Shown here in pieces: positions 1 through 64,000 of a stretch of 64,000 nt of DNA. The notes beneath the pieces were generated by a model. That model was given only the letters and a program-made list of their open reading frames with translations, was not told the DNA's origin and searched no databases. The translations under genes and the position numbers were made by a program. Origin of the DNA: Desulfobacterales bacterium (GTDB taxonomy: Bacteria; Desulfobacterota; Desulfobacteria; Desulfobacterales; CAFBRK01); assembly GCA_021737185.1 (NCBI GenBank), contig JAIPEL010000010.1, positions 1-64,000 on the forward strand, given 5' to 3'. Positions within the stretch are counted from its first letter, which is position 1, and the number at the start of each line of letters is the position of its first letter.

Positions 1-873
1 GTCATAGCCATGGGGAACGTTGCGGAAACGAGTAAAGGGAGTCGTCAAAAAATCCTTTTCAAGCGCCCGGGCGCTGCCGATCAGAACCATGCGGCCGGCC
101 ACGGCCTTGTCATCGAAGCGGCCGGCCACGGCGTCTGAAAAGGAGATTTGTGGAAACGCGCTGTAATCCCCGGAAAAATCGATCAGGAGCTCCGGGTAGG
201 GAAGGGCGAGCCGGTCTTCGCCGTCTGCGCCCATCAGCAGGTGGTTCGGATGGGAAAAGTCGAATGAAAATTCGAGGTTTTTCCAAACCCGGACCAGCTC
301 GAGAGAAAAGGAGGGAATCAGGGCCAGGCCCTGGTCGCCGATCGGCTTGGCCGTCAAAAAGCGAATTCGCCGAAGAACGTCGTCCCGATCCAGGGGCAGA
401 TCGATAAAGCCGTCTCCGACCATCGCATCGGAAAATTCGGGAAGGGGTAGAATTTCGCCGGATGGCGAGGCAGACACCCTGGGCAGCACTACATTGCCGC
501 AGGCCGATACGGCGGCGGCCAGCAGCCGGTCGGTAGACGGGTCGGAATCCGGAAGGGCCAGCACCAGATCGATGCCCACCACCGCTGCACCGGCGAGGCA
601 GAGCTGATCCAGGGCCTCTGCCAGATGGCGACGGGACCATCGGTTTCGACCCTTTTTCAGCGCATCTGCGCTCGGTTCGTCCATCATCACCAGAACGATT
701 TGCCCGCTGGTGGAAATCGGCCCCCGCCAGTGAAAGTGCAGGTCGTAAAAGAGGTGCTCCGGTCCTTTCAGCCGGCCGGAAAAGGCCAAAAATCCGACGA
801 TGCCCAGCACCGCCAGGGTTGACAGGGCCGACAGCAGGAAATGTTTGCGGATCAAACGGCGGGAAGGGCGCAT
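1..873 (-). CDS. CHASE2-domain sensor protein, 3' end beyond window
   Basis: The minus-strand reading frame opens at ATG 873 and runs off the window edge with no stop, giving at least 291 residues. An N-terminal hydrophobic segment at about residues 12-30 is followed by the motif YDLHFHWRG and then VVGIDLVLALPDSDPSTDR, which match extracytoplasmic CHASE2 sensor domains. Further on, DAVAGRFDDKAVAGRMVLIG fits the end of the CHASE2 fold. In known proteins CHASE2 precedes transmembrane helices and an output domain such as an adenylate cyclase, a kinase or a Ser/Thr kinase; the output domain here is not visible. It follows the secreted-protein gene ending at 958 on the same strand, so the two may be cotranscribed. 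Confidence 0.8.
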   Translation of the reverse strand, partial: MRPSRRLIRKHFLLSALSTLAVLGIVGFLAFSGRLKGPEHLFYDLHFHWRGPISTSGQIVLVMMDEPSADALKKGRNRWSRRHLAEALDQLCLAGAAVVGIDLVLALPDSDPSTDRLLAAAVSACGNVVLPRVSASPSGEILPLPEFSDAMVGDGFIDLPLDRDDVLRRIRFLTAKPIGDQGLALIPSFSLELVRVWKNLEFSFDFSHPNHLLMGADGEDRLALPYPELLIDFSGDYSAFPQISFSDAVAGRFDDKAVAGRMVLIGSARALEKDFLTTPFTRFRNVPHGYD

Positions 874-957
874 GGGAAAATCCCGGTGTCGTCGGCGGAA
901 CAATGAAGACGGAAAACGGGTCGAACCGGTTCGGATTTCGTGCTTCAGTTTTCGAAT

Positions 958-2097
958 CTATGGTGCCGCCAAGGGGTTCATTGACAGCAAAAGCGCTGGG
1001 GCCGTTTTCCCGGAGCGGTTCGACCGCCGGATCGGACCATCCGGAATCCGGTCCAGAACCTGTCCGGCAGACGGTGCCGGCAGCGGGATCAAAACAGCGG
1101 CCATCGGGGCAGAGGGCCTTACCGGGCGTCTGCCTTCGACGCCCCCGACCGGGCTGGAGACGATGACGATCACCCGGCAACGCTCCAAAATTCGGGAAGA
1201 AGCGTCTTCGGCCTGGAGGCTGCGGGCGTCCTGTTCACTGATCACCAGGTTGGTCTTGGACAGACCCCGGACCTGTTCGACGTCTTTGACGATGAATCGT
1301 CCGCGTTTTTTCCGGGGAGGATCTTCTCCGGCCTCAGCCGGCGAAGGAAAGAGCAGGCGCGAAAGCCATTGGGCGGCATCAGGGCGCGAGAGTTGAAGCC
1401 GCTCCGAAGGACCGGTCATGGTGACGTATCGGACCATTCCCCGCTGTTTGAGGGCCTCTTCGTCGACCCGGTCCAGATCGTAGACGATGCGGCCGCTATC
1501 GGTCAGGACTTTGGGAAACAATGCCGGCGTGAGCGGCTCGACGGCGGCAGGCCGGCGGGCATCTAAAACGAGCCACGGCGCATCGTCTGCCTCGGGACCC
1601 TCGCCGCCTCTTTTCGGAAGCTTGTCCCACTTAAGCGGCCGGTCTTTGAGGGCCTCGACAAGCCGGCCGGTCAACCCCTGGATTCCGGTCATGGGCGATC
1701 GCAGCACCACTTCGTAGTAAGGGGCAGAGGCGCCCTCGACGAATACCTCGCGGTGCTCGGTGAAGTGGATCAGGGCGTTGAGTTCGATGACCAGAGGGCC
1801 GGCGCCCATGTCTGCCAGGGATCTTCGATCGTCGAGATGGACGCCTGCGGCGATCTTGAGAATCGACTGGAGGGCGATGATTTTGCCTGCCCGCCGGGCC
1901 ATGGGACGGGATCCGGAGTGGCGGTCCAACATCCCGCGGCCGATCCCGTAAATCGCCATTTCATCCCAGTCGATCCAGCCGCTGCCGTAGGACTCGACAT
2001 ACGGGGAAAAGGCCGGGGATTCTAAACAGAGGCCGGCGGCGGGAAGCGCGGTCAAGGCCGCCAGCACCAGGAAGACAAGTTTTCGGATTGTCTGCAT
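958..2097 (-). CDS. Secreted protein of unknown function
   Basis: A 379-residue protein starts MQTIRKLVFLVLAALTALPA, a typical Sec signal peptide with likely cleavage near residue 25. The mature part begins with a motif pair around YGSGWIDWDEMAIYGIG and an alanine-rich helix that resembles LPP20/FlgP-like exported proteins, but I cannot assign a family firmly. The C-terminal half is rich in charged residues and ends with a proline/alanine stretch. It lies 84 bp upstream of the CHASE2 gene on the same strand and is divergent from the His-rich gene at 2352, so its promoter should lie in 2098-2351. No catalytic motif is apparent. Confidence 0.65.
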   Translation of the reverse strand: MQTIRKLVFLVLAALTALPAAGLCLESPAFSPYVESYGSGWIDWDEMAIYGIGRGMLDRHSGSRPMARRAGKIIALQSILKIAAGVHLDDRRSLADMGAGPLVIELNALIHFTEHREVFVEGASAPYYEVVLRSPMTGIQGLTGRLVEALKDRPLKWDKLPKRGGEGPEADDAPWLVLDARRPAAVEPLTPALFPKVLTDSGRIVYDLDRVDEEALKQRGMVRYVTMTGPSERLQLSRPDAAQWLSRLLFPSPAEAGEDPPRKKRGRFIVKDVEQVRGLSKTNLVISEQDARSLQAEDASSRILERCRVIVIVSSPVGGVEGRRPVRPSAPMAAVLIPLPAPSAGQVLDRIPDGPIRRSNRSGKTAPALLLSMNPLAAP

Positions 2098-2351
2098 CGC
2101 TATGCCGCTCCGGGTCCAAGTTCATCGCACTTTGCCAACGCTACCATATTCGCAGTGGCAGAACAACCGGCCCGCCCAGGGTCCCGTCAAGGTCCAAAAA
2201 TGGAGGGCCACGCTCCGTCGTGGCCGCCTGTTTTCGGACGCGACAGAGCGCGTCCCTCCCTACGGGGACTTTGGCGGAGTTGACTTCCCGGCCGGTTGCC
2301 GATAGAGGCACGGTAGACCGCAACCCGATCCATGAAAGAGGAGAGACGCCC

Positions 2352-2633
2352 ATGAGCCATCACCACGATCCCCACGACCACTCCCACAGCCATGATCACG
2401 GCCATTCCCACGGGGAAGCCGGCGAAATGCCCTTCAACGAGAAGATCGCGCGGCTCCTGGACCACTGGGTGCAGCACAACGACGATCATGTCCGCTCCTA
2501 CCGGGAATGGGCCGAAAAGGCCCGGAGCCACGGTTTTGCCGAAACTGCGGCCGCCCTCGACAAGGCGGCGGAGACCACCGCCGCGGTCACCGATGCGTTT
2601 CGCGAGGCCCGGGCCTCGGTTCCCAAGGCGTGA
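2352..2633 (+). CDS. Histidine-rich small protein, possible metal binding
   Basis: A 93-residue protein. The ATG at 2352 is chosen because it follows an AGGAG-type ribosome site and starts directly at the His cluster, MSHHHDPHDHSHSHDHGHSH. The longer upstream frame has no such support. Residues 1-20 hold about eleven histidines, and the remainder (about 30-93) is a predicted two-helix domain with NEKIARLLDHWVQHNDDH and an alanine-rich tail. His-rich N-termini like this commonly bind nickel, cobalt or zinc. The adjacent convergent operon makes cobamides and cooT is nearby, so a role in cobalt or nickel handling is possible, but this is inference from context only. Confidence 0.7.
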   Translation: MSHHHDPHDHSHSHDHGHSHGEAGEMPFNEKIARLLDHWVQHNDDHVRSYREWAEKARSHGFAETAAALDKAAETTAAVTDAFREARASVPKA

Positions 2634-2810
2634 TTCTTTTAATGCAGTCTGGAAATCCTGGTCCTCTGGGCCAGGTCAAAGGCATCTGGCTTTGCCATAG
2701 CTGATGAAGAAGGAAAATTTCGAAGCACGAAATATTCGAATTTCGGATTTAAGTTTATATGCCCTCTGGGCTTAGCTCAAAGTCGGGTTCTCTGGGCCCG
2801 GATCTTTACT
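2634..2810. other. Convergent intergenic region with small hairpins
   Basis: This gap separates the His-rich gene (plus) from the end of the cobamide operon (minus). It contains three short GC-rich inverted repeats, each with a CTCTGGG core (near 2661, 2762 and 2784). They could act as terminators or be decayed repeat units. No cobalamin riboswitch features were found. Confidence 0.4.
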
Positions 2811-3614
2811 TCACGCCGGTGTGCTTCCGAATTCCGCCCAGGAAAAGGGCTTTTCAGAAATCAACTCCCGGCAGGCTCGAGCGGCATTCATCGTGTCGGT
2901 ATGAAAGACATTGAGCAGGGCCATGGACAGGCCGGCGGCGGTCATCATCGCCAAATAGGCCGATTCGACGACTTGACGGGGTGCCCCGGAAGGGGCGCCG
3001 GAGGTGAGATTCGACAGACCGGCGACGGTCCGCACCGGCCGGCCCAGAAGATCCGGCAGGAGGCGCAGCGTTTGTAGAACCTCTCGCACCTGCCTGCCGC
3101 CGTCCTGCCAGGAGAGGGGCGGTACCACCGGGTCGACAATGATTCGTTCCGGTGAAAGGCCCTTTGCCGCCGCCGCGTCGAACAGGGCAAGGCCGGCCGA
3201 AAGCCGCCCCTGGGCGTCTGGCGGAACCAGGCCCTCGCCGTCAAGCAGATAGCCGACGATATCGAGTCCATAGTCGGCGGCCAGAGGCACGATTTCTCCC
3301 AGCTTCCGTGGTTCGAGGGAAAAGCCGTTGAGGATCGGCGGCCGGCCGGCGGCCCTGACGCCCGCCGCCATGGCCCGTGGGTTCGCCGTATCGATGAAAA
3401 GCGGCAGCCGGGTGGCGGCTTCGGCGCTTCGGACCAGAAATGTCATCTCCTGTTCCGGATTGCGTTGGCAGGGCCCGGCATTGAGATCGACGGCCTCTGC
3501 TCCGGCTGCCTCCATCTGCCGGATCAATCGTGCAATCGGTTCCGGGTCCCGCCGGGCCATCGCTTCCTGAATCGACGGCAGAAGAATCTGCAGATTGTCC
3601 GCTACGATCATCAC
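2811..3614 (-). CDS. Pterin-binding methyltetrahydrofolate:corrinoid methyltransferase family
   Basis: A 267-residue TIM-barrel protein of the DHPS/MetH-pterin/AcsE family. Seen features are MIVADN near the start, the N-terminal AVDLNAGP motif, the IDTANP segment, LNGFS, IVDPVVPP, and AGLSNLTSG followed by NVFHTDT at the C-terminus, matching methyltransferases that move a methyl group from CH3-tetrahydrofolate to a corrinoid. The length equals that of AcsE-type enzymes. Its ATG overlaps the stop of the upstream cbiR-like gene (3611-3614), so it is the last gene of the cobamide operon. The placement suggests methyl transfer to a corrinoid protein made functional by the operon's product. The exact methyl acceptor cannot be told from this window. 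Confidence 0.82.
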   Translation of the reverse strand: MMIVADNLQILLPSIQEAMARRDPEPIARLIRQMEAAGAEAVDLNAGPCQRNPEQEMTFLVRSAEAATRLPLFIDTANPRAMAAGVRAAGRPPILNGFSLEPRKLGEIVPLAADYGLDIVGYLLDGEGLVPPDAQGRLSAGLALFDAAAAKGLSPERIIVDPVVPPLSWQDGGRQVREVLQTLRLLPDLLGRPVRTVAGLSNLTSGAPSGAPRQVVESAYLAMMTAAGLSMALLNVFHTDTMNAARACRELISEKPFSWAEFGSTPA

Positions 3615-4453
3615 GATCTTTGTCCCGTTTCGGGCAGGAAGCCCTCCAGAAAGCGCAGCGATTTCGTCAAAAAGTCAAAGGAAAACCCTTCCAGGCTGAC
3701 CACGCCGGCAAATCCCTGAAGGATCTGCCGGGTGGCCGAAAGAAAGCGGTCCTCCATGCGTTCCAGGGGAAGGTGATCTCTGCCGCCGGACACCCCGTGC
3801 AGATGGATGACTTCGATGCGGGGGGCCAGTCGCTCGAAAAGGGCCAGCGGCTCGAAGCCGTGAACGAAGAGATGCCCGAGATCGGCGCAGATCGAAAGGT
3901 TGAATTCCTCGACGAGGGGTTCGACCCAGGAAAACGGATAATCGAGGGTTTCGACGGTGATCCGCCGGGAGGGCACCGGCGCCCGAAGCAGTTCGCCGAG
4001 GCTCCCGGCAGCACGGCGGCGCCACTTTTCGAGGGCGGTCATGTCCGGATGTTTCGGAGCAGGACCGATATGAAGGCAGTAGGTGGTCGGCCGCCACGGC
4101 AGGGTCTCTTCGATCCGAAGCCGGGTCAGTGCCGCATCGCGTTTCCGGCGTTCGGCATCGCGGGCGGCCAGATCGATGTCCAGCGGCAGGTGGACGTTGG
4201 CCGTTGTCTTTTCCGCCTTCAACAAGGACTTGACCTGAAGGATTTCCTCCGAAGACGGCGGCGAATCCTTTTCGAACAGGAGGATTTCAATCTCGTCGAA
4301 AAATGGGGCGAGGGCCTGGACGTTGGGCAGGATCCGGTCCGGGTAAATATAAGAGGTCGTGGCGAGTCGGAAGGCAAAGCGCCCCCGATAGGATCGACTC
4401 AACCGGGGGTATGTGTCAGGTGGCCGCATCACGTAAGTTTTTCCGATCATCAA
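3611..4453 (-). CDS. cbiR: CbiR-like cobamide remodelling phosphodiesterase (AP-endonuclease-2 fold)
   Basis: A 280-residue xylose-isomerase-like TIM barrel. Metal-ligand type motifs are visible: NVHLPLDID, YCLHIGPAPKH, ITVETLDYP, ICADLGHLFVHG and VIHLHGVSGGRDHLPL, i.e. successive His, Glu and Asp residues at strand ends, as in AP endonuclease 2 relatives. CbiR proteins belong to this superfamily and hydrolyse cobamides or cobinamide so that the lower ligand can be replaced. The gene sits exactly between cbiB and a corrinoid methyltransferase gene, with overlapping stop and start codons at both ends, which is the expected neighbourhood. The name is therefore inferred from fold plus context; another sugar isomerase-like function is the alternative. 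Confidence 0.72.
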   Translation of the reverse strand: MMIGKTYVMRPPDTYPRLSRSYRGRFAFRLATTSYIYPDRILPNVQALAPFFDEIEILLFEKDSPPSSEEILQVKSLLKAEKTTANVHLPLDIDLAARDAERRKRDAALTRLRIEETLPWRPTTYCLHIGPAPKHPDMTALEKWRRRAAGSLGELLRAPVPSRRITVETLDYPFSWVEPLVEEFNLSICADLGHLFVHGFEPLALFERLAPRIEVIHLHGVSGGRDHLPLERMEDRFLSATRQILQGFAGVVSLEGFSFDFLTKSLRFLEGFLPETGQRS

Positions 4454-5415
4454 AGCAGGTGGTGCAGCAACAGAAACAACAGCGCCATGGCGACGAGGGC
4501 TAGCAGGGAAGACAGGACCATCAGGTCCCGGGCCCGAAGGATATCGCCGGCAAGAACCGGCCCGTAGTTCTCTCCCAGAAAGGGCTTGTCCACCATTTCA
4601 CCGCCGTAACGGCTCGGCCCTCCCAGCCTCACTGCCAGGGCTCCGGCAAATGCCGCCTCCGGAAATCCGGCATTGGGGCTGGTATGGTGGTTCCCCTCGC
4701 GCATCGCGGTCCGCATTGCCTGCCGGCTGCGGCCGGAGAGAAGCTGGGACGCTGCCGCAATCAAACCCACGGAAATGCGGGCCGGAAGCCAGTTGGCGAC
4801 ATCGTCTAGCCGCGCCGCAAAAGCGCCGAAGCGCCGATAGCGCTCGTTGCGGTATCCGATCATGGCATCGAGGGTGTTCACCATCCGGTAGGCCGCCGCC
4901 AAGGGGGCGCCGCCGATGGCCGCGAAGAACAACGGCGCCACCACGCCGTCGACCAGGTTCTCGGCAACGGTCTCCACGGCAGCGCGGGCGATCTGCTCCC
5001 GGGACAGGTTTTCCGTATCCCGTCCGACGATCCGCCCAAGCTGTTTTCGCGCCCGGTTCAAGGGTCCGGAAAACAGGGCACGATGGATCCCTTCGGCCTC
5101 CGATGCCAGAGACCGTGTCGAAATGCAAAAATACAGGATCAGCACCTCCAATAGAGCAGCAACCGTGGGGTCGACGCCCCGGGCGGCGGCGAGGGCTGCC
5201 GCTGCGACTGCCCAGGAACCCGCCACCAGCCCGCCTGTCATGAGCGCTCCCGACAGCCGAAGACCCAGAGAGAGCGCTCGAAATCGTGGCTCGGACCAGG
5301 AAATGGCGCTGCCCATCCACCGGACCGGATGCGGCATTCGGTGCGGATCCCCCAGCACCAGGTCCATCGCGCAAGCGGCCGGCAGCACCCAGACCCCGGA
5401 AAGGGCCGTGATCAT
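4450..5415 (-). CDS. cbiB: Adenosylcobinamide-phosphate synthase CbiB
   Basis: A 321-residue integral membrane protein that attaches the aminopropanol (or ethanolamine) phosphate arm to adenosylcobyric acid. The family hallmarks are present: DLVLGDPHRMPHPVRWMG near residues 18-35, AENLVDGVVAPLFFA, NTLDAMIGYRNERYRRFG, ARLDDVANWLPAR and SPNAGFPEAAFAGAL. Several hydrophobic segments support membrane insertion. The length matches typical CbiB/CobD proteins. Start ATG 5415 overlaps the stop of the decarboxylase gene that supplies the arm, and its stop overlaps the cbiR-like start, so translation is probably coupled. Confidence 0.95.
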   Translation of the reverse strand: MITALSGVWVLPAACAMDLVLGDPHRMPHPVRWMGSAISWSEPRFRALSLGLRLSGALMTGGLVAGSWAVAAAALAAARGVDPTVAALLEVLILYFCISTRSLASEAEGIHRALFSGPLNRARKQLGRIVGRDTENLSREQIARAAVETVAENLVDGVVAPLFFAAIGGAPLAAAYRMVNTLDAMIGYRNERYRRFGAFAARLDDVANWLPARISVGLIAAASQLLSGRSRQAMRTAMREGNHHTSPNAGFPEAAFAGALAVRLGGPSRYGGEMVDKPFLGENYGPVLAGDILRARDLMVLSSLLALVAMALLFLLLHHLL

Positions 5416-6539
5416 GACCGCCGTCCCGGCGGCAGGGCATCGTCGCTCTGTGTTGACTTCTCTGCCCGTAACACCGACCCCAGGGCCTCGACCAACCGAT
5501 CGTTTTCCGCCGGGGTTTTCAAAGAGATCCGGATGTATCGATCCGAAAGGCCGGCAAAGTTTTCACAGTTCCGGATCAGAATCCGCTCTTCTAACAGCTG
5601 AACCGCGGCCCGTGACGCCGGGACCGTTTCCGGGAGCAGAAGCAAAGAGAAGATGGCCGCGCCGGGAAACATCCGCACTTCCGGGAAATTGGCCATGCGT
5701 GCGGCAATTCGGGCGGTTTCGGTCGAGGTGAACCGGCGGGTTTCTGTAAGGAAGTCTTCGATCTCCGGCGCCGGCCGCATCAGAAATTCGACGGCCGCCT
5801 GGGCCAGGCTGTTGACGCTCCACGGCTGGTAAAGTCGCCGCATCGCTTCTATCAGCTGCGGCGGTGCGATCAGAAAGCCGATTCGCAGCCCCGGAATCCG
5901 GAAGACCTTTGACAGGGAGTTGAGCACCAGCACGTTGGGAAGCGCCTGCCGGATCATGCTCTTGTCGTCTGCATCGGCGACGAAGGGAAGATACGACTCG
6001 TCCACCACGAAGCGCACCTGCGGGTGCGATCGGCAGATCCGGGCCAGCGGCTCTACCGGGGTCAGGACACCCGTCGGGTTGTTCGGATTGCAGAAAAAGG
6101 CCAGGTCAACGTCTGCCAGGGCTGGTTTCAGACGGTCCGGTTCTATCGCAAAACCGTTTTCAAGCTTTGACGAGACGATGGTAAACGAAACGCCGCAGGC
6201 AGTGCAGGCATCGGCATAATCGGCATAGGTGGGGGCCGCGATCAGCGCCTTTCGGGCGTTGAGCACCCGCGGCAGGGCGTAGATGAACTGGGTGGTTCCA
6301 TTTCCGGCCATGACCCACTGCTCATCTATGCCGCTGCGGCGGGCAAACGCGCGGCAGCATCCTGCGGCGTCGGGTTCAGGCAGCGCATGCAGATCCGCCA
6401 GCCGGTCCTGCAGATGGCGGTGCAGCCCGGGAGGCGGTCCCAGGGGATTCACGTTGCTGCTCATATCCACGATCTCTTCGGTCTGGCAGCCGATCCGGGC
6501 GGCCGCCTGGTAGATATTGCCTCCATGGCCGTGAATCAT
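5412..6539 (-). CDS. cobD: L-threonine-O-3-phosphate decarboxylase CobD (PLP enzyme)
   Basis: A 375-residue fold-type I PLP enzyme. ATG 6539 is chosen because it gives MIHGHGGNIYQAA, the conserved CobD N-terminus, and overlaps the cobS stop (6536-6538); the longer open frame upstream only reads through cobS in another frame. Visible motifs are NVNPLGPPP, NGTTQFIYALPR, FFCNPNNPTG, VVDESYLPF and LNSLSKVFRIPGLRIGF, which carries the Schiff-base lysine. It makes (R)-1-amino-2-propanol phosphate for CbiB, encoded immediately downstream. A histidinol-phosphate aminotransferase is the usual alternative for such sequences, but the N-terminal GHGGN motif and the operon favour CobD. Confidence 0.9.
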   Translation of the reverse strand: MIHGHGGNIYQAAARIGCQTEEIVDMSSNVNPLGPPPGLHRHLQDRLADLHALPEPDAAGCCRAFARRSGIDEQWVMAGNGTTQFIYALPRVLNARKALIAAPTYADYADACTACGVSFTIVSSKLENGFAIEPDRLKPALADVDLAFFCNPNNPTGVLTPVEPLARICRSHPQVRFVVDESYLPFVADADDKSMIRQALPNVLVLNSLSKVFRIPGLRIGFLIAPPQLIEAMRRLYQPWSVNSLAQAAVEFLMRPAPEIEDFLTETRRFTSTETARIAARMANFPEVRMFPGAAIFSLLLLPETVPASRAAVQLLEERILIRNCENFAGLSDRYIRISLKTPAENDRLVEALGSVLRAEKSTQSDDALPPGRRS

Positions 6540-7264
6540 CGTCCCCCTCCTGCGGCGAGCACGAGGAATAAAAACACCTCCGTGGCCTCGACCATGGCAC
6601 CTAACATGTCGCCGGTGACGCAGCCGATGCGTCGGCGGTAAAAAAGGATGACGGCCGCCGTAAAGATCACAAAAGCCAGGTTGAGCCTGATCGCCAGCGC
6701 GCCTGCGAAAAAGGACGCCGCCACCGGAAGCAGCATCCCGGCAAACGATGCCGCGGGCAGGGGCGCTGAAAACAGCGGATGCCCGGTTCCGCCTTCCGGA
6801 CGGCCGTATTCGAGAAACCGGATGGCAAAAATCATGGCCCCCCGGGCGTAGGTCGGAACGAGCAGCAGACAAAGACTTCGATGAGAATCCAGCCCCCAGA
6901 TCCCGGCCCACTTGAGGGTCAGGCCCAGGACCACGGCGACGAGCCCCATGGCCCCGACCCGGCTGTCCTTCATGATGGCAAGGGCCCGCGGCCGGTCGTG
7001 GTGGCCGAACAGCCCGTCTGCCGTATCTCCCAGACCGTCGAGGTGAAGGGCGCCCGTGAGCAGGACCAGGGCAGCGACGTCGATCAGCGACGCGACGGGA
7101 ATCTCCCAGAAGAGGCCGGCGGCGGCGTCGATTCCTGCCAGGATCGCCCCGAGAAGCAGCCCCACCACCGGGAAAAAAGGGATCATGCCGACCGGATCGT
7201 AGACCGTTTTGCGGCCTATGGGCAAAAAGGTGATGAATCCGATGGCGGCGATGAGCCGTTTCAT
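6536..7264 (-). CDS. cobS: Adenosylcobinamide-GDP ribazoletransferase CobS
   Basis: A 242-residue polytopic membrane protein that joins alpha-ribazole (phosphate) to adenosylcobinamide-GDP. Start ATG 7264 gives MKRLIAAIGFITFLPIG and overlaps the cobU stop. Family motifs include the N-terminal FLP(I/V) segment, GALHLDGLGDTADGLFG with its acidic metal-binding residues, and MKDSRVGAMG shortly after. The rest is a series of hydrophobic helices, as expected for CobS. It follows cobU, whose product supplies the GDP-activated substrate, so the nucleotide-loop assembly steps are adjacent. Confidence 0.95.
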   Translation of the reverse strand: MKRLIAAIGFITFLPIGRKTVYDPVGMIPFFPVVGLLLGAILAGIDAAAGLFWEIPVASLIDVAALVLLTGALHLDGLGDTADGLFGHHDRPRALAIMKDSRVGAMGLVAVVLGLTLKWAGIWGLDSHRSLCLLLVPTYARGAMIFAIRFLEYGRPEGGTGHPLFSAPLPAASFAGMLLPVAASFFAGALAIRLNLAFVIFTAAVILFYRRRIGCVTGDMLGAMVEATEVFLFLVLAAGGGR

Positions 7265-7800
7265 GGCGCCGGGGCCCCCTTGATGGGAACGGGAATCCCG
7301 GCCACCATCCATATCACGGTATCCGCCGACGCCGCCACGATCCGGTTGACCGTTCCCACAGCGTCGCGGTAGGTTCTGGCCAGCGCGTTTTCGGGCACAA
7401 TCCCGGTGCCGACCTCGTTGGAGACGACCACGATGGGGCATTTCGCCGCGGCAAAGGCGCCGACAAGCCTCTCTCCCGCCGACAAGAGCTGTGTTTCATC
7501 GGGCTGCTGGAGGATCCGGTTGCTGATCCACAAGGTGAGGCAGTCGACAAGCAGGACATCTGCCGCCTCGCCCAGCTTTTTTACGGCCTCGGCCAGAGCA
7601 AGCGGCGCTTCTTGGGTTTGCCATCGGTTTTGGCGCTCGGCCTGGTGTCTGGCCACCCGATCGCGCATTTCCTCGTCTTTGGGCTCGCAGGTGGCGATGA
7701 ACACCCGATGCGCCCCCGGATACGATTCGGCGAGCTTCAGTGCATGGCGGCTTTTGCCGCTGCGGCATCCGCCGATGACCAGGGTGAGCTCTTTCTTCAC
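7261..7800 (-). CDS. cobU: Adenosylcobinamide kinase/guanylyltransferase CobU
   Basis: A 179-residue bifunctional enzyme that phosphorylates adenosylcobinamide and then adds GMP. A GTG start at 7800 is inferred: it overlaps the cobO stop (GTGA at 7797-7800) and begins directly before LTLVIGGCRSGKSRHALKLA, the P-loop conserved at the CobU N-terminus. Other family signatures are FIATCEPKDEEMRDRVARHQ, VDCLTLWISN and VVSNEVGTGIVPENALAR. Length is standard. A much longer open frame upstream is only read-through into cobO in another frame. Confidence 0.95.
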   Translation of the reverse strand: MKKELTLVIGGCRSGKSRHALKLAESYPGAHRVFIATCEPKDEEMRDRVARHQAERQNRWQTQEAPLALAEAVKKLGEAADVLLVDCLTLWISNRILQQPDETQLLSAGERLVGAFAAAKCPIVVVSNEVGTGIVPENALARTYRDAVGTVNRIVAASADTVIWMVAGIPVPIKGAPAP

Positions 7801-8312
7801 TGTTCGATTCCCCGCCTTGCCGCCACGCCGCTGTGAAAGTAGTGTTTGATTTCCCGCATCTCGGTCACCAGGTCGGCGCGGGCGATGAGCTGCACCGGCG
7901 CGTCCCTGCCGGTGATCACCAGCTCCGTGGAAACGGCCTTGGCCTCGACCACCGACAGCAGGTCTTCGATTGAAAACAAGCCCCAGGAGACGGCGACGCA
8001 GGCCTCGTCCATGACCACGAGATCGTGGGCCCCGGCTTCCAGCACGCTTCTCACCCGGGCAAGACCCCGGCGGGCCGCCGATATCTCGGCAGGGGCCGGC
8101 GGCGACGTCAGAAACCGGCCCGTGCCGAAGGCGGCGACCTGCACTTGTCCGGAAAACCGCTTCAGGCCCAGGATCTCGCTGCTTCGGCCGTCCTTGACAA
8201 ACTGCGAAACGAATACCGACAGACCGGCGCCTGCTGCCCGCAGCACAAGGCCCATGGCCGCCGAAGTTTTCCCCTTGCCGTTGCCGGTATAGACATGGAC
8301 GAATCCCTTCAT
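7797..8312 (-). CDS. cobO: Corrinoid adenosyltransferase CobO/BtuR
   Basis: A 171-residue ATP:co(I)rrinoid adenosyltransferase of the CobA/CobO/BtuR family. The N-terminal P-loop variant VYTGNGKGKTSAAMGLVLRA is diagnostic; QFVKDGRSSE, VVMDEACVAVSWGL and VITGRDAP follow in the expected order. It installs the 5'-deoxyadenosyl upper ligand on the corrin ring. The ATG overlaps the rfbD stop (ATGA at 8309-8312) and the stop overlaps the cobU start, placing it at the point where the operon changes from deoxysugar to cobamide genes. Confidence 0.95.
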   Translation of the reverse strand: MKGFVHVYTGNGKGKTSAAMGLVLRAAGAGLSVFVSQFVKDGRSSEILGLKRFSGQVQVAAFGTGRFLTSPPAPAEISAARRGLARVRSVLEAGAHDLVVMDEACVAVSWGLFSIEDLLSVVEAKAVSTELVITGRDAPVQLIARADLVTEMREIKHYFHSGVAARRGIEQ

Positions 8313-9220
8313 CGGATATTTCCCCGGCCGGTGGCTTCTTCAGCGATGATTTCTTCCAGGACATCGAAGAGGGCCTCCTCCCACGGGCGGGGAACGATGC
8401 CGAAGCGACGGCGGATTCGGCCGCAGGAAAGCACCGAATAGGCGGGGCGCGGGGCGGCGGCGTTGAACTGGACCGTGGTGATGGGCGCCACGTGTTCGAC
8501 CCGGAGCGGGATTCGGCCGCGGGTCTTTTCAAAAATCGTTTCGGCAAAGCCGTGCCAGCTGGTAACGCCCCGGTTGCAGAAGTGGTAGGTGCCCCATAGG
8601 GTCTGCGACTGCGCCGCGACCGCCTGCTCTGCCAGAACGAGAACGGCGGCGGCCAGGTCCGCTGCGCTGGTGGGGCATCCGAACTGATCGGCGACCACCC
8701 GAACCGCCTTCTCCGTCTTTCCGATCCGGATCATGGTACGGACAAAATTATGGCCGCGGGCAGCATAGAGCCAAGAGGTCCGGACGATCAAATGGGCCGG
8801 CAGTTCGCTTCGAACGGCGTCTTCTCCGGCGGCTTTGCTTTTTCCGTAAACGCCCAAGGGCGACACCGGATCGTCCTCTGTGTAGGGCCGTCCGGAGGTG
8901 CCGTCAAATACGTAGTCGGTGGAAACGTGAATGAGGACGATTCCCGACCGTGCACAGGCCCGGGCCAGGTGCCGGGGCCCGTCGCGGTTTGCAGAAAACG
9001 CGGCCTCGGGTTCATCCTCGGCGCGGTCTACGGCCGTATAGGCGGCGGCGTTGACCACCAGGTCCGGCGAAGATGCTTTCAGCGCCGCACGGATATTTTC
9101 CGGATCGGCGATGTCGACCTGGGGCAGATCGACGGCTGCCGGCTCCCATCCTTTCTTCCGGCTGGCCCGTTCGAGCGCCGAGCCGAGCTGTCCTCTTGCG
9201 CCGACAATGAGCAGCTTCAA
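8309..9220 (-). CDS. rfbD: dTDP-4-dehydrorhamnose reductase RfbD
   Basis: A 303-residue short-chain dehydrogenase that reduces dTDP-4-keto-rhamnose to dTDP-L-rhamnose. The start is taken as TTG 9220: it yields KLLIVGARGQLGSAL at the N-terminus, lies just downstream of a GGAGA ribosome site, and overlaps the rfbC stop as TTGA. The longer in-frame ATG start at 9319 would be buried in rfbC. Motifs seen are the Rossmann GxxGxxG, VVNAAAYTAVDRAEDEP, HVSTDYVFDGT and YGKSKAAGE with the catalytic Tyr-X3-Lys. Cotranscribed with rfbA and rfbC; rfbB is not in this window. Confidence 0.92.
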   Translation of the reverse strand: MKLLIVGARGQLGSALERASRKKGWEPAAVDLPQVDIADPENIRAALKASSPDLVVNAAAYTAVDRAEDEPEAAFSANRDGPRHLARACARSGIVLIHVSTDYVFDGTSGRPYTEDDPVSPLGVYGKSKAAGEDAVRSELPAHLIVRTSWLYAARGHNFVRTMIRIGKTEKAVRVVADQFGCPTSAADLAAAVLVLAEQAVAAQSQTLWGTYHFCNRGVTSWHGFAETIFEKTRGRIPLRVEHVAPITTVQFNAAAPRPAYSVLSCGRIRRRFGIVPRPWEEALFDVLEEIIAEEATGRGNIR

Positions 9221-9780
9221 CGAAGGGTCTCCACGGAGGGCAGATCTTTTGCGCCAAGCTGGCCTAAAAGAGGGTAGGACCGGTCTTTGGCGGATACCAG
9301 CGGATTTCTCACCGGCCATTGAATGCCGATGTCCTCATCGGACCACAAAATCCCGCCTTCGTCTTCGGGCACATAGATGTCGGAGCATTTATAGTGAACC
9401 AGGGCCCGGAGGCTCAGCACGCAGAATCCGTGGGCAAAGCCTTCGGCGATGAACACCTGCCGCCCCTCTTCTGCCGTGAGCCGGGCGCCCACCCATCTGC
9501 CGAAGCTGGAAGAGTCCGGACGAATGTCCACTGCCACGTCGAAAATCTCGCCGAAGACGACCGATACCAGCTTGGCTTGGGGCCGGGTTCGCTGAAAGTG
9601 AAGGCCCCGAAGGGTTCCCCGCACCGACCATGACAGGTTGTCCTGGACGAAGTCGACGTCGATGCCTATTTGCTCGTAGCGGCGGCATTGATAGGTTTCT
9701 AGAAAATACCCTCGGCGGTCCCGGTAGATGTCGGGTTTGACGATCCGGACCCCGTCTATCGGCGTTTTTTCGATTTGCAC
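9217..9780 (-). CDS. rfbC: dTDP-4-dehydrorhamnose 3,5-epimerase RfbC
   Basis: A 187-residue cupin epimerase acting on dTDP-4-keto-6-deoxyglucose. Motifs seen: IVKPDIYRDRRGYFLETYQ at the N-terminus, FVQDNLSWSVRGTLRGLHFQ with the catalytic His, VDIRPDSSSFGRWVGARL, and IAEGFAHGFCVLS. Length and order match RmlC. It follows rfbA after a 15-bp gap and overlaps rfbD. The products feed rhamnose into surface polysaccharide. Confidence 0.95.
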   Translation of the reverse strand: MQIEKTPIDGVRIVKPDIYRDRRGYFLETYQCRRYEQIGIDVDFVQDNLSWSVRGTLRGLHFQRTRPQAKLVSVVFGEIFDVAVDIRPDSSSFGRWVGARLTAEEGRQVFIAEGFAHGFCVLSLRALVHYKCSDIYVPEDEGGILWSDEDIGIQWPVRNPLVSAKDRSYPLLGQLGAKDLPSVETLR

Positions 9781-9795
9781 CGGTCTTCTCCGCCG

Positions 9796-10668
9796 TTATC
9801 GTCCCTTTTGGATCAGGTCGAGCAGATACGCGCCGTAGGCGTTGTTCGAGTACTCGGCGGCCAGCCGCTCCAACTGTGCCGCGTCGATGAACCCCATCCG
9901 GTAGGCGATTTCTTCTACGCAGGACACTTTCAGACCCTGTCGGTTTTCGATGACCTCGATAAAGTTTGCCGCCTGCATCAGGGTTTTGTATGTGCCGGTG
10001 TCGAGCCAGGCAATCCCCCGGCCCAGGCGCTCGATGTGAAGCTGGTTCAGCGCCAGATAGGCACGGTTGACGTCGGTGATTTCCAGCTCTCCCCGGGCGG
10101 AAGGCTTCAGTCCGGCGGCGATGTCCAGAACCTGGTTATCGTAAAAGTAGAGGCCGGTGACGGCGTAGTTCGATTTCGGCGCTGCGGGCTTTTCCTCGAT
10201 GTCCACGACCCGATTCGCCTCGTCATAGGCGATAACGCCGTAGCGGCCAGGATCACTCACCCAGTAGCCGAACACCGTGGCGCCTTTTTCGCGGTTTAGC
10301 GCCTGGCGGAGCTGCTGGGAAAGTCCCTGCCCGTAAAATATATTGTCGCCCAAAATCATGCAGACATGGCCGTCGCCGATGAAATCCCTGCCGATGACAA
10401 AGGCCTGGGCCAGTCCCTCCGGCCGGGGCTGCTGCGCGTAGTGCAGAGATATCCCCCACTGGCTTCCGTCTCCCATGAGCTTTTCAAACAGCGGAAGATC
10501 ATGGGGCGTTGAAATGACAAGGATTTCCCGGATACCAGCCAGCAGAAGCACCGATAGGGGGTAGTAAATCATCGGCTTGTCATACAGCGGCAGGAGCTGC
10601 TTGCTGATGACCCGGGTGATCGGATACAGGCGCGTGCCGGACCCGCCGGCCAGTATGATTCCTTTCAT
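9796..10668 (-). CDS. rfbA: Glucose-1-phosphate thymidylyltransferase RfbA
   Basis: A 290-residue nucleotidyltransferase that makes dTDP-glucose, the first step of the dTDP-rhamnose pathway. The N-terminal signature [20 protein letters not shown] is complete, followed by [34 protein letters not shown] and [10 protein letters not shown]. Length is that of RmlA. It is the first gene of a ten-gene minus-strand run that continues into cobamide synthesis. The 132-bp gap to the J-domain gene upstream should hold the promoter, but I see no clear consensus site there. Confidence 0.96.
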
Positions 10669-10800
10669 GTCGCGTTCCTGAACGGTTTACGTTGCTGGAA
10701 TTTTGACGGGTGCCGGAAATCGGCGGCAAGGACTGAGTCCTTGTAGGGTGGAATCGGTGCTTTGTCAACCGCCGCGGGGATGGCAAAAAAAATCCGTATC

Positions 10801-11556
10801 TTAAAGGGCGTGGTGGGAGGCCGGAGTGGGCTGGACCCAGCGATTGCGGCTTCCATCATAGAACCATTTGTCAGGAAAGCCCCGGCGGGTAATGAAGGTC
10901 GGGCTTTCCGCCCAACAAAGCATTTCTTCATAGGCCCTGAAAATCTTTCGAAAAGACCGGTTGTCGCCCCCCCTGTCCGGGTGGTGCTTCATGGCCTGGT
11001 TCCGGAAAGCGGTCTTGATGATCTGGAGCAGTTTTTTGTTGTCGAGATCTTGCCGACGCAGCCGGAGATGAACCAAGTGGCTGCCGTTGACAGCAGGGGT
11101 CCGAATCTCCAGCGGCCGCACCGATCCAGTGCCGCCCTCGCTGCAAAGGGCCGCTTCAAAGACTCGTTGGTTGGCAAGGTATTTGCGGTTCGTGCGGCGC
11201 CTTTCATTCCACCAGGTGTTGCCCAGCAGGTTGGATAGTCTGCAAAAGTCTTTTGACGGCGCGGCTCCGGGTGTTCGTGGGTATATAAAACTGAAGATCT
11301 GCAGGGAATCGTGCGCTAAGATGTCCAAAATCACCGCGGTTTCAGTGAAGTAAAAGGTGGCATAGCGGGTGTTCAGGGCCTTGAGAAGGCCGGTCCGGGC
11401 GTTCAGCTTTCGGCGCAGATCCTGCCGGCAGCCAACGGAGCAGTACCGCCGCCGTGCGCTGCCCAGGTCCGTGCCGCAGGAAAGACACCGGCGCCGCTCT
11501 GTTTCCCTTCGATGCGCCGCTGCAAAGGCGTTGTCGATGTACGCATTTACTTCCAT
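10801..11556 (-). CDS. J-domain protein with N-terminal Cys cluster
   Basis: A 251-residue protein. Residues about 24-44 carry a CxxC and a CxxxC pair (CLSCGTDLGSARRRYCSVGC), a likely zinc-binding knuckle. A helix-rich middle with little similarity I recognise follows. Near residue 190-225 a J-domain appears, with the HPD tripeptide in KHHPDRGGDNRSFRKI, which stimulates Hsp70 ATPase. The domain is internal or C-terminal rather than N-terminal as in DnaJ, so this is a specialised co-chaperone. It lies 13 bp downstream of cooT on the same strand and may be cotranscribed with it; a link to metalloprotein maturation is only a contextual guess. Confidence 0.75.
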   Translation of the reverse strand: MEVNAYIDNAFAAAHRRETERRRCLSCGTDLGSARRRYCSVGCRQDLRRKLNARTGLLKALNTRYATFYFTETAVILDILAHDSLQIFSFIYPRTPGAAPSKDFCRLSNLLGNTWWNERRRTNRKYLANQRVFEAALCSEGGTGSVRPLEIRTPAVNGSHLVHLRLRRQDLDNKKLLQIIKTAFRNQAMKHHPDRGGDNRSFRKIFRAYEEMLCWAESPTFITRRGFPDKWFYDGSRNRWVQPTPASHHAL

Positions 11557-11569
11557 CGTGAAAGCGATT

Positions 11570-11761
11570 TTACAATTGGAGCTCGAACACCATTTTTTTC
11601 CCGCCGTTGTCGTAGAACAACATCCGGCCTTTGATCCGCTGCTGTTCGCCGAAGATGTTCTGCAGCGTCAGTTCGTCGTCGATTCGCTCCACCCGGTCCA
11701 CGTTTTCCATGATTTTTTCTTCCACCCCGTCTTTTAAGACGAACACGTCGATATCGCACAT
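11570..11761 (-). CDS. cooT: CooT family nickel-binding protein
   Basis: A 63-residue protein. ATG 11761 is chosen over a start 30 bp upstream because it is preceded by a good GAGGAG site and gives MCDIDVFV with cysteine at position 2, the nickel ligand in CooT proteins. The small beta-rich sequence, with LTLQNIFGEQQRIKGR and a hydrophobic C-terminus, fits the family. CooT takes part in nickel delivery to carbon monoxide dehydrogenase, an enzyme usual in sulfate reducers with the Wood-Ljungdahl pathway. The CO dehydrogenase genes are not in this window. Confidence 0.82.
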   Translation of the reverse strand: MCDIDVFVLKDGVEEKIMENVDRVERIDDELTLQNIFGEQQRIKGRMLFYDNGGKKMVFELQL

Positions 11762-11818
11762 AGAAAGCTCCTCTTTCGTTGACATTCTCAAAGAGTTTAC
11801 CCGAATCTGGCGGATTTC

Positions 11819-12754
11819 TCAACCGTCGCAGGGAAGAGACAAGGGCTCGGCGGTTTTCGTTGGAAGATTGCGCCGCCGGCCTGACTGGCTGAGATAAATT
11901 CCTGCAAATACCAATATCGCCGCCAAATATTGCGGTGCCGTGAAGCGCTCGCCCAGGATAAGCCATCCGAGCACGACGGCAAACACCGGGATCAGGTTCA
12001 CATAGGCTGAAGCCCGGCTCACCGGCAGCCGGCTGATCCCGTAGTTATACAGACCGTAGGCGCCGATGGTGATAAATGCCCCCAGATAGACGATGGAAAG
12101 CGCGGGGATGACCGGAACCGGAGAGGGCAGACCCTTGGTCGTAAACAGCATGAGAGGGAAAAAAAAGAGGCTTCCGATGAAGGCCTGCCAGGCGGTCAGA
12201 AACCAGGGTGAATAGCTGCGCGTCAGAAACTTGAGGGTGATGAAATACCCTGTTGCGCAAATCATGGCCAGGAACTCGAGCAGGTTGCCCAGCGCCGGCC
12301 GAGGCGCGCTCTGGCTCGATTCGCCGGTGAGGCTCAGCCAGCATGCGCCGGCGATGGCCACGACAAAGCCGGCCAGCATCCGGCGGGACAGCGGTTCGGA
12401 AAGTACCAGCCTGGCCGCAAGGGCCACCATGAGCGGGAGCATGGCCGTGATGACCCCGGCCTGGGAGGCTGTGGTATTTTCCAGGGCCTTTGCTTCGAAC
12501 AGAAAATAAAGGCAGGGCTCACAAAATGCCATAAACAGCAGGTATTTCAGGTCCGCCCGCCGGAAATTGGAAACCCCCAGCTTTGAAAAGACAGCCAAAA
12601 AGAGGATCGACGCCACGGCCATTCGCCCGAAGATCACCAGCATCGGCTCATAGGCGGTAAACGCCAATTTCAGCGCAATGAAAGAGCTTCCCCAGAGAAG
12701 GGCGGCAGTGATCAGGGCCAGCGTCGGGACCCATGAAGTGGTGTTTTCGGACAT
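11819..12754 (-). CDS. EamA/DMT-family transporter
   Basis: A 311-residue membrane protein with about ten hydrophobic segments in two repeated halves. The first EamA repeat starts LALITAALLWGSSFIALKLA, and the second includes NLLEFLAMICATGYFITLKF and ends with VLGWLILGERFTAPQYLAA, the usual glutamate-containing loop. The family exports amino acids, metabolites or drugs; the substrate cannot be told. Transcribed alone on the minus strand, 57 bp upstream of cooT, so readthrough into cooT and the J-domain gene is possible. Confidence 0.88.
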   Translation of the reverse strand: MSENTTSWVPTLALITAALLWGSSFIALKLAFTAYEPMLVIFGRMAVASILFLAVFSKLGVSNFRRADLKYLLFMAFCEPCLYFLFEAKALENTTASQAGVITAMLPLMVALAARLVLSEPLSRRMLAGFVVAIAGACWLSLTGESSQSAPRPALGNLLEFLAMICATGYFITLKFLTRSYSPWFLTAWQAFIGSLFFFPLMLFTTKGLPSPVPVIPALSIVYLGAFITIGAYGLYNYGISRLPVSRASAYVNLIPVFAVVLGWLILGERFTAPQYLAAILVFAGIYLSQSGRRRNLPTKTAEPLSLPCDG

Positions 12755-12950
12755 GACGGCACCGTCCTCTTTTATGCTAGCGGCGCAGCAAATCCGGCCG
12801 GATAAATCAGATGATCGGGCGTTGACAATACCGATGGAAATGAGATAGCGCCAAATTTGAAAGCAGTCAGTCTATCACAGAGCCCATCGCGAATTAAAGC
12901 GAAAATGGGCCGCCTCGGCTTCCGGTGTTTCAAGGGAATCCGGGACCTGC

Positions 12951-13048
12951 TATAGGGATTGTCATATCCGTTCCGTTTGAGAGAGCTTGATATGCGCCGG
13001 CGCCCCGCGAACTCAAGGTCATGGATCGGCTGTTTGACAATCTCTATA
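12951..13048. repeat. 98-bp element with terminal inverted repeats, copy 1
   Basis: This stretch begins TATAGGGATTGTCA and ends TGACAATCTCTATA, imperfect terminal inverted repeats of about 14 bp. The same element recurs at 22258-22356 with about 90 percent of bases shared by eye, including the internal stretch with CGAACTCAAGGTCAT. It has no coding capacity and resembles a MITE or palindromic intergenic element. The rest of the 12755-13298 gap holds only this element and the terminator at 13158. Confidence 0.8.
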
Positions 13049-13157
13049 TATAAAATAAGAACCACTTAGAGCGCTTGGGGTGCGGCTTATAGAACTAAAT
13101 CGGGGAAACGACTCTGTTTTCGAGTCTGGCAAGGCAGGGCAAAGGGCGAAGGCAAAA

Positions 13158-13186
13158 GGGCAGGCTGCCAAAATGCCAGCCTGCCC
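13158..13186. terminator. Bidirectional terminator downstream of groEL
   Basis: A 10-bp GC-rich stem (GGGCAGGCTG paired with CAGCCTGCCC) is flanked by AAAA on the left and a run of eight T on the right. On the minus strand it lies about 110 bp beyond the groEL stop and would end its transcript. Confidence 0.75.
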
Positions 13187-13298
13187 CTTTTTTTCCATTA
13201 TGCCGATTTTCCGGTAATGCATGCCCGCCGGCTTCTGCTGGCAAGCCGATCAGGCGGCAAGGTGCGCATTGCTGCCCTCGGATCGAGGAACATCGGCA

Positions 13299-15560
<2,262 letters not shown>

Positions 15561-18047
15561 ATGTCGGAGCAAACCGGCCCAGACCGAATTTCGGAGATCA
15601 GCAGCGATCTGGAACACATCACCGAGGATCTGGAGGCGGCCCGGGGTTTTGTCGGTCTGATCCGTACCCTGGAAAAACTGTCGGACATGGCGGAGCATGT
15701 CTATGACCGGACCCAGAACCGGTATTGTGCGGTTTCTTCCGGGCGGCCGGTATCCGAGCTTGAACTCCTGCTGGAAGATTTTTTCGGTTCCCCCAAGAAG
15801 CGCTCTGAAAACCCGATGCCGGCCAAGCTGCACAGCCATCCGATTCTCGGATATCTCGAGGGGGACATCGAAGGGCAGAGTCTTTTTTTCCGCAAAACCG
15901 AAAACGGCCTTTTTTATGGAGCTCTTGAGCCCTTGACGGAGCCTTTCGGTCAGGTGGCCGTCCGACTCGGCTTTGCCAGAAAAAAAAGCAGAGGGAAAAA
16001 GGCACCGGCCGCCGGCCTCGAAATCGGGGATATCGGGCTGCCGGCCCAATCTCTGGAAGAGCGGATTGCAGAACAGCTCAACGAGGGAAGCGGCCGGATC
16101 GATGGGGTGGGCCTGGCGACATTTCTGCTGGAATCCGAGGCGGAAAAGTCCTCTTGTTCGCTTCGGGTGACCACCGAAGACGACAGCGGGTACCTGTTTA
16201 TCAAAAACGGGGTTTTAATTGACGCATCCTGCGGAAAGGCGGCGGGCATAGAGGCCGCCATGGAGATCATCAGCTGGGTCGATACGCAAATCGTTTTGGA
16301 AAATCCCGTTGAAAGAGACGAGGACACGATCGCGCAGCCGCTGCTGCGCACGTTTACCGGCGCGCTCAAGAAGCGAAACAGCCGCAATCAGGAATCCGGG
16401 CAAGAAGTTGTCGACACACCCCCTTCGGCGGCTAAAGCGGCGGCAGCCCCCTTAAAAAAAGGCCCGGCAAAGAAAAAAAAGCGGCCCGGAAAGGCGAAGG
16501 TTCGGCCTGTTTATGCGGTAATCCTGGCCGTTGTGGTGATGGCGGCAGGCGCCGTCTACGGCTACCGATACTGGCAGGAGCAAAAGCGGCAGGAGGCCTA
16601 TGCGGTGATGGCAGCGGCAGCAGCGGCTGAAAAAGACACTGAACAGGCGGTCTCCATGCTGGAGGCCTTCATCCAGGCCGGGCCCGACGACGAATATGCC
16701 CGCAAAGCCTCGGAAGATATTCTCCGCCTCAAGACCGAAGCGGAGAAGCGGTTCTATGATCAGATCGAAGCCGAGGTCGAAGCCTTGCTTACGTCGGCCG
16801 GATTCGAAACCAAGGCCGAACAGATTTACCAGCGGTACCTGGAGCGGTATCCTCAAGGCAGATACGCCCAGAACGTGCGGGAACGGATCGGCTCTCTTGG
16901 CGAGCTCGCCGAAAAAAGCCTCTACCAGGAGGTGGTAGGCAGCAAAAATGAAAAGCCGGCGGCGAAAATAGCCGCCTACCAACGCTACATCGAACGATTT
17001 CCGGAGGGGCGGCACAGAAAAGACGTAGAAAAGCGGATCGATTCCCTTGCCGCCGTCCAGTTTCGAGAACTGGAGACGGCGATGCTGAACTGCAAGAGGT
17101 CAGGGCGGTGGCAGGACTGCGTGGATCGCTGCGACGGATTTCTTTCCGCCTTCGGGATTTCTTCTTTTTCCGCGGCCGTTCGTGACTTCCGCAAAGAAGC
17201 GCAGGGAAACCTGGACCTGGTCGAAGTCGACGCCCTTGCCGCCGGACTGGCGGGGGATCCCCAGAAAGCCAAGCTGGCGCTCGAACAGTTTTTACAAAAG
17301 CGGCCGGACTCCCCGGCGGCCGGAGAAGCCCAAAAACGCCTGGCCGACGCCGACAGGCGAATCGATGCCGCACACCAATGGCAGCGGATTGAATCCCTGG
17401 GCCGGGATGAGGCCCGCCCGCTGAGGGATCGGGTCGAGGCGGTCCGGTCTTACGCAGCCAAGACGCCGTTTACCCGATACCGAGAATCCGCAGCTCGACT
17501 TGCCGCCGAACTCGAAAAAAGAATGTGGGAAGAGTCCCAAAAACAGCAGCAGATGGCGGCCGAACAATACCGCCGGATGCAGTTGGAGCGGCAAAAGCAG
17601 CAGGCGGCCCGGGAGCGGATGCGCATCGAAGGGTTGGAAAAGGAGGCCGAGGTCAAGCTGGCCGCGGCCGGGGAGCGGTTCGTCGCCGGCAACGCCGGGA
17701 CCTTCGTCGACAAGAAAAGCGGTTTGATCTGGTGCCTGCTCGACTCGCAAAAGACGCTGAATCACTGCCAGAGCTATCAGGAAGCGAAAAACTATGTCGC
17801 CAAACTGTCCACCGGAAACTTCACGGACTGGCGTCTGCCCACCGCCGGCGAACTGGCGAGCCTTTACAAGAACCCTCCTTTTTTCCCCGTCGACAGCGCC
17901 CCCTGGTACTGGACGTCGAAGATCTTCACCACCGGATACCACACCAAGGTAAGGGTGGTGAGTTCCGACAGGGAGACCGAATTTAAAACCGAGTACCGGC
18001 GGGCTTCAGAGTGCGGAGCGGTCCGCGCCGTACGCGATCCGCGGTGA
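15561..18047 (+). CDS. DUF4388 - TPR-like - DUF1566 membrane protein
   Basis: An 828-residue multidomain protein started at ATG 15561 after a CCAGGAGG site. After a helical N-terminus, residues about 165-270 form a DUF4388 (PATAN-type) domain with SGYLFIKNGVLIDASCGKA. A Lys-rich linker leads to a transmembrane helix at about 317-337 (VYAVILAVVVMAAGAVYGYR). Residues about 345-640 are alpha-solenoid repeats with YQRYLERYPQGRYAQNVRER-like units. After a coiled coil, residues 715-828 form a DUF1566/Lcl C-terminal domain (SGLIWCLLD, DWRLPTAGELASL, YWTSKIF). This suggests a cytoplasmic DUF4388 signalling part tied to an exported sensory or binding domain. The exact role is unknown. Confidence 0.75.
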   Translation: MSEQTGPDRISEISSDLEHITEDLEAARGFVGLIRTLEKLSDMAEHVYDRTQNRYCAVSSGRPVSELELLLEDFFGSPKKRSENPMPAKLHSHPILGYLEGDIEGQSLFFRKTENGLFYGALEPLTEPFGQVAVRLGFARKKSRGKKAPAAGLEIGDIGLPAQSLEERIAEQLNEGSGRIDGVGLATFLLESEAEKSSCSLRVTTEDDSGYLFIKNGVLIDASCGKAAGIEAAMEIISWVDTQIVLENPVERDEDTIAQPLLRTFTGALKKRNSRNQESGQEVVDTPPSAAKAAAAPLKKGPAKKKKRPGKAKVRPVYAVILAVVVMAAGAVYGYRYWQEQKRQEAYAVMAAAAAAEKDTEQAVSMLEAFIQAGPDDEYARKASEDILRLKTEAEKRFYDQIEAEVEALLTSAGFETKAEQIYQRYLERYPQGRYAQNVRERIGSLGELAEKSLYQEVVGSKNEKPAAKIAAYQRYIERFPEGRHRKDVEKRIDSLAAVQFRELETAMLNCKRSGRWQDCVDRCDGFLSAFGISSFSAAVRDFRKEAQGNLDLVEVDALAAGLAGDPQKAKLALEQFLQKRPDSPAAGEAQKRLADADRRIDAAHQWQRIESLGRDEARPLRDRVEAVRSYAAKTPFTRYRESAARLAAELEKRMWEESQKQQQMAAEQYRRMQLERQKQQAARERMRIEGLEKEAEVKLAAAGERFVAGNAGTFVDKKSGLIWCLLDSQKTLNHCQSYQEAKNYVAKLSTGNFTDWRLPTAGELASLYKNPPFFPVDSAPWYWTSKIFTTGYHTKVRVVSSDRETEFKTEYRRASECGAVRAVRDPR

Positions 18048-18142
18048 GCCTGCGGCCCCACACGGCGGCGCGGGACGATGGGCTTTCCCTGAGAGTTTTC
18101 AATGCCCTACCTTTGGGGTTGGTTTCCTACGAGCCCGCCGTC

Positions 18143-18226
18143 CCGTTCTCGAACGGGATTTGATCGAAACTCCAGGGGGCTCAAGCAGGAGCCCCGTCGT
18201 CCTCCTGCGACTACAGGCTGGAGTTT
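18143..18226. terminator. Structured convergent terminator region
   Basis: A small hairpin (CCCGTTCTCGAACGGG, 18143-18158) is followed by an outer AACTCCAG/CTGGAGTT stem (18168-18175 and 18218-18225). The outer stem encloses a GGGGCTC/GAGCCCC hairpin and ends in TTTT. It lies 95 bp beyond the stop at 18047 and probably terminates the plus-strand gene. Confidence 0.55.
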
Positions 18227-18239
18227 TCTGAATAAGCAC

Positions 18240-18269
18240 ATGATCAAATTGCGTGAGCAATTTGATCAT
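18240..18269. repeat. Perfect 13-bp inverted repeat at PilZ gene stop
   Basis: ATGATCAAATTGC and GCAATTTGATCAT form a perfect 13-bp stem with a GTGA loop. It overlaps the stop codon of the minus-strand PilZ gene (18266-18268), so it could be a terminator without a T-tract or a binding site. Confidence 0.8.
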
Positions 18270-18928
18270 CGGTGGTGTTCGGCGACCGCTTTGGTGTAAG
18301 ATTCGATCATGTCTCCCAGCTCGGGATCCACGGTGTCGAATTCGATTCCGATGCTGATTCCTTCGCCGTCCAGGGTAATGTTTCGAACGATGCCGGAGCA
18401 CTCCTTCACCCCCTGAAGTCCGAGCAGGGGAAAATACAGAATCACCTCCCTGCCGATGTCCAGGTCTGCAGCATCTACGTCCCGGGTGTCACGAAGTTTC
18501 AGGCGGCATCCGCCTCTGCTGATGTCGGAGATGATCCCCGACTTGCTGACGAAGTCGAATTTCAAGGTGGCCGGGATATAGCAGTCGATCCGGGTATGTC
18601 GCCGCACGTTGGTCTTTTTCAGGCCACGGGGAAAAGACAGGAAGGTGAGGGGAAAGGGCGTGGAGATGCTTCCCAGTACGGTGGCCTCGAATCCGAAAAT
18701 CTCTCCGTGGTCCACATAGCGGGCCGCGACCGGCCGGTCCTTTTCGAGAGGATTGTCGATGCCGACGATGGTGGGCAGCTTCAAGATCAGACAGGCTTGG
18801 GGCATCACACCGACCAGCGTGGTCTGCAGCCGCTCCCCATTTTCGCCCTGTTCGATAAAGAGAATGGATCCGAGCTCGAATCGAATTTTCATCCGCGGGG
18901 GTTTGTCGGTGTTCTTCGCATCTGCCAT
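18266..18928 (-). CDS. PilZ-domain c-di-GMP receptor, YcgR-like
   Basis: A 220-residue protein started at ATG 18928 behind a GGAGG site. Residues about 10-95 resemble the YcgR N-terminal flagellar-brake domain. The PilZ domain begins about residue 110 with RRHTRIDC (RxxxR motif) and continues with DISRGGCRL (the [DN]xSxxG motif), so c-di-GMP binding residues are intact. It should respond to c-di-GMP and affect motility or surface behaviour. A GGDEF protein and another PilZ protein are encoded near 25 kb. Its neighbour at 19016 is on the same strand, 87 bp upstream of this start. Confidence 0.85.
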   Translation of the reverse strand: MADAKNTDKPPRMKIRFELGSILFIEQGENGERLQTTLVGVMPQACLILKLPTIVGIDNPLEKDRPVAARYVDHGEIFGFEATVLGSISTPFPLTFLSFPRGLKKTNVRRHTRIDCYIPATLKFDFVSKSGIISDISRGGCRLKLRDTRDVDAADLDIGREVILYFPLLGLQGVKECSGIVRNITLDGEGISIGIEFDTVDPELGDMIESYTKAVAEHHR

Positions 18929-19015
18929 GAGTATCCTCCGAAGCCCTGAATTCTGCCCCATCCTGCCGCAACCCCGAATCGCCGTCAAGCGGTTGTTGCA
19001 GGCTTTTTCCCGGGC

Positions 19016-20662
19016 TCAGCGGTTGCGGAGAATGTCGTAGACCAGCCAGAGTCCAATAACGGCGGAAATGCAGTATCCCGCCAGGCCGAGCAGGGAATAT
19101 CCGCCCAGAAGCGGCGGCAGGCCGGTGGTGATGATCAGAGACGAACCGATGATCATCGCCCCGAGGATGACTCCCAGGGTCAGCCTGCTGAAGATCTTGT
19201 CCAGCGTCGAGGTCAGATCGTCCAGGTGGTGGTGCTCGAAGCGAAGCCGAAGGTCCCCCCGCTCCATTTTTGCGACGATGTCGCTGATTCGTTTTGGAAA
19301 CTGCCCGGGGGAGGTCGCCAGCTTCAGCAGCAGAACTTTGAGGCGGTCTAAAATCCTCCGGGGCTGGAAGCGTTGGGCTGCGAGGCGCCGGACATGGGGC
19401 CGCATTTCGGAAACCACGTCCAGTTGCGGATAGATGAGCCGGACGGAGGCCTCGGCCGTGACAAGGGCCTTGATCATCATGAACAGATCCGGAGGAACCC
19501 GGAGACGGTAATTTCGGATCAGGTCGGTGATGTCGAGCATCAGCTCCCCAATCCGGATGTCGGCCACCGATGCTGCCATATGAACGTCGAGCAGCTCCAG
19601 CACTTCTCTTTCCAGCGCACGGGGATCGATGCCCTCGGAGGTCCGGCTGACCGTCAGCAGGGTCTCCACCAGGCGCTCGCTGTCTTTATCTACGGTTGCG
19701 GCCAGAAGATCGGCCAGTTGAATCCGGTCTTCGGAGGTGAGCCTGCCGACCATTCCCCAGTCCAACAGGCAAAGGGTTTTTCCTTCCATGACCAGCAGGT
19801 TGCCTGGATGGGGATCGGCATGGAAAAATCCGTCTTCGAGAATCTGCTGGACGGTGGCATGGAGCCCCTGCCTGGCCATTTCGGCAGGATCTTCAAGGGT
19901 TTCGGGCTTCAGGTCCATGAGACGGTCGCCGCGGATGTATTCCATCACCAAAAGGCGTCGAGAGCTCAGACGGCGGTTTGCCTTCGGGATATGAATGCCG
20001 GGCAGATGCCGCATGCGGCTTTCGGCAATCTTCATGTAGCGGGCTTCCCGTTCAAAATCGAGCTCCCGTTCCAGTGTCCGGCGGATGAGTTCGACCAGTC
20101 CGGGTAGGTCGTAGATCTGGACCTCGGCCATCCGTTCGTGGAGGATTTTGGCGATCGATTCGAATATCCCCAGGTCGAGATCCACCTTGGCCCGGATCTC
20201 CGGGCGCCTGACCTTCAGGGCCACCACGGTTCGGTCCTCTCGGATTACGGCGCGGTGGACCTGGGAGAGGGACGCCGAAGCCAGGGGGGTGTGGTCGAAC
20301 ACGGAAAAAACATCGTTGAGGGGCCGGCCCAAACTTTCCTCGACGGCCTCGATGACCTGATCCACCGGCACCGGGGCGGCTTTGTCCTGGAGCTTTGCCA
20401 GCTCCTGGGTCAGCGCCTTGGGCAGCATGTCCGAGCGGAGGCTCAGGATTTGGCCGAATTTGACAAAGCTTGGTCCGAGTTCGTCGAAGGCCATGCGCAG
20501 GCGCTCGAAGGTGTTCAATCCCGAATCGACCCGGGAGATCCTGTCTGCCACCTGCCGGCCGGGCAGTCCGAGGTGGCTCAGCACGTCGCCGAATCCATAC
20601 TTGGCAAATACGGAAACGATTTCCTTGAAGCGCCCCAGGTTCTGAACGGTCTTTAGATTCAC
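19016..20662 (-). CDS. ABC1/UbiB-family atypical kinase
   Basis: A 548-residue member of the ABC1/ADCK/UbiB family. The KxGQ motif in SFVKFGQILSLRSDMLP, the invariant-lysine region VVALKVRRPEI, the ExD-type segment ERELDFEREA, and the catalytic FFHADPHPGNLLV and CLLDWGMVG are all present. Two C-terminal hydrophobic helices (GVILGAMIIGSSLIITTGLP and a following segment) anchor it to the membrane. Relatives support quinone synthesis, but sulfate reducers usually make menaquinone, so the precise role is open. Its ATG overlaps the stop of the phasin-like gene, indicating a two-gene operon. Confidence 0.9.
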   Translation of the reverse strand: MNLKTVQNLGRFKEIVSVFAKYGFGDVLSHLGLPGRQVADRISRVDSGLNTFERLRMAFDELGPSFVKFGQILSLRSDMLPKALTQELAKLQDKAAPVPVDQVIEAVEESLGRPLNDVFSVFDHTPLASASLSQVHRAVIREDRTVVALKVRRPEIRAKVDLDLGIFESIAKILHERMAEVQIYDLPGLVELIRRTLERELDFEREARYMKIAESRMRHLPGIHIPKANRRLSSRRLLVMEYIRGDRLMDLKPETLEDPAEMARQGLHATVQQILEDGFFHADPHPGNLLVMEGKTLCLLDWGMVGRLTSEDRIQLADLLAATVDKDSERLVETLLTVSRTSEGIDPRALEREVLELLDVHMAASVADIRIGELMLDITDLIRNYRLRVPPDLFMMIKALVTAEASVRLIYPQLDVVSEMRPHVRRLAAQRFQPRRILDRLKVLLLKLATSPGQFPKRISDIVAKMERGDLRLRFEHHHLDDLTSTLDKIFSRLTLGVILGAMIIGSSLIITTGLPPLLGGYSLLGLAGYCISAVIGLWLVYDILRNR

Positions 20663-20994
20663 GACGGCGTTTCGCCCCTTTTCTGCATTGCTTCGAGGAG
20701 ATCGATCCGTTTTTCAAGATTTTCCAGGCGGCGGGCCAATTTCTCGAATTCTCGGCCGCGGGCGACATCCAGGCCGTCCAGTATCCCCCGGACCGCGTCC
20801 TTCGCATTGTCTTTCAGCGAAGACCATCCGTCTCCGCCGCTGCTCGACAGTTCGGAAAACAGACGCTCTGCGTCTTCAGCACTGATTTTGGTTTCTTCGA
20901 CCATACGGTCGACAATCCGTCGGACTTTGTCGCGGCTCATGACCACCATGCCGACCCCGGTAAAAAAGGCCTTCTGCAGTTCGTCCCGGACCAT
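20659..20994 (-). CDS. Phasin-like coiled-coil protein
   Basis: A 111-residue protein, start ATG 20994 after an AGGAG site eight bases upstream; the longer upstream frame lacks one. The N-terminus VRDELQKAFFTGVGMVVMSR and the helical remainder, with a C-terminal coiled coil (residues about 75-105, LARRLENLEKRIDLLEA), match small phasin-like proteins often found next to ABC1 kinases. The stop overlaps the kinase start (ATGA). It may be a partner or scaffold of the kinase; a storage-granule role is an alternative. Confidence 0.72.
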   Translation of the reverse strand: MVRDELQKAFFTGVGMVVMSRDKVRRIVDRMVEETKISAEDAERLFSELSSSGGDGWSSLKDNAKDAVRGILDGLDVARGREFEKLARRLENLEKRIDLLEAMQKRGETPS

Positions 20995-21431
20995 GGATGC
21001 TACTCCTGTGGAAAGGTTCCCAATTCCAAATTCAAGGTTTAAGACCCAACTGAATGATTCCCTGCTGCTTGCGGCTGCACATGCCACTGTTGTACCGCTG
21101 CACAAGAAATATTGCGGCAGCCGGTATTAACCGTCAAGCTGGCGCTTGTGAAATTGTCATTGTTTCAGAACGTTGGGTCTTATGGAGGCTCCTGGCACAA
21201 ATATTGTTTGGTCTGCGGAAACGGTTTTTGAAAAGGATGTCAGCTCGATCTACAGCCGGGAGGATTCATGAAAAAATCTTACCCAGATTTTGCTTTCAAG
21301 CGATATTCGGGAAAAAGATGCCACAACCAAGAGACCCTGACAAGATATTATGTCCAGTTGCATGATGAACACCCCACGGTGAATTGCATCATGTCCTATG
21401 GCGGGAGTAACGAGTTGGCCGTGTTCGACGG

Positions 21432-21743
21432 AAATCATTCATCAACGATTACGGCAGAGAAGGACCGACGCTTTTTGAGCTTTATGACCTGCGATCAATT
21501 TCAGGAAAGCGTCTGACTTCTGGTGAAATCAATTCCTTAGCAGATTTTCTATCAAGACATCCAGATTTGAGACGGCCTGGGAACAAAACAGCTGTGGTTG
21601 TTTCTGAGGATATCGACTATGGGTTCTCCAGAATGATTTCGATACTGACAGAGGATACAACGGCATACGACATTGAGGCCTTTCGGGATCTGGATGAGGC
21701 CTGGAGGTGGCTTGGACTCTATAGCGATCCTCCTTCAGGATAG
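21432..21743 (+). pseudogene. 5'-truncated STAS/SpoIIAA-like protein fragment
   Basis: An open frame of 103 codons without a credible start codon is preceded by an in-frame TAA near 21412. The translation has TLFELYDLRSISGKRLTSGE, then TAVVVSEDIDYGFSRMISIL, and ends FRDLDEAWRWLGL, which fits the C-terminal three quarters of small SpoIIAA-like proteins of about 130 residues. The first 30-40 residues are missing. An overlapping plus-strand frame starting at 21268 runs into it out of frame, so a deletion or frameshift is likely. It lies where the G+C-rich left part gives way to A+T-richer DNA. Confidence 0.5.
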
Positions 21744-21907
21744 TAGCTTCGAGATCATACCGGAAGAAACTGTCTAAACGGTCCTCTCTTTCCGGGAATC
21801 CTTTCCGGCTTGGCAATCAGGTCGGCTGATCGAAACTATAGCTCTTATGTAGCCGACCTTGCTGCCTTCGATTCGAAAGATTTTCTTTCCGAAAGGCTCT
21901 CAGTTCC

Positions 21908-22225
21908 TCAGTCTTCAAGATCCTTTTTCAACTGTTCGAATTCCTCTCGGGTGATCTCTCCCTTGGCGTGCCGCTTCTTTAAGATGTCCAAGGGCGTATC
22001 TTGTCTCGAAGGAGGCAACGAATCAGAACGGGACCGGGCAAAGATAAAATAAACTACAACGGCCACCACCAGAATAATCAACAGCCACATGAATATCCCT
22101 CCAGGTCCATAATTCATCATATGCCCCCAGTTTCCTCCCCCCATACCGTAGGGGCGCTGGGCGCATCCGGCGGCAAGCAGGGCAAACGGCCCTGCCAAGA
22201 GCAGCATGTTTCCTATAAGTTTCAT
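21908..22225 (-). CDS. SHOCT-domain lipoprotein
   Basis: A 105-residue protein from ATG 22225. The N-terminus has a lipobox-like LLAAGCAQRP, then a glycine-rich linker and a transmembrane helix (FMWLLIILVVAVVVYFIF). The C-terminus is a SHOCT motif (DILKKRHAKGEITREEFEQL). SHOCT domains are short oligomerisation or tethering modules on membrane proteins. A longer upstream in-frame start would lie inside the 98-bp repeat at 22258 and is rejected. No obvious operon partner. Confidence 0.75.
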   Translation of the reverse strand: MKLIGNMLLLAGPFALLAAGCAQRPYGMGGGNWGHMMNYGPGGIFMWLLIILVVAVVVYFIFARSRSDSLPPSRQDTPLDILKKRHAKGEITREEFEQLKKDLED

Positions 22226-22257
22226 AAGCTTAATAACTGATACCTCTCGAATCGGGT

Positions 22258-22356
22258 TATAGGGATTGTCATATTTTTGTTCTGTTTGAGAGAGCTTGAT
22301 ATGCACTGGCGTCCCGCGAACTCAAGGTCATAGATCGGCTGTTTGACAATCCCTAT
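22258..22356. repeat. 98-bp element with terminal inverted repeats, copy 2
   Basis: Starts TATAGGGATTGTCA and ends TGACAATCCCTAT, an almost perfect terminal inverted repeat. The body matches the element at 12951-13048 in the same orientation. It sits directly upstream of the SHOCT gene and may contribute its promoter. No coding capacity. Confidence 0.85.
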
Positions 22357-22660
22357 TTTGACAAGCGCCCTATGTCGTCGCAGCAAGTCCTTCAGACAGA
22401 AAGCCAGCGATCCCTCTTCAGTAGGCGGATCTCATCAAGCCGGTCTCTTTGTCGACCTGCATGATGTCGACCAGCGAATCATTCCGGGTAAAGAAAAAGA
22501 GATATTTGTGTTTTGCGACCATTTCATACTCCCTTGATTCCATGCTGGGCGGACGACGTCGCTGGTTCTCAACTGTTTCTCTTGAAAATTCGTGTAGCAA
22601 CACACTAAGAAGCCAGAAAGGAGAATTCAATGGGGTGGAGATTGTACTGGAAGGATTCTT

Positions 22661-22701
22661 ACCGGCAAGAATCGAACTTGCGGCACATGGATTAGGAATG
22701 C
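22661..22701 (-). other. tRNA-Arg(CCT)-like 3' fragment
   Basis: On the minus strand the sequence reads through an anticodon-loop-like TTCCTAA, a variable region, and a perfect T-arm (GCAAG, TTCGATT, CTTGC). It then departs from a tRNA before the acceptor stem. There is no 5' half. This is what remains of a tRNA gene end and could be an old integration (att) site. Between 22357 and 22868 I see no other gene; a 41-codon minus-strand frame near 22418-22540 is unconvincing. Confidence 0.45.
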
Positions 22702-22868
22702 TTAAAATTTTATCAAAAAATTTGCTGCATTTCTAATCAGTTAGAATCAAACAGGAAAAAGAGACCGTTTTTGATTTCCTTTGGCAATAATTTGAAAAAT
22801 TTGACAAGTATGCATAGATAAAAGCTATTTTAGCATTCTTCTCAGCGAAGTGACCAAAGGCGGAAGTT

Positions 22869-22979
22869 CTACCGTTCGGCACTGAAAGCATCGAAGGACA
22901 TTTCCCGGGTGAAATGAGCGATATCGTCAATCGCTTCCAGGATGTCCTCGATTCGCAGCTTCCATTCCCTAGTCGGCAT
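22869..22979 (-). pseudogene. Truncated HepT (HEPN) toxin remnant
   Basis: A 36-codon frame starting ATG 22979 behind a GAGGGA site reads MPTREWKLRIEDILEAIDDI and continues to a TAG at 22869. This is the N-terminal helix pair of HepT-type HEPN toxins (DUF86), normally about 110-140 residues. The catalytic RxxxxH region is absent. It lies directly downstream of the MntA-like antitoxin gene, the usual order of this toxin-antitoxin pair on one strand. The toxin therefore appears inactivated. Confidence 0.6.
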
Positions 22980-23067
22980 AAACGGCTTCCCTCAGAATTC
23001 GATCCCTCAGTTGGGGTTTCAGAGAGAATTGCTCCAGACTCCATGGTGCCTCCAGGTTTCGAAGTAT

Positions 23068-23373
23068 TCATACATAGATGGCCTCGGCATCTATACTGCG
23101 CTTCAAAAAAGGGTTCATGTTCTTTCTGTAGCTGACCACATCGACACTAGTGTGAAGCGATTCTTCCAACTCTTGCTTGATACCGATCAGGACAAACAGG
23201 TCCTGCCGATCCAGGTCGACGACGACATCGACATCCCGCCTTGCTTCCTTTTCGCCCCTGGCCACCGATCCGAAAAGGCCGAGACGCCGCAGCCCGTAAT
23301 CCTTTTCGAATTTCGGTTTGACGAACCTTAGCATGCTGATGACGGCATCCTTACCCATGATTTCGTCGCCCAT
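23068..23373 (-). CDS. MntA-like minimal nucleotidyltransferase antitoxin
   Basis: A 101-residue MNT-domain protein. ATG 23373 is preceded by a GGGAGG site; the longer frame to 23454 is not. The motif LGLFGSVARGEKEARRDVDV supplies the GSxxR...DxD nucleotidyltransferase signature. Such proteins AMPylate and neutralise the HEPN toxin HepT. Here the HepT gene downstream is cut to 36 codons, so this antitoxin appears orphaned. Confidence 0.8.
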   Translation of the reverse strand: MGDEIMGKDAVISMLRFVKPKFEKDYGLRRLGLFGSVARGEKEARRDVDVVVDLDRQDLFVLIGIKQELEESLHTSVDVVSYRKNMNPFLKRSIDAEAIYV

Positions 23374-23519
23374 GGTGATACCTCCCAATATCCGGAGCGG
23401 TGATCGTGGGAAATGGCTATATTCTGTTCTTTCCAACGTGCTTGTTTTTACCATGATTTTTTGTTACATATCAACGGCTTGTTTCTTTTTCCTCACTATT
23501 GGTGAATTGGAGATCCTCT

Positions 23520-23804
23520 ATGGCCCTTACCAAAGCCGATCTGGTCGAAGCGGTTATGCAGACATCCGGCCTTACCAAAGCTCAATGTGTCGATATCGTC
23601 GATTCCATCCTGTCCATCGTCAAAGACCGCCTGGCTGCCGGCGAGGATGTTCTGATTTCCGGGTTCGGGAAATTCCAGATTCAGGATAAGGATGCTCGAA
23701 GGGGACGCAACCCGGCCACCGGCAGCGATTTGATGCTGCGACCGAGAAAGGTCGTTACGTTCAAATATTCTGGAAAGCTGAAGAAGATGGTGAACGGAGG
23801 GTGA
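23520..23804 (+). CDS. HU/IHF-family DNA-binding protein, copy 1
   Basis: A 94-residue IHF/HU protein. ATG 23520 follows TTGGAG. The N-terminus MALTKADLVEAVMQTSGLTK, the arm motif RRGRNPATGSDL and the C-terminus KLKKMVNGG are typical. A paralogue at 32331-32615 differs at only about seven residues, and the two share roughly 60 bp of upstream DNA, so this is a recent duplication. It bends DNA and may assist local sigma-54 or recombination events; that role is not shown. Confidence 0.93.
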   Translation: MALTKADLVEAVMQTSGLTKAQCVDIVDSILSIVKDRLAAGEDVLISGFGKFQIQDKDARRGRNPATGSDLMLRPRKVVTFKYSGKLKKMVNGG

Positions 23805-23831
23805 GCTGGCTTCAGGCGGATATAAGTGGCT

Positions 23832-24038
23832 CTATGTATGCTTTCCGAACAAGCGTTCCCTTTCAGAAAGGTCAAGCTCCAAGGCCTCGAGGATTTTCCG
23901 TTGTGTCTCCAGCCTGCAGGGAAGCCCCTGTTCTATGCGGGAAATGGTAATCGGCGATATTTCTGCTTTCCGGGCAAGTTCCGACTTGCTCAACAACTGT
24001 GATTCCCGAAGTCGCTTAAGGGCATTTCGCTTCATCAT
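23832..24038 (-). CDS. XRE-family helix-turn-helix regulator
   Basis: A 68-residue protein composed almost entirely of a Cro/C1-type helix-turn-helix: LRESQLLSKSELARKAEISP followed by ITISRIEQG. The C-terminus is a short helix (ILEALELDLSERERLFG). Convergent with the HU gene. The target is unknown; small stand-alone XRE proteins often regulate their own neighbourhood or form the antitoxin of a pair. Confidence 0.82.
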   Translation of the reverse strand: MMKRNALKRLRESQLLSKSELARKAEISPITISRIEQGLPCRLETQRKILEALELDLSERERLFGKHT

Positions 24039-24059
24039 TATCCTCTGAAGAGTTCTATT

Positions 24060-25457
24060 TTACCGAATTGGCTTACTGTCAGATTTATAAAGGGAAATGC
24101 AGTTTCGTCCACAGCTTTTTGCTTCATACAGCGCATTGTCAGCAGCAGTCAATAGCTGCTCAATGCTAACCGCTTCATTAGGCTTCAAAGTTCCAATCCC
24201 GATACTCAGGGAGATCTGAATACTATCTTGGCTGGTAACACAGCTCAACTCCAACTCCTGAACTTCCATACGCAATTGTTCAGCAATATGTTTGGCTCCA
24301 TGGCTTGAGGTATTCGGCAAGATAAGGGCAAACTCGTCTCCGCCATATCGGGCTGCAAAGTCTGCAGGCCGTTTGCTCTTAGCTGCTATTAAGCGGGCTA
24401 TTTCTTTTAGACATTCATCTCCGGCAATATGTCCGTGTTTATCATTGAACTCTTTGAAATTATCGACATCGAATAGAAGAAGAGAAAGATCGCTTTTTTC
24501 CCTGCTCATTCGCCTCCACTCTTCTTTCAGACGCTCATCGAACCATCTTCGATTTGCTATATTGGTGAGCGAATCCGTCCGTGCCAAAACCTCAAGCTCC
24601 TTGTTTGCAGACTCCAGTGCATCTCGGGTTTTTTCAAATTCTGTGACATCGTTAAAAAGGATTATCGAGCCGCCTTCAGGCTCTATAGAAATCGACCTAA
24701 TAGAAAAAGAATGTCCTTCTTGCTTTAGAATCGCTGATTTTGGTTGAGTCTCTTTAGCCTCGAATAAGGCTGATACCTCTTTCATATTTTCCGGTTCGAA
24801 CAGCGAGAGAAAATCGACCCCGAGTAAAGCTTCCTTTGTAGATGAAAAGCATTGGGCTGCAGCGAAATTTGTGAAAACGATTTTTCCATCTTGACTGATT
24901 TCAAAAATGCCATCTGAAATATGCTCCAGAATGGTCTCAAGGTGTTTGGTAGCAGAAAGCAGCTCTTTGGTTATTTGTCGTGGGTGAAGGTTGTTTGGCC
25001 CAAAGATAGCATTCTTTTTTGTAAAGTTTACCACTCTACCTGTATTTGTAATGGCGTTTAATATATTTTCCCCCGTTTCGGGGAAAGGCCCTTTTGCAAT
25101 GCATAGATTGGCCCCAATTGTTTTGAGATGGTCGATGTCCTCAACTGCAGTAGCGGAAATAACAAAAAGGGGTGTTTTTTCAAATCGGGAATCATTGCGG
25201 ATAATCCGGCACAAAGTGGTACCATCAATGTTCGGCATTACCAAGTCAACTAAAATATAGTCCGGGAAATAGGTCTTAAGAATGTTGATTGCCAGCAAAC
25301 CATTATTTGCCGTTTTTACCATGTATCCGTTATCTTTCAAAAAGTCGGCGATATATTTCAAAAAAACAGGGTGATTGTCCACAAGTAGAATTTTTTCCCG
25401 CTCAATTTCCAAAACCGTGCCCCTTGAAGTCTTGCTTTTCTTAGAACAGTTCATCAA
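24060..25457 (-). CDS. REC-PAS-GGDEF diguanylate cyclase
   Basis: A 465-residue response regulator. Residues about 22-135 are a REC domain (KILLVDN, the acceptor-type DLVMPNIDG). A PAS domain follows at about 175-285, and a GGDEF domain at about 305-460 with RYGGDEFAL. The inhibitory I-site RPAD lies five residues before GGDEF, so product inhibition should work. It makes c-di-GMP from GTP. It overlaps the end of the upstream PilZ gene by 17 bp and is followed downstream by an XRE gene, so the PilZ-GGDEF pair is an operon that both makes and senses c-di-GMP. Confidence 0.92.
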   Translation of the reverse strand: MMNCSKKSKTSRGTVLEIEREKILLVDNHPVFLKYIADFLKDNGYMVKTANNGLLAINILKTYFPDYILVDLVMPNIDGTTLCRIIRNDSRFEKTPLFVISATAVEDIDHLKTIGANLCIAKGPFPETGENILNAITNTGRVVNFTKKNAIFGPNNLHPRQITKELLSATKHLETILEHISDGIFEISQDGKIVFTNFAAAQCFSSTKEALLGVDFLSLFEPENMKEVSALFEAKETQPKSAILKQEGHSFSIRSISIEPEGGSIILFNDVTEFEKTRDALESANKELEVLARTDSLTNIANRRWFDERLKEEWRRMSREKSDLSLLLFDVDNFKEFNDKHGHIAGDECLKEIARLIAAKSKRPADFAARYGGDEFALILPNTSSHGAKHIAEQLRMEVQELELSCVTSQDSIQISLSIGIGTLKPNEAVSIEQLLTAADNALYEAKSCGRNCISLYKSDSKPIR

Positions 25458-25899
25458 TTTTGATCTCTCTTATTTCTTTGCCCGGAGCATTGGAGGAAAA
25501 CCGATTTATTTCCTCTTCCGCATATGTCTCTTCCAGACGGCTCAGTACATCCAGAGCCTTTCGAGGGTTTGTCTGTCTGCTTGCGCCGAACGGCAAGAAT
25601 TGGACTCCTGTCATGGCCGGCTTATTCGGTCCGAGCGTCGTTGCCTGCCAACGGATGTTTCCCCACAGATAAAGCAGCGGCTCCTCTGGAAGATGAAATT
25701 GCAGCAGAATTTTTTGATTTATTTTCCAGAGGATGTCGGATTCAAAGCCAGCGCCGCCCTTGCTCAAATTCACCAGCTTTAGGGGTTCGGAAAAGCCGAG
25801 CAGCATTCCTAAAAGCCCGGCTTTTCTAATTCTGACGGTTGCCCCTGGAATCTCGAATCTGCGGCATTTTCTTTTTTCTGTCCCATTTTTTTCTTCCAT
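25441..25899 (-). CDS. PilZ-domain protein
   Basis: A 152-residue single PilZ protein. It has KCRRFEIPGATV (RxxxR-type motif, in reduced form as RR before F) and NLSKGGAGF ([DN]xSxxG), which form the c-di-GMP site. The C-terminal 40 residues are a charged helix. Its 3' end overlaps the GGDEF gene start, so effector and cyclase are translated together. Confidence 0.82.
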   Translation of the reverse strand: MEEKNGTEKRKCRRFEIPGATVRIRKAGLLGMLLGFSEPLKLVNLSKGGAGFESDILWKINQKILLQFHLPEEPLLYLWGNIRWQATTLGPNKPAMTGVQFLPFGASRQTNPRKALDVLSRLEETYAEEEINRFSSNAPGKEIREIKIDELF

Positions 25900-25969
25900 A
25901 TCCTCTTCGTCTGAAACTTGTTAATGAATTTTTCGCCCACAAAATAGACGGTTCTTGAGCATCAATCAT

Positions 25970-26701
25970 TCAAAAGGTTGGAGTCGTTTCCGCTTTTATT
26001 TTCAATACAGCATCCATGTTATTTAAAAAAACATCTGCCAGCTTCGGGTCAAAGTGTTTACCGCGCTCTTCGGCAATGATATTTGCAGCCTTTTCGACCG
26101 GCATTGGGCCCTTATAAGGGCGTTTGGAAGTCAGGGCATCAAATACATCAGCTACGGCAACGATTCTTCCTGAAATCGGAATCCTTGAACCGGAAAGCCC
26201 TTTGGGATATCCAGTACCGTTCCATTTTTCGTGATGACTTAGTGCGATTTCCTTGCCAAGATATAGTAATTTGGAACCAGCGCCGCTCAAGATTTTCGCT
26301 CCAATCAACGTGTGGCTTTTGATCGTCTCAAACTCTTCTTCCGTCAGCTTTCCCGGTTTCAGCAAAATTGTGTCGGGAATTCCGATCTTACCAACATCAT
26401 GCATGGGAGATGCCATGTGAATCTGTTCCACCTCCGGTTCGGGCAAACCATACTTTTCTGCGATCAAGGCGCTATATCTTGCCATTCGAATAATGTGGTC
26501 CCCGGTATTCTCATCTCGATATTCTGATGCAATGACAAGGCGGTTGATGGTTTCGCGATAAGCCTCTTGAAGGCTGTCTCTTGCTGCTTCCAGTTCCTTT
26601 CGCCTCTCTTTCTCTGATTGATAAAGTCGCGCGATATCTTCAGCATATTTTTTTAACTGATCGCGATGACCAGATCCATCAGCATAATCATGACTTTCCA
26701 T
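25970..26701 (-). CDS. HD-GYP phosphodiesterase
   Basis: A 243-residue protein. ATG 26701 follows AAAGGGG; a GTG 21 bp upstream overlapping the previous stop is an alternative. An N-terminal coiled coil leads into an HD-GYP domain with the HD pair in PMHDVGKIGIPD, then ALSHHEKWNGTGYPKGLSG with the GYP motif, and VAVADVFDALTSKRPYK. The metal-binding residues look intact, so it probably hydrolyses c-di-GMP. With the CheY-like gene just upstream it resembles a split version of a REC-HD-GYP regulator. Confidence 0.92.
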   Translation of the reverse strand: MESHDYADGSGHRDQLKKYAEDIARLYQSEKERRKELEAARDSLQEAYRETINRLVIASEYRDENTGDHIIRMARYSALIAEKYGLPEPEVEQIHMASPMHDVGKIGIPDTILLKPGKLTEEEFETIKSHTLIGAKILSGAGSKLLYLGKEIALSHHEKWNGTGYPKGLSGSRIPISGRIVAVADVFDALTSKRPYKGPMPVEKAANIIAEERGKHFDPKLADVFLNNMDAVLKIKAETTPTF

Positions 26702-26714
26702 AGTAAAACCCCTT

Positions 26715-27083
26715 TCACTCACCCAAAAATTCTTCTACCTTACGCAAAAGGTCCAACGGGCTGAAGGGCTTTATGAAATAATCATCAGCGCCGGCTTTTC
26801 CCCCTTCCATTTTGTCATACTCCTGCCCCTTGGCAGTGAGCAGGATAATTGGACAATTTTGTGTCTCCAAATTTTCTTTCAGAATCCGGGTCGCTTCCAG
26901 CCCATCCATACCTTCCGGCATCATGATATCCATTAAAATAAGGTCGGGCTTTTCATTGAGTGCAAGCTCTATCGCTTTTTCAGCGCTTTCTGCCTGCAAA
27001 ATTTGGTAGTCCTCAATTTCGAAGGTCACCTCCACCAGCTCCCGAACCTCTCTGCGATCATCCACCACGAGGATTTTTTTCAT
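26715..27083 (-). CDS. CheY-like single-domain response regulator
   Basis: A 122-residue receiver domain. KKILVVDDRREV gives the acidic pair, LILMDIMMPEGMDG the phospho-acceptor Asp, and ILLTAKGQEYD and YFIKPFSP the conserved Thr and Lys. ATG 27083 follows GGAAGG and overlaps the stop of the large kinase gene (ATGA at 27080-27083), so this is probably the kinase's partner. The HD-GYP gene is 13 bp downstream, so phosphorylation may control it in trans. Confidence 0.9.
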   Translation of the reverse strand: MKKILVVDDRREVRELVEVTFEIEDYQILQAESAEKAIELALNEKPDLILMDIMMPEGMDGLEATRILKENLETQNCPIILLTAKGQEYDKMEGGKAGADDYFIKPFSPLDLLRKVEEFLGE

Positions 27084-30000
27084 GAGCAACCTTCCTTTTG
27101 CGGCAATCTAATTTTCACTATAGTCCCTTTGCCATAGTCACTTTCCACTTGCACCTCCCCTTCGTGGCTCTCCACAATATATTTGACGATACTCATCCCC
27201 AGCCCAGTTCCCTCGATTGCTTTGTTGGAAGCATCAGCCCTCCAGAATTTTTCATATATTTTTTTAACCTGTTCAGGAGTCATACCGAGGCCCATATCTT
27301 TTACAACGATGGTAACAGTCGGAAAGGGCATATCCTTCTTTTTGGCATCAACGCCGTCATTTTCTTTATTTCTTTGAACGGCAACTTGAATCTTCCCGCC
27401 ATTTGGTGAGTACTTAACAGCATTACTGATCAGGTTTTCCACTGCCTGCTTCAGCTTTTCCGGATCGGCATACACTACCAAAGAACAATCTTCAAATTGC
27501 ATTTCAAATCTGTGTTTCGAGCTATACGATTGAAATAGCTCTACCGAGCTTTTTATCATTTCAGTCAGATCAAAGGATTTTTTGTACAGGCTAAACCCCT
27601 TGCCTGACTCAATGCGAGAAATATCCAAAAGGTCATTTATAATTTTACCAAGGGATGAAGCTTGGGCAGATATATAAGAAAGGTATTTTTTTTGCCTTTC
27701 CGGTTCAAGATTGTTTCGGGTCATAAGGATCTCGGAAAAACCCTGGATTGAAGTTAACGGAGTTCTCAACTCATGGGCCGCAGTGGAAAGAAATTCAGTC
27801 TTCATCCGGTCTAACTCTCGTTCCGATGTCACGTCGCTGATAATAATTACCATACTATCATTATTTTGTGCTTCAGGGTAATCGCTATTTTTTGCCTCTG
27901 TTGTGATCCGTGCAGTCTTAGCACGCAGGATACGCTTTCTATCCGTCAGTTCACCGGGATTTTCAAAATCAAATTGGTAGCCAGGCTCTCTCTCTTCCAG
28001 TGCGATAAACAGCCGGTCTTTTAGAGTATGGTCCTCGATTGCCCAATAAATCGCTTGCCCCTTTTTTTCGGCAAATCTGAATCCAAGAAGAGCCTCCGCG
28101 GCAGGATTCATTAAGACGATCTTGGCTTTATGGTTGGTCACGACCAGCCCGTCTGCTACCGAGAGCAGAATGGCGTTGAGGCGGTTTAAAGTCGCTTGGG
28201 CCGAAAGATTAGCCACGGCTAATTCCTGGGTTCGCTCTTCGACCTTTTTTTCAAGATTGTTAGAATAATCTTTCAGCGCCTCTAACGCACGAATGCGATC
28301 AAGAGCCGGGATAAATGCCATAGAGAGCTTTTCAACAGCCTTTTGATCAAAAAGGTCATAACCTTCAGGCTTGTTGGCCAAGGCGATCATTCCAAAAGCT
28401 TCATCTCCGCGTAATAAGGGAACACCCATAAATGTGTGAATCGGAGGGTGGCCCTCAGGTACTCCTCTTCTATCAGGGTCTTGTTCCGGCTCGTTGATTA
28501 TCTGGGATCGTCCCTTTTTAATGGTTCTTCCCCAGAAACTGCTGATTTCCATACCCTTTCGTTTTCCGTCTTTGTCACTATTCGGCATGCCACAGGAAGC
28601 AAAGCTGATTTCACTTTGGGCTATTTTATCGAACCGTGAGAAGTCGTTGACTTTTCCAATAAAACCAAATGCGCTCCCGGTAATCTCCTCGGCTGCTGAA
28701 AGGCAAATTTCCCCAACCTCTTGCTGATTTTCCGCAGCCAGACTTTGCACAAGAACAGCGTTGATGGCGGAAAGAATTTCCTTTTGGCGAGCCAAATCCG
28801 TCTCAATATTTTTTCGGTGGGTTACATCCAGAACGGTTGAAATCACCAACTGTGTTTCCGGCATTGGGATATTCTGTGCACTGATATACGTAGTTTCATA
28901 CCCCGCTCGCTCAATCGGTATATCTTCCCAGTGCATCCGCGCCGGATCGCCACTACCGGTGTCATCGAGTACCCGTTGCTTAATTTTTTCACGGTACTCT
29001 GGATTTTCGTAGACAGCCTCCCAGAAAGAGTCCTTCTGCATAATCGCCTCTTTCTTTGTCCGGTAGAATTTAGGAAAGAGATCGTTCATATACTCAAATT
29101 CAACAGAAGGATCCACAGAGTTTACGGCAATACCTATTGGTAGATAGTCTAAAATTGTCCTTATATATTGTTCACTTTGTCGCAGTTTGTTCTCTGCATG
29201 TTTTCTGTCTGTCACATCTCTCGCAGTGGAAACGAGTATAATGTTGCCATTTTCCTTAGCCACTAACCGACTATTAATTTCAGTAAATACCCGCTTGCCG
29301 TTTTTGCCGATCATGGCATATACATGGGGACCAATCTCTTCACCTTCCAATACACGCATAGTGTCTGAAACCGCCCGCTCCAAGTCTTCAGGTGCCACAA
29401 GGTTCAGGTCCAGAAACGGTTTTCCCAACAACTCAACTGGCTGGTAACCCAAAATACGTTCCACGGATGGAGAAATATCCAGGATTCTAAACTCGGAATC
29501 AATGGAATAAATGACGTCCATTGCGTTTTCAAAATGCATCCGGTAGTTGCGTTCGCTTCGCGCAAGTTCCTCGTTCCGTCTTTTTAGTTCCTTGCGTTTG
29601 GCAGCCAACTTCTGTCTTAGCAACAGGCTGAATAGAACAAATAGCAACGTTAGGCTAATCGCCACTGTCAATATGATTTTCATTTCTCTGGGGATGAAAA
29701 ACTTAACTTGTTTATTATTTAGCCATTTTTCAAATGTATGGTAATAAAAGGAATGTGGGTCCTTTTTGAGTATTTTCAGGCGGTGATCTATAGCGTCGGC
29801 ATATTCAATCGGAAAATTCGGTGCAAACGCAAAGCGTAGCTCCATAGGCGCCAGAACAATCGACGTCCTCTTGGCAGGGTATTGGCTCTCTTTTAAGAGA
29901 CCATAAAAGCGACTGATAATGCCGGCATCGGCTTTTTCGTTTGCGATAGCCTGAAATACACTCTCATAATTATCGCAGAGAACAAATTCGCAGGGTATAT

Positions 30001-30448
30001 TGAATTGCTTGAATCTTTCAAGGGAGATGTCCCCTTCAAGAGCCGCGATTCTTTTTCCCTGTAGCTCTTCAATTGTTTCGATGTTTATCGACGGATGGGT
30101 ATAGATACGAGCCCAGTTTGACAGAACTGTCTCTTGATTGAACTGGAAAACCCTGGCCCGTTTTTCCGAGTAGGCCATATCTGGAAGCATATCGATTTCT
30201 GCCGCTCTGAGCCGTTGAAGGCACTCCTGCCAAGTACCACTGACATATTTTAACTGCCAGCTCTCTTTTTCAGCAATATACTCCAGCAAGTAGACCCAAA
30301 GGCCTGCTGGGTTACCCTCCTCGTTTAAATAGATCTTGGGCTCGTTTTGGTATATTCCGATCTTAAAGGTGGCTGCCCCTTGCGCAAACAGCGGAGCAAC
30401 AATTTGAAAGCAAACAAAAAAAATTAAGAGTGTCATCCATTTTTTCAT
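27080..30448 (-). CDS. Periplasmic-binding-domain multi-PAS histidine kinase
   Basis: A 1122-residue sensor kinase from ATG 30448, which starts a signal peptide (MKKWMTLLIFFVCFQIVAP); an in-frame ATG 29 codons further upstream would spoil it. Residues about 25-245 are a family-3 solute-binding domain (FKIGIYQNEPKIYLNEEGNP, DMLPDMAYSEKRARVFQF). One transmembrane helix at about 258-280 follows. Then come PAS, PAS, a GAF domain (HTFMGVPLLRGDEAFGMIAL), another PAS, HisKA with AAHELRTPLTSIQGF and HATPase with GTGLGMSIVKYIV. It senses a small extracellular ligand and probably phosphorylates the adjacent receiver and perhaps the REC-GGDEF protein. Confidence 0.9.
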   Translation of the reverse strand: MKKWMTLLIFFVCFQIVAPLFAQGAATFKIGIYQNEPKIYLNEEGNPAGLWVYLLEYIAEKESWQLKYVSGTWQECLQRLRAAEIDMLPDMAYSEKRARVFQFNQETVLSNWARIYTHPSINIETIEELQGKRIAALEGDISLERFKQFNIPCEFVLCDNYESVFQAIANEKADAGIISRFYGLLKESQYPAKRTSIVLAPMELRFAFAPNFPIEYADAIDHRLKILKKDPHSFYYHTFEKWLNNKQVKFFIPREMKIILTVAISLTLLFVLFSLLLRQKLAAKRKELKRRNEELARSERNYRMHFENAMDVIYSIDSEFRILDISPSVERILGYQPVELLGKPFLDLNLVAPEDLERAVSDTMRVLEGEEIGPHVYAMIGKNGKRVFTEINSRLVAKENGNIILVSTARDVTDRKHAENKLRQSEQYIRTILDYLPIGIAVNSVDPSVEFEYMNDLFPKFYRTKKEAIMQKDSFWEAVYENPEYREKIKQRVLDDTGSGDPARMHWEDIPIERAGYETTYISAQNIPMPETQLVISTVLDVTHRKNIETDLARQKEILSAINAVLVQSLAAENQQEVGEICLSAAEEITGSAFGFIGKVNDFSRFDKIAQSEISFASCGMPNSDKDGKRKGMEISSFWGRTIKKGRSQIINEPEQDPDRRGVPEGHPPIHTFMGVPLLRGDEAFGMIALANKPEGYDLFDQKAVEKLSMAFIPALDRIRALEALKDYSNNLEKKVEERTQELAVANLSAQATLNRLNAILLSVADGLVVTNHKAKIVLMNPAAEALLGFRFAEKKGQAIYWAIEDHTLKDRLFIALEEREPGYQFDFENPGELTDRKRILRAKTARITTEAKNSDYPEAQNNDSMVIIISDVTSERELDRMKTEFLSTAAHELRTPLTSIQGFSEILMTRNNLEPERQKKYLSYISAQASSLGKIINDLLDISRIESGKGFSLYKKSFDLTEMIKSSVELFQSYSSKHRFEMQFEDCSLVVYADPEKLKQAVENLISNAVKYSPNGGKIQVAVQRNKENDGVDAKKKDMPFPTVTIVVKDMGLGMTPEQVKKIYEKFWRADASNKAIEGTGLGMSIVKYIVESHEGEVQVESDYGKGTIVKIRLPQKEGCS

Positions 30449-30902
30449 GAAAGCATTCGCCGACGCTAATTTGCCAAGTGGTGGGATTACCATAGAAGTA
30501 GGGTGGGTTTTATTTTCCCTCGAATCCGAGTCCAAAAAAAAAAGGATTATTCAGCCTTTAGCTTAATCCTACTATGCATATATAGGCTAGACTCTAAAAA
30601 TACAAGCATTTATTGTACTAAAAGGACTGAAAGAAGCATAAATTTGATATATTATGGAATCTATTTATTTGCTATTTCAACATCCTTATACATAAATAAC
30701 GCTGTTTTTTAAATTCCACCGTGGTCGTCTCTCCTACGATATCTCCCGATATATATGAGCCTGGATACCGGCATCGTGGTTCTCAAATTGCATTTTTCAA
30801 AAAATCATAATGTTAGGTAACCCTGCTGAAATCGAACAATCAACTTGCGAGAGCCCCGTTGAATTGGTTTCCAGCGGGACTCTTTGCGTTTAGGAGGAAG
30901 CC
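30449..30902. other. A+T-rich upstream region with a repeated leader
   Basis: No gene seen in these 454 bp. From about 30716 to 30830 the sequence (GTGGTCGTCT, then TATGAGCCTGGAT and GGTAACC) is repeated at 59817-59910. Both copies lie just upstream of related small-gene remnants, so this is the shared leader of that gene family. An imperfect hairpin with arms AGAGCCCCGTTG and CAGCGGGACTCT is at about 30850-30885, followed by GGAGGA at 30892. Confidence 0.6.
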
Positions 30903-30977
30903 ATGACCAAAGAGCAGGAACGGCAATACGAGGAGCCGGAGGCGCTCCGGGAGATCCTGAAACGGACGCTGGCGTCT
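30903..30977 (+). pseudogene. 5' fragment of a small gene interrupted by an IS21 remnant
   Basis: After a TTTAGGAGGAAGCC site the frame reads MTKEQERQYEEPEALREILK and then RTLA before the sequence changes into IS21 DNA. The related copy near 59905-60075 continues as GKKFRLDCGHTVSFGHF and so on to a short Cys-containing end, showing what was lost. The gene would have coded a protein of about 65 residues with a possible zinc-binding CGH...C motif. The open frame continues into istB only by chance. Confidence 0.6.
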
Positions 30978-31900
30978 ACGATCTCAATCGAATCGAAAAA
31001 ATCACTCTCACCGCTATCGCCGGCGACTTCTTCGAGCTTAAAACCCATGACACCGACAACCGATAAAATCGAAGCCCTGCTTGAGCGACTGCGCCTGCCC
31101 GGCTTTAAAATGGCGCTGACCGAAGAGCTCGCACTCGCACAAAAAACCGGTTGCGCACTGAGCGAAAGTATTTTGCGTCTATTGGCCGCCGAACAGGCCC
31201 ATCGCCAGCAGCGCAGCATGCTCTATCGCCTGAGCCAGGCCAGACTGCCCTTCGACTGGTCTCTTGAAAGCTTCCCCTTCAAAAAACAGCCCGCCGTCAA
31301 TAAAAAGCAAATCATGGACCTGGCCCAGCTCGACTTTGTCGAAAACGCCCGAAATGTCGTGTTCATCGGAGAACCCGGAACCGGTAAAACCGGGCTTGCC
31401 ATCGGACTGCTCAGAAAAGCACTCATCGCCGGCTACCGCGGTCGCTTCTACAACGCTCAGAGCCTCATCGACGAGCTCTACAGCTCGCTTGCCGACCGCT
31501 CCACCAACCGCCTGATCAACTCCCTTTGCCGTTACGATCTACTGCTCATCGATGAGCTGGGCTACCTCACCCTCAAATCCGAACAGATCAATGCCTTCTT
31601 TAAACTCATGGCAGAACGCTACCTGAAAAAGGCCACCATCATCACTACCAACCTCGACTACGAAAACTGGTATGAGCTGTTTGCATCAAAACCCCTGGTC
31701 GACGCCCTGCTCGACCGCCTCAATCACCACTGCGTGACCATCAAAATCAATGGCACCTCCCTGCGATCACCAGTTGGCCAAAAGTAAAATCATCACTCTC
31801 ACCGACTACCTGTCTACCACCACGTCCACAATAATAACCACCGCCCACCAAAACCATACTACCTGCTGCGCACTCGACGGAGCCCTTTGACTTAGCATTT
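30978..31900 (+). mobile_element. IS21-family element remnant (istA tail plus istB)
   Basis: The region holds the last 30 codons of an IstA-like transposase (ending DFFELKTHDTDNR at 31066), a complete istB, and a short downstream tail. Most of istA and one end are missing, so the element is a deletion derivative unable to transpose alone. The left junction is defined by comparison with the uninterrupted homologue near 59950. The right end is uncertain, near 31860-31900. Confidence 0.7.
31047..31787 (+). CDS. istB: IS21 helper ATPase IstB
   Basis: A 246-residue AAA+ ATPase. ATG 31047 is chosen because MTPTTDKIEALLERLRLPGF is the normal IstB N-terminus and it overlaps the istA tail; the longer frame upstream belongs to another gene. 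VVFIGEPGTGKTGLAIGLL is the Walker A region and LLLIDELGYLTL the Walker B, with TTNLDYENWYELF as the sensor region. It normally helps IstA choose a target. The transposase is missing here, so it is probably without function. Confidence 0.9.
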   Translation: MTPTTDKIEALLERLRLPGFKMALTEELALAQKTGCALSESILRLLAAEQAHRQQRSMLYRLSQARLPFDWSLESFPFKKQPAVNKKQIMDLAQLDFVENARNVVFIGEPGTGKTGLAIGLLRKALIAGYRGRFYNAQSLIDELYSSLADRSTNRLINSLCRYDLLLIDELGYLTLKSEQINAFFKLMAERYLKKATIITTNLDYENWYELFASKPLVDALLDRLNHHCVTIKINGTSLRSPVGQK

Positions 31901-32132
31901 ATGGGGCCGTTTTGATTGGCGCCGGGGCATTTTTGGCTTTTTCTGAAACCATCCCTTTCGTTCCGGTTTTGATCTCCGGAGCCTGGCCTTCGTCCATCAA
32001 GGCGTTGGCATAAGCGATCTTGAGCTGCGTCGAGGTGTTGAACCCGAACTTTTCAAGGATTTCTTTCTGGACCTTTCCGTCTTTGACCATCTGGATCAGC
32101 TTCTTGTTGTCAATCTTTTTACGCTTAGGCAT
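31899..32132 (-). CDS. Small helix-turn-helix-like protein
   Basis: A 77-residue basic protein; ATG 32132 follows a TGGAGG site and the upstream extension is rejected. MPKRKKIDNKKLIQMVKDGK and VQKEILEKFGFNTSTQLKIA look like a resolvase-type helix-turn-helix. The C-terminus is an alanine/proline tail. It is divergent from the second HU gene. Role unknown; it could be a DNA-binding accessory of a mobile element. Confidence 0.6.
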   Translation of the reverse strand: MPKRKKIDNKKLIQMVKDGKVQKEILEKFGFNTSTQLKIAYANALMDEGQAPEIKTGTKGMVSEKAKNAPAPIKTAP

Positions 32133-32330
32133 CGGGTATCCTCCATTAAGAATGTGAATTTGAAAATTATATAGCGGCCGGCCGAAAATTTTATAAGGGT
32201 TGAACGGATTTGATTTGATAAAGATCTGGTAAAATAATCTATCATATAGCAATTGCATCTCCACGCTTTTTCTGTTACATATCGAAGGCTTGTTTCTTTT
32301 TCCCAACTATCCCCGAATTGGAGATCCTCT

Positions 32331-32615
32331 ATGGCCCTTACTAAAGCCGATCTGGTCGAGGCGGTTATGCAGACATCCGGCCTTATCAAAGCTCAATGTG
32401 TCGATATAGTCGATTCCATCCTGTCCATAGTCAAAGACCGCCTATCTGCCGGTGAGGATGTCATGATTTCCAAATTCGGTAAATTCCAGATCAGGGAAAA
32501 GCCGGCCCGAAGGGGACGCAACCCGGCCACCGGCAGCGATTTGATGCTGCGACCGAGAATGGTCGTTACGTTCAAATATTCTGGAAAGCTGAAGAAGATG
32601 GTGAACGGAGGGTAA
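32331..32615 (+). CDS. HU/IHF-family DNA-binding protein, copy 2
   Basis: A 94-residue near-duplicate of the protein at 23520, with RRGRNPATGSDLMLRP and the same C-terminus. Differences cluster in the middle (LSAGEDVMISKFGKFQIREK). ATG 32331 follows the same TTGGAGATCCTCT leader. The similarity of about 60 bp upstream shows that a segment rather than only the gene was duplicated. The 8.5 kb between copies could be lost or moved by recombination between them. Confidence 0.93.
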   Translation: MALTKADLVEAVMQTSGLIKAQCVDIVDSILSIVKDRLSAGEDVMISKFGKFQIREKPARRGRNPATGSDLMLRPRMVVTFKYSGKLKKMVNGG

Positions 32616-32948
32616 ACTGAATCTGGGCGATTTGACGGTCCGGAAGATCAATTTCAAGCGACGAAATACTTCGATATTCCTGCCACTCTAAAGTTCTCAA
32701 GGCTGTCCAGGTTACCCGGCGTGCTCACTTCGATCAAAAATCAACAGGCTCAAGATATTGTGGTCGATCTGCAATGCCCTTAGGTTCAGATAGGGGAGTG
32801 TAGTCCGCGCGGAGGGCTTCGATGCACTATTAAGGTATTGTACAACGTTCAGCATAACCGGCTGGGAAAAGCTGCATAGCGAAGCGGCGCAGCTTTTCCC
32901 AGTCCGAGTTCATGCTGTTGGTTAGCCTTCAATTTCCTCTGCGCAATT
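32616..32948. other. Intergenic region with a strong imperfect palindrome
   Basis: No gene seen. At 32862-32875 and 32889-32902 a perfect 14-bp stem (CTGGGAAAAGCTGC) closes a 13-base loop. Outside it a second, imperfect stem pairs CAGCATAACCGG with the CCGAGTTCATGCTG side. The 5' flank has AACGTT and GCATAAC; the 3' flank ends GTTAGCC. It may be a terminator for the kinase gene at 32949 or a degenerate integron attC site. Confidence 0.5.
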
Positions 32949-35324
32949 TCAGCCGGAATTCTCCAGCACCTCCCTGACCTTGACGGCCAGGTTCCTTTTA
33001 GAAACCGGCTTGTGGATGAAATGCACGCCTTCTTCCAGAACACCATGATGGGCGATCACGTTGGCTGTGTAGCCGGACATGAACAGGCATTTGAGATCCG
33101 GGTAATAGGTCTGCAGCTGTCCGGCCAGATCCCTGCCGTTCATCTCGGGCATCACCACGTCCGTTATGAGCAGGTGAATCTTGCCGACGTGCCCCTCGGC
33201 CAAGCGAAGGGCGTCACCTGGGATGCCCGCTGTCAGAACGGTGTAGCCTAGCCCCTCTAACATTTTCCGGGTGAGGATCAAAATCGACCCCTCATCCTCT
33301 ACCACCAAAACAGTCTCACCATTGCCATGCGGGATTTCCGTTGTGCTTTGCTTTTGAACCCTGTCCGCCTTTCCCATGTGCCGGGACAGGTAGAGATGAA
33401 AAGTCGTTCCTTCCCCCGGCTCACTGTAAACATTGATGAACCCGCCATTTTGTTTAACGATGCCATACACCGTGGCAAGGCCCAGGCCGGTCCCCTGGCC
33501 GAGCTGCTTTGTGGTAAATAACGGTTCGAAAATCTGATTGCGGGTCTCCTTGTCCATACCGCAACCGTCATCGCTGACTGCCAGCATCACGTATTCTCCC
33601 GGGAAAAACCCCGCATGAATAGCACAGTAGGCTTCGTCGAATACGACGTTTGCCGTTTCAATGGTGATTTTGCCGACGTCGGGAATGGCGTCCTGGGCGT
33701 TGACGCAGAGGTTGGCCAGGAGCTGATCCACCTGGGCGGGGTCGATTTTTACCGGCCAAAGCACTGATCCCGGATCCCAGGCCAGATCAATGCCCTCGCC
33801 GATGAGCCGCCCAAGCATCTTGAGTATGCCTTCCACGACCGCATTCAAATCGAGCACCTCCGGGGATATGATTTGTTGGCGGGCAAAGGCCAGCAATTGC
33901 CGGGTAAGGTCCGCTGAACGGCTTGCAGCCGCGAGGATTTCCTTGAGATTCCCATGGATCGGATCACTTTCATTCACCTCGTCCAAGGTCAGTTCCGCAT
34001 AACCGGCAATCACGCTGAGCAAGTTGTTGAAATCGTGGGCAACGCCGCTGGCCAACCGGCCTACAGCCTCAATCTTCTGGGCCTGCAGTAACTGCTCCTG
34101 AAGCTCTTCTTTCTCTATTTCCTTGTTCTTGATTTCCGTGATATCGGTGCCGATGCCGCCCATTTGCACCGGCACCCCCTCCTGATCGGTAATCAGGGCC
34201 TTGCGGTCACGAATCCAGCGAATTTCGCCATCCGGTCTAACGATGCGATACTCGGCTTGCGCTTGGCCGCTTGTTAGCAGCTCTTCAGCGCTGGCTTGGG
34301 CAATTTGTTTATCTTCAGGATGAACCATTTCAAACCACAGGCCCGGATTGGATCGGAAATCATCCTCGGATATCATGAACACTTTCTCAAAAGCATGGTT
34401 TAGCTCCAGAATACGTGATCCGTCCGCCGAAGCAAGCCAAACCACGTCATTTAACTGGCTGCTCAGCTTATCATATCGCTCCTTGCTTTCGCGCAGACCA
34501 CGCTGGTCTTGCTTGCGCTGGGTGATGTCCTGGACTTGTCCGATGAAGAACAGTGGTTGCCCGGCATTGTCGCGGACCAATGATACATTCAACTGGGCCA
34601 AGACAAGATGTCCTTCTTTGTGCAGATATCGCTTCTCTATCTCGAAGGAGTCAATCCCGCCCGCCAATAACTTGCGATAGTTTGATGAGCTGGCGTCGAG
34701 ATCATCGGTGTAGGTAAGGTCATCAAATGTTTTGGCGAGCAGTTCTTCCTCGGAATAGCCAAGTATCCGGCAAAGCGCTGGGTTCGCCTTCAGAAAGCGC
34801 CCGTCGGGGGCGACCAGTGTCATCCCGATAGGCGAACAATCGAATGCATTTCTCAGAATTTCCTCTGATTCGGCCAATTCCGCGGTGCGCTGCCGGATAC
34901 GCGTTTCCAGCTCGGTATTTAGCTGTTCCATCGCAACCTCGGCCTGTTTGCGGTCGCTGATTTCATGAGCCGTTTCCACGGCACCGATGATGCGGCCTTC
35001 CGCGTCTTTAAGTGGCACGGCCTTTGACAGCCACGAAAGTTGCGAGATGGGCCAGTGATCCTGATTCTGCGGCGTCAACTCTGCTTCGTGTGGTTCTCCG
35101 TCCTCAATAGCAAGCGTCACCGGGCAGCCGCGGCATGGGTTATCAAGCCGCCAAGCCGAGTAACACTTTTTCCCTTCGATCTCCTGAATAGAGAATCCCG
35201 TCGCTTTAAGGTATGCCTTATTCGCCCAGACAATATTGTGATCCGTGTCGTGAATTGCTATAATCGCTGGCGCTAAATCAAGCACATGGGCCTTCAGTTC
35301 ATTCTGAATCGGGGCTTGTAACAT
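32949..35324 (-). CDS. Hybrid histidine kinase, three PAS, HisKA, HATPase, REC
   Basis: A 791-residue cytoplasmic hybrid kinase, with ATG 35324 after GAGGT. PAS1 (about 15-120) carries a Cys cluster ([17 protein letters not shown]). PAS2 and PAS3 follow to about residue 415. The HisKA motif is [19 protein letters not shown] and the ATP lid [19 protein letters not shown]-terminal receiver (about 670-785) has [22 protein letters not shown] and HKPVSKRNL. The HDFNN type usually phosphorylates its own receiver. The PAS1 cysteines could bind a metal or respond to redox. It lies directly 3' of the group II intron. Confidence 0.92.
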
Positions 35325-35394
35325 ATGCTTACCTCTTTTCTTGAGAGCTCAAGACCGGGTAGGTCAGGGGCTTCTCAGCCCCTTTCCCCCCTTG

Positions 35395-35428
35395 GAACCG
35401 TACGTGAAAGTTTCCCTTCATACGGCTC
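35395..35428 (-). ncRNA. Group II intron domain V
   Basis: A 34-nt hairpin starting GAGCCGTATG and ending CGTACGGTTC with a GAAA-type tetraloop region. It is the catalytic core of group II introns, and its presence and intact pairing suggest the ribozyme could be active. Confidence 0.9.
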
Positions 35429-35433
35429 GAGCG

Positions 35434-36975
35434 TTAACGAAAGGCACCCTTGTGGAGTGCCCCGGCTGTTTCAACCTCAAACCTGCGCTGCCAGCTTGCC
35501 CCATACTCCCGGTGTGACATTGCCGGAAGCAGGCGGGCCTCCTTATCGTGTCGGCGCTGCCAAAAATACCTGGCGTATCCTGGAAGATAAGGATTCGCGT
35601 CAGCCTTGATCTTAATGTGACGTCTTATGCCTATAGCGCTCAGGCGCACGACTTCGTAGAGTCGCTTGACTTTCTTTGTGGCAGCCGCTACCGCAAACAC
35701 CCAACGCCGCCCGGTGGCAAACCAGTATTTCCGGGCCAGCCATCGTTTGGGCTTGTTCGGGTGGCGGCGGCGGATCATTCGCCACAACTCTTCATAAACA
35801 TAAGTGTCGATTCGACCGAAGGCTTCCGATGATACCACGTGACGGTGGTAGTTGCCCCAGCCTCGAAGCGTCTGGTTCAGCTTCTTGATCAGGGCAGGCA
35901 GCGGAGCGCTCACATGGGAACGGATCAACTTCCCAAGCTTTCCGATGAGGGCGAGGACTCCCTCCTTTGCCGGCGTGATGTGCAATACCTTGCCGTGCTT
36001 TCGGAAGCTCTGGCCGAGGAAGACAAATCCGTCCTTGATATGGGTCATCAAGGTCTTTTCCTCAGAAAGGGATAATCCCCGCTTGGCCAAAAATTCTTCG
36101 ACCACTGGCTTGACCTGCATTTGCAGAACTCGCCTCGATTTGCCGGTTATGATAAAGTCGTCGGCATAGCGGACGAAGTTGACCCTCGACCGTCTGGGCA
36201 CTGCCTCGTGGACAGCCTTCTCCAGTCCGTCGAGTGTCATATTTGACAGCGTGGGACTGATAATCCCGCCCTGCGGTGTCCCCTTGCGCGAGGGAAAGAG
36301 ACGATTTTTCTCCATGTAACCGGATTTAAGCCACCTGAGAAGAACGACCTTGTCCATGGGGATGTTCGAACAGATCCATTCATGGCTGATGTTATCGAAG
36401 CATCCGCAGATATCGGCCTCCAGCACCCAGGGCGCCGAATTCGGCTTGCTTAAGGCGTTGAAGGCTGCGGCAATGGCATCGGCGCAACTGCGCCCCTCCC
36501 GAAATCCGTAAGAATTCCGGTCGGCGGTCGTCTCTGCGATGGGAGCCAGTGCCAGCTTGTAGAGCGCCTGCATGGCGCGATCCCTCATGGTGGGGATACT
36601 CAGCGGTCGCTTCTTGCCGTTCTTTTTCGGTATGTATATCCGTCTCAGTGGGCGCGGCTTGTAGCCGCGGCGGTTTAAGGCTGCAATCGCCCGCCCCTTG
36701 GCTCTGGCGCCTTTCCACAGCACGCCGTCGACGCCCGGGGTGTTTTTCCCCTTGTTTGTGGTGACTCGTCTCACAGCCAGTGCCTTGGCGTAGAACGAGT
36801 TGACCAGCAGGTGTTGCAAGGCCTTCGCCTTGTTCCACCGGCCTTCCTGCACAGCCTTTGCGATACGCATCTGGAGCCGCCTGACTTCGCGGCGGGCCTG
36901 GACCCAGTCGATCCTCTGCCATCTTGCCGCATCGCCGATAGGTGCACCGGCCGAGGCCGTCTTTTGCTTTCCCAT
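35434..36975 (-). CDS. ltrA: Group II intron reverse transcriptase/maturase
   Basis: A 513-residue protein. ATG 36975 follows a GGAGA site; an in-frame ATG 90 bp upstream is an alternative. The RT domain has KGKNTPGVDG, YIPKKNGKKRPLSIPTMRDR, YGFREGRSCADAI, DICGCFDNISHEW, GTPQGGIISPTLSNM and the catalytic FVRYADDFII. The maturase X region (TLRGWGNYHRHVVSSEAFG) is present. The C-terminus ends in basic sequence without a clear HNH endonuclease motif, so retrohoming may be endonuclease-independent or the ORF may be shortened. The N-terminal extension is not that of class C introns. Confidence 0.93.
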   Translation of the reverse strand: MGKQKTASAGAPIGDAARWQRIDWVQARREVRRLQMRIAKAVQEGRWNKAKALQHLLVNSFYAKALAVRRVTTNKGKNTPGVDGVLWKGARAKGRAIAALNRRGYKPRPLRRIYIPKKNGKKRPLSIPTMRDRAMQALYKLALAPIAETTADRNSYGFREGRSCADAIAAAFNALSKPNSAPWVLEADICGCFDNISHEWICSNIPMDKVVLLRWLKSGYMEKNRLFPSRKGTPQGGIISPTLSNMTLDGLEKAVHEAVPRRSRVNFVRYADDFIITGKSRRVLQMQVKPVVEEFLAKRGLSLSEEKTLMTHIKDGFVFLGQSFRKHGKVLHITPAKEGVLALIGKLGKLIRSHVSAPLPALIKKLNQTLRGWGNYHRHVVSSEAFGRIDTYVYEELWRMIRRRHPNKPKRWLARKYWFATGRRWVFAVAAATKKVKRLYEVVRLSAIGIRRHIKIKADANPYLPGYARYFWQRRHDKEARLLPAMSHREYGASWQRRFEVETAGALHKGAFR

Positions 36976-37593
36976 CTTCGAGGGTTCTCCGGATTCTCTC
37001 GCAACGAAACGCCAGTCGGACGTGGGCATGCGGTTCGCCGGCACCGAAGGCACCGGCTTTCGCATTGGACCCTGTTTCAGGCCCTATCCGCCCCATTACA
37101 GGACGGCCTTTGCTTCTTCCGACCTCTCATTGCCGCCCCTTCCTGGGCCTGCCTTACGGTTGGCTTGCCGGGCATTGCACCCGGCGAAGTGGCGGCCTTT
37201 CCACGTTCCACATGTTTACCTGCCGGACAACGTAGGCGGAGCCTGAACGCCGGTGGTTCCACGATTCCGTGCAGACACGTTAGCCGTCTGCAGCCTGACC
37301 ACGCATGCAAACCCAAAGAAGCATGCCTTCGACCTATCGGTTTCCGTTGGTCGGTCGCTCGCTGACGGCGCGTACGGCCCTTCGAATGTTCTCGCCATAT
37401 TGCCCTTTTCCCTAGCCCTTAACCGGAGGAAGCTTCCGGGAAGGTCCTCCTGTTGCCATTCGAACCCGTTTCGGTACATTGTCCGCAAGGCTTCGCACCC
37501 CGTCATCAGCGCAACGGTAGCACGCTTGCGTAGGGAGCTGGTGGGAATACACCAGGTTCATGAATAATGAATATATTCAAGCACATATAAACA

Positions 37594-37628
37594 CGCGACA
37601 TCGTGTCGCGACTAACGTTATGCATAAC
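37594..37628. repeat. Two adjacent palindromes upstream of the intron
   Basis: CGCGACA-TCG-TGTCGCG (37594-37610) is a 7-bp hairpin, and GTTATGCATAAC (37617-37628) is a perfect 12-bp palindrome. The flanking AACGTT...GCATAACC resembles the flank of the palindrome near 32850. Possibly recombination-site or terminator remnants. Confidence 0.4.
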
Positions 37629-37661
37629 CCGCAAGAGGACCGCAGAGACTCTTGGCGGTGT

Positions 37662-38000
37662 TCATGCATTTGTTGTGCTGTCATTTTCTTTAAAAAAATC
37701 AGGATAAAGTTTTTTTGCATATTCAGGGCAGATGCCATGGCTGAATTCAGCTTCAGAATGTTCCCTGATATAAGACTCAATTTGATTCCAGTACCCTTTA
37801 TCGTCCCGTATTTTCTTGCACGAAGAACAAATGGGAAGAAGACCACTGAGTTTTTTTATCTCAGATAAAGATGCCTGAAGTCGGATAATGAGTTTCGATT
37901 TATCTTCGTCCGCTTGCCTGTTTTTGTAATAATAAAAGCCGGTCAATCCTCCTAATATCGCAAAGTAAGCGTTCACGGGGTAGTTGATTAGTTTTCCCGG
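37662..38000 (-). pseudogene. 3' fragment of a membrane sensor with CxxC tail
   Basis: The readable part contains a transmembrane helix (NAYFAILGGLTGFYYY), a coiled coil, and the tail CSSCKKIRDDKGYWNQIESY followed by HGICPEYAKKLYPDF. This tail is common at the C-terminus of sensor proteins, normally with two CxxC pairs. Here the last Cys is Tyr, so the metal site is damaged. The N-terminal sensor part is missing because an IS66 fragment abuts it on the 5' side. Confidence 0.6.
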
Positions 38001-38001
38001 A

Positions 38002-38229
38002 TCATATCCAGGACAAATCAGGCTGGTTGCCGCCAAAGTAGGATTCGATGCATTGTTCCAGCATTCGGAAAGTCGATATTGCTCTTAGCCGGCAAGCCTC
38101 CTTCAATGAAAGTATACGTTCCACCCAGCGGTTTCCTTTTTCGCTTTGGCTGCCCAGACTGCGCTTACGCCACAATACTCCAAAGCGGAGCGACCGTTCA
38201 GCCCGGTTGTTTGTGGGAACCACCCCTGT
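38002..38229 (-). pseudogene. IS66-family transposase C-terminal fragment
   Basis: About 75 codons read VPTNNRAERSLRFGVLWRK, then SQSEKGNRWVERILSLKEAC, the conserved C-terminal block of IS66 transposases. The rest of the transposase and the accessory orfs are absent. The 5' side joins directly to a fragment of the CheB-CheR gene, showing a deletion or recombination junction at about 38230. Confidence 0.75.
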
Positions 38230-38315
38230 TCTTCAATGGACGAGAAGGTGATGACGCAGCCATCTATGCGGTTGTCCGTTGTACGATAGGGCATGATTCG
38301 CATTTTATACCATTG
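38230..38315 (-). repeat. Duplicated fragment of the CheB-CheR-PAS gene
   Basis: About 85 bp are nearly identical to 56719-56803, inside the CheB-CheR-PAS gene. Translated, they give WYKMRIMPYRTTDNRIDGCV and ITFSSIE, part of a PAS domain. The fragment supplies the stop codon of the gene at 38305. It is a scar of a rearrangement that brought the end of the gas vesicle locus next to a PAS-gene piece and IS66. Confidence 0.85.
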
Positions 38316-38574
38316 CGATATATATATCTTCATACTGGCCGGTCTGTTTATATGCTGAACGTTCAAAACTCGCTATGATCAACTGCAGGGTATGATCGTC
38401 CAGTTCGATGCCGTGCCAGCCCAATAGATGCAATCGTCTGGTTATTTCCAGCCCGCCAATCGAATCATTTCCCGATATGGTATGGGAGACATCCCGGATG
38501 AATCCGGGGATCGCAACTGATCCCAGGCCTTTTTCTTCCAGCCGACGCAGTAAAATTTCACTAATCTGGTCCAT
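38305..38574 (-). CDS. Small protein at the distal end of the gvp locus
   Basis: An 89-residue protein, with ATG 38574 after GGAGGG, two bases beyond the gvpJ-like gene. MDQISEILLRRLEEKGLGSV and GGLEITRRLHLLGWHGIELD suggest a compact helical, winged-helix-like fold; I do not recognise a named family. The last residues (after about QLIIASFE) run into the duplicated CheBR fragment at 38315, so the native C-terminus may have been replaced. Its tight spacing suggests it belongs to the gvp operon. Confidence 0.6.
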   Translation of the reverse strand: MDQISEILLRRLEEKGLGSVAIPGFIRDVSHTISGNDSIGGLEITRRLHLLGWHGIELDDHTLQLIIASFERSAYKQTGQYEDIYIAMV

Positions 38575-38576
38575 TT

Positions 38577-38900
38577 CTACCCTCCCGAATCGAGTCCTTT
38601 TACCGGAGACCCCTCCAGTCTCTGAAGCCGTTCCTCGATTCCGGACAGGGAATCCGCCAGCTCTCCACGATGCGCCTCCCGGCTGAAGCAGGGATTGTTG
38701 ACCCACCAGTCCATCCCCATTTCCTTGGCTTTATCGACAGAACAAATGACCAATCGAAGTTGAATGGTCAACAGTTCGACATCCACCAGGCTGATGCGGA
38801 TATCACCGGCTATGACGATTCCCTTGTCGAGAACCCGCTCAAGGAGGTCGGCGATGTTGGTGCTTTGAACGGAGTGGGCTGCTGTCCGTTGAATTGCCAT
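38577..38900 (-). CDS. gvpJ: Gas vesicle protein GvpJ-like (GvpA family)
   Basis: A 107-residue GvpA-family protein. The core NIADLLERVLDKGIVIAGDI and RISLVDVELLTIQLRLVICS matches GvpA/J/M, and the following DKAKEMGMDWW is typical of GvpJ. GvpJ-type proteins are minor parts thought to cap or nucleate the vesicle. The C-terminal 40 residues are a charged helix. It lies between gvpK and the small distal gene. Confidence 0.82.
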   Translation of the reverse strand: MAIQRTAAHSVQSTNIADLLERVLDKGIVIAGDIRISLVDVELLTIQLRLVICSVDKAKEMGMDWWVNNPCFSREAHRGELADSLSGIEERLQRLEGSPVKGLDSGG

Positions 38901-38930
38901 GTTTTCCTTTCACACGCGAGATGGTTTTTC

Positions 38931-39329
38931 CTACAACAGTTTGCCCAGCGGCCCCAGATCCATATTCAGATCCTCTTCATCCAGGTTGAATTCCTTGCGG
39001 AGCCGTTCAATCTCCTCGGCCTGCTTCATCAGTGTTAAGCCCAGGTTTTCGATGTCGTCATCATTCAGTGAACCGGCTTCGATGCGCTGAAGGGCCTGAC
39101 GCTCCAGTAGTTCATGCAGCAATTTGACCAGAGTGAGCACCAACTGCCCGAGGCCGTTTTTGACATTCTCCGGGTTCAACTTGAGACGGCCTTTGGAAAT
39201 GCAGGTGGATTCCACACCATTTATCCCATCTGCGCCTTTGGCTTGAACCCATTGGCCGCTTTGCATCACCCGGGCAAAATCATCCAGGGTCTCTGATTCC
39301 ACCTTTGCCTGTAGGTTGTTGATTGTCAT
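38931..39329 (-). CDS. gvpK: Gas vesicle protein GvpK
   Basis: A 132-residue protein. The GvpK domain spans about residues 48-132: LKLNPENVKNGLGQLVLTLV, ERQALQRIEAGSLNDDDIEN and the terminal EEDLNMDLGPLGKLL. GvpK is needed for vesicle assembly and is a minor component. Its ATG overlaps the stop of the preceding GvpA-family gene (39326-39329). Confidence 0.93.
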   Translation of the reverse strand: MTINNLQAKVESETLDDFARVMQSGQWVQAKGADGINGVESTCISKGRLKLNPENVKNGLGQLVLTLVKLLHELLERQALQRIEAGSLNDDDIENLGLTLMKQAEEIERLRKEFNLDEEDLNMDLGPLGKLL

Positions 39330-39586
39330 CTGTCCATCCTTACTCCGACCCGCTCCTCGGTTCCCGCCGCCAGCCTTAGGGGCGGTGCGGAAGTAAAATC
39401 GGTATTCATTGCCTGCCGGGCCGTTTCAACCGAAGCCAGCATGGCGCGGAGACTCAGGTAAATCAGGTCGATATTGGCCACGGAAATGGTCACCTCGCCC
39501 ATCACCACGGCGCCCTTGTTGAGCAAACGATCGAGCGCCTCGCACAAAGAAACATGTTCGGTTTCATCCAAGGAAAATTCCGGCAT
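39326..39586 (-). CDS. GvpA-family minor protein (GvpM/GvpS-like)
   Basis: An 86-residue GvpA-fold protein: SLCEALDRLLNKGAVVMGEV and TISVANIDLIYLSLRAMLAS are the shared GvpA/J/M core. It lacks the exact GvpA surface residues and has an extended C-terminus, so it is probably a tip or connector protein rather than the wall protein. The stop overlaps gvpK and it starts 14 bp after the ArsA gene. Confidence 0.8.
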   Translation of the reverse strand: MPEFSLDETEHVSLCEALDRLLNKGAVVMGEVTISVANIDLIYLSLRAMLASVETARQAMNTDFTSAPPLRLAAGTEERVGVRMDR

Positions 39587-39600
39587 AAAACCCCTTTCAA

Positions 39601-41517
39601 TTACTGATAAAGCGCCTTTCCCAGTTGGCCGAGCCTCTCGATCCCTCCTAGATCCCCTGCCTGATAGACCAGCGGTTGAGACTGATCCGGAAAAACATCC
39701 CGGTATTTATGGATCAGCTTTTTCTCCATCCGTTGGAGCGATGAGCACAGGCGACAATCGCCGGGCGGTGTGGCCATGTTGAGGAACAGCGATGGCACTT
39801 GGATATGCATCCGCTCACAGGCGGCGAGCAGATCACGGGTTTCCAACAGGGCCATTTCCGTGAGAATGGTCACGCCAAACAAGGCGGAGGCGTCCGTATC
39901 GATTAATATTTTATTTAATAATTTTAATGTTTTGGAAATTTTTACCATGCGTTGTGAAATTTCAGGAAGCCTGAAAATCCGCTTGTACTTCAAAAAAAGA
40001 TTAAAAAACACTTTCAGCCACTGATCGATGATTTCCGGTGTTTCCAACAGGCGCACCAGATGCCCGGTGGGCGCCGAGTCGAGAATGAGCAGGTCGAACC
40101 GGTCCTGATCAAGAAATTCCATGACCATGGTGAGGGCCATCACCTCGTCAACGCCTGGAGGCGAAAGGTCCATGACCCGCTCCATGACCTCGCGGTCAAA
40201 AGTCAGATCAAGACTTGAAGAAAGGTTGCTCAGAAAGTGCGCCAATTCCTCCGCATACTGTTGTTTTAACGCCTCGAATTCCGCCCCGGCATCAATTTCC
40301 ATGGCACTAAGCCCGGGCATCAAGGGTGTTGGCGATGCATTGACGGATTTTTCCAGGCAGGCGGAAAGGGAATGCGCCGGATCGGTTGAAAACAAAAGAA
40401 TCTCCTTGCCGTCCAGGGCCTGCGCCATGCGCACCGCGCTGGCACAGGCGAGCGTGGTCTTGCCCACCCCGCCTTTTCCGGCGAACATCAATAATTTGAC
40501 ATCGGCCCCGGGCAACGGTGCCGGGTGCATGACCTCGGGCCGGGTGCCGGATTGAGCGTTGGCAGCCGCAGCAACAGATTCCGGCAACGCGAATGTATGG
40601 TCCCAAAACTGTTGCAGTGCCGCTTCGCCGCGCATCTCCTGAGGATACATGGGGATTGCCGCCAAGGCGTGTTGTGCCATCCCGGCAGCAAAATTTACGA
40701 TTTCGGCGACTTGCCGCCGATGGCGGTTTGAGCAAAGCGGGCAGTCGCTTTCAGGGTAGATGCGGTTGACGATGATATCATCTGAGGCAATTTGCAATCG
40801 GTTCAGTTCATCGAGCAGCATTCGCGTTTCGTGAATACTCAGCGCCTCGGCCAGCATCACCGACACAAAGCGGCAACGGACCGGGTCCGCTAAAAGCACT
40901 TTCATCCGGTTTACCGAGTTTTTCAGGCCCAGGAGAAAATCATCCAATTCATCCTGTTTGTAGGTTCCGGTAAACTGCTTTTTCATATACCGGTGCTTGG
41001 CCAGAAGCGCGTCCAGCGCATCCAGCCAGTTTCCCATAAATTCCGGCATTGCCAGCAGCCGCAGTGTGTGACCCGTGGGTGCGGAATCCACTACAATGCA
41101 CTGATATTGACCCTCTTCGGCCCACTGTGAAATTTCCAGAAAAGCCATGAGTTCATCCAGTCCCGGAAGGGAAAGGTCCATGAGCTGGTTGATATCTTCA
41201 TCATCCAAAAAGGTGCCCCGCGAGGCAATTTCCCTCAATTTCGACAGGTGTTCGTTTTTAAAATCCGTGAGACAGGCCCGGGCATCGAATTCAAGGGTCG
41301 TTAGATTTTCAGGAGGGGAAAAATCGCCCAGGCTGTCGTTCAGGGAGTGGGCCGGATCGGTTGATACGAGAAGGAAGCGTTGTTGGGGCTGATGCCGGGC
41401 ATAATAGAGGGCTGTTGCGGCCGCGCATGTGGTTTTTCCCACACCGCCTTTGCCGCCGAACAGCAAAAGGCGCAAATCGTGATCATGTAAAAAAGATAAG
41501 GCCACCGTTTTCGGCAT
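39601..41517 (-). CDS. Tandem ArsA/Get3-like ATPase
   Basis: A 638-residue protein of two ArsA halves. P-loops LLFGGKGGVGKTTCAAATAL (about residue 18) and LMFAGKGGVGKTTLACASA (about residue 340) are both intact, each followed by STDPAHSL and DSAPTGH switch motifs. Each half keeps a CxxC (CPLC and CRLC), the zinc pair used by Get3-type dimers. No arsenic-resistance gene is nearby and the gene lies inside the gvp operon, so a chaperone role for hydrophobic Gvp proteins is more likely than arsenite export. That role is inference. Confidence 0.88.
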   Translation of the reverse strand: MPKTVALSFLHDHDLRLLLFGGKGGVGKTTCAAATALYYARHQPQQRFLLVSTDPAHSLNDSLGDFSPPENLTTLEFDARACLTDFKNEHLSKLREIASRGTFLDDEDINQLMDLSLPGLDELMAFLEISQWAEEGQYQCIVVDSAPTGHTLRLLAMPEFMGNWLDALDALLAKHRYMKKQFTGTYKQDELDDFLLGLKNSVNRMKVLLADPVRCRFVSVMLAEALSIHETRMLLDELNRLQIASDDIIVNRIYPESDCPLCSNRHRRQVAEIVNFAAGMAQHALAAIPMYPQEMRGEAALQQFWDHTFALPESVAAAANAQSGTRPEVMHPAPLPGADVKLLMFAGKGGVGKTTLACASAVRMAQALDGKEILLFSTDPAHSLSACLEKSVNASPTPLMPGLSAMEIDAGAEFEALKQQYAEELAHFLSNLSSSLDLTFDREVMERVMDLSPPGVDEVMALTMVMEFLDQDRFDLLILDSAPTGHLVRLLETPEIIDQWLKVFFNLFLKYKRIFRLPEISQRMVKISKTLKLLNKILIDTDASALFGVTILTEMALLETRDLLAACERMHIQVPSLFLNMATPPGDCRLCSSLQRMEKKLIHKYRDVFPDQSQPLVYQAGDLGGIERLGQLGKALYQ

Positions 41518-41540
41518 CGTTTTACCATTTTCCGCCAGGT

Positions 41541-41789
41541 TCAGGGTTCATCGTCCGGTGCGCCATTTGCCTCTATGGCATCCAGGCGATCCAGGATCTT
41601 TTTTTCCTGCCGGTCGAACTCGTCTTCGGTAATCCTTCCGGTCTCCAGGGCCATGTAGAGTTCACTTAGCTGGTTTGTAAGCGTTCCAGACTCATTGACG
41701 ATCTCTTCCTGGGCTGCGTTGTAGAGTTCACGGAAAATCCACAAGATGCTGCGAGCCGGAAAAAGCAGAATATCATCGGCAATAAACAT
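41541..41789 (-). CDS. gvpG: Gas vesicle protein GvpG
   Basis: An 82-residue GvpG. The N-terminus has LLFPARSILWIFRELYNAAQ, then a helical hairpin with LYMALETGRITEDEFDRQEK, matching GvpG. It is an accessory assembly protein often next to gvpF/L, as here (gvpF/L-like gene 101 bp upstream). Confidence 0.88.
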   Translation of the reverse strand: MFIADDILLFPARSILWIFRELYNAAQEEIVNESGTLTNQLSELYMALETGRITEDEFDRQEKKILDRLDAIEANGAPDDEP

Positions 41790-41890
41790 TGGTTTCCGTT
41801 CACGGATTCAGGGTTCAAAGGTTACAAGGTTGAAGGAATGTCATGTCATTATGGCCGCCCTTCTGCACGGCTAGCCCGATTTCGGATCCA

Positions 41891-42649
41891 TCAAAATTGG
41901 ATACTTAAATCGACAAAGTTGTGCGGCGCCCAGGGGCCGTTATAATCGAAAGCAAAATTGTTGTCGAACAGGTTGGCGGCTTTGATCACACCGGCCTCGA
42001 ACCGGGCTTCGTTTTTTCGCGCCACCAGGCACGCAAGATTCATGACATCCTTTTCAGCCCGGCATCGGTTGCGTTTGATATCGTCGCAATAAAGGGACAA
42101 AATATCTTCCACCGCCTGGGTATGATCTTCCCGGTCTTCACTCAAAATACGGTCAAAAAGCCGCCCAAGCGCTATCTTATCCTCATGGGTCGGTTGGCGG
42201 TGCGTGCCGAAATAATTGTCCCGCGCCGTACGCAGGTCGGGATGCTTGTCAATAAAATAATCGAAAATGTTCGGCACCTCCCAGGCAACGCGCAACCCCA
42301 TCTCCACCTTTCCCCGCACGCGCATGAATTGATCTTCAAACATGTCCTGGTTTTCTGAAAGGATCGCCTGGACGGCCCCGGGGTCGTTGGCAATAATGCC
42401 AAACGCCATGGGCAGGGGTGTACTGTCTGCCATCAACGCCTTGAGAACGTTTTGATGCGCGGCCAGGTGCCGGCGTTCGGGACGCATTTTTTTGTTGGGC
42501 ACATCACTGACAACCGCTGTCAGGTCACCATGTGAAATCGTGTAGACATCGCCGCCCGAAATGCCGGCAATACCGGTTGCGTGGCTCCCGTCGCCTTCAA
42601 TTACGGCATATAGGTATAGCCCCTGATCGGGTGAATTTACTGCAGACAT
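41891..42649 (-). CDS. Gas vesicle protein GvpF/GvpL family (third copy)
   Basis: A 252-residue GvpL/GvpF protein. ATG 42649 is chosen (AGGTG site); the longer upstream frame only translates an intergenic repeat. Seen are LYLYAVIEG at the start, VYTISHGDLTAVVSDV, LPMAFGIIA and the C-terminal NGPWAPHNFVDL, the GP(W)PxNF-type signature. These proteins bind or surround GvpA during assembly. It differs from the two copies at 47.8-49.5 kb, so the locus encodes three F/L paralogues. Confidence 0.9.
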   Translation of the reverse strand: MSAVNSPDQGLYLYAVIEGDGSHATGIAGISGGDVYTISHGDLTAVVSDVPNKKMRPERRHLAAHQNVLKALMADSTPLPMAFGIIANDPGAVQAILSENQDMFEDQFMRVRGKVEMGLRVAWEVPNIFDYFIDKHPDLRTARDNYFGTHRQPTHEDKIALGRLFDRILSEDREDHTQAVEDILSLYCDDIKRNRCRAEKDVMNLACLVARKNEARFEAGVIKAANLFDNNFAFDYNGPWAPHNFVDLSIQF

Positions 42650-42695
42650 GATTTCACCTGCTAATATTGATGAAATCGTAAAAAGTACCCGAAGC

Positions 42696-42765
42696 GTCAT
42701 GCCGGACTTGATCCGGCATCCAGAAGTTCTAGAAATTACTGGATTCCCGCTTTCGCGGGAATGAC
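42696..42765. repeat. Dispersed intergenic repeat with two hairpins
   Basis: The segment begins GTCATGCCGGACTTGATCCG and ends CGCGGGAATGAC. It has short terminal inverted repeats (GTCAT/ATGAC) and two internal hairpins, GCCGGACTTGATCCGGC and CCCGCTTTCGCGGG. It encodes the familiar RHSRESGNPV reading and is a common bacterial intergenic repeat, not a gene. It separates two gvp genes. Confidence 0.85.
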
Positions 42766-42799
42766 GAAAAAAGGAAAATTCGGACTTTTTACGAAACAA

Positions 42800-43126
42800 T
42801 CAATATTTGATTGTAAAACTTCTTGCCGAATGAGGGTCCGATCTCTTTGGAATATGTCCCCCTTCAGAAGGCAGGTTCCTGGCCGCACCAACATTGCCAA
42901 GGCCTTGCAGTAAATTGTTTTTTTCGGCTTCGATCTCCTGAAAGCGGGCATCGATTTCCCGCACGCGCCGCATGGCGCTTTCCCTTTCCTTTCCGCGGCG
43001 GGCTTTTTCCATCTCCAAGGCCGTGATTTTCATATACACCCGGTAAGGCTCCGAAAAAATATCCACCTTGCCGGCATGGGTTCGAATGTTCTGAACCCCC
43101 CGGATCGATCGTTTGGATAGTGTCAT
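42800..43126 (-). CDS. Small coiled-coil protein of gas vesicle loci
   Basis: A 108-residue protein from ATG 43126 with an AAGGGG site. It starts SKRSIRGVQNIRTHAGKVDI, then YMKITALEMEKARRGKERES and a long helix, REIDARFQEIEAEKNNLLQG. Basic, coiled-coil-forming proteins like this occur in several gvp clusters. It may correspond to cyanobacterial GvpV, but I am not certain of that. Lies between gvpN and the third gvpF/L. Confidence 0.62.
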   Translation of the reverse strand: MTLSKRSIRGVQNIRTHAGKVDIFSEPYRVYMKITALEMEKARRGKERESAMRRVREIDARFQEIEAEKNNLLQGLGNVGAARNLPSEGGHIPKRSDPHSARSFTIKY

Positions 43127-43205
43127 CGTTGTCCCCTTCTTTTCAAAACGGCTGAAAGGGTGCGCAAACAATCAGTGGGGTTGTTTACGCGTCCCCCTTT
43201 GAGGC

Positions 43206-44150
43206 CTATGTTTTTTCACATACCGACTGTACAATCTCGTTGACCCTGTCACCCATGACCGATTGTCCGCCACGGGTCACCTTGGCTGTGTCAATGGCCA
43301 AAATATCGTGGCAGATGCGCATAAACGCCTGGTTGCTTGTATGCGCGCGTCCCCCCACCCCGGCGAGGATTCTGGCGATCGCAATGCAGGCACGGATGGT
43401 TGGTCGGTTGTTGTTTACACCGACTTGACGCAGTTCCCGGATGATGTCGATGATGATTTCACAATCCGAGCGGGGCAGTCCGGACTTGGCCTCGGCAATT
43501 TTAACTTCACTGCTGCGGTCGAAATGGCTTATATTGATGGTGATGAGCCGGTCCAACAGGGCATCCTGGGTTTTGTGAACCCCGGCATACTCTTCCGGAT
43601 TGGAGGTAAAAATCGCCCGAAAGCTGGGATGCACCGCAATATATCCGTTGCCCGATCGCCGCAGCTTCGGCAGATTGAGGATTTTTTCCTCCAGAACACT
43701 CAGCAGGGCATTGTTGGCTTCCGGCCGCGAACGGGTAAACTCGTCATAGATCAACGTGTATCCCTTTTCACACGCAGTGGTCAGGCGGTTGTCTTCCCAG
43801 GTGGTATTGTAGTTCTCCTCGGTCTTCAATACCGAATGAATATAATTATCGACAACTTTCGACCTGCGATATCCGGAATCCCTGCCGATCAAATCGGAAC
43901 TTGAAAACTCGTCATCCCCGTGGATGAGGGTGACCGGCCGGTCCAACTGCGCCGCCACGTGAAAGGCAAGGGTTGTTTTTCCTGTCCCGGCAGGCCCTGC
44001 AAAGTGTACCGGATACCCGGCGGCAAGATAGGACAGAACGCGTTCTGTCAAATCCTGTACATAAGGGGTCGCAACAAACCCTTCTCCGGCCTCCGGTGTG
44101 ACGTTGTCATCTGCTCCGGATGCCACCACCTTCAACGGTGCGTCATTCAT
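43206..44150 (-). CDS. gvpN: Gas vesicle AAA ATPase GvpN
   Basis: A 314-residue MoxR-like AAA+ ATPase from ATG 44150 (GGAG site). Walker A is HFAGPAGTGKTTLAFHVAAQ, Walker B TLIYDEFTRSRPEANNALL, and sensor 1 RAIFTSNPEEYAGVHKTQDA. The HGDDEFSSSDLIG segment is typical of GvpN. GvpN promotes enlargement of vesicles by acting on GvpA polymer. It is 26 bp downstream of the GvpC-like gene. Confidence 0.95.
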   Translation of the reverse strand: MNDAPLKVVASGADDNVTPEAGEGFVATPYVQDLTERVLSYLAAGYPVHFAGPAGTGKTTLAFHVAAQLDRPVTLIHGDDEFSSSDLIGRDSGYRRSKVVDNYIHSVLKTEENYNTTWEDNRLTTACEKGYTLIYDEFTRSRPEANNALLSVLEEKILNLPKLRRSGNGYIAVHPSFRAIFTSNPEEYAGVHKTQDALLDRLITINISHFDRSSEVKIAEAKSGLPRSDCEIIIDIIRELRQVGVNNNRPTIRACIAIARILAGVGGRAHTSNQAFMRICHDILAIDTAKVTRGGQSVMGDRVNEIVQSVCEKT

Positions 44151-44176
44151 TTTGTCGACTCCTCTATCTGTATCGC

Positions 44177-45121
44177 TTAAATCAGGGTCTTGGCCTGCTC
44201 GATCCATTTTTCCACACCCTCCATCGCGATGAACTTGTTTTTTTCGACCACGGCGGCGTGGAGTTTCCCTGGTGTGCAGGCTGCCAGCTTTTTCAGTGAA
44301 AAGATGCCTACCGCATTCAGAAGCTTTTCCCGGGCGAGTCCGATGCCGTCGATCCGGGTCAGATCAGCGGTATCGGTTTCCTCCGGTGTTTCAACCGGTG
44401 CATCATCCATTTCGGGTTCGGCGCTCTGGACAGGGGGGGGCGGCATGGATTTTTCAGGCGTGTTAACCGCAACGTCATCTTGAGGGCTCCGCGGTGATGA
44501 AACGCCGGTCCAGGCAAGATGTGCCCCGTTGATGTCTGTCCTGAATTCAGCCAGCAGATCTCCGACGGCTTGTTTCAGATTGCCTGCGTGCTCTTGGATT
44601 TTCTGCACAAAAAGCTCCCGTTCAATACGGCCTTCCCGCGCCATGTCCACCCGGTCCCGCCGAAAATCCGATGTCATTTGGGAAACGGTTTCCTGTAAGT
44701 CGGACACAAAACGGTCCAGGCTGTTTCTCAACCGTCGTGCCATTTCGGTATGATCGCCCCGCATGGTATCTTGCATCGTTTTTACCGCATCCGCCAATTC
44801 GACAACATCCTGTTTCACTCCGTCCACAAACGCACCAAGATCTGATCTTGTCCTTGCCGCCGTTTCAATCCGATTGCTTGCAAAATGCGCCAGCATCGTA
44901 TTCACATCTTTGCTCAACACGCTTGAATGCGTGGCCAGCTTGTCTCTCAACTCAAGGGCCATCGCACGCCGCTGATCGCGGAAGCGCGATTGCATGTCTT
45001 TGGCATCGGCCCGCAGCGCATCCGTACTGTAACGCAACAGCTCTAAAAAAGTGGATCGAGTTTGCCGCAGGGCACCGATCTCATCATGCAGGCGGGTCAT
45101 ATCATTCGCCAGGCTCCCCAT
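44177..45121 (-). CDS. GvpC-like coiled-coil protein with helix-hairpin-helix end
   Basis: A 314-residue protein. Residues about 10-205 are amphipathic helical repeats with regularly spaced blocks such as TLEL-like FLELLRYSTDALRADAKDMQ, DLGAFVDGVKQDVVELADAV and SLDRFVSDLQETVSQMTSDF, about 33 residues apart, as in the GvpC surface protein. An acidic, proline-rich linker follows (about 215-255). Then comes a helix-hairpin-helix domain, LTRIDGIGLAREKLLNAVGI, of the DUF4332 type. It lies directly downstream of gvpA, the normal gvpC place. I infer a vesicle-strengthening protein with an unusual extra domain. Confidence 0.65.
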   Translation of the reverse strand: MGSLANDMTRLHDEIGALRQTRSTFLELLRYSTDALRADAKDMQSRFRDQRRAMALELRDKLATHSSVLSKDVNTMLAHFASNRIETAARTRSDLGAFVDGVKQDVVELADAVKTMQDTMRGDHTEMARRLRNSLDRFVSDLQETVSQMTSDFRRDRVDMAREGRIERELFVQKIQEHAGNLKQAVGDLLAEFRTDINGAHLAWTGVSSPRSPQDDVAVNTPEKSMPPPPVQSAEPEMDDAPVETPEETDTADLTRIDGIGLAREKLLNAVGIFSLKKLAACTPGKLHAAVVEKNKFIAMEGVEKWIEQAKTLI

Positions 45122-45224
45122 GGTATTTCTCCTTTGTATTTGTAGATCATTGAAAATATTCCGGGGATTCGCCCTCCCGTAATGTGGATTTCAATCATCC
45201 TGACCGTCGCTTGTCTCCGGCAAT

Positions 45225-45264
45225 ATTTTGGTGAGAGACCGATGTCACGGTCTCTCACCAAAAT
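45225..45264 (-). terminator. Perfect 17-bp hairpin just after gvpA
   Basis: ATTTTGGTGAGAGACCG and its exact complement form a 17-bp stem with a 6-base loop (ATGTCA), starting 5 bp after the gvpA stop. No long T-tract follows. It may partly terminate transcription and stabilise the gvpA mRNA, favouring high GvpA output relative to downstream genes. Confidence 0.8.
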
Positions 45265-45269
45265 GCAAT

Positions 45270-45488
45270 TTACGCCGGAGCAGCGGCTGCCGCGGTGAGA
45301 CCAATGGCCTCGGCATACTTCAGATAGGTCTCGACAGAAGCCACGACAACTCTTGCTTCAATGGACAACAGCTCAATGCCGACCAGGGAGACCTTGGCCC
45401 AGGCATCAATTACGATTCCTTTGTCCAGAATCCGATCGACGACTTCGGCAAGGCTCGAGGAATCGGTAGACTTGTTAATTTTTGCCAT
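45270..45488 (-). CDS. gvpA: Major gas vesicle wall protein GvpA
   Basis: A 72-residue Gvp[21 protein letters not shown] followed by [20 protein letters not shown] and [15 protein letters not shown] is the canonical amphipathic helix-strand-strand-helix core; the tail is alanine-rich. A GGAGGAAC site lies eight bases before ATG 45488. It polymerises into the gas-permeable, water-excluding shell. The sigma-54 promoter at 45571-45587 should drive it, and the hairpin at 45225 follows it. Confidence 0.97.
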
Positions 45489-45570
45489 GATGTTCCTCCT
45501 TTTGGTTTAAAAAGATTGGGTGAAAAAATTTCTGATTTTCGACTTCAGGCATGCCTGTCTTTTATATTTC

Positions 45571-45587
45571 TGCAATGAGTGTGCCGG
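45571..45587 (-). promoter_or_regulatory. Sigma-54 (-24/-12) promoter of gvpA
   Basis: On the minus strand the site reads CGGCACACTCATTGCA, matching TGGCACN5TTGCW with the invariant GG (45585-45584) and GC (45573-45572) exactly ten bases apart. Transcription would start near 45560, giving a leader of about 72 nt before gvpA. The leader carries the palindrome CAGGCATGCCTG (45546-45557). An NtrC-type activator is encoded in the same locus at 52238. Confidence 0.8.
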
Positions 45588-45765
45588 GCTGGGTACAAAT
45601 GGGCAAAAGCGTCGTGGGGGTCCGGCCCACAGACGGCGATGGCGCTTGGCCTGCCGCGGCCTTGCGGGGTGGCGTGGAAAAAAGCCGGGGGGCGGAATTT
45701 GTAAACTTCTCGGCCGGTCGCCATAAACAGCAACAATGAATCTTCGAAACGAGGGAGTCGACACC

Positions 45766-45781
45766 ATGGCGGAAACGCCAT
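45766..45781. promoter_or_regulatory. Candidate activator site, ATGG-N8-CCAT
   Basis: The palindrome ATGGCGGAAACGCCAT lies about 190 bp upstream of the gvpA -24 element, the usual distance for an enhancer bound by an NtrC-type protein. Two copies of ATGG-N8-CCAT also lie at 54325-54363. It could instead be a hairpin ending the response-regulator transcript. The rest of 45489-45811 shows no gene. Confidence 0.45.
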
Positions 45782-45811
45782 ATTTTACGGGAGTGTGTTC
45801 CCCATATCCGG

Positions 45812-46201
45812 TTACAGAGTGGGAAAAGACGGGATGCTTTCAATGACCTTCAAAATTGTCTCATTTTCAAACGGCTTGGACACGAAACCGTTGATGTGTT
45901 TTTTCTTCAGTGCGGTCTTCACCATCCTATCCCCTTGATAATAATAGCCGGAAACGAGCACGATTCGGATTGAGGGTTGGAGCCGGCGTATTTTCAAGGC
46001 CAATTGCAACCCATCGATATCCGGGAGTTTTGCATCCAGAAAAATCATTTGAAAGTCATCCTTGGACAGCAATTCCAACGCATCCGCACCGCTTAATGCC
46101 CTACGGGCAACCATTCCGCTGTTCTCGACGATGTGCACCAATGCCCAGCACATATCCGGTTCATCATCCACCACGAGGATTTTCGCTTTCCGGGTTGTCA
46201 T
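45812..46201 (-). CDS. CheY-like response regulator of the gvp locus
   Basis: A 129-residue receiver domain from ATG 46201 (AAGGGG site); the frame upstream to 46264 overlaps the kinase stop. ILVVDDEPDMCWALVHIVEN gives the acidic pocket, IFLDAKLPDIDG the acceptor Asp, and GFVSKPFENETI the Lys. No output domain. It follows the PAS kinase gene and precedes gvpA, so kinase and regulator form a pair that may relay signals to the sigma-54 activator. Confidence 0.9.
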   Translation of the reverse strand: MTTRKAKILVVDDEPDMCWALVHIVENSGMVARRALSGADALELLSKDDFQMIFLDAKLPDIDGLQLALKIRRLQPSIRIVLVSGYYYQGDRMVKTALKKKHINGFVSKPFENETILKVIESIPSFPTL

Positions 46202-46263
46202 ATGCCCCTTGTTCTCGTTTGGCCCCTGATCGCCGCCATGGAAAACCGGTAGCGCCGTTCCCA

Positions 46264-47745
46264 TTACTGCGGCAGCGGCAGGGTGATCGTAAATATGGTG
46301 TCCCGGCCTTGATGGCTGGCCACTTCGATGGTGCCGGAATGCTGTTCGATAATCGAAAAACAGATGGAAAGGCCCAGACCAATACCGGTTCCCACCAGTG
46401 ATGTCGTGAAAAACGGGTCGAAGATTTTATCGATGTTTTCCTTTGAAATGCCTTGGCCCGTATCGGCCACCCGAATCAACACTTCGCGGCCTTTTGTCCA
46501 AACCGATACGGTTAGGGTGCCGCCATCAGCCATTGCTTTAATGGCGTTTAACAACAAGTTGACAAACAACTGCTGCAGTTGACCGGCACTGCCTTGGATC
46601 ATCACGGGCTTTGCCGGCAACTCTGGGTTGAATGAAATCTTCTGGAGCTTGATCTCGTTGGAAATCAGCGCAATGGATTCTTTGATCACATCCAACAAAT
46701 TGATCAATTCTTTGACAGATTTCTCAGCAGGTCGGGAAAATTCCAGCAAATTTTCGATCACCTTGCCAGCCCGCTTGATCCCCTTGTGAATTTTACGGGC
46801 ACATTCGATACGAAAATCCGCCGAGATCTCTTTATCTTGAAGAAACTGAGCCGCTGAAGAACAGACCGCCAGCGGATTTCGAATCTCATGGGCGATACCG
46901 CCGGCCATCACGCCCAAAGCGGCAAATTTTTGCGATTGGAGTAGCTGGGCTTCCATTTTTCGGTGCTCGGTATAATCGCGGCCCACCAGGACGATCCCGT
47001 CGATCTCCGAATGCGAATGTTTCATGGGTGAGCAAACCCAGGAAACGTGAAGATTCGCCCCGTTTTTGGTCACCAGGTTCCATTTCCCAATCACCGTTTC
47101 CCTGCGGCCGCTCATTTCTCCCAAAATCCCTTTGACCATTTCCCGGTTGTCGGCCTTGCAGAAGCGGTAAAAATTCCGCCCTTCGACTTCAGCAAAAGAG
47201 TAACCGGAGATCCGTTCGGCCGCCGGGTTCCATGACAGAATTTTTCCGTCTGTATCGGTGGACAGTATGATATCGCTGGCGCTCTCGAATATGCTCGCAA
47301 GATGGCGTTGAACCCTCTGAATCTCTTCGCTCAAATTCACTTGTTTGGTCACATCGTCCATCAACAGCATGACGTTTTTAACAGACTCCTGCCAATGGAC
47401 CGGGGTAATGCGATAATAGTAAGTCCGTGTGGAAATACCGGGCGATCGAAAGATTATCCGTTGCCCTTTGAAGGGACAATTTGACCGGAACGCCCGGCGA
47501 ACCTGGTTGATGATATCAGTCTTTTCGACAATGATGTCAGGGAAAATTTTCTGCAGGGGGTAACCGACGGTGTCGGATATTGATCGGCGCATTTTTTCCA
47601 GAAAATTACGATTGGCCAGGACAATGCACAGATTCTTGTCGATGATCAATACCGACGAGGGCATTGTATCCAGCAGCATGGCATTCATTTTTTCATGCCA
47701 GCCGCTACCATTGCTGCCAGTATCCTTTTTTTGACTTGATCCCAT
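46264..47745 (-). CDS. PAS histidine kinase of the gvp locus
   Basis: A 493-residue cytoplasmic kinase. ATG 47745 is chosen for its GGGAGG site; frames further upstream overlap the gvpF/L gene region. Two PAS domains (about 20-130, MPSSVLIIDKNLCIVLANRN, and about 140-265, DGKILSWNPAAERISGYSF) precede HisKA (GGIAHEIRNPLAVCSSAAQF) and HATPase (TGIGLGLSICFSIIEQH). The HExRNP type and lack of membrane segments fit NtrB-like sensing of an internal signal. Probable partner: the receiver encoded next, at 45812. Confidence 0.92.
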   Translation of the reverse strand: MGSSQKKDTGSNGSGWHEKMNAMLLDTMPSSVLIIDKNLCIVLANRNFLEKMRRSISDTVGYPLQKIFPDIIVEKTDIINQVRRAFRSNCPFKGQRIIFRSPGISTRTYYYRITPVHWQESVKNVMLLMDDVTKQVNLSEEIQRVQRHLASIFESASDIILSTDTDGKILSWNPAAERISGYSFAEVEGRNFYRFCKADNREMVKGILGEMSGRRETVIGKWNLVTKNGANLHVSWVCSPMKHSHSEIDGIVLVGRDYTEHRKMEAQLLQSQKFAALGVMAGGIAHEIRNPLAVCSSAAQFLQDKEISADFRIECARKIHKGIKRAGKVIENLLEFSRPAEKSVKELINLLDVIKESIALISNEIKLQKISFNPELPAKPVMIQGSAGQLQQLFVNLLLNAIKAMADGGTLTVSVWTKGREVLIRVADTGQGISKENIDKIFDPFFTTSLVGTGIGLGLSICFSIIEQHSGTIEVASHQGRDTIFTITLPLPQ

Positions 47746-47800
47746 CCAGTCAGGCCTCCCGGCCGCTTCAACCCTGGCCGGCCACCCGGCGCGATACTTG

Positions 47801-48616
47801 TTACCCAAGATGCCGCATGTGGTGATCGTCCACAACGAAGTTATACGGCGGCCACGGGCCGCTGAGCATCATCCGTTCGTCTTTCCGGTTATCGAGTTGG
47901 TAAAAAATTTCCTTGAAGCGCGTCAAATCCCCATTGGGGACCAGAAAGAACAAGGAAAGCAACCATTGCGGATTGCAACACCCGGGCTTTGCATTGCAAA
48001 GGGATGATGGCTGGGTTGCTTTCAGCTCGTTTTCCGATTTGAATTTAACAAAGATGCCGGAAAACGCCGATCGGTATTGTTCAATAATCGTTTTAATGAA
48101 TGGGTTGTTTCGGTCTTGCCCATCGTACAGCGCCTTTCGTTGATTCAGGTACGCCCGGCCGGTGATTTTGGATCTTGGATTTTGGATTTTAGATTCCGAA
48201 TTCCTTACATCATCCCCGATAAATCGGGATCTACGCTTCGCTCCGGCAATCTTCAATCGACAATCTTCAATCAATAACCGGATGCCCATTTCCACACAAC
48301 CGTCCAACTCCGACAGCAGGCGGTGATAGCGCGGGGCATTTTCCTTCAAATGGTAACCGATCCGGGATTTGTCGGCAATCACATTCCCGTAACGCAGGGG
48401 GATGACGGCTTGCCGGGCGAAAAACGCGGCGATCACGTTTTCAAAACGCTGCAGCACACCGATGCTCACCGGCGATTCGGAAGTGTTCATGGCCGAGACA
48501 GCCGTGTTGAGTCCGTTGTACGACACAACCTCCACCGGCCGCCCGTCGATTCCCGACAAGGCTGTGGCGGGCTGATTTTTCATATCTGCGAATATGCAAT
48601 ACATAAGATAGCTCAT
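47801..48616 (-). CDS. GvpF/GvpL family protein carrying a repeat-derived insert
   Basis: A 271-residue GvpF/L protein from ATG 48616 (GAGGGG site). Typical parts are MSYLMYCIFADM, VIPLRYGNVI, EMGIRLLIED and the C-terminal SGPWPPYNFV. Between about residues 113 and 150 it contains DCRLKIAGAKRRSRFIGDDV and NSESKIQNPRSK, which read an intergenic-type repeat, so the insert is an in-frame acquisition between two conserved blocks. Whether the protein still works is unclear. A short Cys stretch (CNAKPGCCNPQ) lies near residue 210. Confidence 0.82.
   Translation of the reverse strand: MSYLMYCIFADMKNQPATALSGIDGRPVEVVSYNGLNTAVSAMNTSESPVSIGVLQRFENVIAAFFARQAVIPLRYGNVIADKSRIGYHLKENAPRYHRLLSELDGCVEMGIRLLIEDCRLKIAGAKRRSRFIGDDVRNSESKIQNPRSKITGRAYLNQRKALYDGQDRNNPFIKTIIEQYRSAFSGIFVKFKSENELKATQPSSLCNAKPGCCNPQWLLSLFFLVPNGDLTRFKEIFYQLDNRKDERMMLSGPWPPYNFVVDDHHMRHLG
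48163..48277. repeat. Repeat inserted in frame in a gvpF/L gene
   Basis: The segment has TTGGATTTTGGATTTTAGA at one side, a CCCGATAAATCGGG hairpin in the middle, and CAATCTTCAATCGACAATCT at the other. Similar GAAGAATGA/GACGATTGACG text occurs between genes at 56240-56280. It keeps the reading frame open for about 38 codons. Confidence 0.7.
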
Positions 48617-48636
48617 TTTCGCCCCTCTTGACCGGA

Positions 48637-49473
48637 TCACGCCACATTTAGAGACGGGCAAAAGCTGTACGGCGGCCATGGCCCTGAGAGATCAAAGCGC
48701 AATCCGTTTTTCTCCTGCGTATGTTGTATTTTTTTTAGGTGCGCAGCGAAGTTTTCCTGTAAATCCCGTGAAACCAAAAACGACCAGTTCAAAACCATAT
48801 CCATATCGAGGCCCGTAGACTTTCTGGATAGCACTTTGAGTTCACGGAAATCCGCTGTGTACGGCGTTAATTCATTGAAAACGGTCGACAAGATCGTCTT
48901 CAATTGTTGGTTTATTTGTTGTTCAAATTCAGAGGCCATCTGCTTTTGCATAAAATACTGTTTTCCCGGCGACACATCGGCAAGACGCTCATCATTGCCG
49001 GCCGCAAGATCCGGTTTGAGCGCGTGCCGTGCCCGCTGCCGGTCCAGATACCCCTTAACCGCCCATTCCGTTTTGGTTGCCACCTTCCTTAAAAATTCCG
49101 AAATGACCCCATAGTGACGGACACACAATGCCAGCATTGGCCGTGATGAGGAAAAAATGGTTCCAAAGCGGGCCGGCAGCACGGGTGCGTGTTGCATGAC
49201 CGCTTCGACCACCTTCTGATGGCGCAATGCCCGCGGGCCGACCCATTCCAGGTTCTTGAGGTTTGTTTCGCCGGCCGGCCCGCTGAAATCCGCAACGTTT
49301 ATCCGGCTTGTCACGGCCACAACGTCCTTGTATGCCTGTTGGGTAACCGGATCGCCGGTATCGACGCCGGGGATTTTCAGTGGCGGCAGACCGGCGGCAG
49401 GGGCAAAACAATACAGATAAACGCCCTTAGCGCCGTACGGTTGCTTTTGTGTATCACCGGATTCAATTGCCAT
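48637..49473 (-). CDS. GvpF/GvpL family protein
   Basis: A 278-residue GvpL/F protein from ATG 49473, overlapping the 3' end of the AAA ATPase gene by 11 bp. Visible are KGVYLYCFAPA, VVAVTSRINVADFSG, VLPARFGTIFSS, YFMQKQMASEFEQQINQ and the terminal SGPWPPYSFCPSL. This is the common GvpL layout with the two-domain fold. It probably works with the neighbouring paralogue in assembling GvpA. Confidence 0.9.
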   Translation of the reverse strand: MAIESGDTQKQPYGAKGVYLYCFAPAAGLPPLKIPGVDTGDPVTQQAYKDVVAVTSRINVADFSGPAGETNLKNLEWVGPRALRHQKVVEAVMQHAPVLPARFGTIFSSSRPMLALCVRHYGVISEFLRKVATKTEWAVKGYLDRQRARHALKPDLAAGNDERLADVSPGKQYFMQKQMASEFEQQINQQLKTILSTVFNELTPYTADFRELKVLSRKSTGLDMDMVLNWSFLVSRDLQENFAAHLKKIQHTQEKNGLRFDLSGPWPPYSFCPSLNVA

Positions 49474-51592
49474 GGGAAGACTCCGTACGCAGGGTGTCGA
49501 ACAAATCGCCGGCCGTAATGGATAAACCCGAATCGTCGTCAAGAACCGTATCCCGGCCGGACTGCACGGCACGGCGGACCGCAGTTAACGCCGCTTTATG
49601 GCAAAGCCCGCTGATTTCAGCCCCGCTGAAACCTTCTGTTTTCGCCGCTAACGAATCGATGGAAATATCCGCTTCAAGGGGCTTGTTGCGCAAATGTATT
49701 GTAAAAATCTCTTTGCGCTCCCTTTCAGCCGGCTTTGGAATATCGATGATTTCATCAAAGCGTCCGGGTCTCAGCACGGCCGGATCCAGCGTGTCGATGC
49801 GATTGGTCGCGCCCAGCACTAAAACGCCATGGAGTTCTTCGATCCCGTCAAGTTCGGTCAGAAGCTGGCTGAGAACCCGCTCCGACACATGCGAATCCGA
49901 TGCGCTGCCGCTTCGTACCGGAACCAGGGCGTCGATTTCATCGAAAAAAACAATGCAGGGCGCGGCCTGCCGTGCTTTTTGAAAGACCTCCCGCACGGCC
50001 CGTTCCGACTCGCCCACATATTTTGAAAGAAGTGCCGGACCTTTGACGGAAATGAAATTGACATGGCTTTCACTGGCAAGCGCTTTGGCGATAAGCGTTT
50101 TCCCGCATCCCGGCGGGCCGGAGAGCAGCACGCCTTTGGCCGGTCTGATGCCGGCCTGCTCGAAAAGATGAGGATAATGCAGCGGCCACTCGACGGCTTC
50201 TACCAGACATGTTTTCACCGTATCCAGCCCGCCGACATCATCCCATCCGACATTCGGCACCTCTACGAAGACCTCCCGGATCGCTGACGGCTCCACTTCC
50301 CGCAGTGCCCCCCGGAAATCGTCCATGTGGATTTCCAGCTCAGCAAGCTGTTCGTAGGGGATGGCGGAGAGTGCGAAATCGATTTCAGGTATGATCCGTC
50401 GCAGACAAAGCATGGCCGCTTCCCGGCACAAGGCTTCAAGATCCGCACCGACAAAACCGTGGGTAATTTCGGAAAGGTGGGCCATATCCACATCCGGCGC
50501 CAACGGCATACCGCGGCTGTATATGTTGAGAATTTCCAGCCGGCCGAAGCGATCGGGAATCGGAATGGTAATTTCCCGGTCAAAACGGCCGGGGCGCCGA
50601 AGCGCCGGATCCAGGGCATTGGGGATATTGGTGGCCGCAATGACAATGACATGTTGGCGCCTGTTCAGCCCGTCCATGAGGGCCAAAAGCTGGGCCACCA
50701 CCCGCTTTTCAACGTCACCTGCCGATTTTTCCCGGCGTGGGGCAATGGCGTCGATTTCGTCCAAAAAGACGATGCTGGGTCCCTTGCGGCTGGCTTCATC
50801 AAAAATTTTGCGAAGATGGGCCTCGCTTTCCCCATAGAACTTGTGGATTACTTCCGGGCCGCTGATGGAAAAAAACTGGGCATCGGTTTCATGGGCAATG
50901 GCACGGGCGATGAGGGTTTTGCCGCATCCCGGCGGCCCGTGAAGCAGCACCCCTTTTGGGGCGTCGATCCCGAGGCGGTTGAACACCTCCGGATAACGAA
51001 GCGGGAGTTCGATCATCTCGCGAATCCGCAATAATTGGGACTTGAGCCCGCCGACATCTTCGTAGGCCACCCGGCCTGCTGCATTGGCCTCCCGGGTTTT
51101 GCCGATGGTCAGCCGGGTGATGGGATTGATGAGCACCGGGCCCTTGGGCGTTGTTCCTTCCACCGTGAAATCCGCCGACCGGCTGCCGAAAAGATTGGCC
51201 CGGATGTGATCACCCGGCAGAACGGGGATTCCGTCCAACAGGCTTCCGATATATTTCAGGTCCCGTTCACCCGGAATAACGGTTGCCGGGGCCAAAGATA
51301 CCTTTTGTGCTGGGTGACAGGTTGTTTTCCGAATGGTCACAAGCTCATCCAGGCCGGCGCCGGCGTTTTCCCGGGTGAGGCCATCGAGCTGTATACGGGA
51401 CTGGCCGCGCATCTCCTTGAAAGCCGGCATGACCTTGCATACGGTTTGGCGTTTGCCCTCGACGGCCACGATGTCCCCGATGGCCAATCCCAGCTGTGTC
51501 ATGTCCTCCGGCCCCATTCGGGCAAGGGCTCTGCCGACGTCCTTGCTGAGTGCCTCGGTGACTTTGAGCTTTACAACGTCTGTCTTTTCCAT
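49463..51592 (-). CDS. CDC48/p97-type AAA ATPase of the gvp locus
   Basis: A 709-residue protein with an N-terminal CDC48-type domain (about 8-95, double-psi barrel start VKLKVTEALSKDVGRALARM) and two AAA modules. D1: GVLLHGPPGCGKTLIARAIA, SIVFLDEIDAIAPRREKS, ALDPALRRPGRFDREITIP. D2: GVLLSGPPGCGKTLIAKALA, CIVFFDEIDALVPVR, TLDPAVLRPGRFDEIIDIP. Both modules keep Walker A, Walker B and arginine fingers, so both should hydrolyse ATP. CDC48 proteins unfold or extract proteins. Encoded between hsp20 and gvpF/L, it may remodel or dismantle vesicle proteins. Confidence 0.93.
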   Translation of the reverse strand: MEKTDVVKLKVTEALSKDVGRALARMGPEDMTQLGLAIGDIVAVEGKRQTVCKVMPAFKEMRGQSRIQLDGLTRENAGAGLDELVTIRKTTCHPAQKVSLAPATVIPGERDLKYIGSLLDGIPVLPGDHIRANLFGSRSADFTVEGTTPKGPVLINPITRLTIGKTREANAAGRVAYEDVGGLKSQLLRIREMIELPLRYPEVFNRLGIDAPKGVLLHGPPGCGKTLIARAIAHETDAQFFSISGPEVIHKFYGESEAHLRKIFDEASRKGPSIVFLDEIDAIAPRREKSAGDVEKRVVAQLLALMDGLNRRQHVIVIAATNIPNALDPALRRPGRFDREITIPIPDRFGRLEILNIYSRGMPLAPDVDMAHLSEITHGFVGADLEALCREAAMLCLRRIIPEIDFALSAIPYEQLAELEIHMDDFRGALREVEPSAIREVFVEVPNVGWDDVGGLDTVKTCLVEAVEWPLHYPHLFEQAGIRPAKGVLLSGPPGCGKTLIAKALASESHVNFISVKGPALLSKYVGESERAVREVFQKARQAAPCIVFFDEIDALVPVRSGSASDSHVSERVLSQLLTELDGIEELHGVLVLGATNRIDTLDPAVLRPGRFDEIIDIPKPAERERKEIFTIHLRNKPLEADISIDSLAAKTEGFSGAEISGLCHKAALTAVRRAVQSGRDTVLDDDSGLSITAGDLFDTLRTESSHGN

Positions 51593-51722
51593 AAGTCTAT
51601 TCCTGTGATGGCCGGCCGTTGAAAGCTACGGTCAGCAGCCCGAGGAACGAGGGGCCACTGAACTGAATTGGGAAATCGATTATTCTCCCACACCTTTCAT
51701 GGCCATCTTCAACCGGGAAACC

Positions 51723-52220
51723 CTATGTGCACTTTATTTCCAATATCCCGTTATTACATGAGATCTGCATCTTTTCCCTGAGATAGCTTTTGGGCATGAG
51801 AATTTCCTTGCGAAACTTCTTTTCACCTTTTTCCGCATACAACGTTAACAGGTCGTCGCGAACATCTATTTGCACGTCCTCTTCGCTGATGCCGGGCATT
51901 TCAACGACGATGATTGTACAGTCTTTCTCTTCGAATATATCGGCAACAGGCTCGCGGATCTCCTGCACCACGGCCTCTCCGGTGTCTTCATCTCTGCGGA
52001 TGTTTCCGAAGGGTTCGACCGTAACTGGATCGCCGCCTATCCCCGTTTTGATGGAAAAGCCGTAAACCCCTTTAATGCCCTCGCCCTTTTGGTTGAATTT
52101 CAACTCTCCGGTTCTTGACAATTGCTCGCCTTTTTCCGCAAGAGCGCCCAGTTTGTCCACAAGTTCCGCAAAACCGTTTATGATTCCCTCCAGGCCACCC
52201 TTGCTCTTTTTACGTGCCAT
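51723..52220 (-). CDS. Hsp20-type protein, GvpH-like
   Basis: A 165-residue protein from ATG 52220 (AGGAGGG site). An N-terminal helix (MARKKSKGGLEGIINGFAEL) and a glycine-rich region precede an alpha-crystallin domain, with CTIIVVEMPGISEEDVQIDV and the end ISCNNGILEIKC. This layout is that of GvpH, an Hsp20-like accessory of gas vesicle loci. It lies between the sigma-54 activator and the CDC48 gene, giving a chaperone-ATPase pair. Confidence 0.87.
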   Translation of the reverse strand: MARKKSKGGLEGIINGFAELVDKLGALAEKGEQLSRTGELKFNQKGEGIKGVYGFSIKTGIGGDPVTVEPFGNIRRDEDTGEAVVQEIREPVADIFEEKDCTIIVVEMPGISEEDVQIDVRDDLLTLYAEKGEKKFRKEILMPKSYLREKMQISCNNGILEIKCT

Positions 52221-52237
52221 GATCCCTCCTGTTTTGG

Positions 52238-53635
52238 TCAAAGCCCCAATTTTTTAATCTTGGTAAGTATGGTTTTATAATCGATCTGCAGTTTCCGCGC
52301 GGCTTTGGCTTTATTTCCCCCCGTTGCCTGCAAGGTGCGGGTTAAAACCTGCCTTTCCACCGCTGCCGTACTTTCACGGACGATGGCCTTAAAGGAAACT
52401 TCTTTTTCCTGCGACAGTTCGTTTATCATTTCAGGCAATATGCCACAGGGCATCTCATTGCCTCTTTGGCGAATATCCAGGTGATCTCTGGTGATGAGCT
52501 TGTCGGCAAGAAGCACTGCCCGGCGCACGGTGGACCGCAATTCCCGCACGTTTCCCGGCCAATCGTAATTGAGCAGCATATCGAGGGCGTTTTCGGAAAA
52601 TCCCTTCTCATCCTTGTTCAATTCGCTGCAGGTGATATCAAGAAACCGTTTGGCCAGATACAGGATATCATCCTTTCGCTGACGCAGGGGGGGGATGGTT
52701 ATGGAAAATTCCCGCAACCGATAAAGGAGATCGCTTCGGAAAAGGCCTTTTTCGGTAAGGCTGGAAAGATCCTGGTTGGCGGCGACCAACAGGCGAACGT
52801 CTATGGGGTGCGGTGTCTTGCCGCCCACAGGATACACTTTTCTTTCTTGAATCACCCGCAACAGTTTGGCCTGGGATGGCAGCGGCAAATTGGAAATCTC
52901 ATCCAAAAACAGCGTGCCGCCGCTGGCGGCGGCCATGAGACCGACCGTCTTTTGCACGGCGCCGGTAAAAGCGCCTTTTTCATGTCCGAACAGTTCGCTT
53001 TCCAGGAGTGCTTCCGGGATGGCCCCGCAATCCAACGGCACAAAGGACTTTTCGGCACGCAAACTGGCCTTGTGGATCGCCTGGGCCACAATTTCTTTTC
53101 CGGATCCGGTTTCACCCTGGAGCACGACGGTGAATTCGGATTGAGCGACCTGGTTGATCTGGCCAACCAGATATCCCACCGCCTCACTGGGTCCCATCAC
53201 ATCCCTCAGGGGGCTGTCCTGATTCATATGGCTGACCAGATTTTTCAGCTTCCGTTTGAGTTTTCTTTCCGACAGGGATCTTTGAACCAAACGAAGCACA
53301 TCATCATGGTCAAAGGGTTTGGCAAGATAATCGTATGCCCCGTGCTTGATCGCTTCGACCGCTCCCTGAATTTCACCAAAAGCGGTAATGATAATGACAG
53401 GAAGGTCAGGGTCAATTTCTTTTGAACGGGCCAGAACCTCATCGCCGTCCATTTCGGGCATTTTCATGTCCAGCAGCATCACATCCGGCCAATGGGAACG
53501 GATAGCGTCAATGGCGGGTACACCGTCATTTGCCACAATCGTTTTGAACCCTTCCTTTTCCATGAGCTTTGCAAGCATCCGGCAAATGTTATCATCATCG
53601 TCCACGATTAAAATCTTAACACTCGCTCGGTCCAT
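52238..53635 (-). CDS. NtrC-family sigma-54 response regulator of the gvp locus
   Basis: A 465-residue activator from ATG 53635. REC domain about 5-120 (KILIVDDDDNICRMLAKLME, MLLDMKMPEMDG). AAA+ domain about 140-375 with LQGETGSGKEIVAQAIH, the sigma-54-contacting GAFTGA in HEKGAFTGAVQK, and GTLFLDEISNLPLPSQ. The C-terminal Fis-type helix-turn-helix is NKAKAARKLQIDYKTILTK. All parts needed to activate sigma-54 polymerase are intact. The likely target is the gvpA promoter at 45571. It is 17 bp upstream of hsp20 on the same strand. Confidence 0.95.
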   Translation of the reverse strand: MDRASVKILIVDDDDNICRMLAKLMEKEGFKTIVANDGVPAIDAIRSHWPDVMLLDMKMPEMDGDEVLARSKEIDPDLPVIIITAFGEIQGAVEAIKHGAYDYLAKPFDHDDVLRLVQRSLSERKLKRKLKNLVSHMNQDSPLRDVMGPSEAVGYLVGQINQVAQSEFTVVLQGETGSGKEIVAQAIHKASLRAEKSFVPLDCGAIPEALLESELFGHEKGAFTGAVQKTVGLMAAASGGTLFLDEISNLPLPSQAKLLRVIQERKVYPVGGKTPHPIDVRLLVAANQDLSSLTEKGLFRSDLLYRLREFSITIPPLRQRKDDILYLAKRFLDITCSELNKDEKGFSENALDMLLNYDWPGNVRELRSTVRRAVLLADKLITRDHLDIRQRGNEMPCGILPEMINELSQEKEVSFKAIVRESTAAVERQVLTRTLQATGGNKAKAARKLQIDYKTILTKIKKLGL

Positions 53636-53673
53636 GGCTACTGCTCCGTCTACCTCCTGCTCCTTGCTCTGCC

Positions 53674-54285
53674 TCAAGAAGCTGCGGGTTTTCCAATCGG
53701 ATAGATCAAGTGAATATCTTGCTCGAAAAACGGCTCGGGCCTATGAAGCACCCCTAAAAAGAGGATCCCCGTATCCCCCTTTGGAAGGGTTTGGTTGACA
53801 CGCTGACCAATATAGCGGTCACGCGCATGGAGCAGCGAATCTGCCGATGCCTTCCGGCGCGTGTCCGTTTCAGTCTTCTCCGTCGGATGGCCGTTTTCGA
53901 GGATATGTTTGTAATGCTCGTATTCCTTGATCAATAGTTCCGCGGACTCGGTACCCATAAGCGTTGCGCCGTTTTCGGTCATCCGCAGCAGCAACTGATG
54001 GTTCCGGCTGCCCTTGGCCGCCAATTCCTCAACAATATCGAGTTCATGTCCGCAAACCGGCAAACTGTCCTGGTACAACCGGACGCTGCCATAATCCAGG
54101 TCCAACCCGGTGACCGCCGATTCGATATCGATCCATATTTGATCGATGGCAGATGCCTTGCGTTGCTGAGATGTTTTCCCGTTGATTTGGCGATGGGTCC
54201 GATGAATCGATCGGCCCAAAACACCCAGGTCGGCCTGCGTATGCACGACAGGGATGTAAATCAAAGTCCTCGAAAAGGCTTTCAC
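53674..54285 (-). CDS. Conserved-looking protein of unknown function
   Basis: A 203-residue protein with no signal peptide or membrane helix. It starts MKAFSRTLIYIPVVHTQADL and contains GLDLDYGSVRLYQDSLPVCG, NHQLLLRMTENGATLMGTES, ELLIKEYEHYKH and GVLHRPEPFFEQDIHLIYP. The DxDYG, CGxE-like and GTES segments look like an active site, but I know no named family. It precedes the sigma-54 activator gene by 38 bp, and two tandem palindromes lie just upstream, so it is probably cotranscribed and regulated with it. Confidence 0.75.
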   Translation of the reverse strand: MKAFSRTLIYIPVVHTQADLGVLGRSIHRTHRQINGKTSQQRKASAIDQIWIDIESAVTGLDLDYGSVRLYQDSLPVCGHELDIVEELAAKGSRNHQLLLRMTENGATLMGTESAELLIKEYEHYKHILENGHPTEKTETDTRRKASADSLLHARDRYIGQRVNQTLPKGDTGILFLGVLHRPEPFFEQDIHLIYPIGKPAAS

Positions 54286-54324
54286 GGTTGAACCTCAAAT
54301 ATGAGACGGATATGTAAAGTTCTC

Positions 54325-54363
54325 TATGGAAAAATTTCCATATTGTATGGAATCATTTCCATA
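54325..54363. promoter_or_regulatory. Two tandem 18-bp palindromic operators
   Basis: TATGGAAAAATTTCCATA (54325-54342) and TATGGAATCATTTCCATA (54346-54363) lie 21 bp apart start to start, two helical turns, about 40-80 bp upstream of the gene at 53674. Both fit ATGG-N8-CCAT, as does the site upstream of gvpA at 45766. A dimeric regulator probably binds both on one face of the DNA. The flanking 54364-54542 shows no gene. Confidence 0.7.
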
Positions 54364-54542
54364 TTTCAAACACATTTAAAACGGATTGTGGGTGGGGTCT
54401 CCGCAGCCGATATCCGGCACTGTTTCCTCCTTTTATGGCATTGGCGGTCAATCCCAACACTTCATCCGGTGCCCGGCAATGCCACCTGTTCGAACCAATT
54501 CTTAGCAATTTGTATACCGCCGTCTTGCTTCCGCACATGGTA

Positions 54543-56228
54543 TCACCAGCCATCCAGCACACTGCGAATGGTTTGGATAAAATGGTGATTCGTATAAGGC
54601 TTGCATAAAAAGGCGCTGATACCCAAATCCCTGATCTTGTTTTCCGAAATTTGATCGTCTTTTCCGGAACAAAGGATGATTGGAATATCATCCCGAATTT
54701 CCTTCAGTTTGTGGGTCAACTCATCGCCGTACATTTCCGGCATGATCATATCGGTAATGACAAGACCGAATTGGTCCGGTTTCCGTCGAAACATTTCCAA
54801 GGCATCCCTACCGTTGAGGCTTGTAACAACCGTATACCCTAACGGCTCCAATATCCTCCGTCCCATATGAATGATCGGTTTTTCATCATCGACCAGCAGG
54901 ATGCACTCCAGGCCGGCAAAAGATGCCTCTGGTATATCCTTCTCCGATAATGGGTCTTCGCCGGTAACTGGGAAAAAAACAGTAGCGGTTGTTCCCTCCC
55001 CCACACTGCTGTCCAACGAGATAGCGCCACCGTTTTGTCTCACGATTGAATGGCAGATGGACAGGCCTAAGCCCGTACCGTGATTAGGGTCTCTGGTGGT
55101 ATAATACCGATCGAAAATCTTTTGTTGAACATCCGGTGGTATACCGCAGCCTGTATCCGCCACACTCAGTTTCAAATACGCTCCCGGGGTGATTTCCGCA
55201 GGCAGCCCGGGATCTGACGGTGTAAAGGTCACGTTGGTAACGCTCAGTGTCAAGCGCCCCCCGTTGTCACGCATGGCCTGTGCGGCATTCGTACACAGAT
55301 TCAATAGAACTTGTTGCATCTGTGCCAAGTTTCCCTTGATCACCTGCCGGTCAGCCTTAATATGTCGCCGCATTTCAATGTTGGCGGGTAGCGTGGCTTT
55401 CAGGAACGACAGGATATCCTTTACAATTGGAATCACAAGCACCGGCCGGCTCGTTTCATTTTGGGAACGACTGTATGTCTTGATTTGTTTGATCAGATTT
55501 TTGCCACGCAAACCAGCTCCCAGAATGAATCGATAATTCTCCGCCAGTGACGTGTCGTTTTTTGTCTCATCAAGGCCGAGTTGGGCATAGCCGATAATGG
55601 AACTCAGAATATTGCTGAAATCATGGGCAATCCCACCGGCCAGCATTCCGATGGCTTCCATCCTTTTTTGGCCTTCCTCGGTCTGGCGTTGCGCAGTGAT
55701 GTCCATCAGCACCATCCGCCAACGCATCGCCACTCCGGTCTCATCAAAATCCCCCTCTATGTCAGCCCTGACCCATAAAGGAACCTCATTTTTATTCTTT
55801 AGCGGAATCTCGATGCTTTGCTTTTCTCGCGTTTCAATACATTTTTTTCTGGCAATCGCATAAGTATCATACCAGCCTTCAGCAATATATTGGCTAAATC
55901 CTGCCCCGGAAAGAAATTGTCGACTGGTCTCCAAAAGGTTAACTGCTGTAAGATTCGCACGTGTGATGAGTCCTTTGGCAGTCAACGTCAAATATCCACA
56001 CGGGGCAAACTCATACAAGTTCTCAAATTCACGGTGCAGTTCTGACAGTTCACCCTGTGACCGTTGAAGTTCTTCGTTTTGGATTTGCAGCTCCGTCTGG
56101 TGAATTTTCAATTCCTGGATCAGTTCCACGATATCGGAGGGGGCTTCTGAAGATAAGTCCGGTTGTTTTTGAATCAGCTCTTCCGCTTGCTGCCGGAGCT
56201 TTTCGAATTTTGATGATGGGTCAGGCAT
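54543..56228 (-). CDS. Hybrid PAS histidine kinase with C-terminal REC
   Basis: A 561-residue soluble protein. An N-terminal coiled coil (ELKIHQTELQIQNEELQRSQ) leads to a PAS domain (about 75-190, YEFAPCGYLTLTAKGLITRA). HisKA has GGIAHDFSNILSSIIGYAQL, HATPase GTGLGLSICHSIVRQNGGA. A receiver at about 430-550 has LLVDDEKPIIHMGRRILE and LVITDMIMPEMYGDE. The HDFSN kinase type usually transfers phosphate to its own receiver. It lies between CheB-CheR and the 203-aa gene, and probably feeds the locus regulators. Confidence 0.92.
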   Translation of the reverse strand: MPDPSSKFEKLRQQAEELIQKQPDLSSEAPSDIVELIQELKIHQTELQIQNEELQRSQGELSELHREFENLYEFAPCGYLTLTAKGLITRANLTAVNLLETSRQFLSGAGFSQYIAEGWYDTYAIARKKCIETREKQSIEIPLKNKNEVPLWVRADIEGDFDETGVAMRWRMVLMDITAQRQTEEGQKRMEAIGMLAGGIAHDFSNILSSIIGYAQLGLDETKNDTSLAENYRFILGAGLRGKNLIKQIKTYSRSQNETSRPVLVIPIVKDILSFLKATLPANIEMRRHIKADRQVIKGNLAQMQQVLLNLCTNAAQAMRDNGGRLTLSVTNVTFTPSDPGLPAEITPGAYLKLSVADTGCGIPPDVQQKIFDRYYTTRDPNHGTGLGLSICHSIVRQNGGAISLDSSVGEGTTATVFFPVTGEDPLSEKDIPEASFAGLECILLVDDEKPIIHMGRRILEPLGYTVVTSLNGRDALEMFRRKPDQFGLVITDMIMPEMYGDELTHKLKEIRDDIPIILCSGKDDQISENKIRDLGISAFLCKPYTNHHFIQTIRSVLDGW

Positions 56229-56309
56229 GGCTCACTCCTTGGATATTGAAGAATGAAGAATGACGATTGACGATTTATGGTTTCACTTTGCTCAGTCCCT
56301 CTTCACTCG

Positions 56310-59300
56310 TCACTCTTCCTTCTTTACAAATCGCAATAAAATTCTGTATGGAAATTCGTCATCTTCCATGATGATACGGCCATGAACTGTATACCTTTGC
56401 TCGCCTTTTGATGTTTTCAACGCAAATGATTTGGTTTCGAAAGGCTTGCCGTCTTTTATGGTTGTTTTCAGTTTCGACGCCAGCCCGGTATGTTTAGGGA
56501 TCTTGCTTTGAGAATCGAGGATATCCAGTTCCCCGACCTGTTCTTGAGATACGTCCATAAGTCCAGAAAAAGCGGTGTTGTATAGGACTGCCTTAAATGT
56601 ATCATCAAGCACGACCGTCGGCTCAGGATTCATGTCGAAGATGGTATTCACAAGCTTCAACGCTTTCCCGAATTTGTGACCTGACTCTTTGAGCACCGTC
56701 TGACTTTTTTTCTGTGCTTCAATGGACGAGAAGGTGATAACGCAGCCATCTATTCGGTTGTCCGTTGTACGATAGGGCATGATTCGCATTTTATACCATA
56801 TGCCGTCAGTGTTTTGTACTTCGCACTCCTTGGGTACAAGATTTTTCAAGACGTCAGTCAGATCGGCCATCAGGCCTTCATAGGCCAGGTTGGTCACCAC
56901 GTGCCGAAGGGGACGGCCGATGTCGGTTTGGATAAAATTGACGATTTTTGTTGCTTCGTGTGTGAATCGCTTCACCCGCAGGTCATTGTCCACGAAAATA
57001 GTGGCGATTTCCGTGCTGTTTAAGAGGTTTTTCATATCGTCCTGAATGCCCGAAAGCTCCTCCACCTTGCTTTGCAGCTCGGCGTTAACGGTCTGAAGCT
57101 CCTCGTTCAGCGATTGAAGCTCTTCTTTTGAGGATTCCAGCTCCTCGTTAGTCGATTGCAGCTCTTCATTGGATGACTGCAGCTCTTCGTTGGTGGACTT
57201 GAGTTCCTCGTTTGAAGACTCCAGCTCTTCAACGGTGGTCTGGTGGCTTTCCCGGGTGATTTGCAGTTCCTTTTCCAACTCGGTGATCCGTGAGGTCTCA
57301 ATGTCCGATGGATTCTCGGATTTTTGATCTGAAAGGTCAGTTTTCGGTTTGGTTTCGATGTCATTGAAAACCACCAGAAATTTTCCAGCCAGTTCTTTGG
57401 ATGATTTTTGCGGCCAGACATGCAGGTCAACCATTTGCACGTCACCGTTAGTCCTTACACGGATATTTTTCCGCGTGACCTGTTCGTCTGAGGTTTTTGC
57501 GGCCCGGAAGGCGGAGGAAAGTTCAATGCGAAGCCCGTCTCTTGCAAGGTCCAGGATGTTCTGCGAAGGTGGGCCGCTGAGCGCTTCAAGATATTTGCCG
57601 GTGCGGCCCTCAATATGGAGAATCTCACCTTTGGCGTCGATGAGTATGGCAGTCGGTGCAAACTGATCGAGGATCGCCCGTTGGGTGGCCAGGGAAATGT
57701 CTGTTTTTGCAACAGGTTGAGGGATTTTGTCATTGCCCTGGCTGTTATCGACGGTTGAAAGTCCGCTGGGAAAATCGACCGGCATGCGCAGGGCGTTCGG
57801 CACCTCCTGACGCCTGAATATTTTCCATTTTTTATCCACGGTCTGAAACAAGTGGGTAAACCCGCCGATGGTCTCGGATGATCCCAGTACCAGGATACTA
57901 TCCGGCTTGAGTGTATAGTGGAACAGCGGCAAGAGCTTTTTTTGCATCTCCGTGTTCAGATAGATCAGCAGATTGCGGCAGCAGAGCAGATTCAAGCGCG
58001 AAAAAGGTGGATCTTTAAGCAGGTCTTGAACCGAAAAAACAACACAGTCCCGAATCTCTTTGCGGATACGGTAAAAATTATCCTCCTTGGAAAAAAACCG
58101 CTTGAGCCGTTCTTTGCTTACATCGGCGGTGATACTGGCCTGGAATAAACCTTCACGTGCTTTGTCGATGGCAGATTTGTCGATATCCGTACCGAACAAT
58201 TGAAGGTTGAACCGTTTGGCGCTATTATCGAAAAGCTCGCGAAGCACGATGGCCAATGAATAGACCTCCTCGCCGGTGGAACACCCGGGAATCCAGGCCC
58301 TGAACGTATCATCTTCGTTCATCTGTTCTAAAACCGAAGGGAGAACGCTGGTTTTGAGAACGTCAAAAGACTCAGAATCACGGAAAAAACTGGTGACGCC
58401 AATCAACAATTCGCGGAAAAGCGTCTCCACCTCTCCTGGATTTTCACGCAAAAAACGTACGTATGTATCGTGGCTGTCAATCTGATTCAGTCCCATTCTT
58501 CGGCTGATGCGCCGTAAAATGGTATTGACTTTGTACGCAGAAAAATCGTGACCGATCCGCGTGCGCAGGATAGCAAATATCTTGTTCAATGATTGTTGCT
58601 GCTCATCCGCAGTAGTAGTAGTAGTAGCGGTGCTTTTCCTCGCCAGAATCGTTTTGGTGCGTGTGAAATACTCAAGAAGCTTTTTGGGCATTTCTTCAGG
58701 CGGCAACACAGCATCCACCAGACCGGTATGGATGGCGCTTCTGGGCATGCCGTCATAACCGGCGGATTCTTTGTCTTGGGCAAAAACCACCCCTTCATTG
58801 GCATTCATTTCCTTGACCCCGAGAGAACCGTCCGTGCCGGTTCCGGATAAGATGACGGCGGCCGCCTGCCGACCTCGATCCTGGGCTAAAGACCGTAGAA
58901 ACAGGTCGATCGGATGCGGCACCCCTTTGTCCTGAATATCAAATAACTGGAGGGTTCCTTGGTAGACGCTGATTTCTTTATCCGGCGGAATAACGTATAT
59001 GTTGCCGGGTTCGATGGTTTGGCCGTCTGTGGCAGTGGAAACCGGAAGGGGGGTGATCTTTTGAAGCAAATCGGCCATCAGGCTCGGCTGCTTCCGCGTC
59101 ATGTGGACCACGACGACGTAGGCCATGCCACTTTTTTCAGGGACGTTGGAAAAGAAAGTTTTCAGCGCTTCCAGTCCCCCGGCGGATGCTCCCAGGCCGA
59201 TAACTGGGAATGGCTTGTTCGTTTCCTTCTCTATAGTTGAAACCCTGGACTTGCCGGCCCAGGCCTTTGGCTCTGACCTGTTTTTTTTCTTATCGGTCGC

Positions 59301-59312
59301 TTTTTTTGGCAT
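56310..59312 (-). CDS. CheB-CheR-PAS fusion signalling protein
   Basis: A 1000-residue protein. CheB methylesterase domain about 35-220 (VIGLGASAGGLEALKTFF, VVVHMTRKQPSLMADLLQ, LSGTGTDGSLGVKEM). CheR methyltransferase about 240-510 (GVTSFFRDSESFDVL, WIPGCSTGEEVYSLAIVL, LLCCRNLLIYLN). A PAS-type region follows, then a long coiled coil (about 690-770, repeats of SSNEELKSTNEELQ), then two PAS domains to the end. Such fusions act in sensory, often non-chemotaxis, pathways beside hybrid kinases. A copy of 85 bp of its PAS part lies at 38230. Confidence 0.94.
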   Translation of the reverse strand: MPKKATDKKKNRSEPKAWAGKSRVSTIEKETNKPFPVIGLGASAGGLEALKTFFSNVPEKSGMAYVVVVHMTRKQPSLMADLLQKITPLPVSTATDGQTIEPGNIYVIPPDKEISVYQGTLQLFDIQDKGVPHPIDLFLRSLAQDRGRQAAAVILSGTGTDGSLGVKEMNANEGVVFAQDKESAGYDGMPRSAIHTGLVDAVLPPEEMPKKLLEYFTRTKTILARKSTATTTTTADEQQQSLNKIFAILRTRIGHDFSAYKVNTILRRISRRMGLNQIDSHDTYVRFLRENPGEVETLFRELLIGVTSFFRDSESFDVLKTSVLPSVLEQMNEDDTFRAWIPGCSTGEEVYSLAIVLRELFDNSAKRFNLQLFGTDIDKSAIDKAREGLFQASITADVSKERLKRFFSKEDNFYRIRKEIRDCVVFSVQDLLKDPPFSRLNLLCCRNLLIYLNTEMQKKLLPLFHYTLKPDSILVLGSSETIGGFTHLFQTVDKKWKIFRRQEVPNALRMPVDFPSGLSTVDNSQGNDKIPQPVAKTDISLATQRAILDQFAPTAILIDAKGEILHIEGRTGKYLEALSGPPSQNILDLARDGLRIELSSAFRAAKTSDEQVTRKNIRVRTNGDVQMVDLHVWPQKSSKELAGKFLVVFNDIETKPKTDLSDQKSENPSDIETSRITELEKELQITRESHQTTVEELESSNEELKSTNEELQSSNEELQSTNEELESSKEELQSLNEELQTVNAELQSKVEELSGIQDDMKNLLNSTEIATIFVDNDLRVKRFTHEATKIVNFIQTDIGRPLRHVVTNLAYEGLMADLTDVLKNLVPKECEVQNTDGIWYKMRIMPYRTTDNRIDGCVITFSSIEAQKKSQTVLKESGHKFGKALKLVNTIFDMNPEPTVVLDDTFKAVLYNTAFSGLMDVSQEQVGELDILDSQSKIPKHTGLASKLKTTIKDGKPFETKSFALKTSKGEQRYTVHGRIIMEDDEFPYRILLRFVKKEE

Positions 59313-59946
59313 GTCGGGTCCTCGCTTCCAAGGCTTGTGTGCCCGTTTATGTCGCTTATTTCATCGGACCATTATAGGTTTATTCCAAACACTGAACTTT
59401 CACATCCTTGCATTATTCTTGAGTCGCCGGACTTTCAAGGATACAGATGGTATTCTTGACAGCGCAGGAAGGCCCCAACGGTCCAGAGAGGCCAGACGAA
59501 AGTTAAATTTTAAAACACACAGAAAAAAGGACAGGTACAAGCGTGGGCATTTGCGGGGCTGGGTGGACCAAGGAACTTGGCCAATAGTCTTCAAACGACG
59601 TCAACCCGCCGAAACCGAGCACTGTTACCATTAATCCCATTGATTTTAAACAAAAAGCTTCCCACAAGATGTAGCGGCTGATCCCCAGCGCACAATTTCC
59701 GCGAATTGCGGCAGAACATCCCATCGACTGAAATCGGAACAACACAACACTGCTCTGCAATTTCTTTTGATTTCAGCATTTTCATAGCACAAACCCTTCC
59801 CACTTCAAAATACCATCGTGGTCGTCTCCCCTACGATATACCCAGATATGTATGAGCCTGGATTCCGCCTCGCATTGAATTTTCCCAAATTCATAACGAC
59901 AAGTAACCATGAGTATCCAGAGGTGTTAAGAGAGATTCTGAAATAG
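59313..59946. other. Intergenic region with repeated leader
   Basis: No convincing gene. A minus-strand frame at 59591-59785 starts MKMLKSKEIAEQCCVVPISV behind a GGAAGGG-type site, but it does not resemble any family I know and may be a decayed gene. From 59810 to 59910 the sequence repeats the leader at 30716-30830. It leads into a frame reading NHEYPEVLREILK that ends in TAG just before 59947. Confidence 0.45.
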
Positions 59947-60075
59947 ATGCTGGCGGGTAAGAAGTTTCGCCTCGACTGCGGCCATACCGTCAGTTTCGGC
60001 CATTTTCTGGGCAATGACATCACCATTTACAACGGACAGCGAATCAAGATTGTGTGGTCGCAGTGCGGGTACTGA
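59947..60075 (+). pseudogene. 3' part of a small Cys-containing gene, second copy
   Basis: From ATG 59947 the frame gives 42 residues, MLAGKKFRLDCGHTVSFGHF and NDITIYNGQRIKIVWSQCGY. Directly upstream the same frame reads HEYPEVLREILK followed by TAG, which replaces the Arg codon present in the related 5' fragment at 30903. The full gene (about 65 residues) is thus broken by a nonsense codon, though the 42-residue part might still be made. CGH and CGY may form a metal site. Confidence 0.55.
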
Positions 60076-60080
60076 AGACG

Positions 60081-60290
60081 CTACTTCGTGTAAGAACGAG
60101 GGAACATTCGCTTCGAGCAGTCGGGACAAAGGCTCTCTTGAAAATCGAACGAATCCTGTTGGGAGTCCTCAGCAGTCAGGTGGTTCCAGCACCCGGAATC
60201 ATCGCAGATTTTACCGCAGGACTTACAACGCAAAATTCTGTAAGCACTGGTACTGGGAGAGTCTTTGTCCATTCCATCCTCCAACGCCAT
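60081..60290 (-). CDS. Small CxxC protein
   Basis: A 69-residue protein from ATG 60290. It has CKSCGKICDDSGCWNHLTAE and SLCPDCSKRMFPRSY, two CxxC pairs plus a lone Cys, closely related to the CSSCKKIRDDKGYWNQ...GICPxCAKKLYP tail found on many sensor proteins (a decayed one is at 37662). Here the module stands alone. It probably binds zinc or another metal. Convergent with the small gene ending at 60075. Confidence 0.6.
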   Translation of the reverse strand: MALEDGMDKDSPSTSAYRILRCKSCGKICDDSGCWNHLTAEDSQQDSFDFQESLCPDCSKRMFPRSYTK

Positions 60291-60461
60291 GAAAGCCGTA
60301 TGACCTTTTGGGTGCCCCTGAGCGGGAAAGGAGGCAAAACCTTCAACCCTCCCAGGGACTGGGACTGGTTTAGGAGGTGCCAATCCCCTTGCTAATTTAC
60401 CTTTTGAAGATCCTGTGTCAAGAAATACTGACAAGGAACAAAAGAAGCAAAGGAGGAACCT

Positions 60462-60788
60462 ATGTGCGACGATTTCTATGACGACTTCGACGACTTTGAC
60501 GATGAAGGCCCCATGGACGAGGAACCCTTCGAGGATGATCCGGAGCCTCTGGATGACCCCGTAGAATCGTGCTCCGACTCGACTGGACCTGGTTGGGAGC
60601 ATATCGCGTTTTTCGGTGCCATGTCCGAAACGCTGAACGAGGAAAGGCGGATTCAGAGGCATCTGGAGAAGGAGGACCGAAAAAGAGACAAGACGAGGAC
60701 GATCTGTAGAGGTGGACTGCGCCATTGCTCGATGGCGGCTGGTGGGGCGGTATTATCCGAAAACTTTTTGAAATTCTTGACAATTTAG
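60462..60788 (+). CDS. Acidic small protein
   Basis: A 108-residue protein from ATG 60462 behind a strong AAAGGAGGAACC site. The first 50 residues are extremely acidic (MCDDFYDDFDDFDDEGPMDE), then GPGWEHIAFFGAMSETLNEE and a basic helix (RRIQRHLEKEDRKRDKTR). It may mimic DNA charge or bind metal ions. No family recognised. A rho-independent terminator follows at 60860. Confidence 0.65.
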   Translation: MCDDFYDDFDDFDDEGPMDEEPFEDDPEPLDDPVESCSDSTGPGWEHIAFFGAMSETLNEERRIQRHLEKEDRKRDKTRTICRGGLRHCSMAAGGAVLSENFLKFLTI

Positions 60789-60859
60789 GAGGTTATGATA
60801 TCCAGAGTTAAAGTTCAAGACGCTAACCGATACAAAGGGAAGCCATGCATTTAAAAGTG

Positions 60860-60897
60860 ACCCCATCACTTAATCAGAGTGGTGGGGTTTTGTTTTT
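60860..60897 (+). terminator. Rho-independent terminator
   Basis: ACCCCATCAC and GTGGTGGGGT form a stem around a 9-base loop, followed by TTTTGTTTTT. It ends the transcript of the acidic-protein gene (stop at 60788). Confidence 0.8.
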
Positions 60898-60943
60898 GGA
60901 TATAACGATTTTTTTATTAACTGAAAATTTATGGAGAAATAAT

Positions 60944-61144
60944 ATGCAGAAAGACAGTGATAAATGGATGCATTGTTTGCTTTTCAAGCAAGAAAAATGT
61001 CCGAATCAAGAAATAATAAACAAAGCATATATTTGGCAGGAAAAGCAACCTGGAAAAGAGTTTGATACCCTCAAAATCGAAGAAATAGAAAAGGCGATAA
61101 ATATTTGCATAAACTGTAAAGATTACATAGAACATATTCCATGA
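60944..61144 (+). CDS. Small Cys-containing protein
   Basis: A 66-residue protein. ATG 60944 follows ATGGAGAAATAAT; the frame upstream reads through the terminator and is rejected. Sequence: MQKDSDKWMHCLLFKQEKCP, then YIWQEKQPGKEFDTLKIEEI and NICINCKDYIEHIP. Four cysteines could bind a metal. A+T-rich like the HNH gene after it. Confidence 0.6.
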   Translation: MQKDSDKWMHCLLFKQEKCPNQEIINKAYIWQEKQPGKEFDTLKIEEIEKAINICINCKDYIEHIP

Positions 61145-61289
61145 AAAACATTGGCTAAAAAAACCATCGTCTTATATTTATCGAAATAAGCCTGTGACCG
61201 GGTAATATTTATGTAAAAATATACTTGAGACTTGTTGTACCTTCCTGAAAATCGCTCAACTACGTAATAATTATAATAAGAAGGCAGAA

Positions 61290-62258
61290 ATGAGTATTAA
61301 AAAGATTGGTGAAATAAAGATATTATACTCGGAAAAAGAAAATTTCACTCGCAAAGAAACTGTTGAGGTGCAATTGCCTGAGAATCTAAAAGATGTAAAA
61401 GATGAAATTAATAAAAAATTACAAAGATATAAAAAAGAGTTGAGGATAAAACTCGGCATATTGACGCCAAAAGAATTGCATGAAATAAAGAATGATTATT
61501 TTAAACGTTTCAAATATAAAAAAGTTTATAATAATAATTTACAGAAACAAGCAGAGATGAAATCTCTCCTTGAGGAGTATAAGGCTGAATTAGTTGCGGA
61601 GGAAAAAAAGAAAAACAAAGGCGCAGATAAAATATTTAAGTATCCTAAAAAAGTCACAAAAAAAATAATTCATAAAAATATTTTTCCTTACTATGTAGAG
61701 ATGGCTGGACCCTTTGTAGGTTTTGATTATGAAGAAAACGTCAAGTTTTGCATTTATGATAGAAGTTGTTTCCTTAATGATTATAATCAATCTCCATTAG
61801 AAAAATATATTTCAGATTATAAACGAGGTGAAAAAGTAGGCTTGATAAAGCTTGTACCACATCCTATTGATTGGGATCGTGATCGTGAGCGCGATTGGTC
61901 GAAAGGAAATTATTATCTCTACGGGAATAACATATATAACACTAATGAAAAACTTCCTGAAGACAAGCTATACCTACAGATTCTTGATTTGGATGACAGG
62001 GAAAGAAGAAAGTTCGAAAGATTAAAAAATAAATTTGCCGCCTCTGAAGAGGAGATAAAAAACAGAAGAGAAAGGATACCTGAAAAGGTTAGGGTAGCTG
62101 TCTGGAGAAGAGATGAGGGTAAATGTGTCAAGTGTGGAAGCAGGGAGAAGCTTGAATACGATCATATAATTCCGGTATCAAAGGGAGGAGGCAATACGGC
62201 AAGAAACATAGAATTGTTATGCGAAAAATGTAATCGGGAAAAATCTAACAAAATTTAA
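61290..62258 (+). CDS. HNH endonuclease, A+T-rich
   Basis: A 322-residue protein. The N-terminal 265 residues are lysine-rich and helical, with no family I recognise. The C-terminus is a classical HNH domain: VRVAVWRRDEGKCVKCGSRE, then LEYDHIIPVSKGGGNTARNI and ELLCEKCNREK, with both CxxC zinc pairs and the DH pair. Base composition (about 30-35 percent G+C) differs strongly from the flanks, indicating recent transfer. Probably a defence or mobile-element nuclease. Confidence 0.88.
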   Translation: MSIKKIGEIKILYSEKENFTRKETVEVQLPENLKDVKDEINKKLQRYKKELRIKLGILTPKELHEIKNDYFKRFKYKKVYNNNLQKQAEMKSLLEEYKAELVAEEKKKNKGADKIFKYPKKVTKKIIHKNIFPYYVEMAGPFVGFDYEENVKFCIYDRSCFLNDYNQSPLEKYISDYKRGEKVGLIKLVPHPIDWDRDRERDWSKGNYYLYGNNIYNTNEKLPEDKLYLQILDLDDRERRKFERLKNKFAASEEEIKNRRERIPEKVRVAVWRRDEGKCVKCGSREKLEYDHIIPVSKGGGNTARNIELLCEKCNREKSNKI

Positions 62259-62433
62259 ATAACAACTTATCCATTACTTTCGTAGCTTTGAATTATAAAT
62301 ATTCTTTTCTATTTTCAAACCTACCTTTCTAAAAATCCATCAAAATTCATTTCTTTCCAAAGCACCGAATTATCTAACCTGCTTATGGGTAGAGGGACAA
62401 TTCCCTCAATATCACATCAAGGAGGTTAGTATC

Positions 62434-63398
62434 ATGGAAAGATTCAAACCGAAAAAACTGAGCATCGGTGACACCGCTCGAAATTGCGGGGTCACCATCA
62501 AACAGATACGTCATTTTCAGACAACATCAATTTTTACGACCCCAGCGATGATATTGATATCGGAGAGCTGGGAAAACGACTGCTTGACGAAGCAGACGCC
62601 AAATTCGAGTGCAGGACTCCCTATGCCAGCCTCGAAGAAGCCATCGCAGAATCAGAGAAGGCATACAGCGAAAAACCTTTGTACGATTTCGGTCTCGGTA
62701 AGAAGTCCAACCACCAGGCCGTGATGGATTTTTACGGATACGAACTTTATCACCGAATTCTCGATGAACTGGAGGAAAGCTACGATTGTCCGCCTGAGAA
62801 GCGGGAGCAGGGACATATTAGCAAGGAACTGTGGAAGGAGCTCCGCGATATCCGCGCCGGCCGGAAACCCTATCCCAATCAGAAAGCGGAAGCTCAAAAA
62901 CCAGCTTCCAAGGCCGCCGGCAATACTTCAAATGCCAATCCACCTGAAATCAAACAGCGACAGCGACAACCAGGTGATGACTATCGCCTCGAAACCGAAC
63001 GTGGTCTTGTACGGAATCATTCCTATCGGAAATTGTTCAAAGGCCCGGGACTGGTCTATGAGGTGATCTGGTCTAACTTGGTCCGCAAAGGGTGGCGGGA
63101 TACGGAGGAATATCCCATCCGAAAAAAATACCACGATGAAAGGAAGCTCCTGGTCTATTGCACATCCTATCGGAAATTAGCCGATGAATGTGGTGGCATG
63201 TCCCATCATACGGTCAAGAAATTCTTGGACAGTTTTGAAGAGGCCGGCATTCTCAAAACTGAAATCTTCAAGCCGAAAGGTCCGCATCCTTCGCAGATCG
63301 TTATCATCCTCGGATACTGGACTGGAAATGGAAAAAAGTATCGGGAGCATTTTTATCGTGATGAAATATTTCTTTCACCGAAGGTGGGCAAAAATTGA
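62434..63398 (+). pseudogene. Frameshifted gene: MerR-like N-terminus, winged-helix-like C-terminus
   Basis: From ATG 62434 (AAGGAGG site) the protein begins MERFKPKKLSIGDTARNCGV and TIKQIRHF, like a MerR DNA-reading head. At the TTTT near 62515 the frame must slip by -1 to enter the second frame, which continues SDNINFYDPSDDIDIGELGK to the stop at 63398 (about 320 residues in all). The C-terminal third holds CTSYRKLADECGGMSHHTVK and FLDSFEEAGILKTEIF, a winged-helix-like pattern seen in replication initiators. If no slippage occurs, a TTG at 62484 might start the long frame. Iteron-like repeats follow directly. Confidence 0.55.
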
Positions 63399-63480
63399 GA
63401 GGGATACCGTGGGCATTTTTTGCCCAGGGGTTGGGCATTTTCTGCCCACACTTTGGGTAAATGTGGGCAATTTTTGCCAC
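63384..63480 (+). repeat. Four iteron-like GTGGGC...GCCCA repeats
   Basis: Units at 63384-63397 (GTGGGCAAAAATTG), 63410-63426 (TGGGCATTTTTTGCCCA), 63432-63449 (TGGGCATTTTCTGCCCAC) and 63463-63480 (GTGGGCAATTTTTGCCAC). Three are inverted repeats around a T-rich centre, spaced 22-32 bp. They start inside the last codons of the gene above. From 63481 to 64000, A+T-rich DNA holds no convincing gene; a start at 63591 lacks a ribosome site. Confidence 0.75.
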
Positions 63481-64000
63481 ATATAAGTAGATGAAGTTTT
63501 TAAGTAGATGAATTGCAAGGAGATGAATGCAAATCCATTCTTTTCAGACAAATCAAAATCCGAGCTTTCACAGAAAAGTGAGATTCCAAATTGATTGAAT
63601 ATCATCTTCTTGAGAAAGCCTGGATTTTAACTCAATTGAAATTTTTCCGATCCGCCGGTAATAATTTCTTTGATAAAGCTTCACATTCACAATCTGAACT
63701 TTACGCGAAATTTTCTGTCATTCACATTCCAATTTTGCGCTGGATTCAGAATCATCATTTTAACGGATACGACTCGAAGCAAAATCTGCGATTAAACGAA
63801 CACATATCGATTTTCCAGCGATATTTCAAGACAACGCGACTTGGCCCTTATCTCAAATAAAATCGCTCGTCAAATCGCCTCTAATCCGAAAAAACGACCA
63901 CGATGAGCCTGGTGAGTTCGAATACAGATCAAGAGGACCTGTGCTGTGGCGGAAGATATGACTGCTCCTGGACGAAAAGATTCCGCAGCCAGCAGTCGCT

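Follow-up and report, generated by a model that had tools for sequence, protein, structure and literature searches.

A candidate sigma-54 promoter and a shared palindrome point to GvrA control of gas-vesicle genes in a Desulfobacterales bacterium

In the 64-kb stretch of DNA analysed here (hereafter the window), which belongs to a Desulfobacterales genome of 4.5 Mb, the main gas-vesicle gene gvpA is preceded by a candidate sigma-54 (-24/-12) promoter, and a 20-bp palindrome, CTATGGAAnnnnTTCCATAG, occurs both upstream of gvpA and at the gvrA-operon promoter. From the sequence and its comparison with related loci, we hold it very probable that gvpA has a sigma-54 promoter, with the activator GvrA working from the upstream palindrome and also controlling its own synthesis at the gvrA operon. 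The sigma-54/GvrA logic of gvpA is already published for Serratia sp. ATCC 39006; the palindrome shared by the gvpA and gvrA-operon promoters appears to be new, and our searches of the open-access literature turned up no account of a DNA site bound by GvrA.

Organization of the gas-vesicle locus

The locus is read on the minus strand, where a gene for a 203-aa protein is followed by gvrA, an Hsp20 gene (gvpH), a CDC48-like ATPase gene (gvpZ), two gvpF genes, gvrB and gvrC; after the candidate promoter come gvpA, a coiled-coil gvpC-like gene, gvpN, one further gene, gvpF and gvpG, and the order ends with an ArsA-like gene, a GvpA-family gene, gvpK and a third GvpA-family gene. The genes that matter for regulation are the following:

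45270..45488, minus strand: gvpA, main gas vesicle protein (PF00741)
45812..46264, minus strand: gvrC-like gene, single receiver domain (PF00072)
46264..47835, minus strand: gvrB-like gene, PAS histidine kinase (PF00989, PF00512, PF02518)
52238..53677, minus strand: gvrA-like activator gene, receiver / sigma-54 AAA+ / Fis HTH (PF00072, PF00158, PF02954); the start may be 53635 instead of 53677
53674..54285, minus strand: conserved 203-aa gene opening the gvrA operon, with homologues at the same place in GvrA loci

The initial annotation had read a complete NtrC-type activator with GAFTGA from the locus, and the domain analysis agrees, given that the GvrA found here has the receiver-AAA+-Fis-HTH architecture and carries GAFTGA, a Walker A motif and a Fis-type HTH, that is, all the features of an NtrC-type enhancer-binding protein. 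The similarity of GvrA among the loci compared is clear, and the genome encodes one RpoN (PF04552 at G000:C154, E 1.3e-62). No Pfam family scored over its cut-off in the 203-aa protein, homologues of which were also seen near gvp genes in a second GvrA clade.

The -24/-12 element upstream of gvpA

The candidate promoter lies inside the 323-bp gvrC-gvpA intergenic region:

45571..45586, minus strand: candidate sigma-54 -24/-12 promoter of the gvpA operon, CGGCACACTCATTGCA, from matrix scan, conserved position and motif discovery

This 16-base element is read on the minus strand from 45586 to 45571 in the context CCCAGCC CGGCAC ACTCA TTGCA GAAATATAAAAG; the site had been annotated as 45571-45587, which placed it correctly and ran one base too far, 45586 being the right end. 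It fits the TGGCAC-N5-TTGC-like pattern of sigma-54 promoters, with the invariant GG and GC exactly ten bases apart, as first claimed, and departs twice from TGGCACG-N4-TTGCW, with T to C at the first base and G to A at the seventh. The gvpA ATG at 45488, preceded by AAAGGAGGAA as ribosome-binding site, is 82 bp downstream of the end of CGGCACACTCATTGCA, in line with the original estimate of about 85 bp, and the transcription start would be expected near 45560.

The scan with a sigma-54 weight matrix, an approximate one with frequencies following the published consensus, put the annotated site first among all matches in the 64 kb, both strands included (15.6; runner-up 13.2), and its score was not reached in any of 100 shuffles of the 350-bp gvpA upstream region. 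By its letters alone, CGGCACACTCATTGCA is not above chance for 64 kb: the window contains 7 sites within two mismatches of TGGCACGN4TTGCW vs. about 10 expected, chance would give the exact pattern YGGCAY-N5-TTGCW 0.29 times in the 64-kb window, and with a matrix learnt from relatives alone, CGGCACACTCATTGCA ranks about sixth in the window. Because the letters are unremarkable, the case for CGGCACACTCATTGCA rests on its position, strand and conservation.

A coincidental -24/-12 match, with gvpA transcription coming from a sigma-70 promoter or running on from gvrC, would accord with these chance-level letters and with the co-directional arrangement of gvrC and gvpA, between which no terminator-like site was found. 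We nevertheless regard this as very improbable, given that no sigma-70-like promoter was found on the gvpA strand of the gvrC-gvpA intergenic region, that Serratia has no read-through between the two operons (PMC4982088) and that position, strand and sequence of the element are conserved across relatives and tied to GvrA. A search for IHF sites with 8/9 matches found none, and a repeat search of the intergenic region returned a GTCGAC palindrome alone; the candidate enhancer near gvpA became visible only through the comparison of loci.

Conservation of the sigma-54 site among gas-vesicle loci

The comparison covered 38 gvpA loci from public genomes, 20 more regions from a class-wide search, and later additions; a linked GvrA was defined as a match of at least 250 bits, and a promoter was called at a score of 12 or more, at most 1 kb upstream of gvpA and on the gvpA strand. 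By these definitions, a -24/-12 site precedes gvpA in 21 of the 22 GvrA-linked loci vs. 5 of the 26 without a linked GvrA (Fisher p 6e-8, indicative only, since the loci are related and the counts therefore not independent), while the controls in the GvrA-linked loci gave 2/22 on the reverse strand and 0/22 in the 1 kb downstream. Three of the five unlinked exceptions (L008, L010 and L012) have a GvrA homologue of 44-50% identity elsewhere in the genome, and those of L010 and L012 sit inside further gvp loci; L120, which speaks against the GvrA model, has a strong sigma-54 site without the palindrome and without a GvrA within 10 kb. None of the cyanobacterial loci examined had a -24/-12 site before gvpA. 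The distance from the site to gvpA is 62-114 bp in most loci of the window's own type; in the second GvrA clade (L078, L080, L086-L088 and L090), it is 515-758 bp, with a receiver gene between the site and gvpA where checked.

Motif discovery on the upstream regions, carried out without the window and without a prior matrix, returned TGGCAcgnnnntTGCn (TGGCAcg-N4-tTGC), with an LLR of 92.9 vs. 41-50 for shuffled sets, and this relatives-only motif selects CGGCACACTCATTGCA when applied to the window. It also agrees with the sigma-54 consensus of Desulfovibrio vulgaris, tGGcacg / tTGCt (PMC4641369). Sigma-54 control of gvpA, first proposed from the window, is thus supported by the conserved position of the site, its tracking of GvrA, motif discovery without the window and the encoded RpoN, which takes sigma-54 regulation of flotation beyond one enterobacterium, to Desulfobacterales and other phyla.

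A palindrome shared by the gvpA and gvrA-operon upstream regions

A search for palindromic motifs in the 260 bp preceding the sigma-54 sites yielded CtATGGAAtcgaTTCCATaG (CTATGGAAn4TTCCATAG; LLR 88.6 vs. 28-33 for shuffled sets), and all loci were then scanned with a matrix whose training had left out the window. In most relatives, the best matches fell in two places, one upstream of gvpA and the other about 700-800 bp before gvrA, the latter position being just ahead of the conserved 203-aa gene. The window has the following copies, besides a third, weaker overlapping palindrome (score 12.4) at the gvrA-operon promoter:

45764..45783, minus strand: candidate GvrA enhancer half 1, degenerate, ATATGGCGTTTCCGCCATGG, score 10.6
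45750..45769, minus strand: candidate GvrA enhancer half 2, degenerate, overlapping half 1, CCATGGTGTCGACTCCCTCG, score 10.5
54345..54364, minus strand: strong palindrome at the gvrA-operon promoter, ATATGGAAATGATTCCATAC, score 21.5
54324..54343, minus strand: strong palindrome at the gvrA-operon promoter, ATATGGAAATTTTTCCATAG, score 21.0

Pairs of palindromes spaced by 14 bp occur at two places only in the 64 kb, on the gvpA side and on the gvrA side, and the same arrangement recurs in L009, L010, L025, L074, L077 and L125. The candidate upstream activator site, a clear palindrome in most relatives, is degenerate in the window, where the gvpA-side block has a p of 0.043. A leave-one-out test found the gvpA-side palindrome in all loci except L005, weakly in L006, and the equal or better copies elsewhere in a locus were mostly the gvrA-side ones. 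In a pattern search of the whole genome, the core TATGGAAN4TTCCATA with at most one mismatch occurred only at the gvrA-operon promoter. The centre of the candidate enhancer is about 190 bp from the promoter here, a distance that suits an enhancer for a sigma-54 activator.

A related palindrome, GgTAnGGCAncgnTGCCnTAcC, stands in the same register in the second GvrA clade (LLR 66.8 vs. 23-29 for shuffled sets), and the recognition region of GvrA differs between the two clades, DYKTLLRKMK vs. DYKTIHTKIK, which is expected if GvrA reads the palindrome, although it is not proof. The loci with this variant palindrome are L078, L080, L086, L087, L088, L090 and L091. The matrix scan found no palindrome in the right place in the Bacteroidota loci and L031, and for the Bacteroidota loci this is consistent with the different HTH of their GvrA-like proteins. 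GvrA is the candidate reader because the palindrome is locus-specific and present at both promoters, and because the locus encodes one recognised DNA-binding regulator; the palindrome is therefore probably a GvrA enhancer and autoregulatory operator, and it gives GvrA, a protein whose precise role was left open by the Serratia authors, a specific candidate target on the DNA.

It could also be that gvpA is sigma-54 dependent and that the palindrome is read by an unlinked regulator (e.g., of the LacI or LuxR type) coupling gas vesicles to metabolism, with GvrA using another site. Several unlinked regulators do affect the Serratia cluster, and SmaR represses the gvpA1 promoter there, but this explanation seems unlikely to us, given that perfect palindrome cores occur genome-wide at this locus only, unlike what a global regulator would show, and that the palindrome is found in loci with GvrA, changes along with the GvrA recognition region and was not found in the Bacteroidota loci, with their different GvrA-like HTH.

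The gvrA-operon promoter and autoregulation

At the head of the gvrA operon, the first strong palindrome of the window takes up exactly the spacer between the two elements of a sigma-70-like promoter:

54342..54369, minus strand: sigma-70-like promoter of the gvrA operon, TTGAAA-16-TACAAT, 10/12 matches

One comparable promoter is expected in 0.5 of shuffled regions, and we treat this one as a lead only. Because the palindrome overlaps the promoter core, autorepression of the gvrA operon is suggested, with GvrA restraining its own synthesis as NtrC does. At glnA, one regulator with one palindrome type, NtrC, holds back sigma-70 promoters and switches on a sigma-54 promoter; the GvrA case differs in operator sequence, target genes and signal.

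The opposite sign, in which the gvrA-operon palindrome would serve positive autoregulation as a downstream enhancer for a sigma-54 promoter lying upstream of it, is a possibility that we rate clearly below autorepression. It draws on sigma-54-like sites upstream of the gvrA-side palindrome in L074, L076 and L009, on a weak one here at 54519 (CGGTATACAAATTGCT) and on the strong ones before gvrA in L088 and L091, of the other clade (score 18.1). Weighing against it are the palindrome-filled spacer of the 10/12 promoter in the window, the sigma-70 elements at the Serratia gvrA start (PMC4982088) and the unchanged gvrA expression in a Serratia rpoN mutant (PMC11778176). The strong sites in L088 and L091 lie about 2-3 kb upstream of gvpA, and a further one before gvrA in L078 lies at -2783 (scores of 16.5-18.1 among the three loci); in some lineages, the activator gene may be driven by a sigma-54 promoter.

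Comparison with known systems

In Serratia sp. ATCC 39006, the gvpA1 start was mapped by 5'RACE and has a sigma-54 match, and GvrA is required for gvpA1 expression (PMC4982088); gvpA1 transcription is reduced in an rpoN mutant, according to PMC11778176, which cites a thesis for it. The order gvrA-gvpH-gvpZ-gvpF-gvpF-gvrB-gvrC next to the gvpA operon is common to Serratia and the window, and gvr operons had already been drawn in several Proteobacteria, including Desulfomonile (PMC4982088). In contrast to Serratia, the gvr genes here precede gvpA and run in one direction with it, the gvr operon begins with an extra 203-aa gene, a palindrome common to both promoters is identified and the gvpA promoter is a candidate read from sequence.

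A AAACGTTT motif before Serratia gvrA was assigned to RbsR, yet it is unbound by RbsR (PMC5601083). The letters of AAACGTTT are the core of the palindrome in locus L076 (GGAAACGTTTCC), and because of this identity we conjecture that the Serratia site may be GvrA's. On balance, we favour, with some reserve, a common switch of Serratia-type clusters in several phyla, in which one palindromic operator family read by GvrA would serve as gvpA enhancer and gvrA-operon operator and would drift with the GvrA recognition helix; if true, this could explain why RbsR does not bind its supposed site.

The sigma-54 regulons of Desulfovibrio vulgaris resemble the present case in their tGGcacg / tTGCt consensus, in their response-regulator activators with GAFTGA and in upstream activating sequences placed at least 100 bp away from the promoter; a gas-vesicle target, GvrA or the GvrA palindrome was not found in the portion of the paper available to us (PMC4641369).

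Proposed mechanism

The analysis shows the sequence elements, how far they are conserved, that they occur together with GvrA and that RpoN is encoded; we infer GvrA binding to the palindrome, the sign of the autoregulation and the signal, and the whole would work as follows. The histidine kinase GvrB, possibly with GvrC, would activate GvrA (52238-53677), the signal input of GvrB being suggested by its domains; the Serratia cluster responds to low oxygen (PMC11778176). Activated GvrA would bind the candidate palindrome at 45783-45750, about 190 bp upstream, and loop to the closed complex of sigma-54 RNA polymerase at the -24/-12 element 45586-45571, which its GAFTGA AAA+ domain would open for transcription of the gvpA operon. 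Through the strong palindrome in the sigma-70-like promoter region 54369-54324, GvrA would probably also control, and most likely restrain, its own synthesis. For designers of gas-vesicle reporters, this arrangement is a candidate native on-switch.

Additional observations

A GCATGC element lies 11-15 bases past the -12 element in 7/32 sequences vs. about 0.4 expected, the other loci being L007, L010, L073, L075, L077 and L125:

45546-45557, minus strand: GCATGC element, here as CAGGCATGCCTG, mostly GGCATGCC among loci

It would overlie the first transcribed bases and may act as an operator or as a 5' RNA element.

Serratia-type gvp clusters whose GvpA is 86-93% identical were seen in MAGs that carry the labels Terriglobia, Acidobacteria and Phycisphaerales (L005, L006 and L011), which may reflect horizontal transfer or a binning error. 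Lamprocystis purpurea (L012, L123 and L124) has five near-identical gvpA copies on different contigs, and all three copies examined have the sigma-54 site and the palindrome; a class search around its genome yielded four gvp genomes only.

An ORF at 35434-37065 (minus strand), adjoining the end of the gvp cluster, carries a YADD motif and is maturase-like in its C-terminal part; on reading its sequence, it looks like a group II intron reverse transcriptase. A short ORF at 38002-38223 (minus strand), likewise judged from its sequence, is similar to the C terminus of an IS66-type transposase and is probably a remnant.
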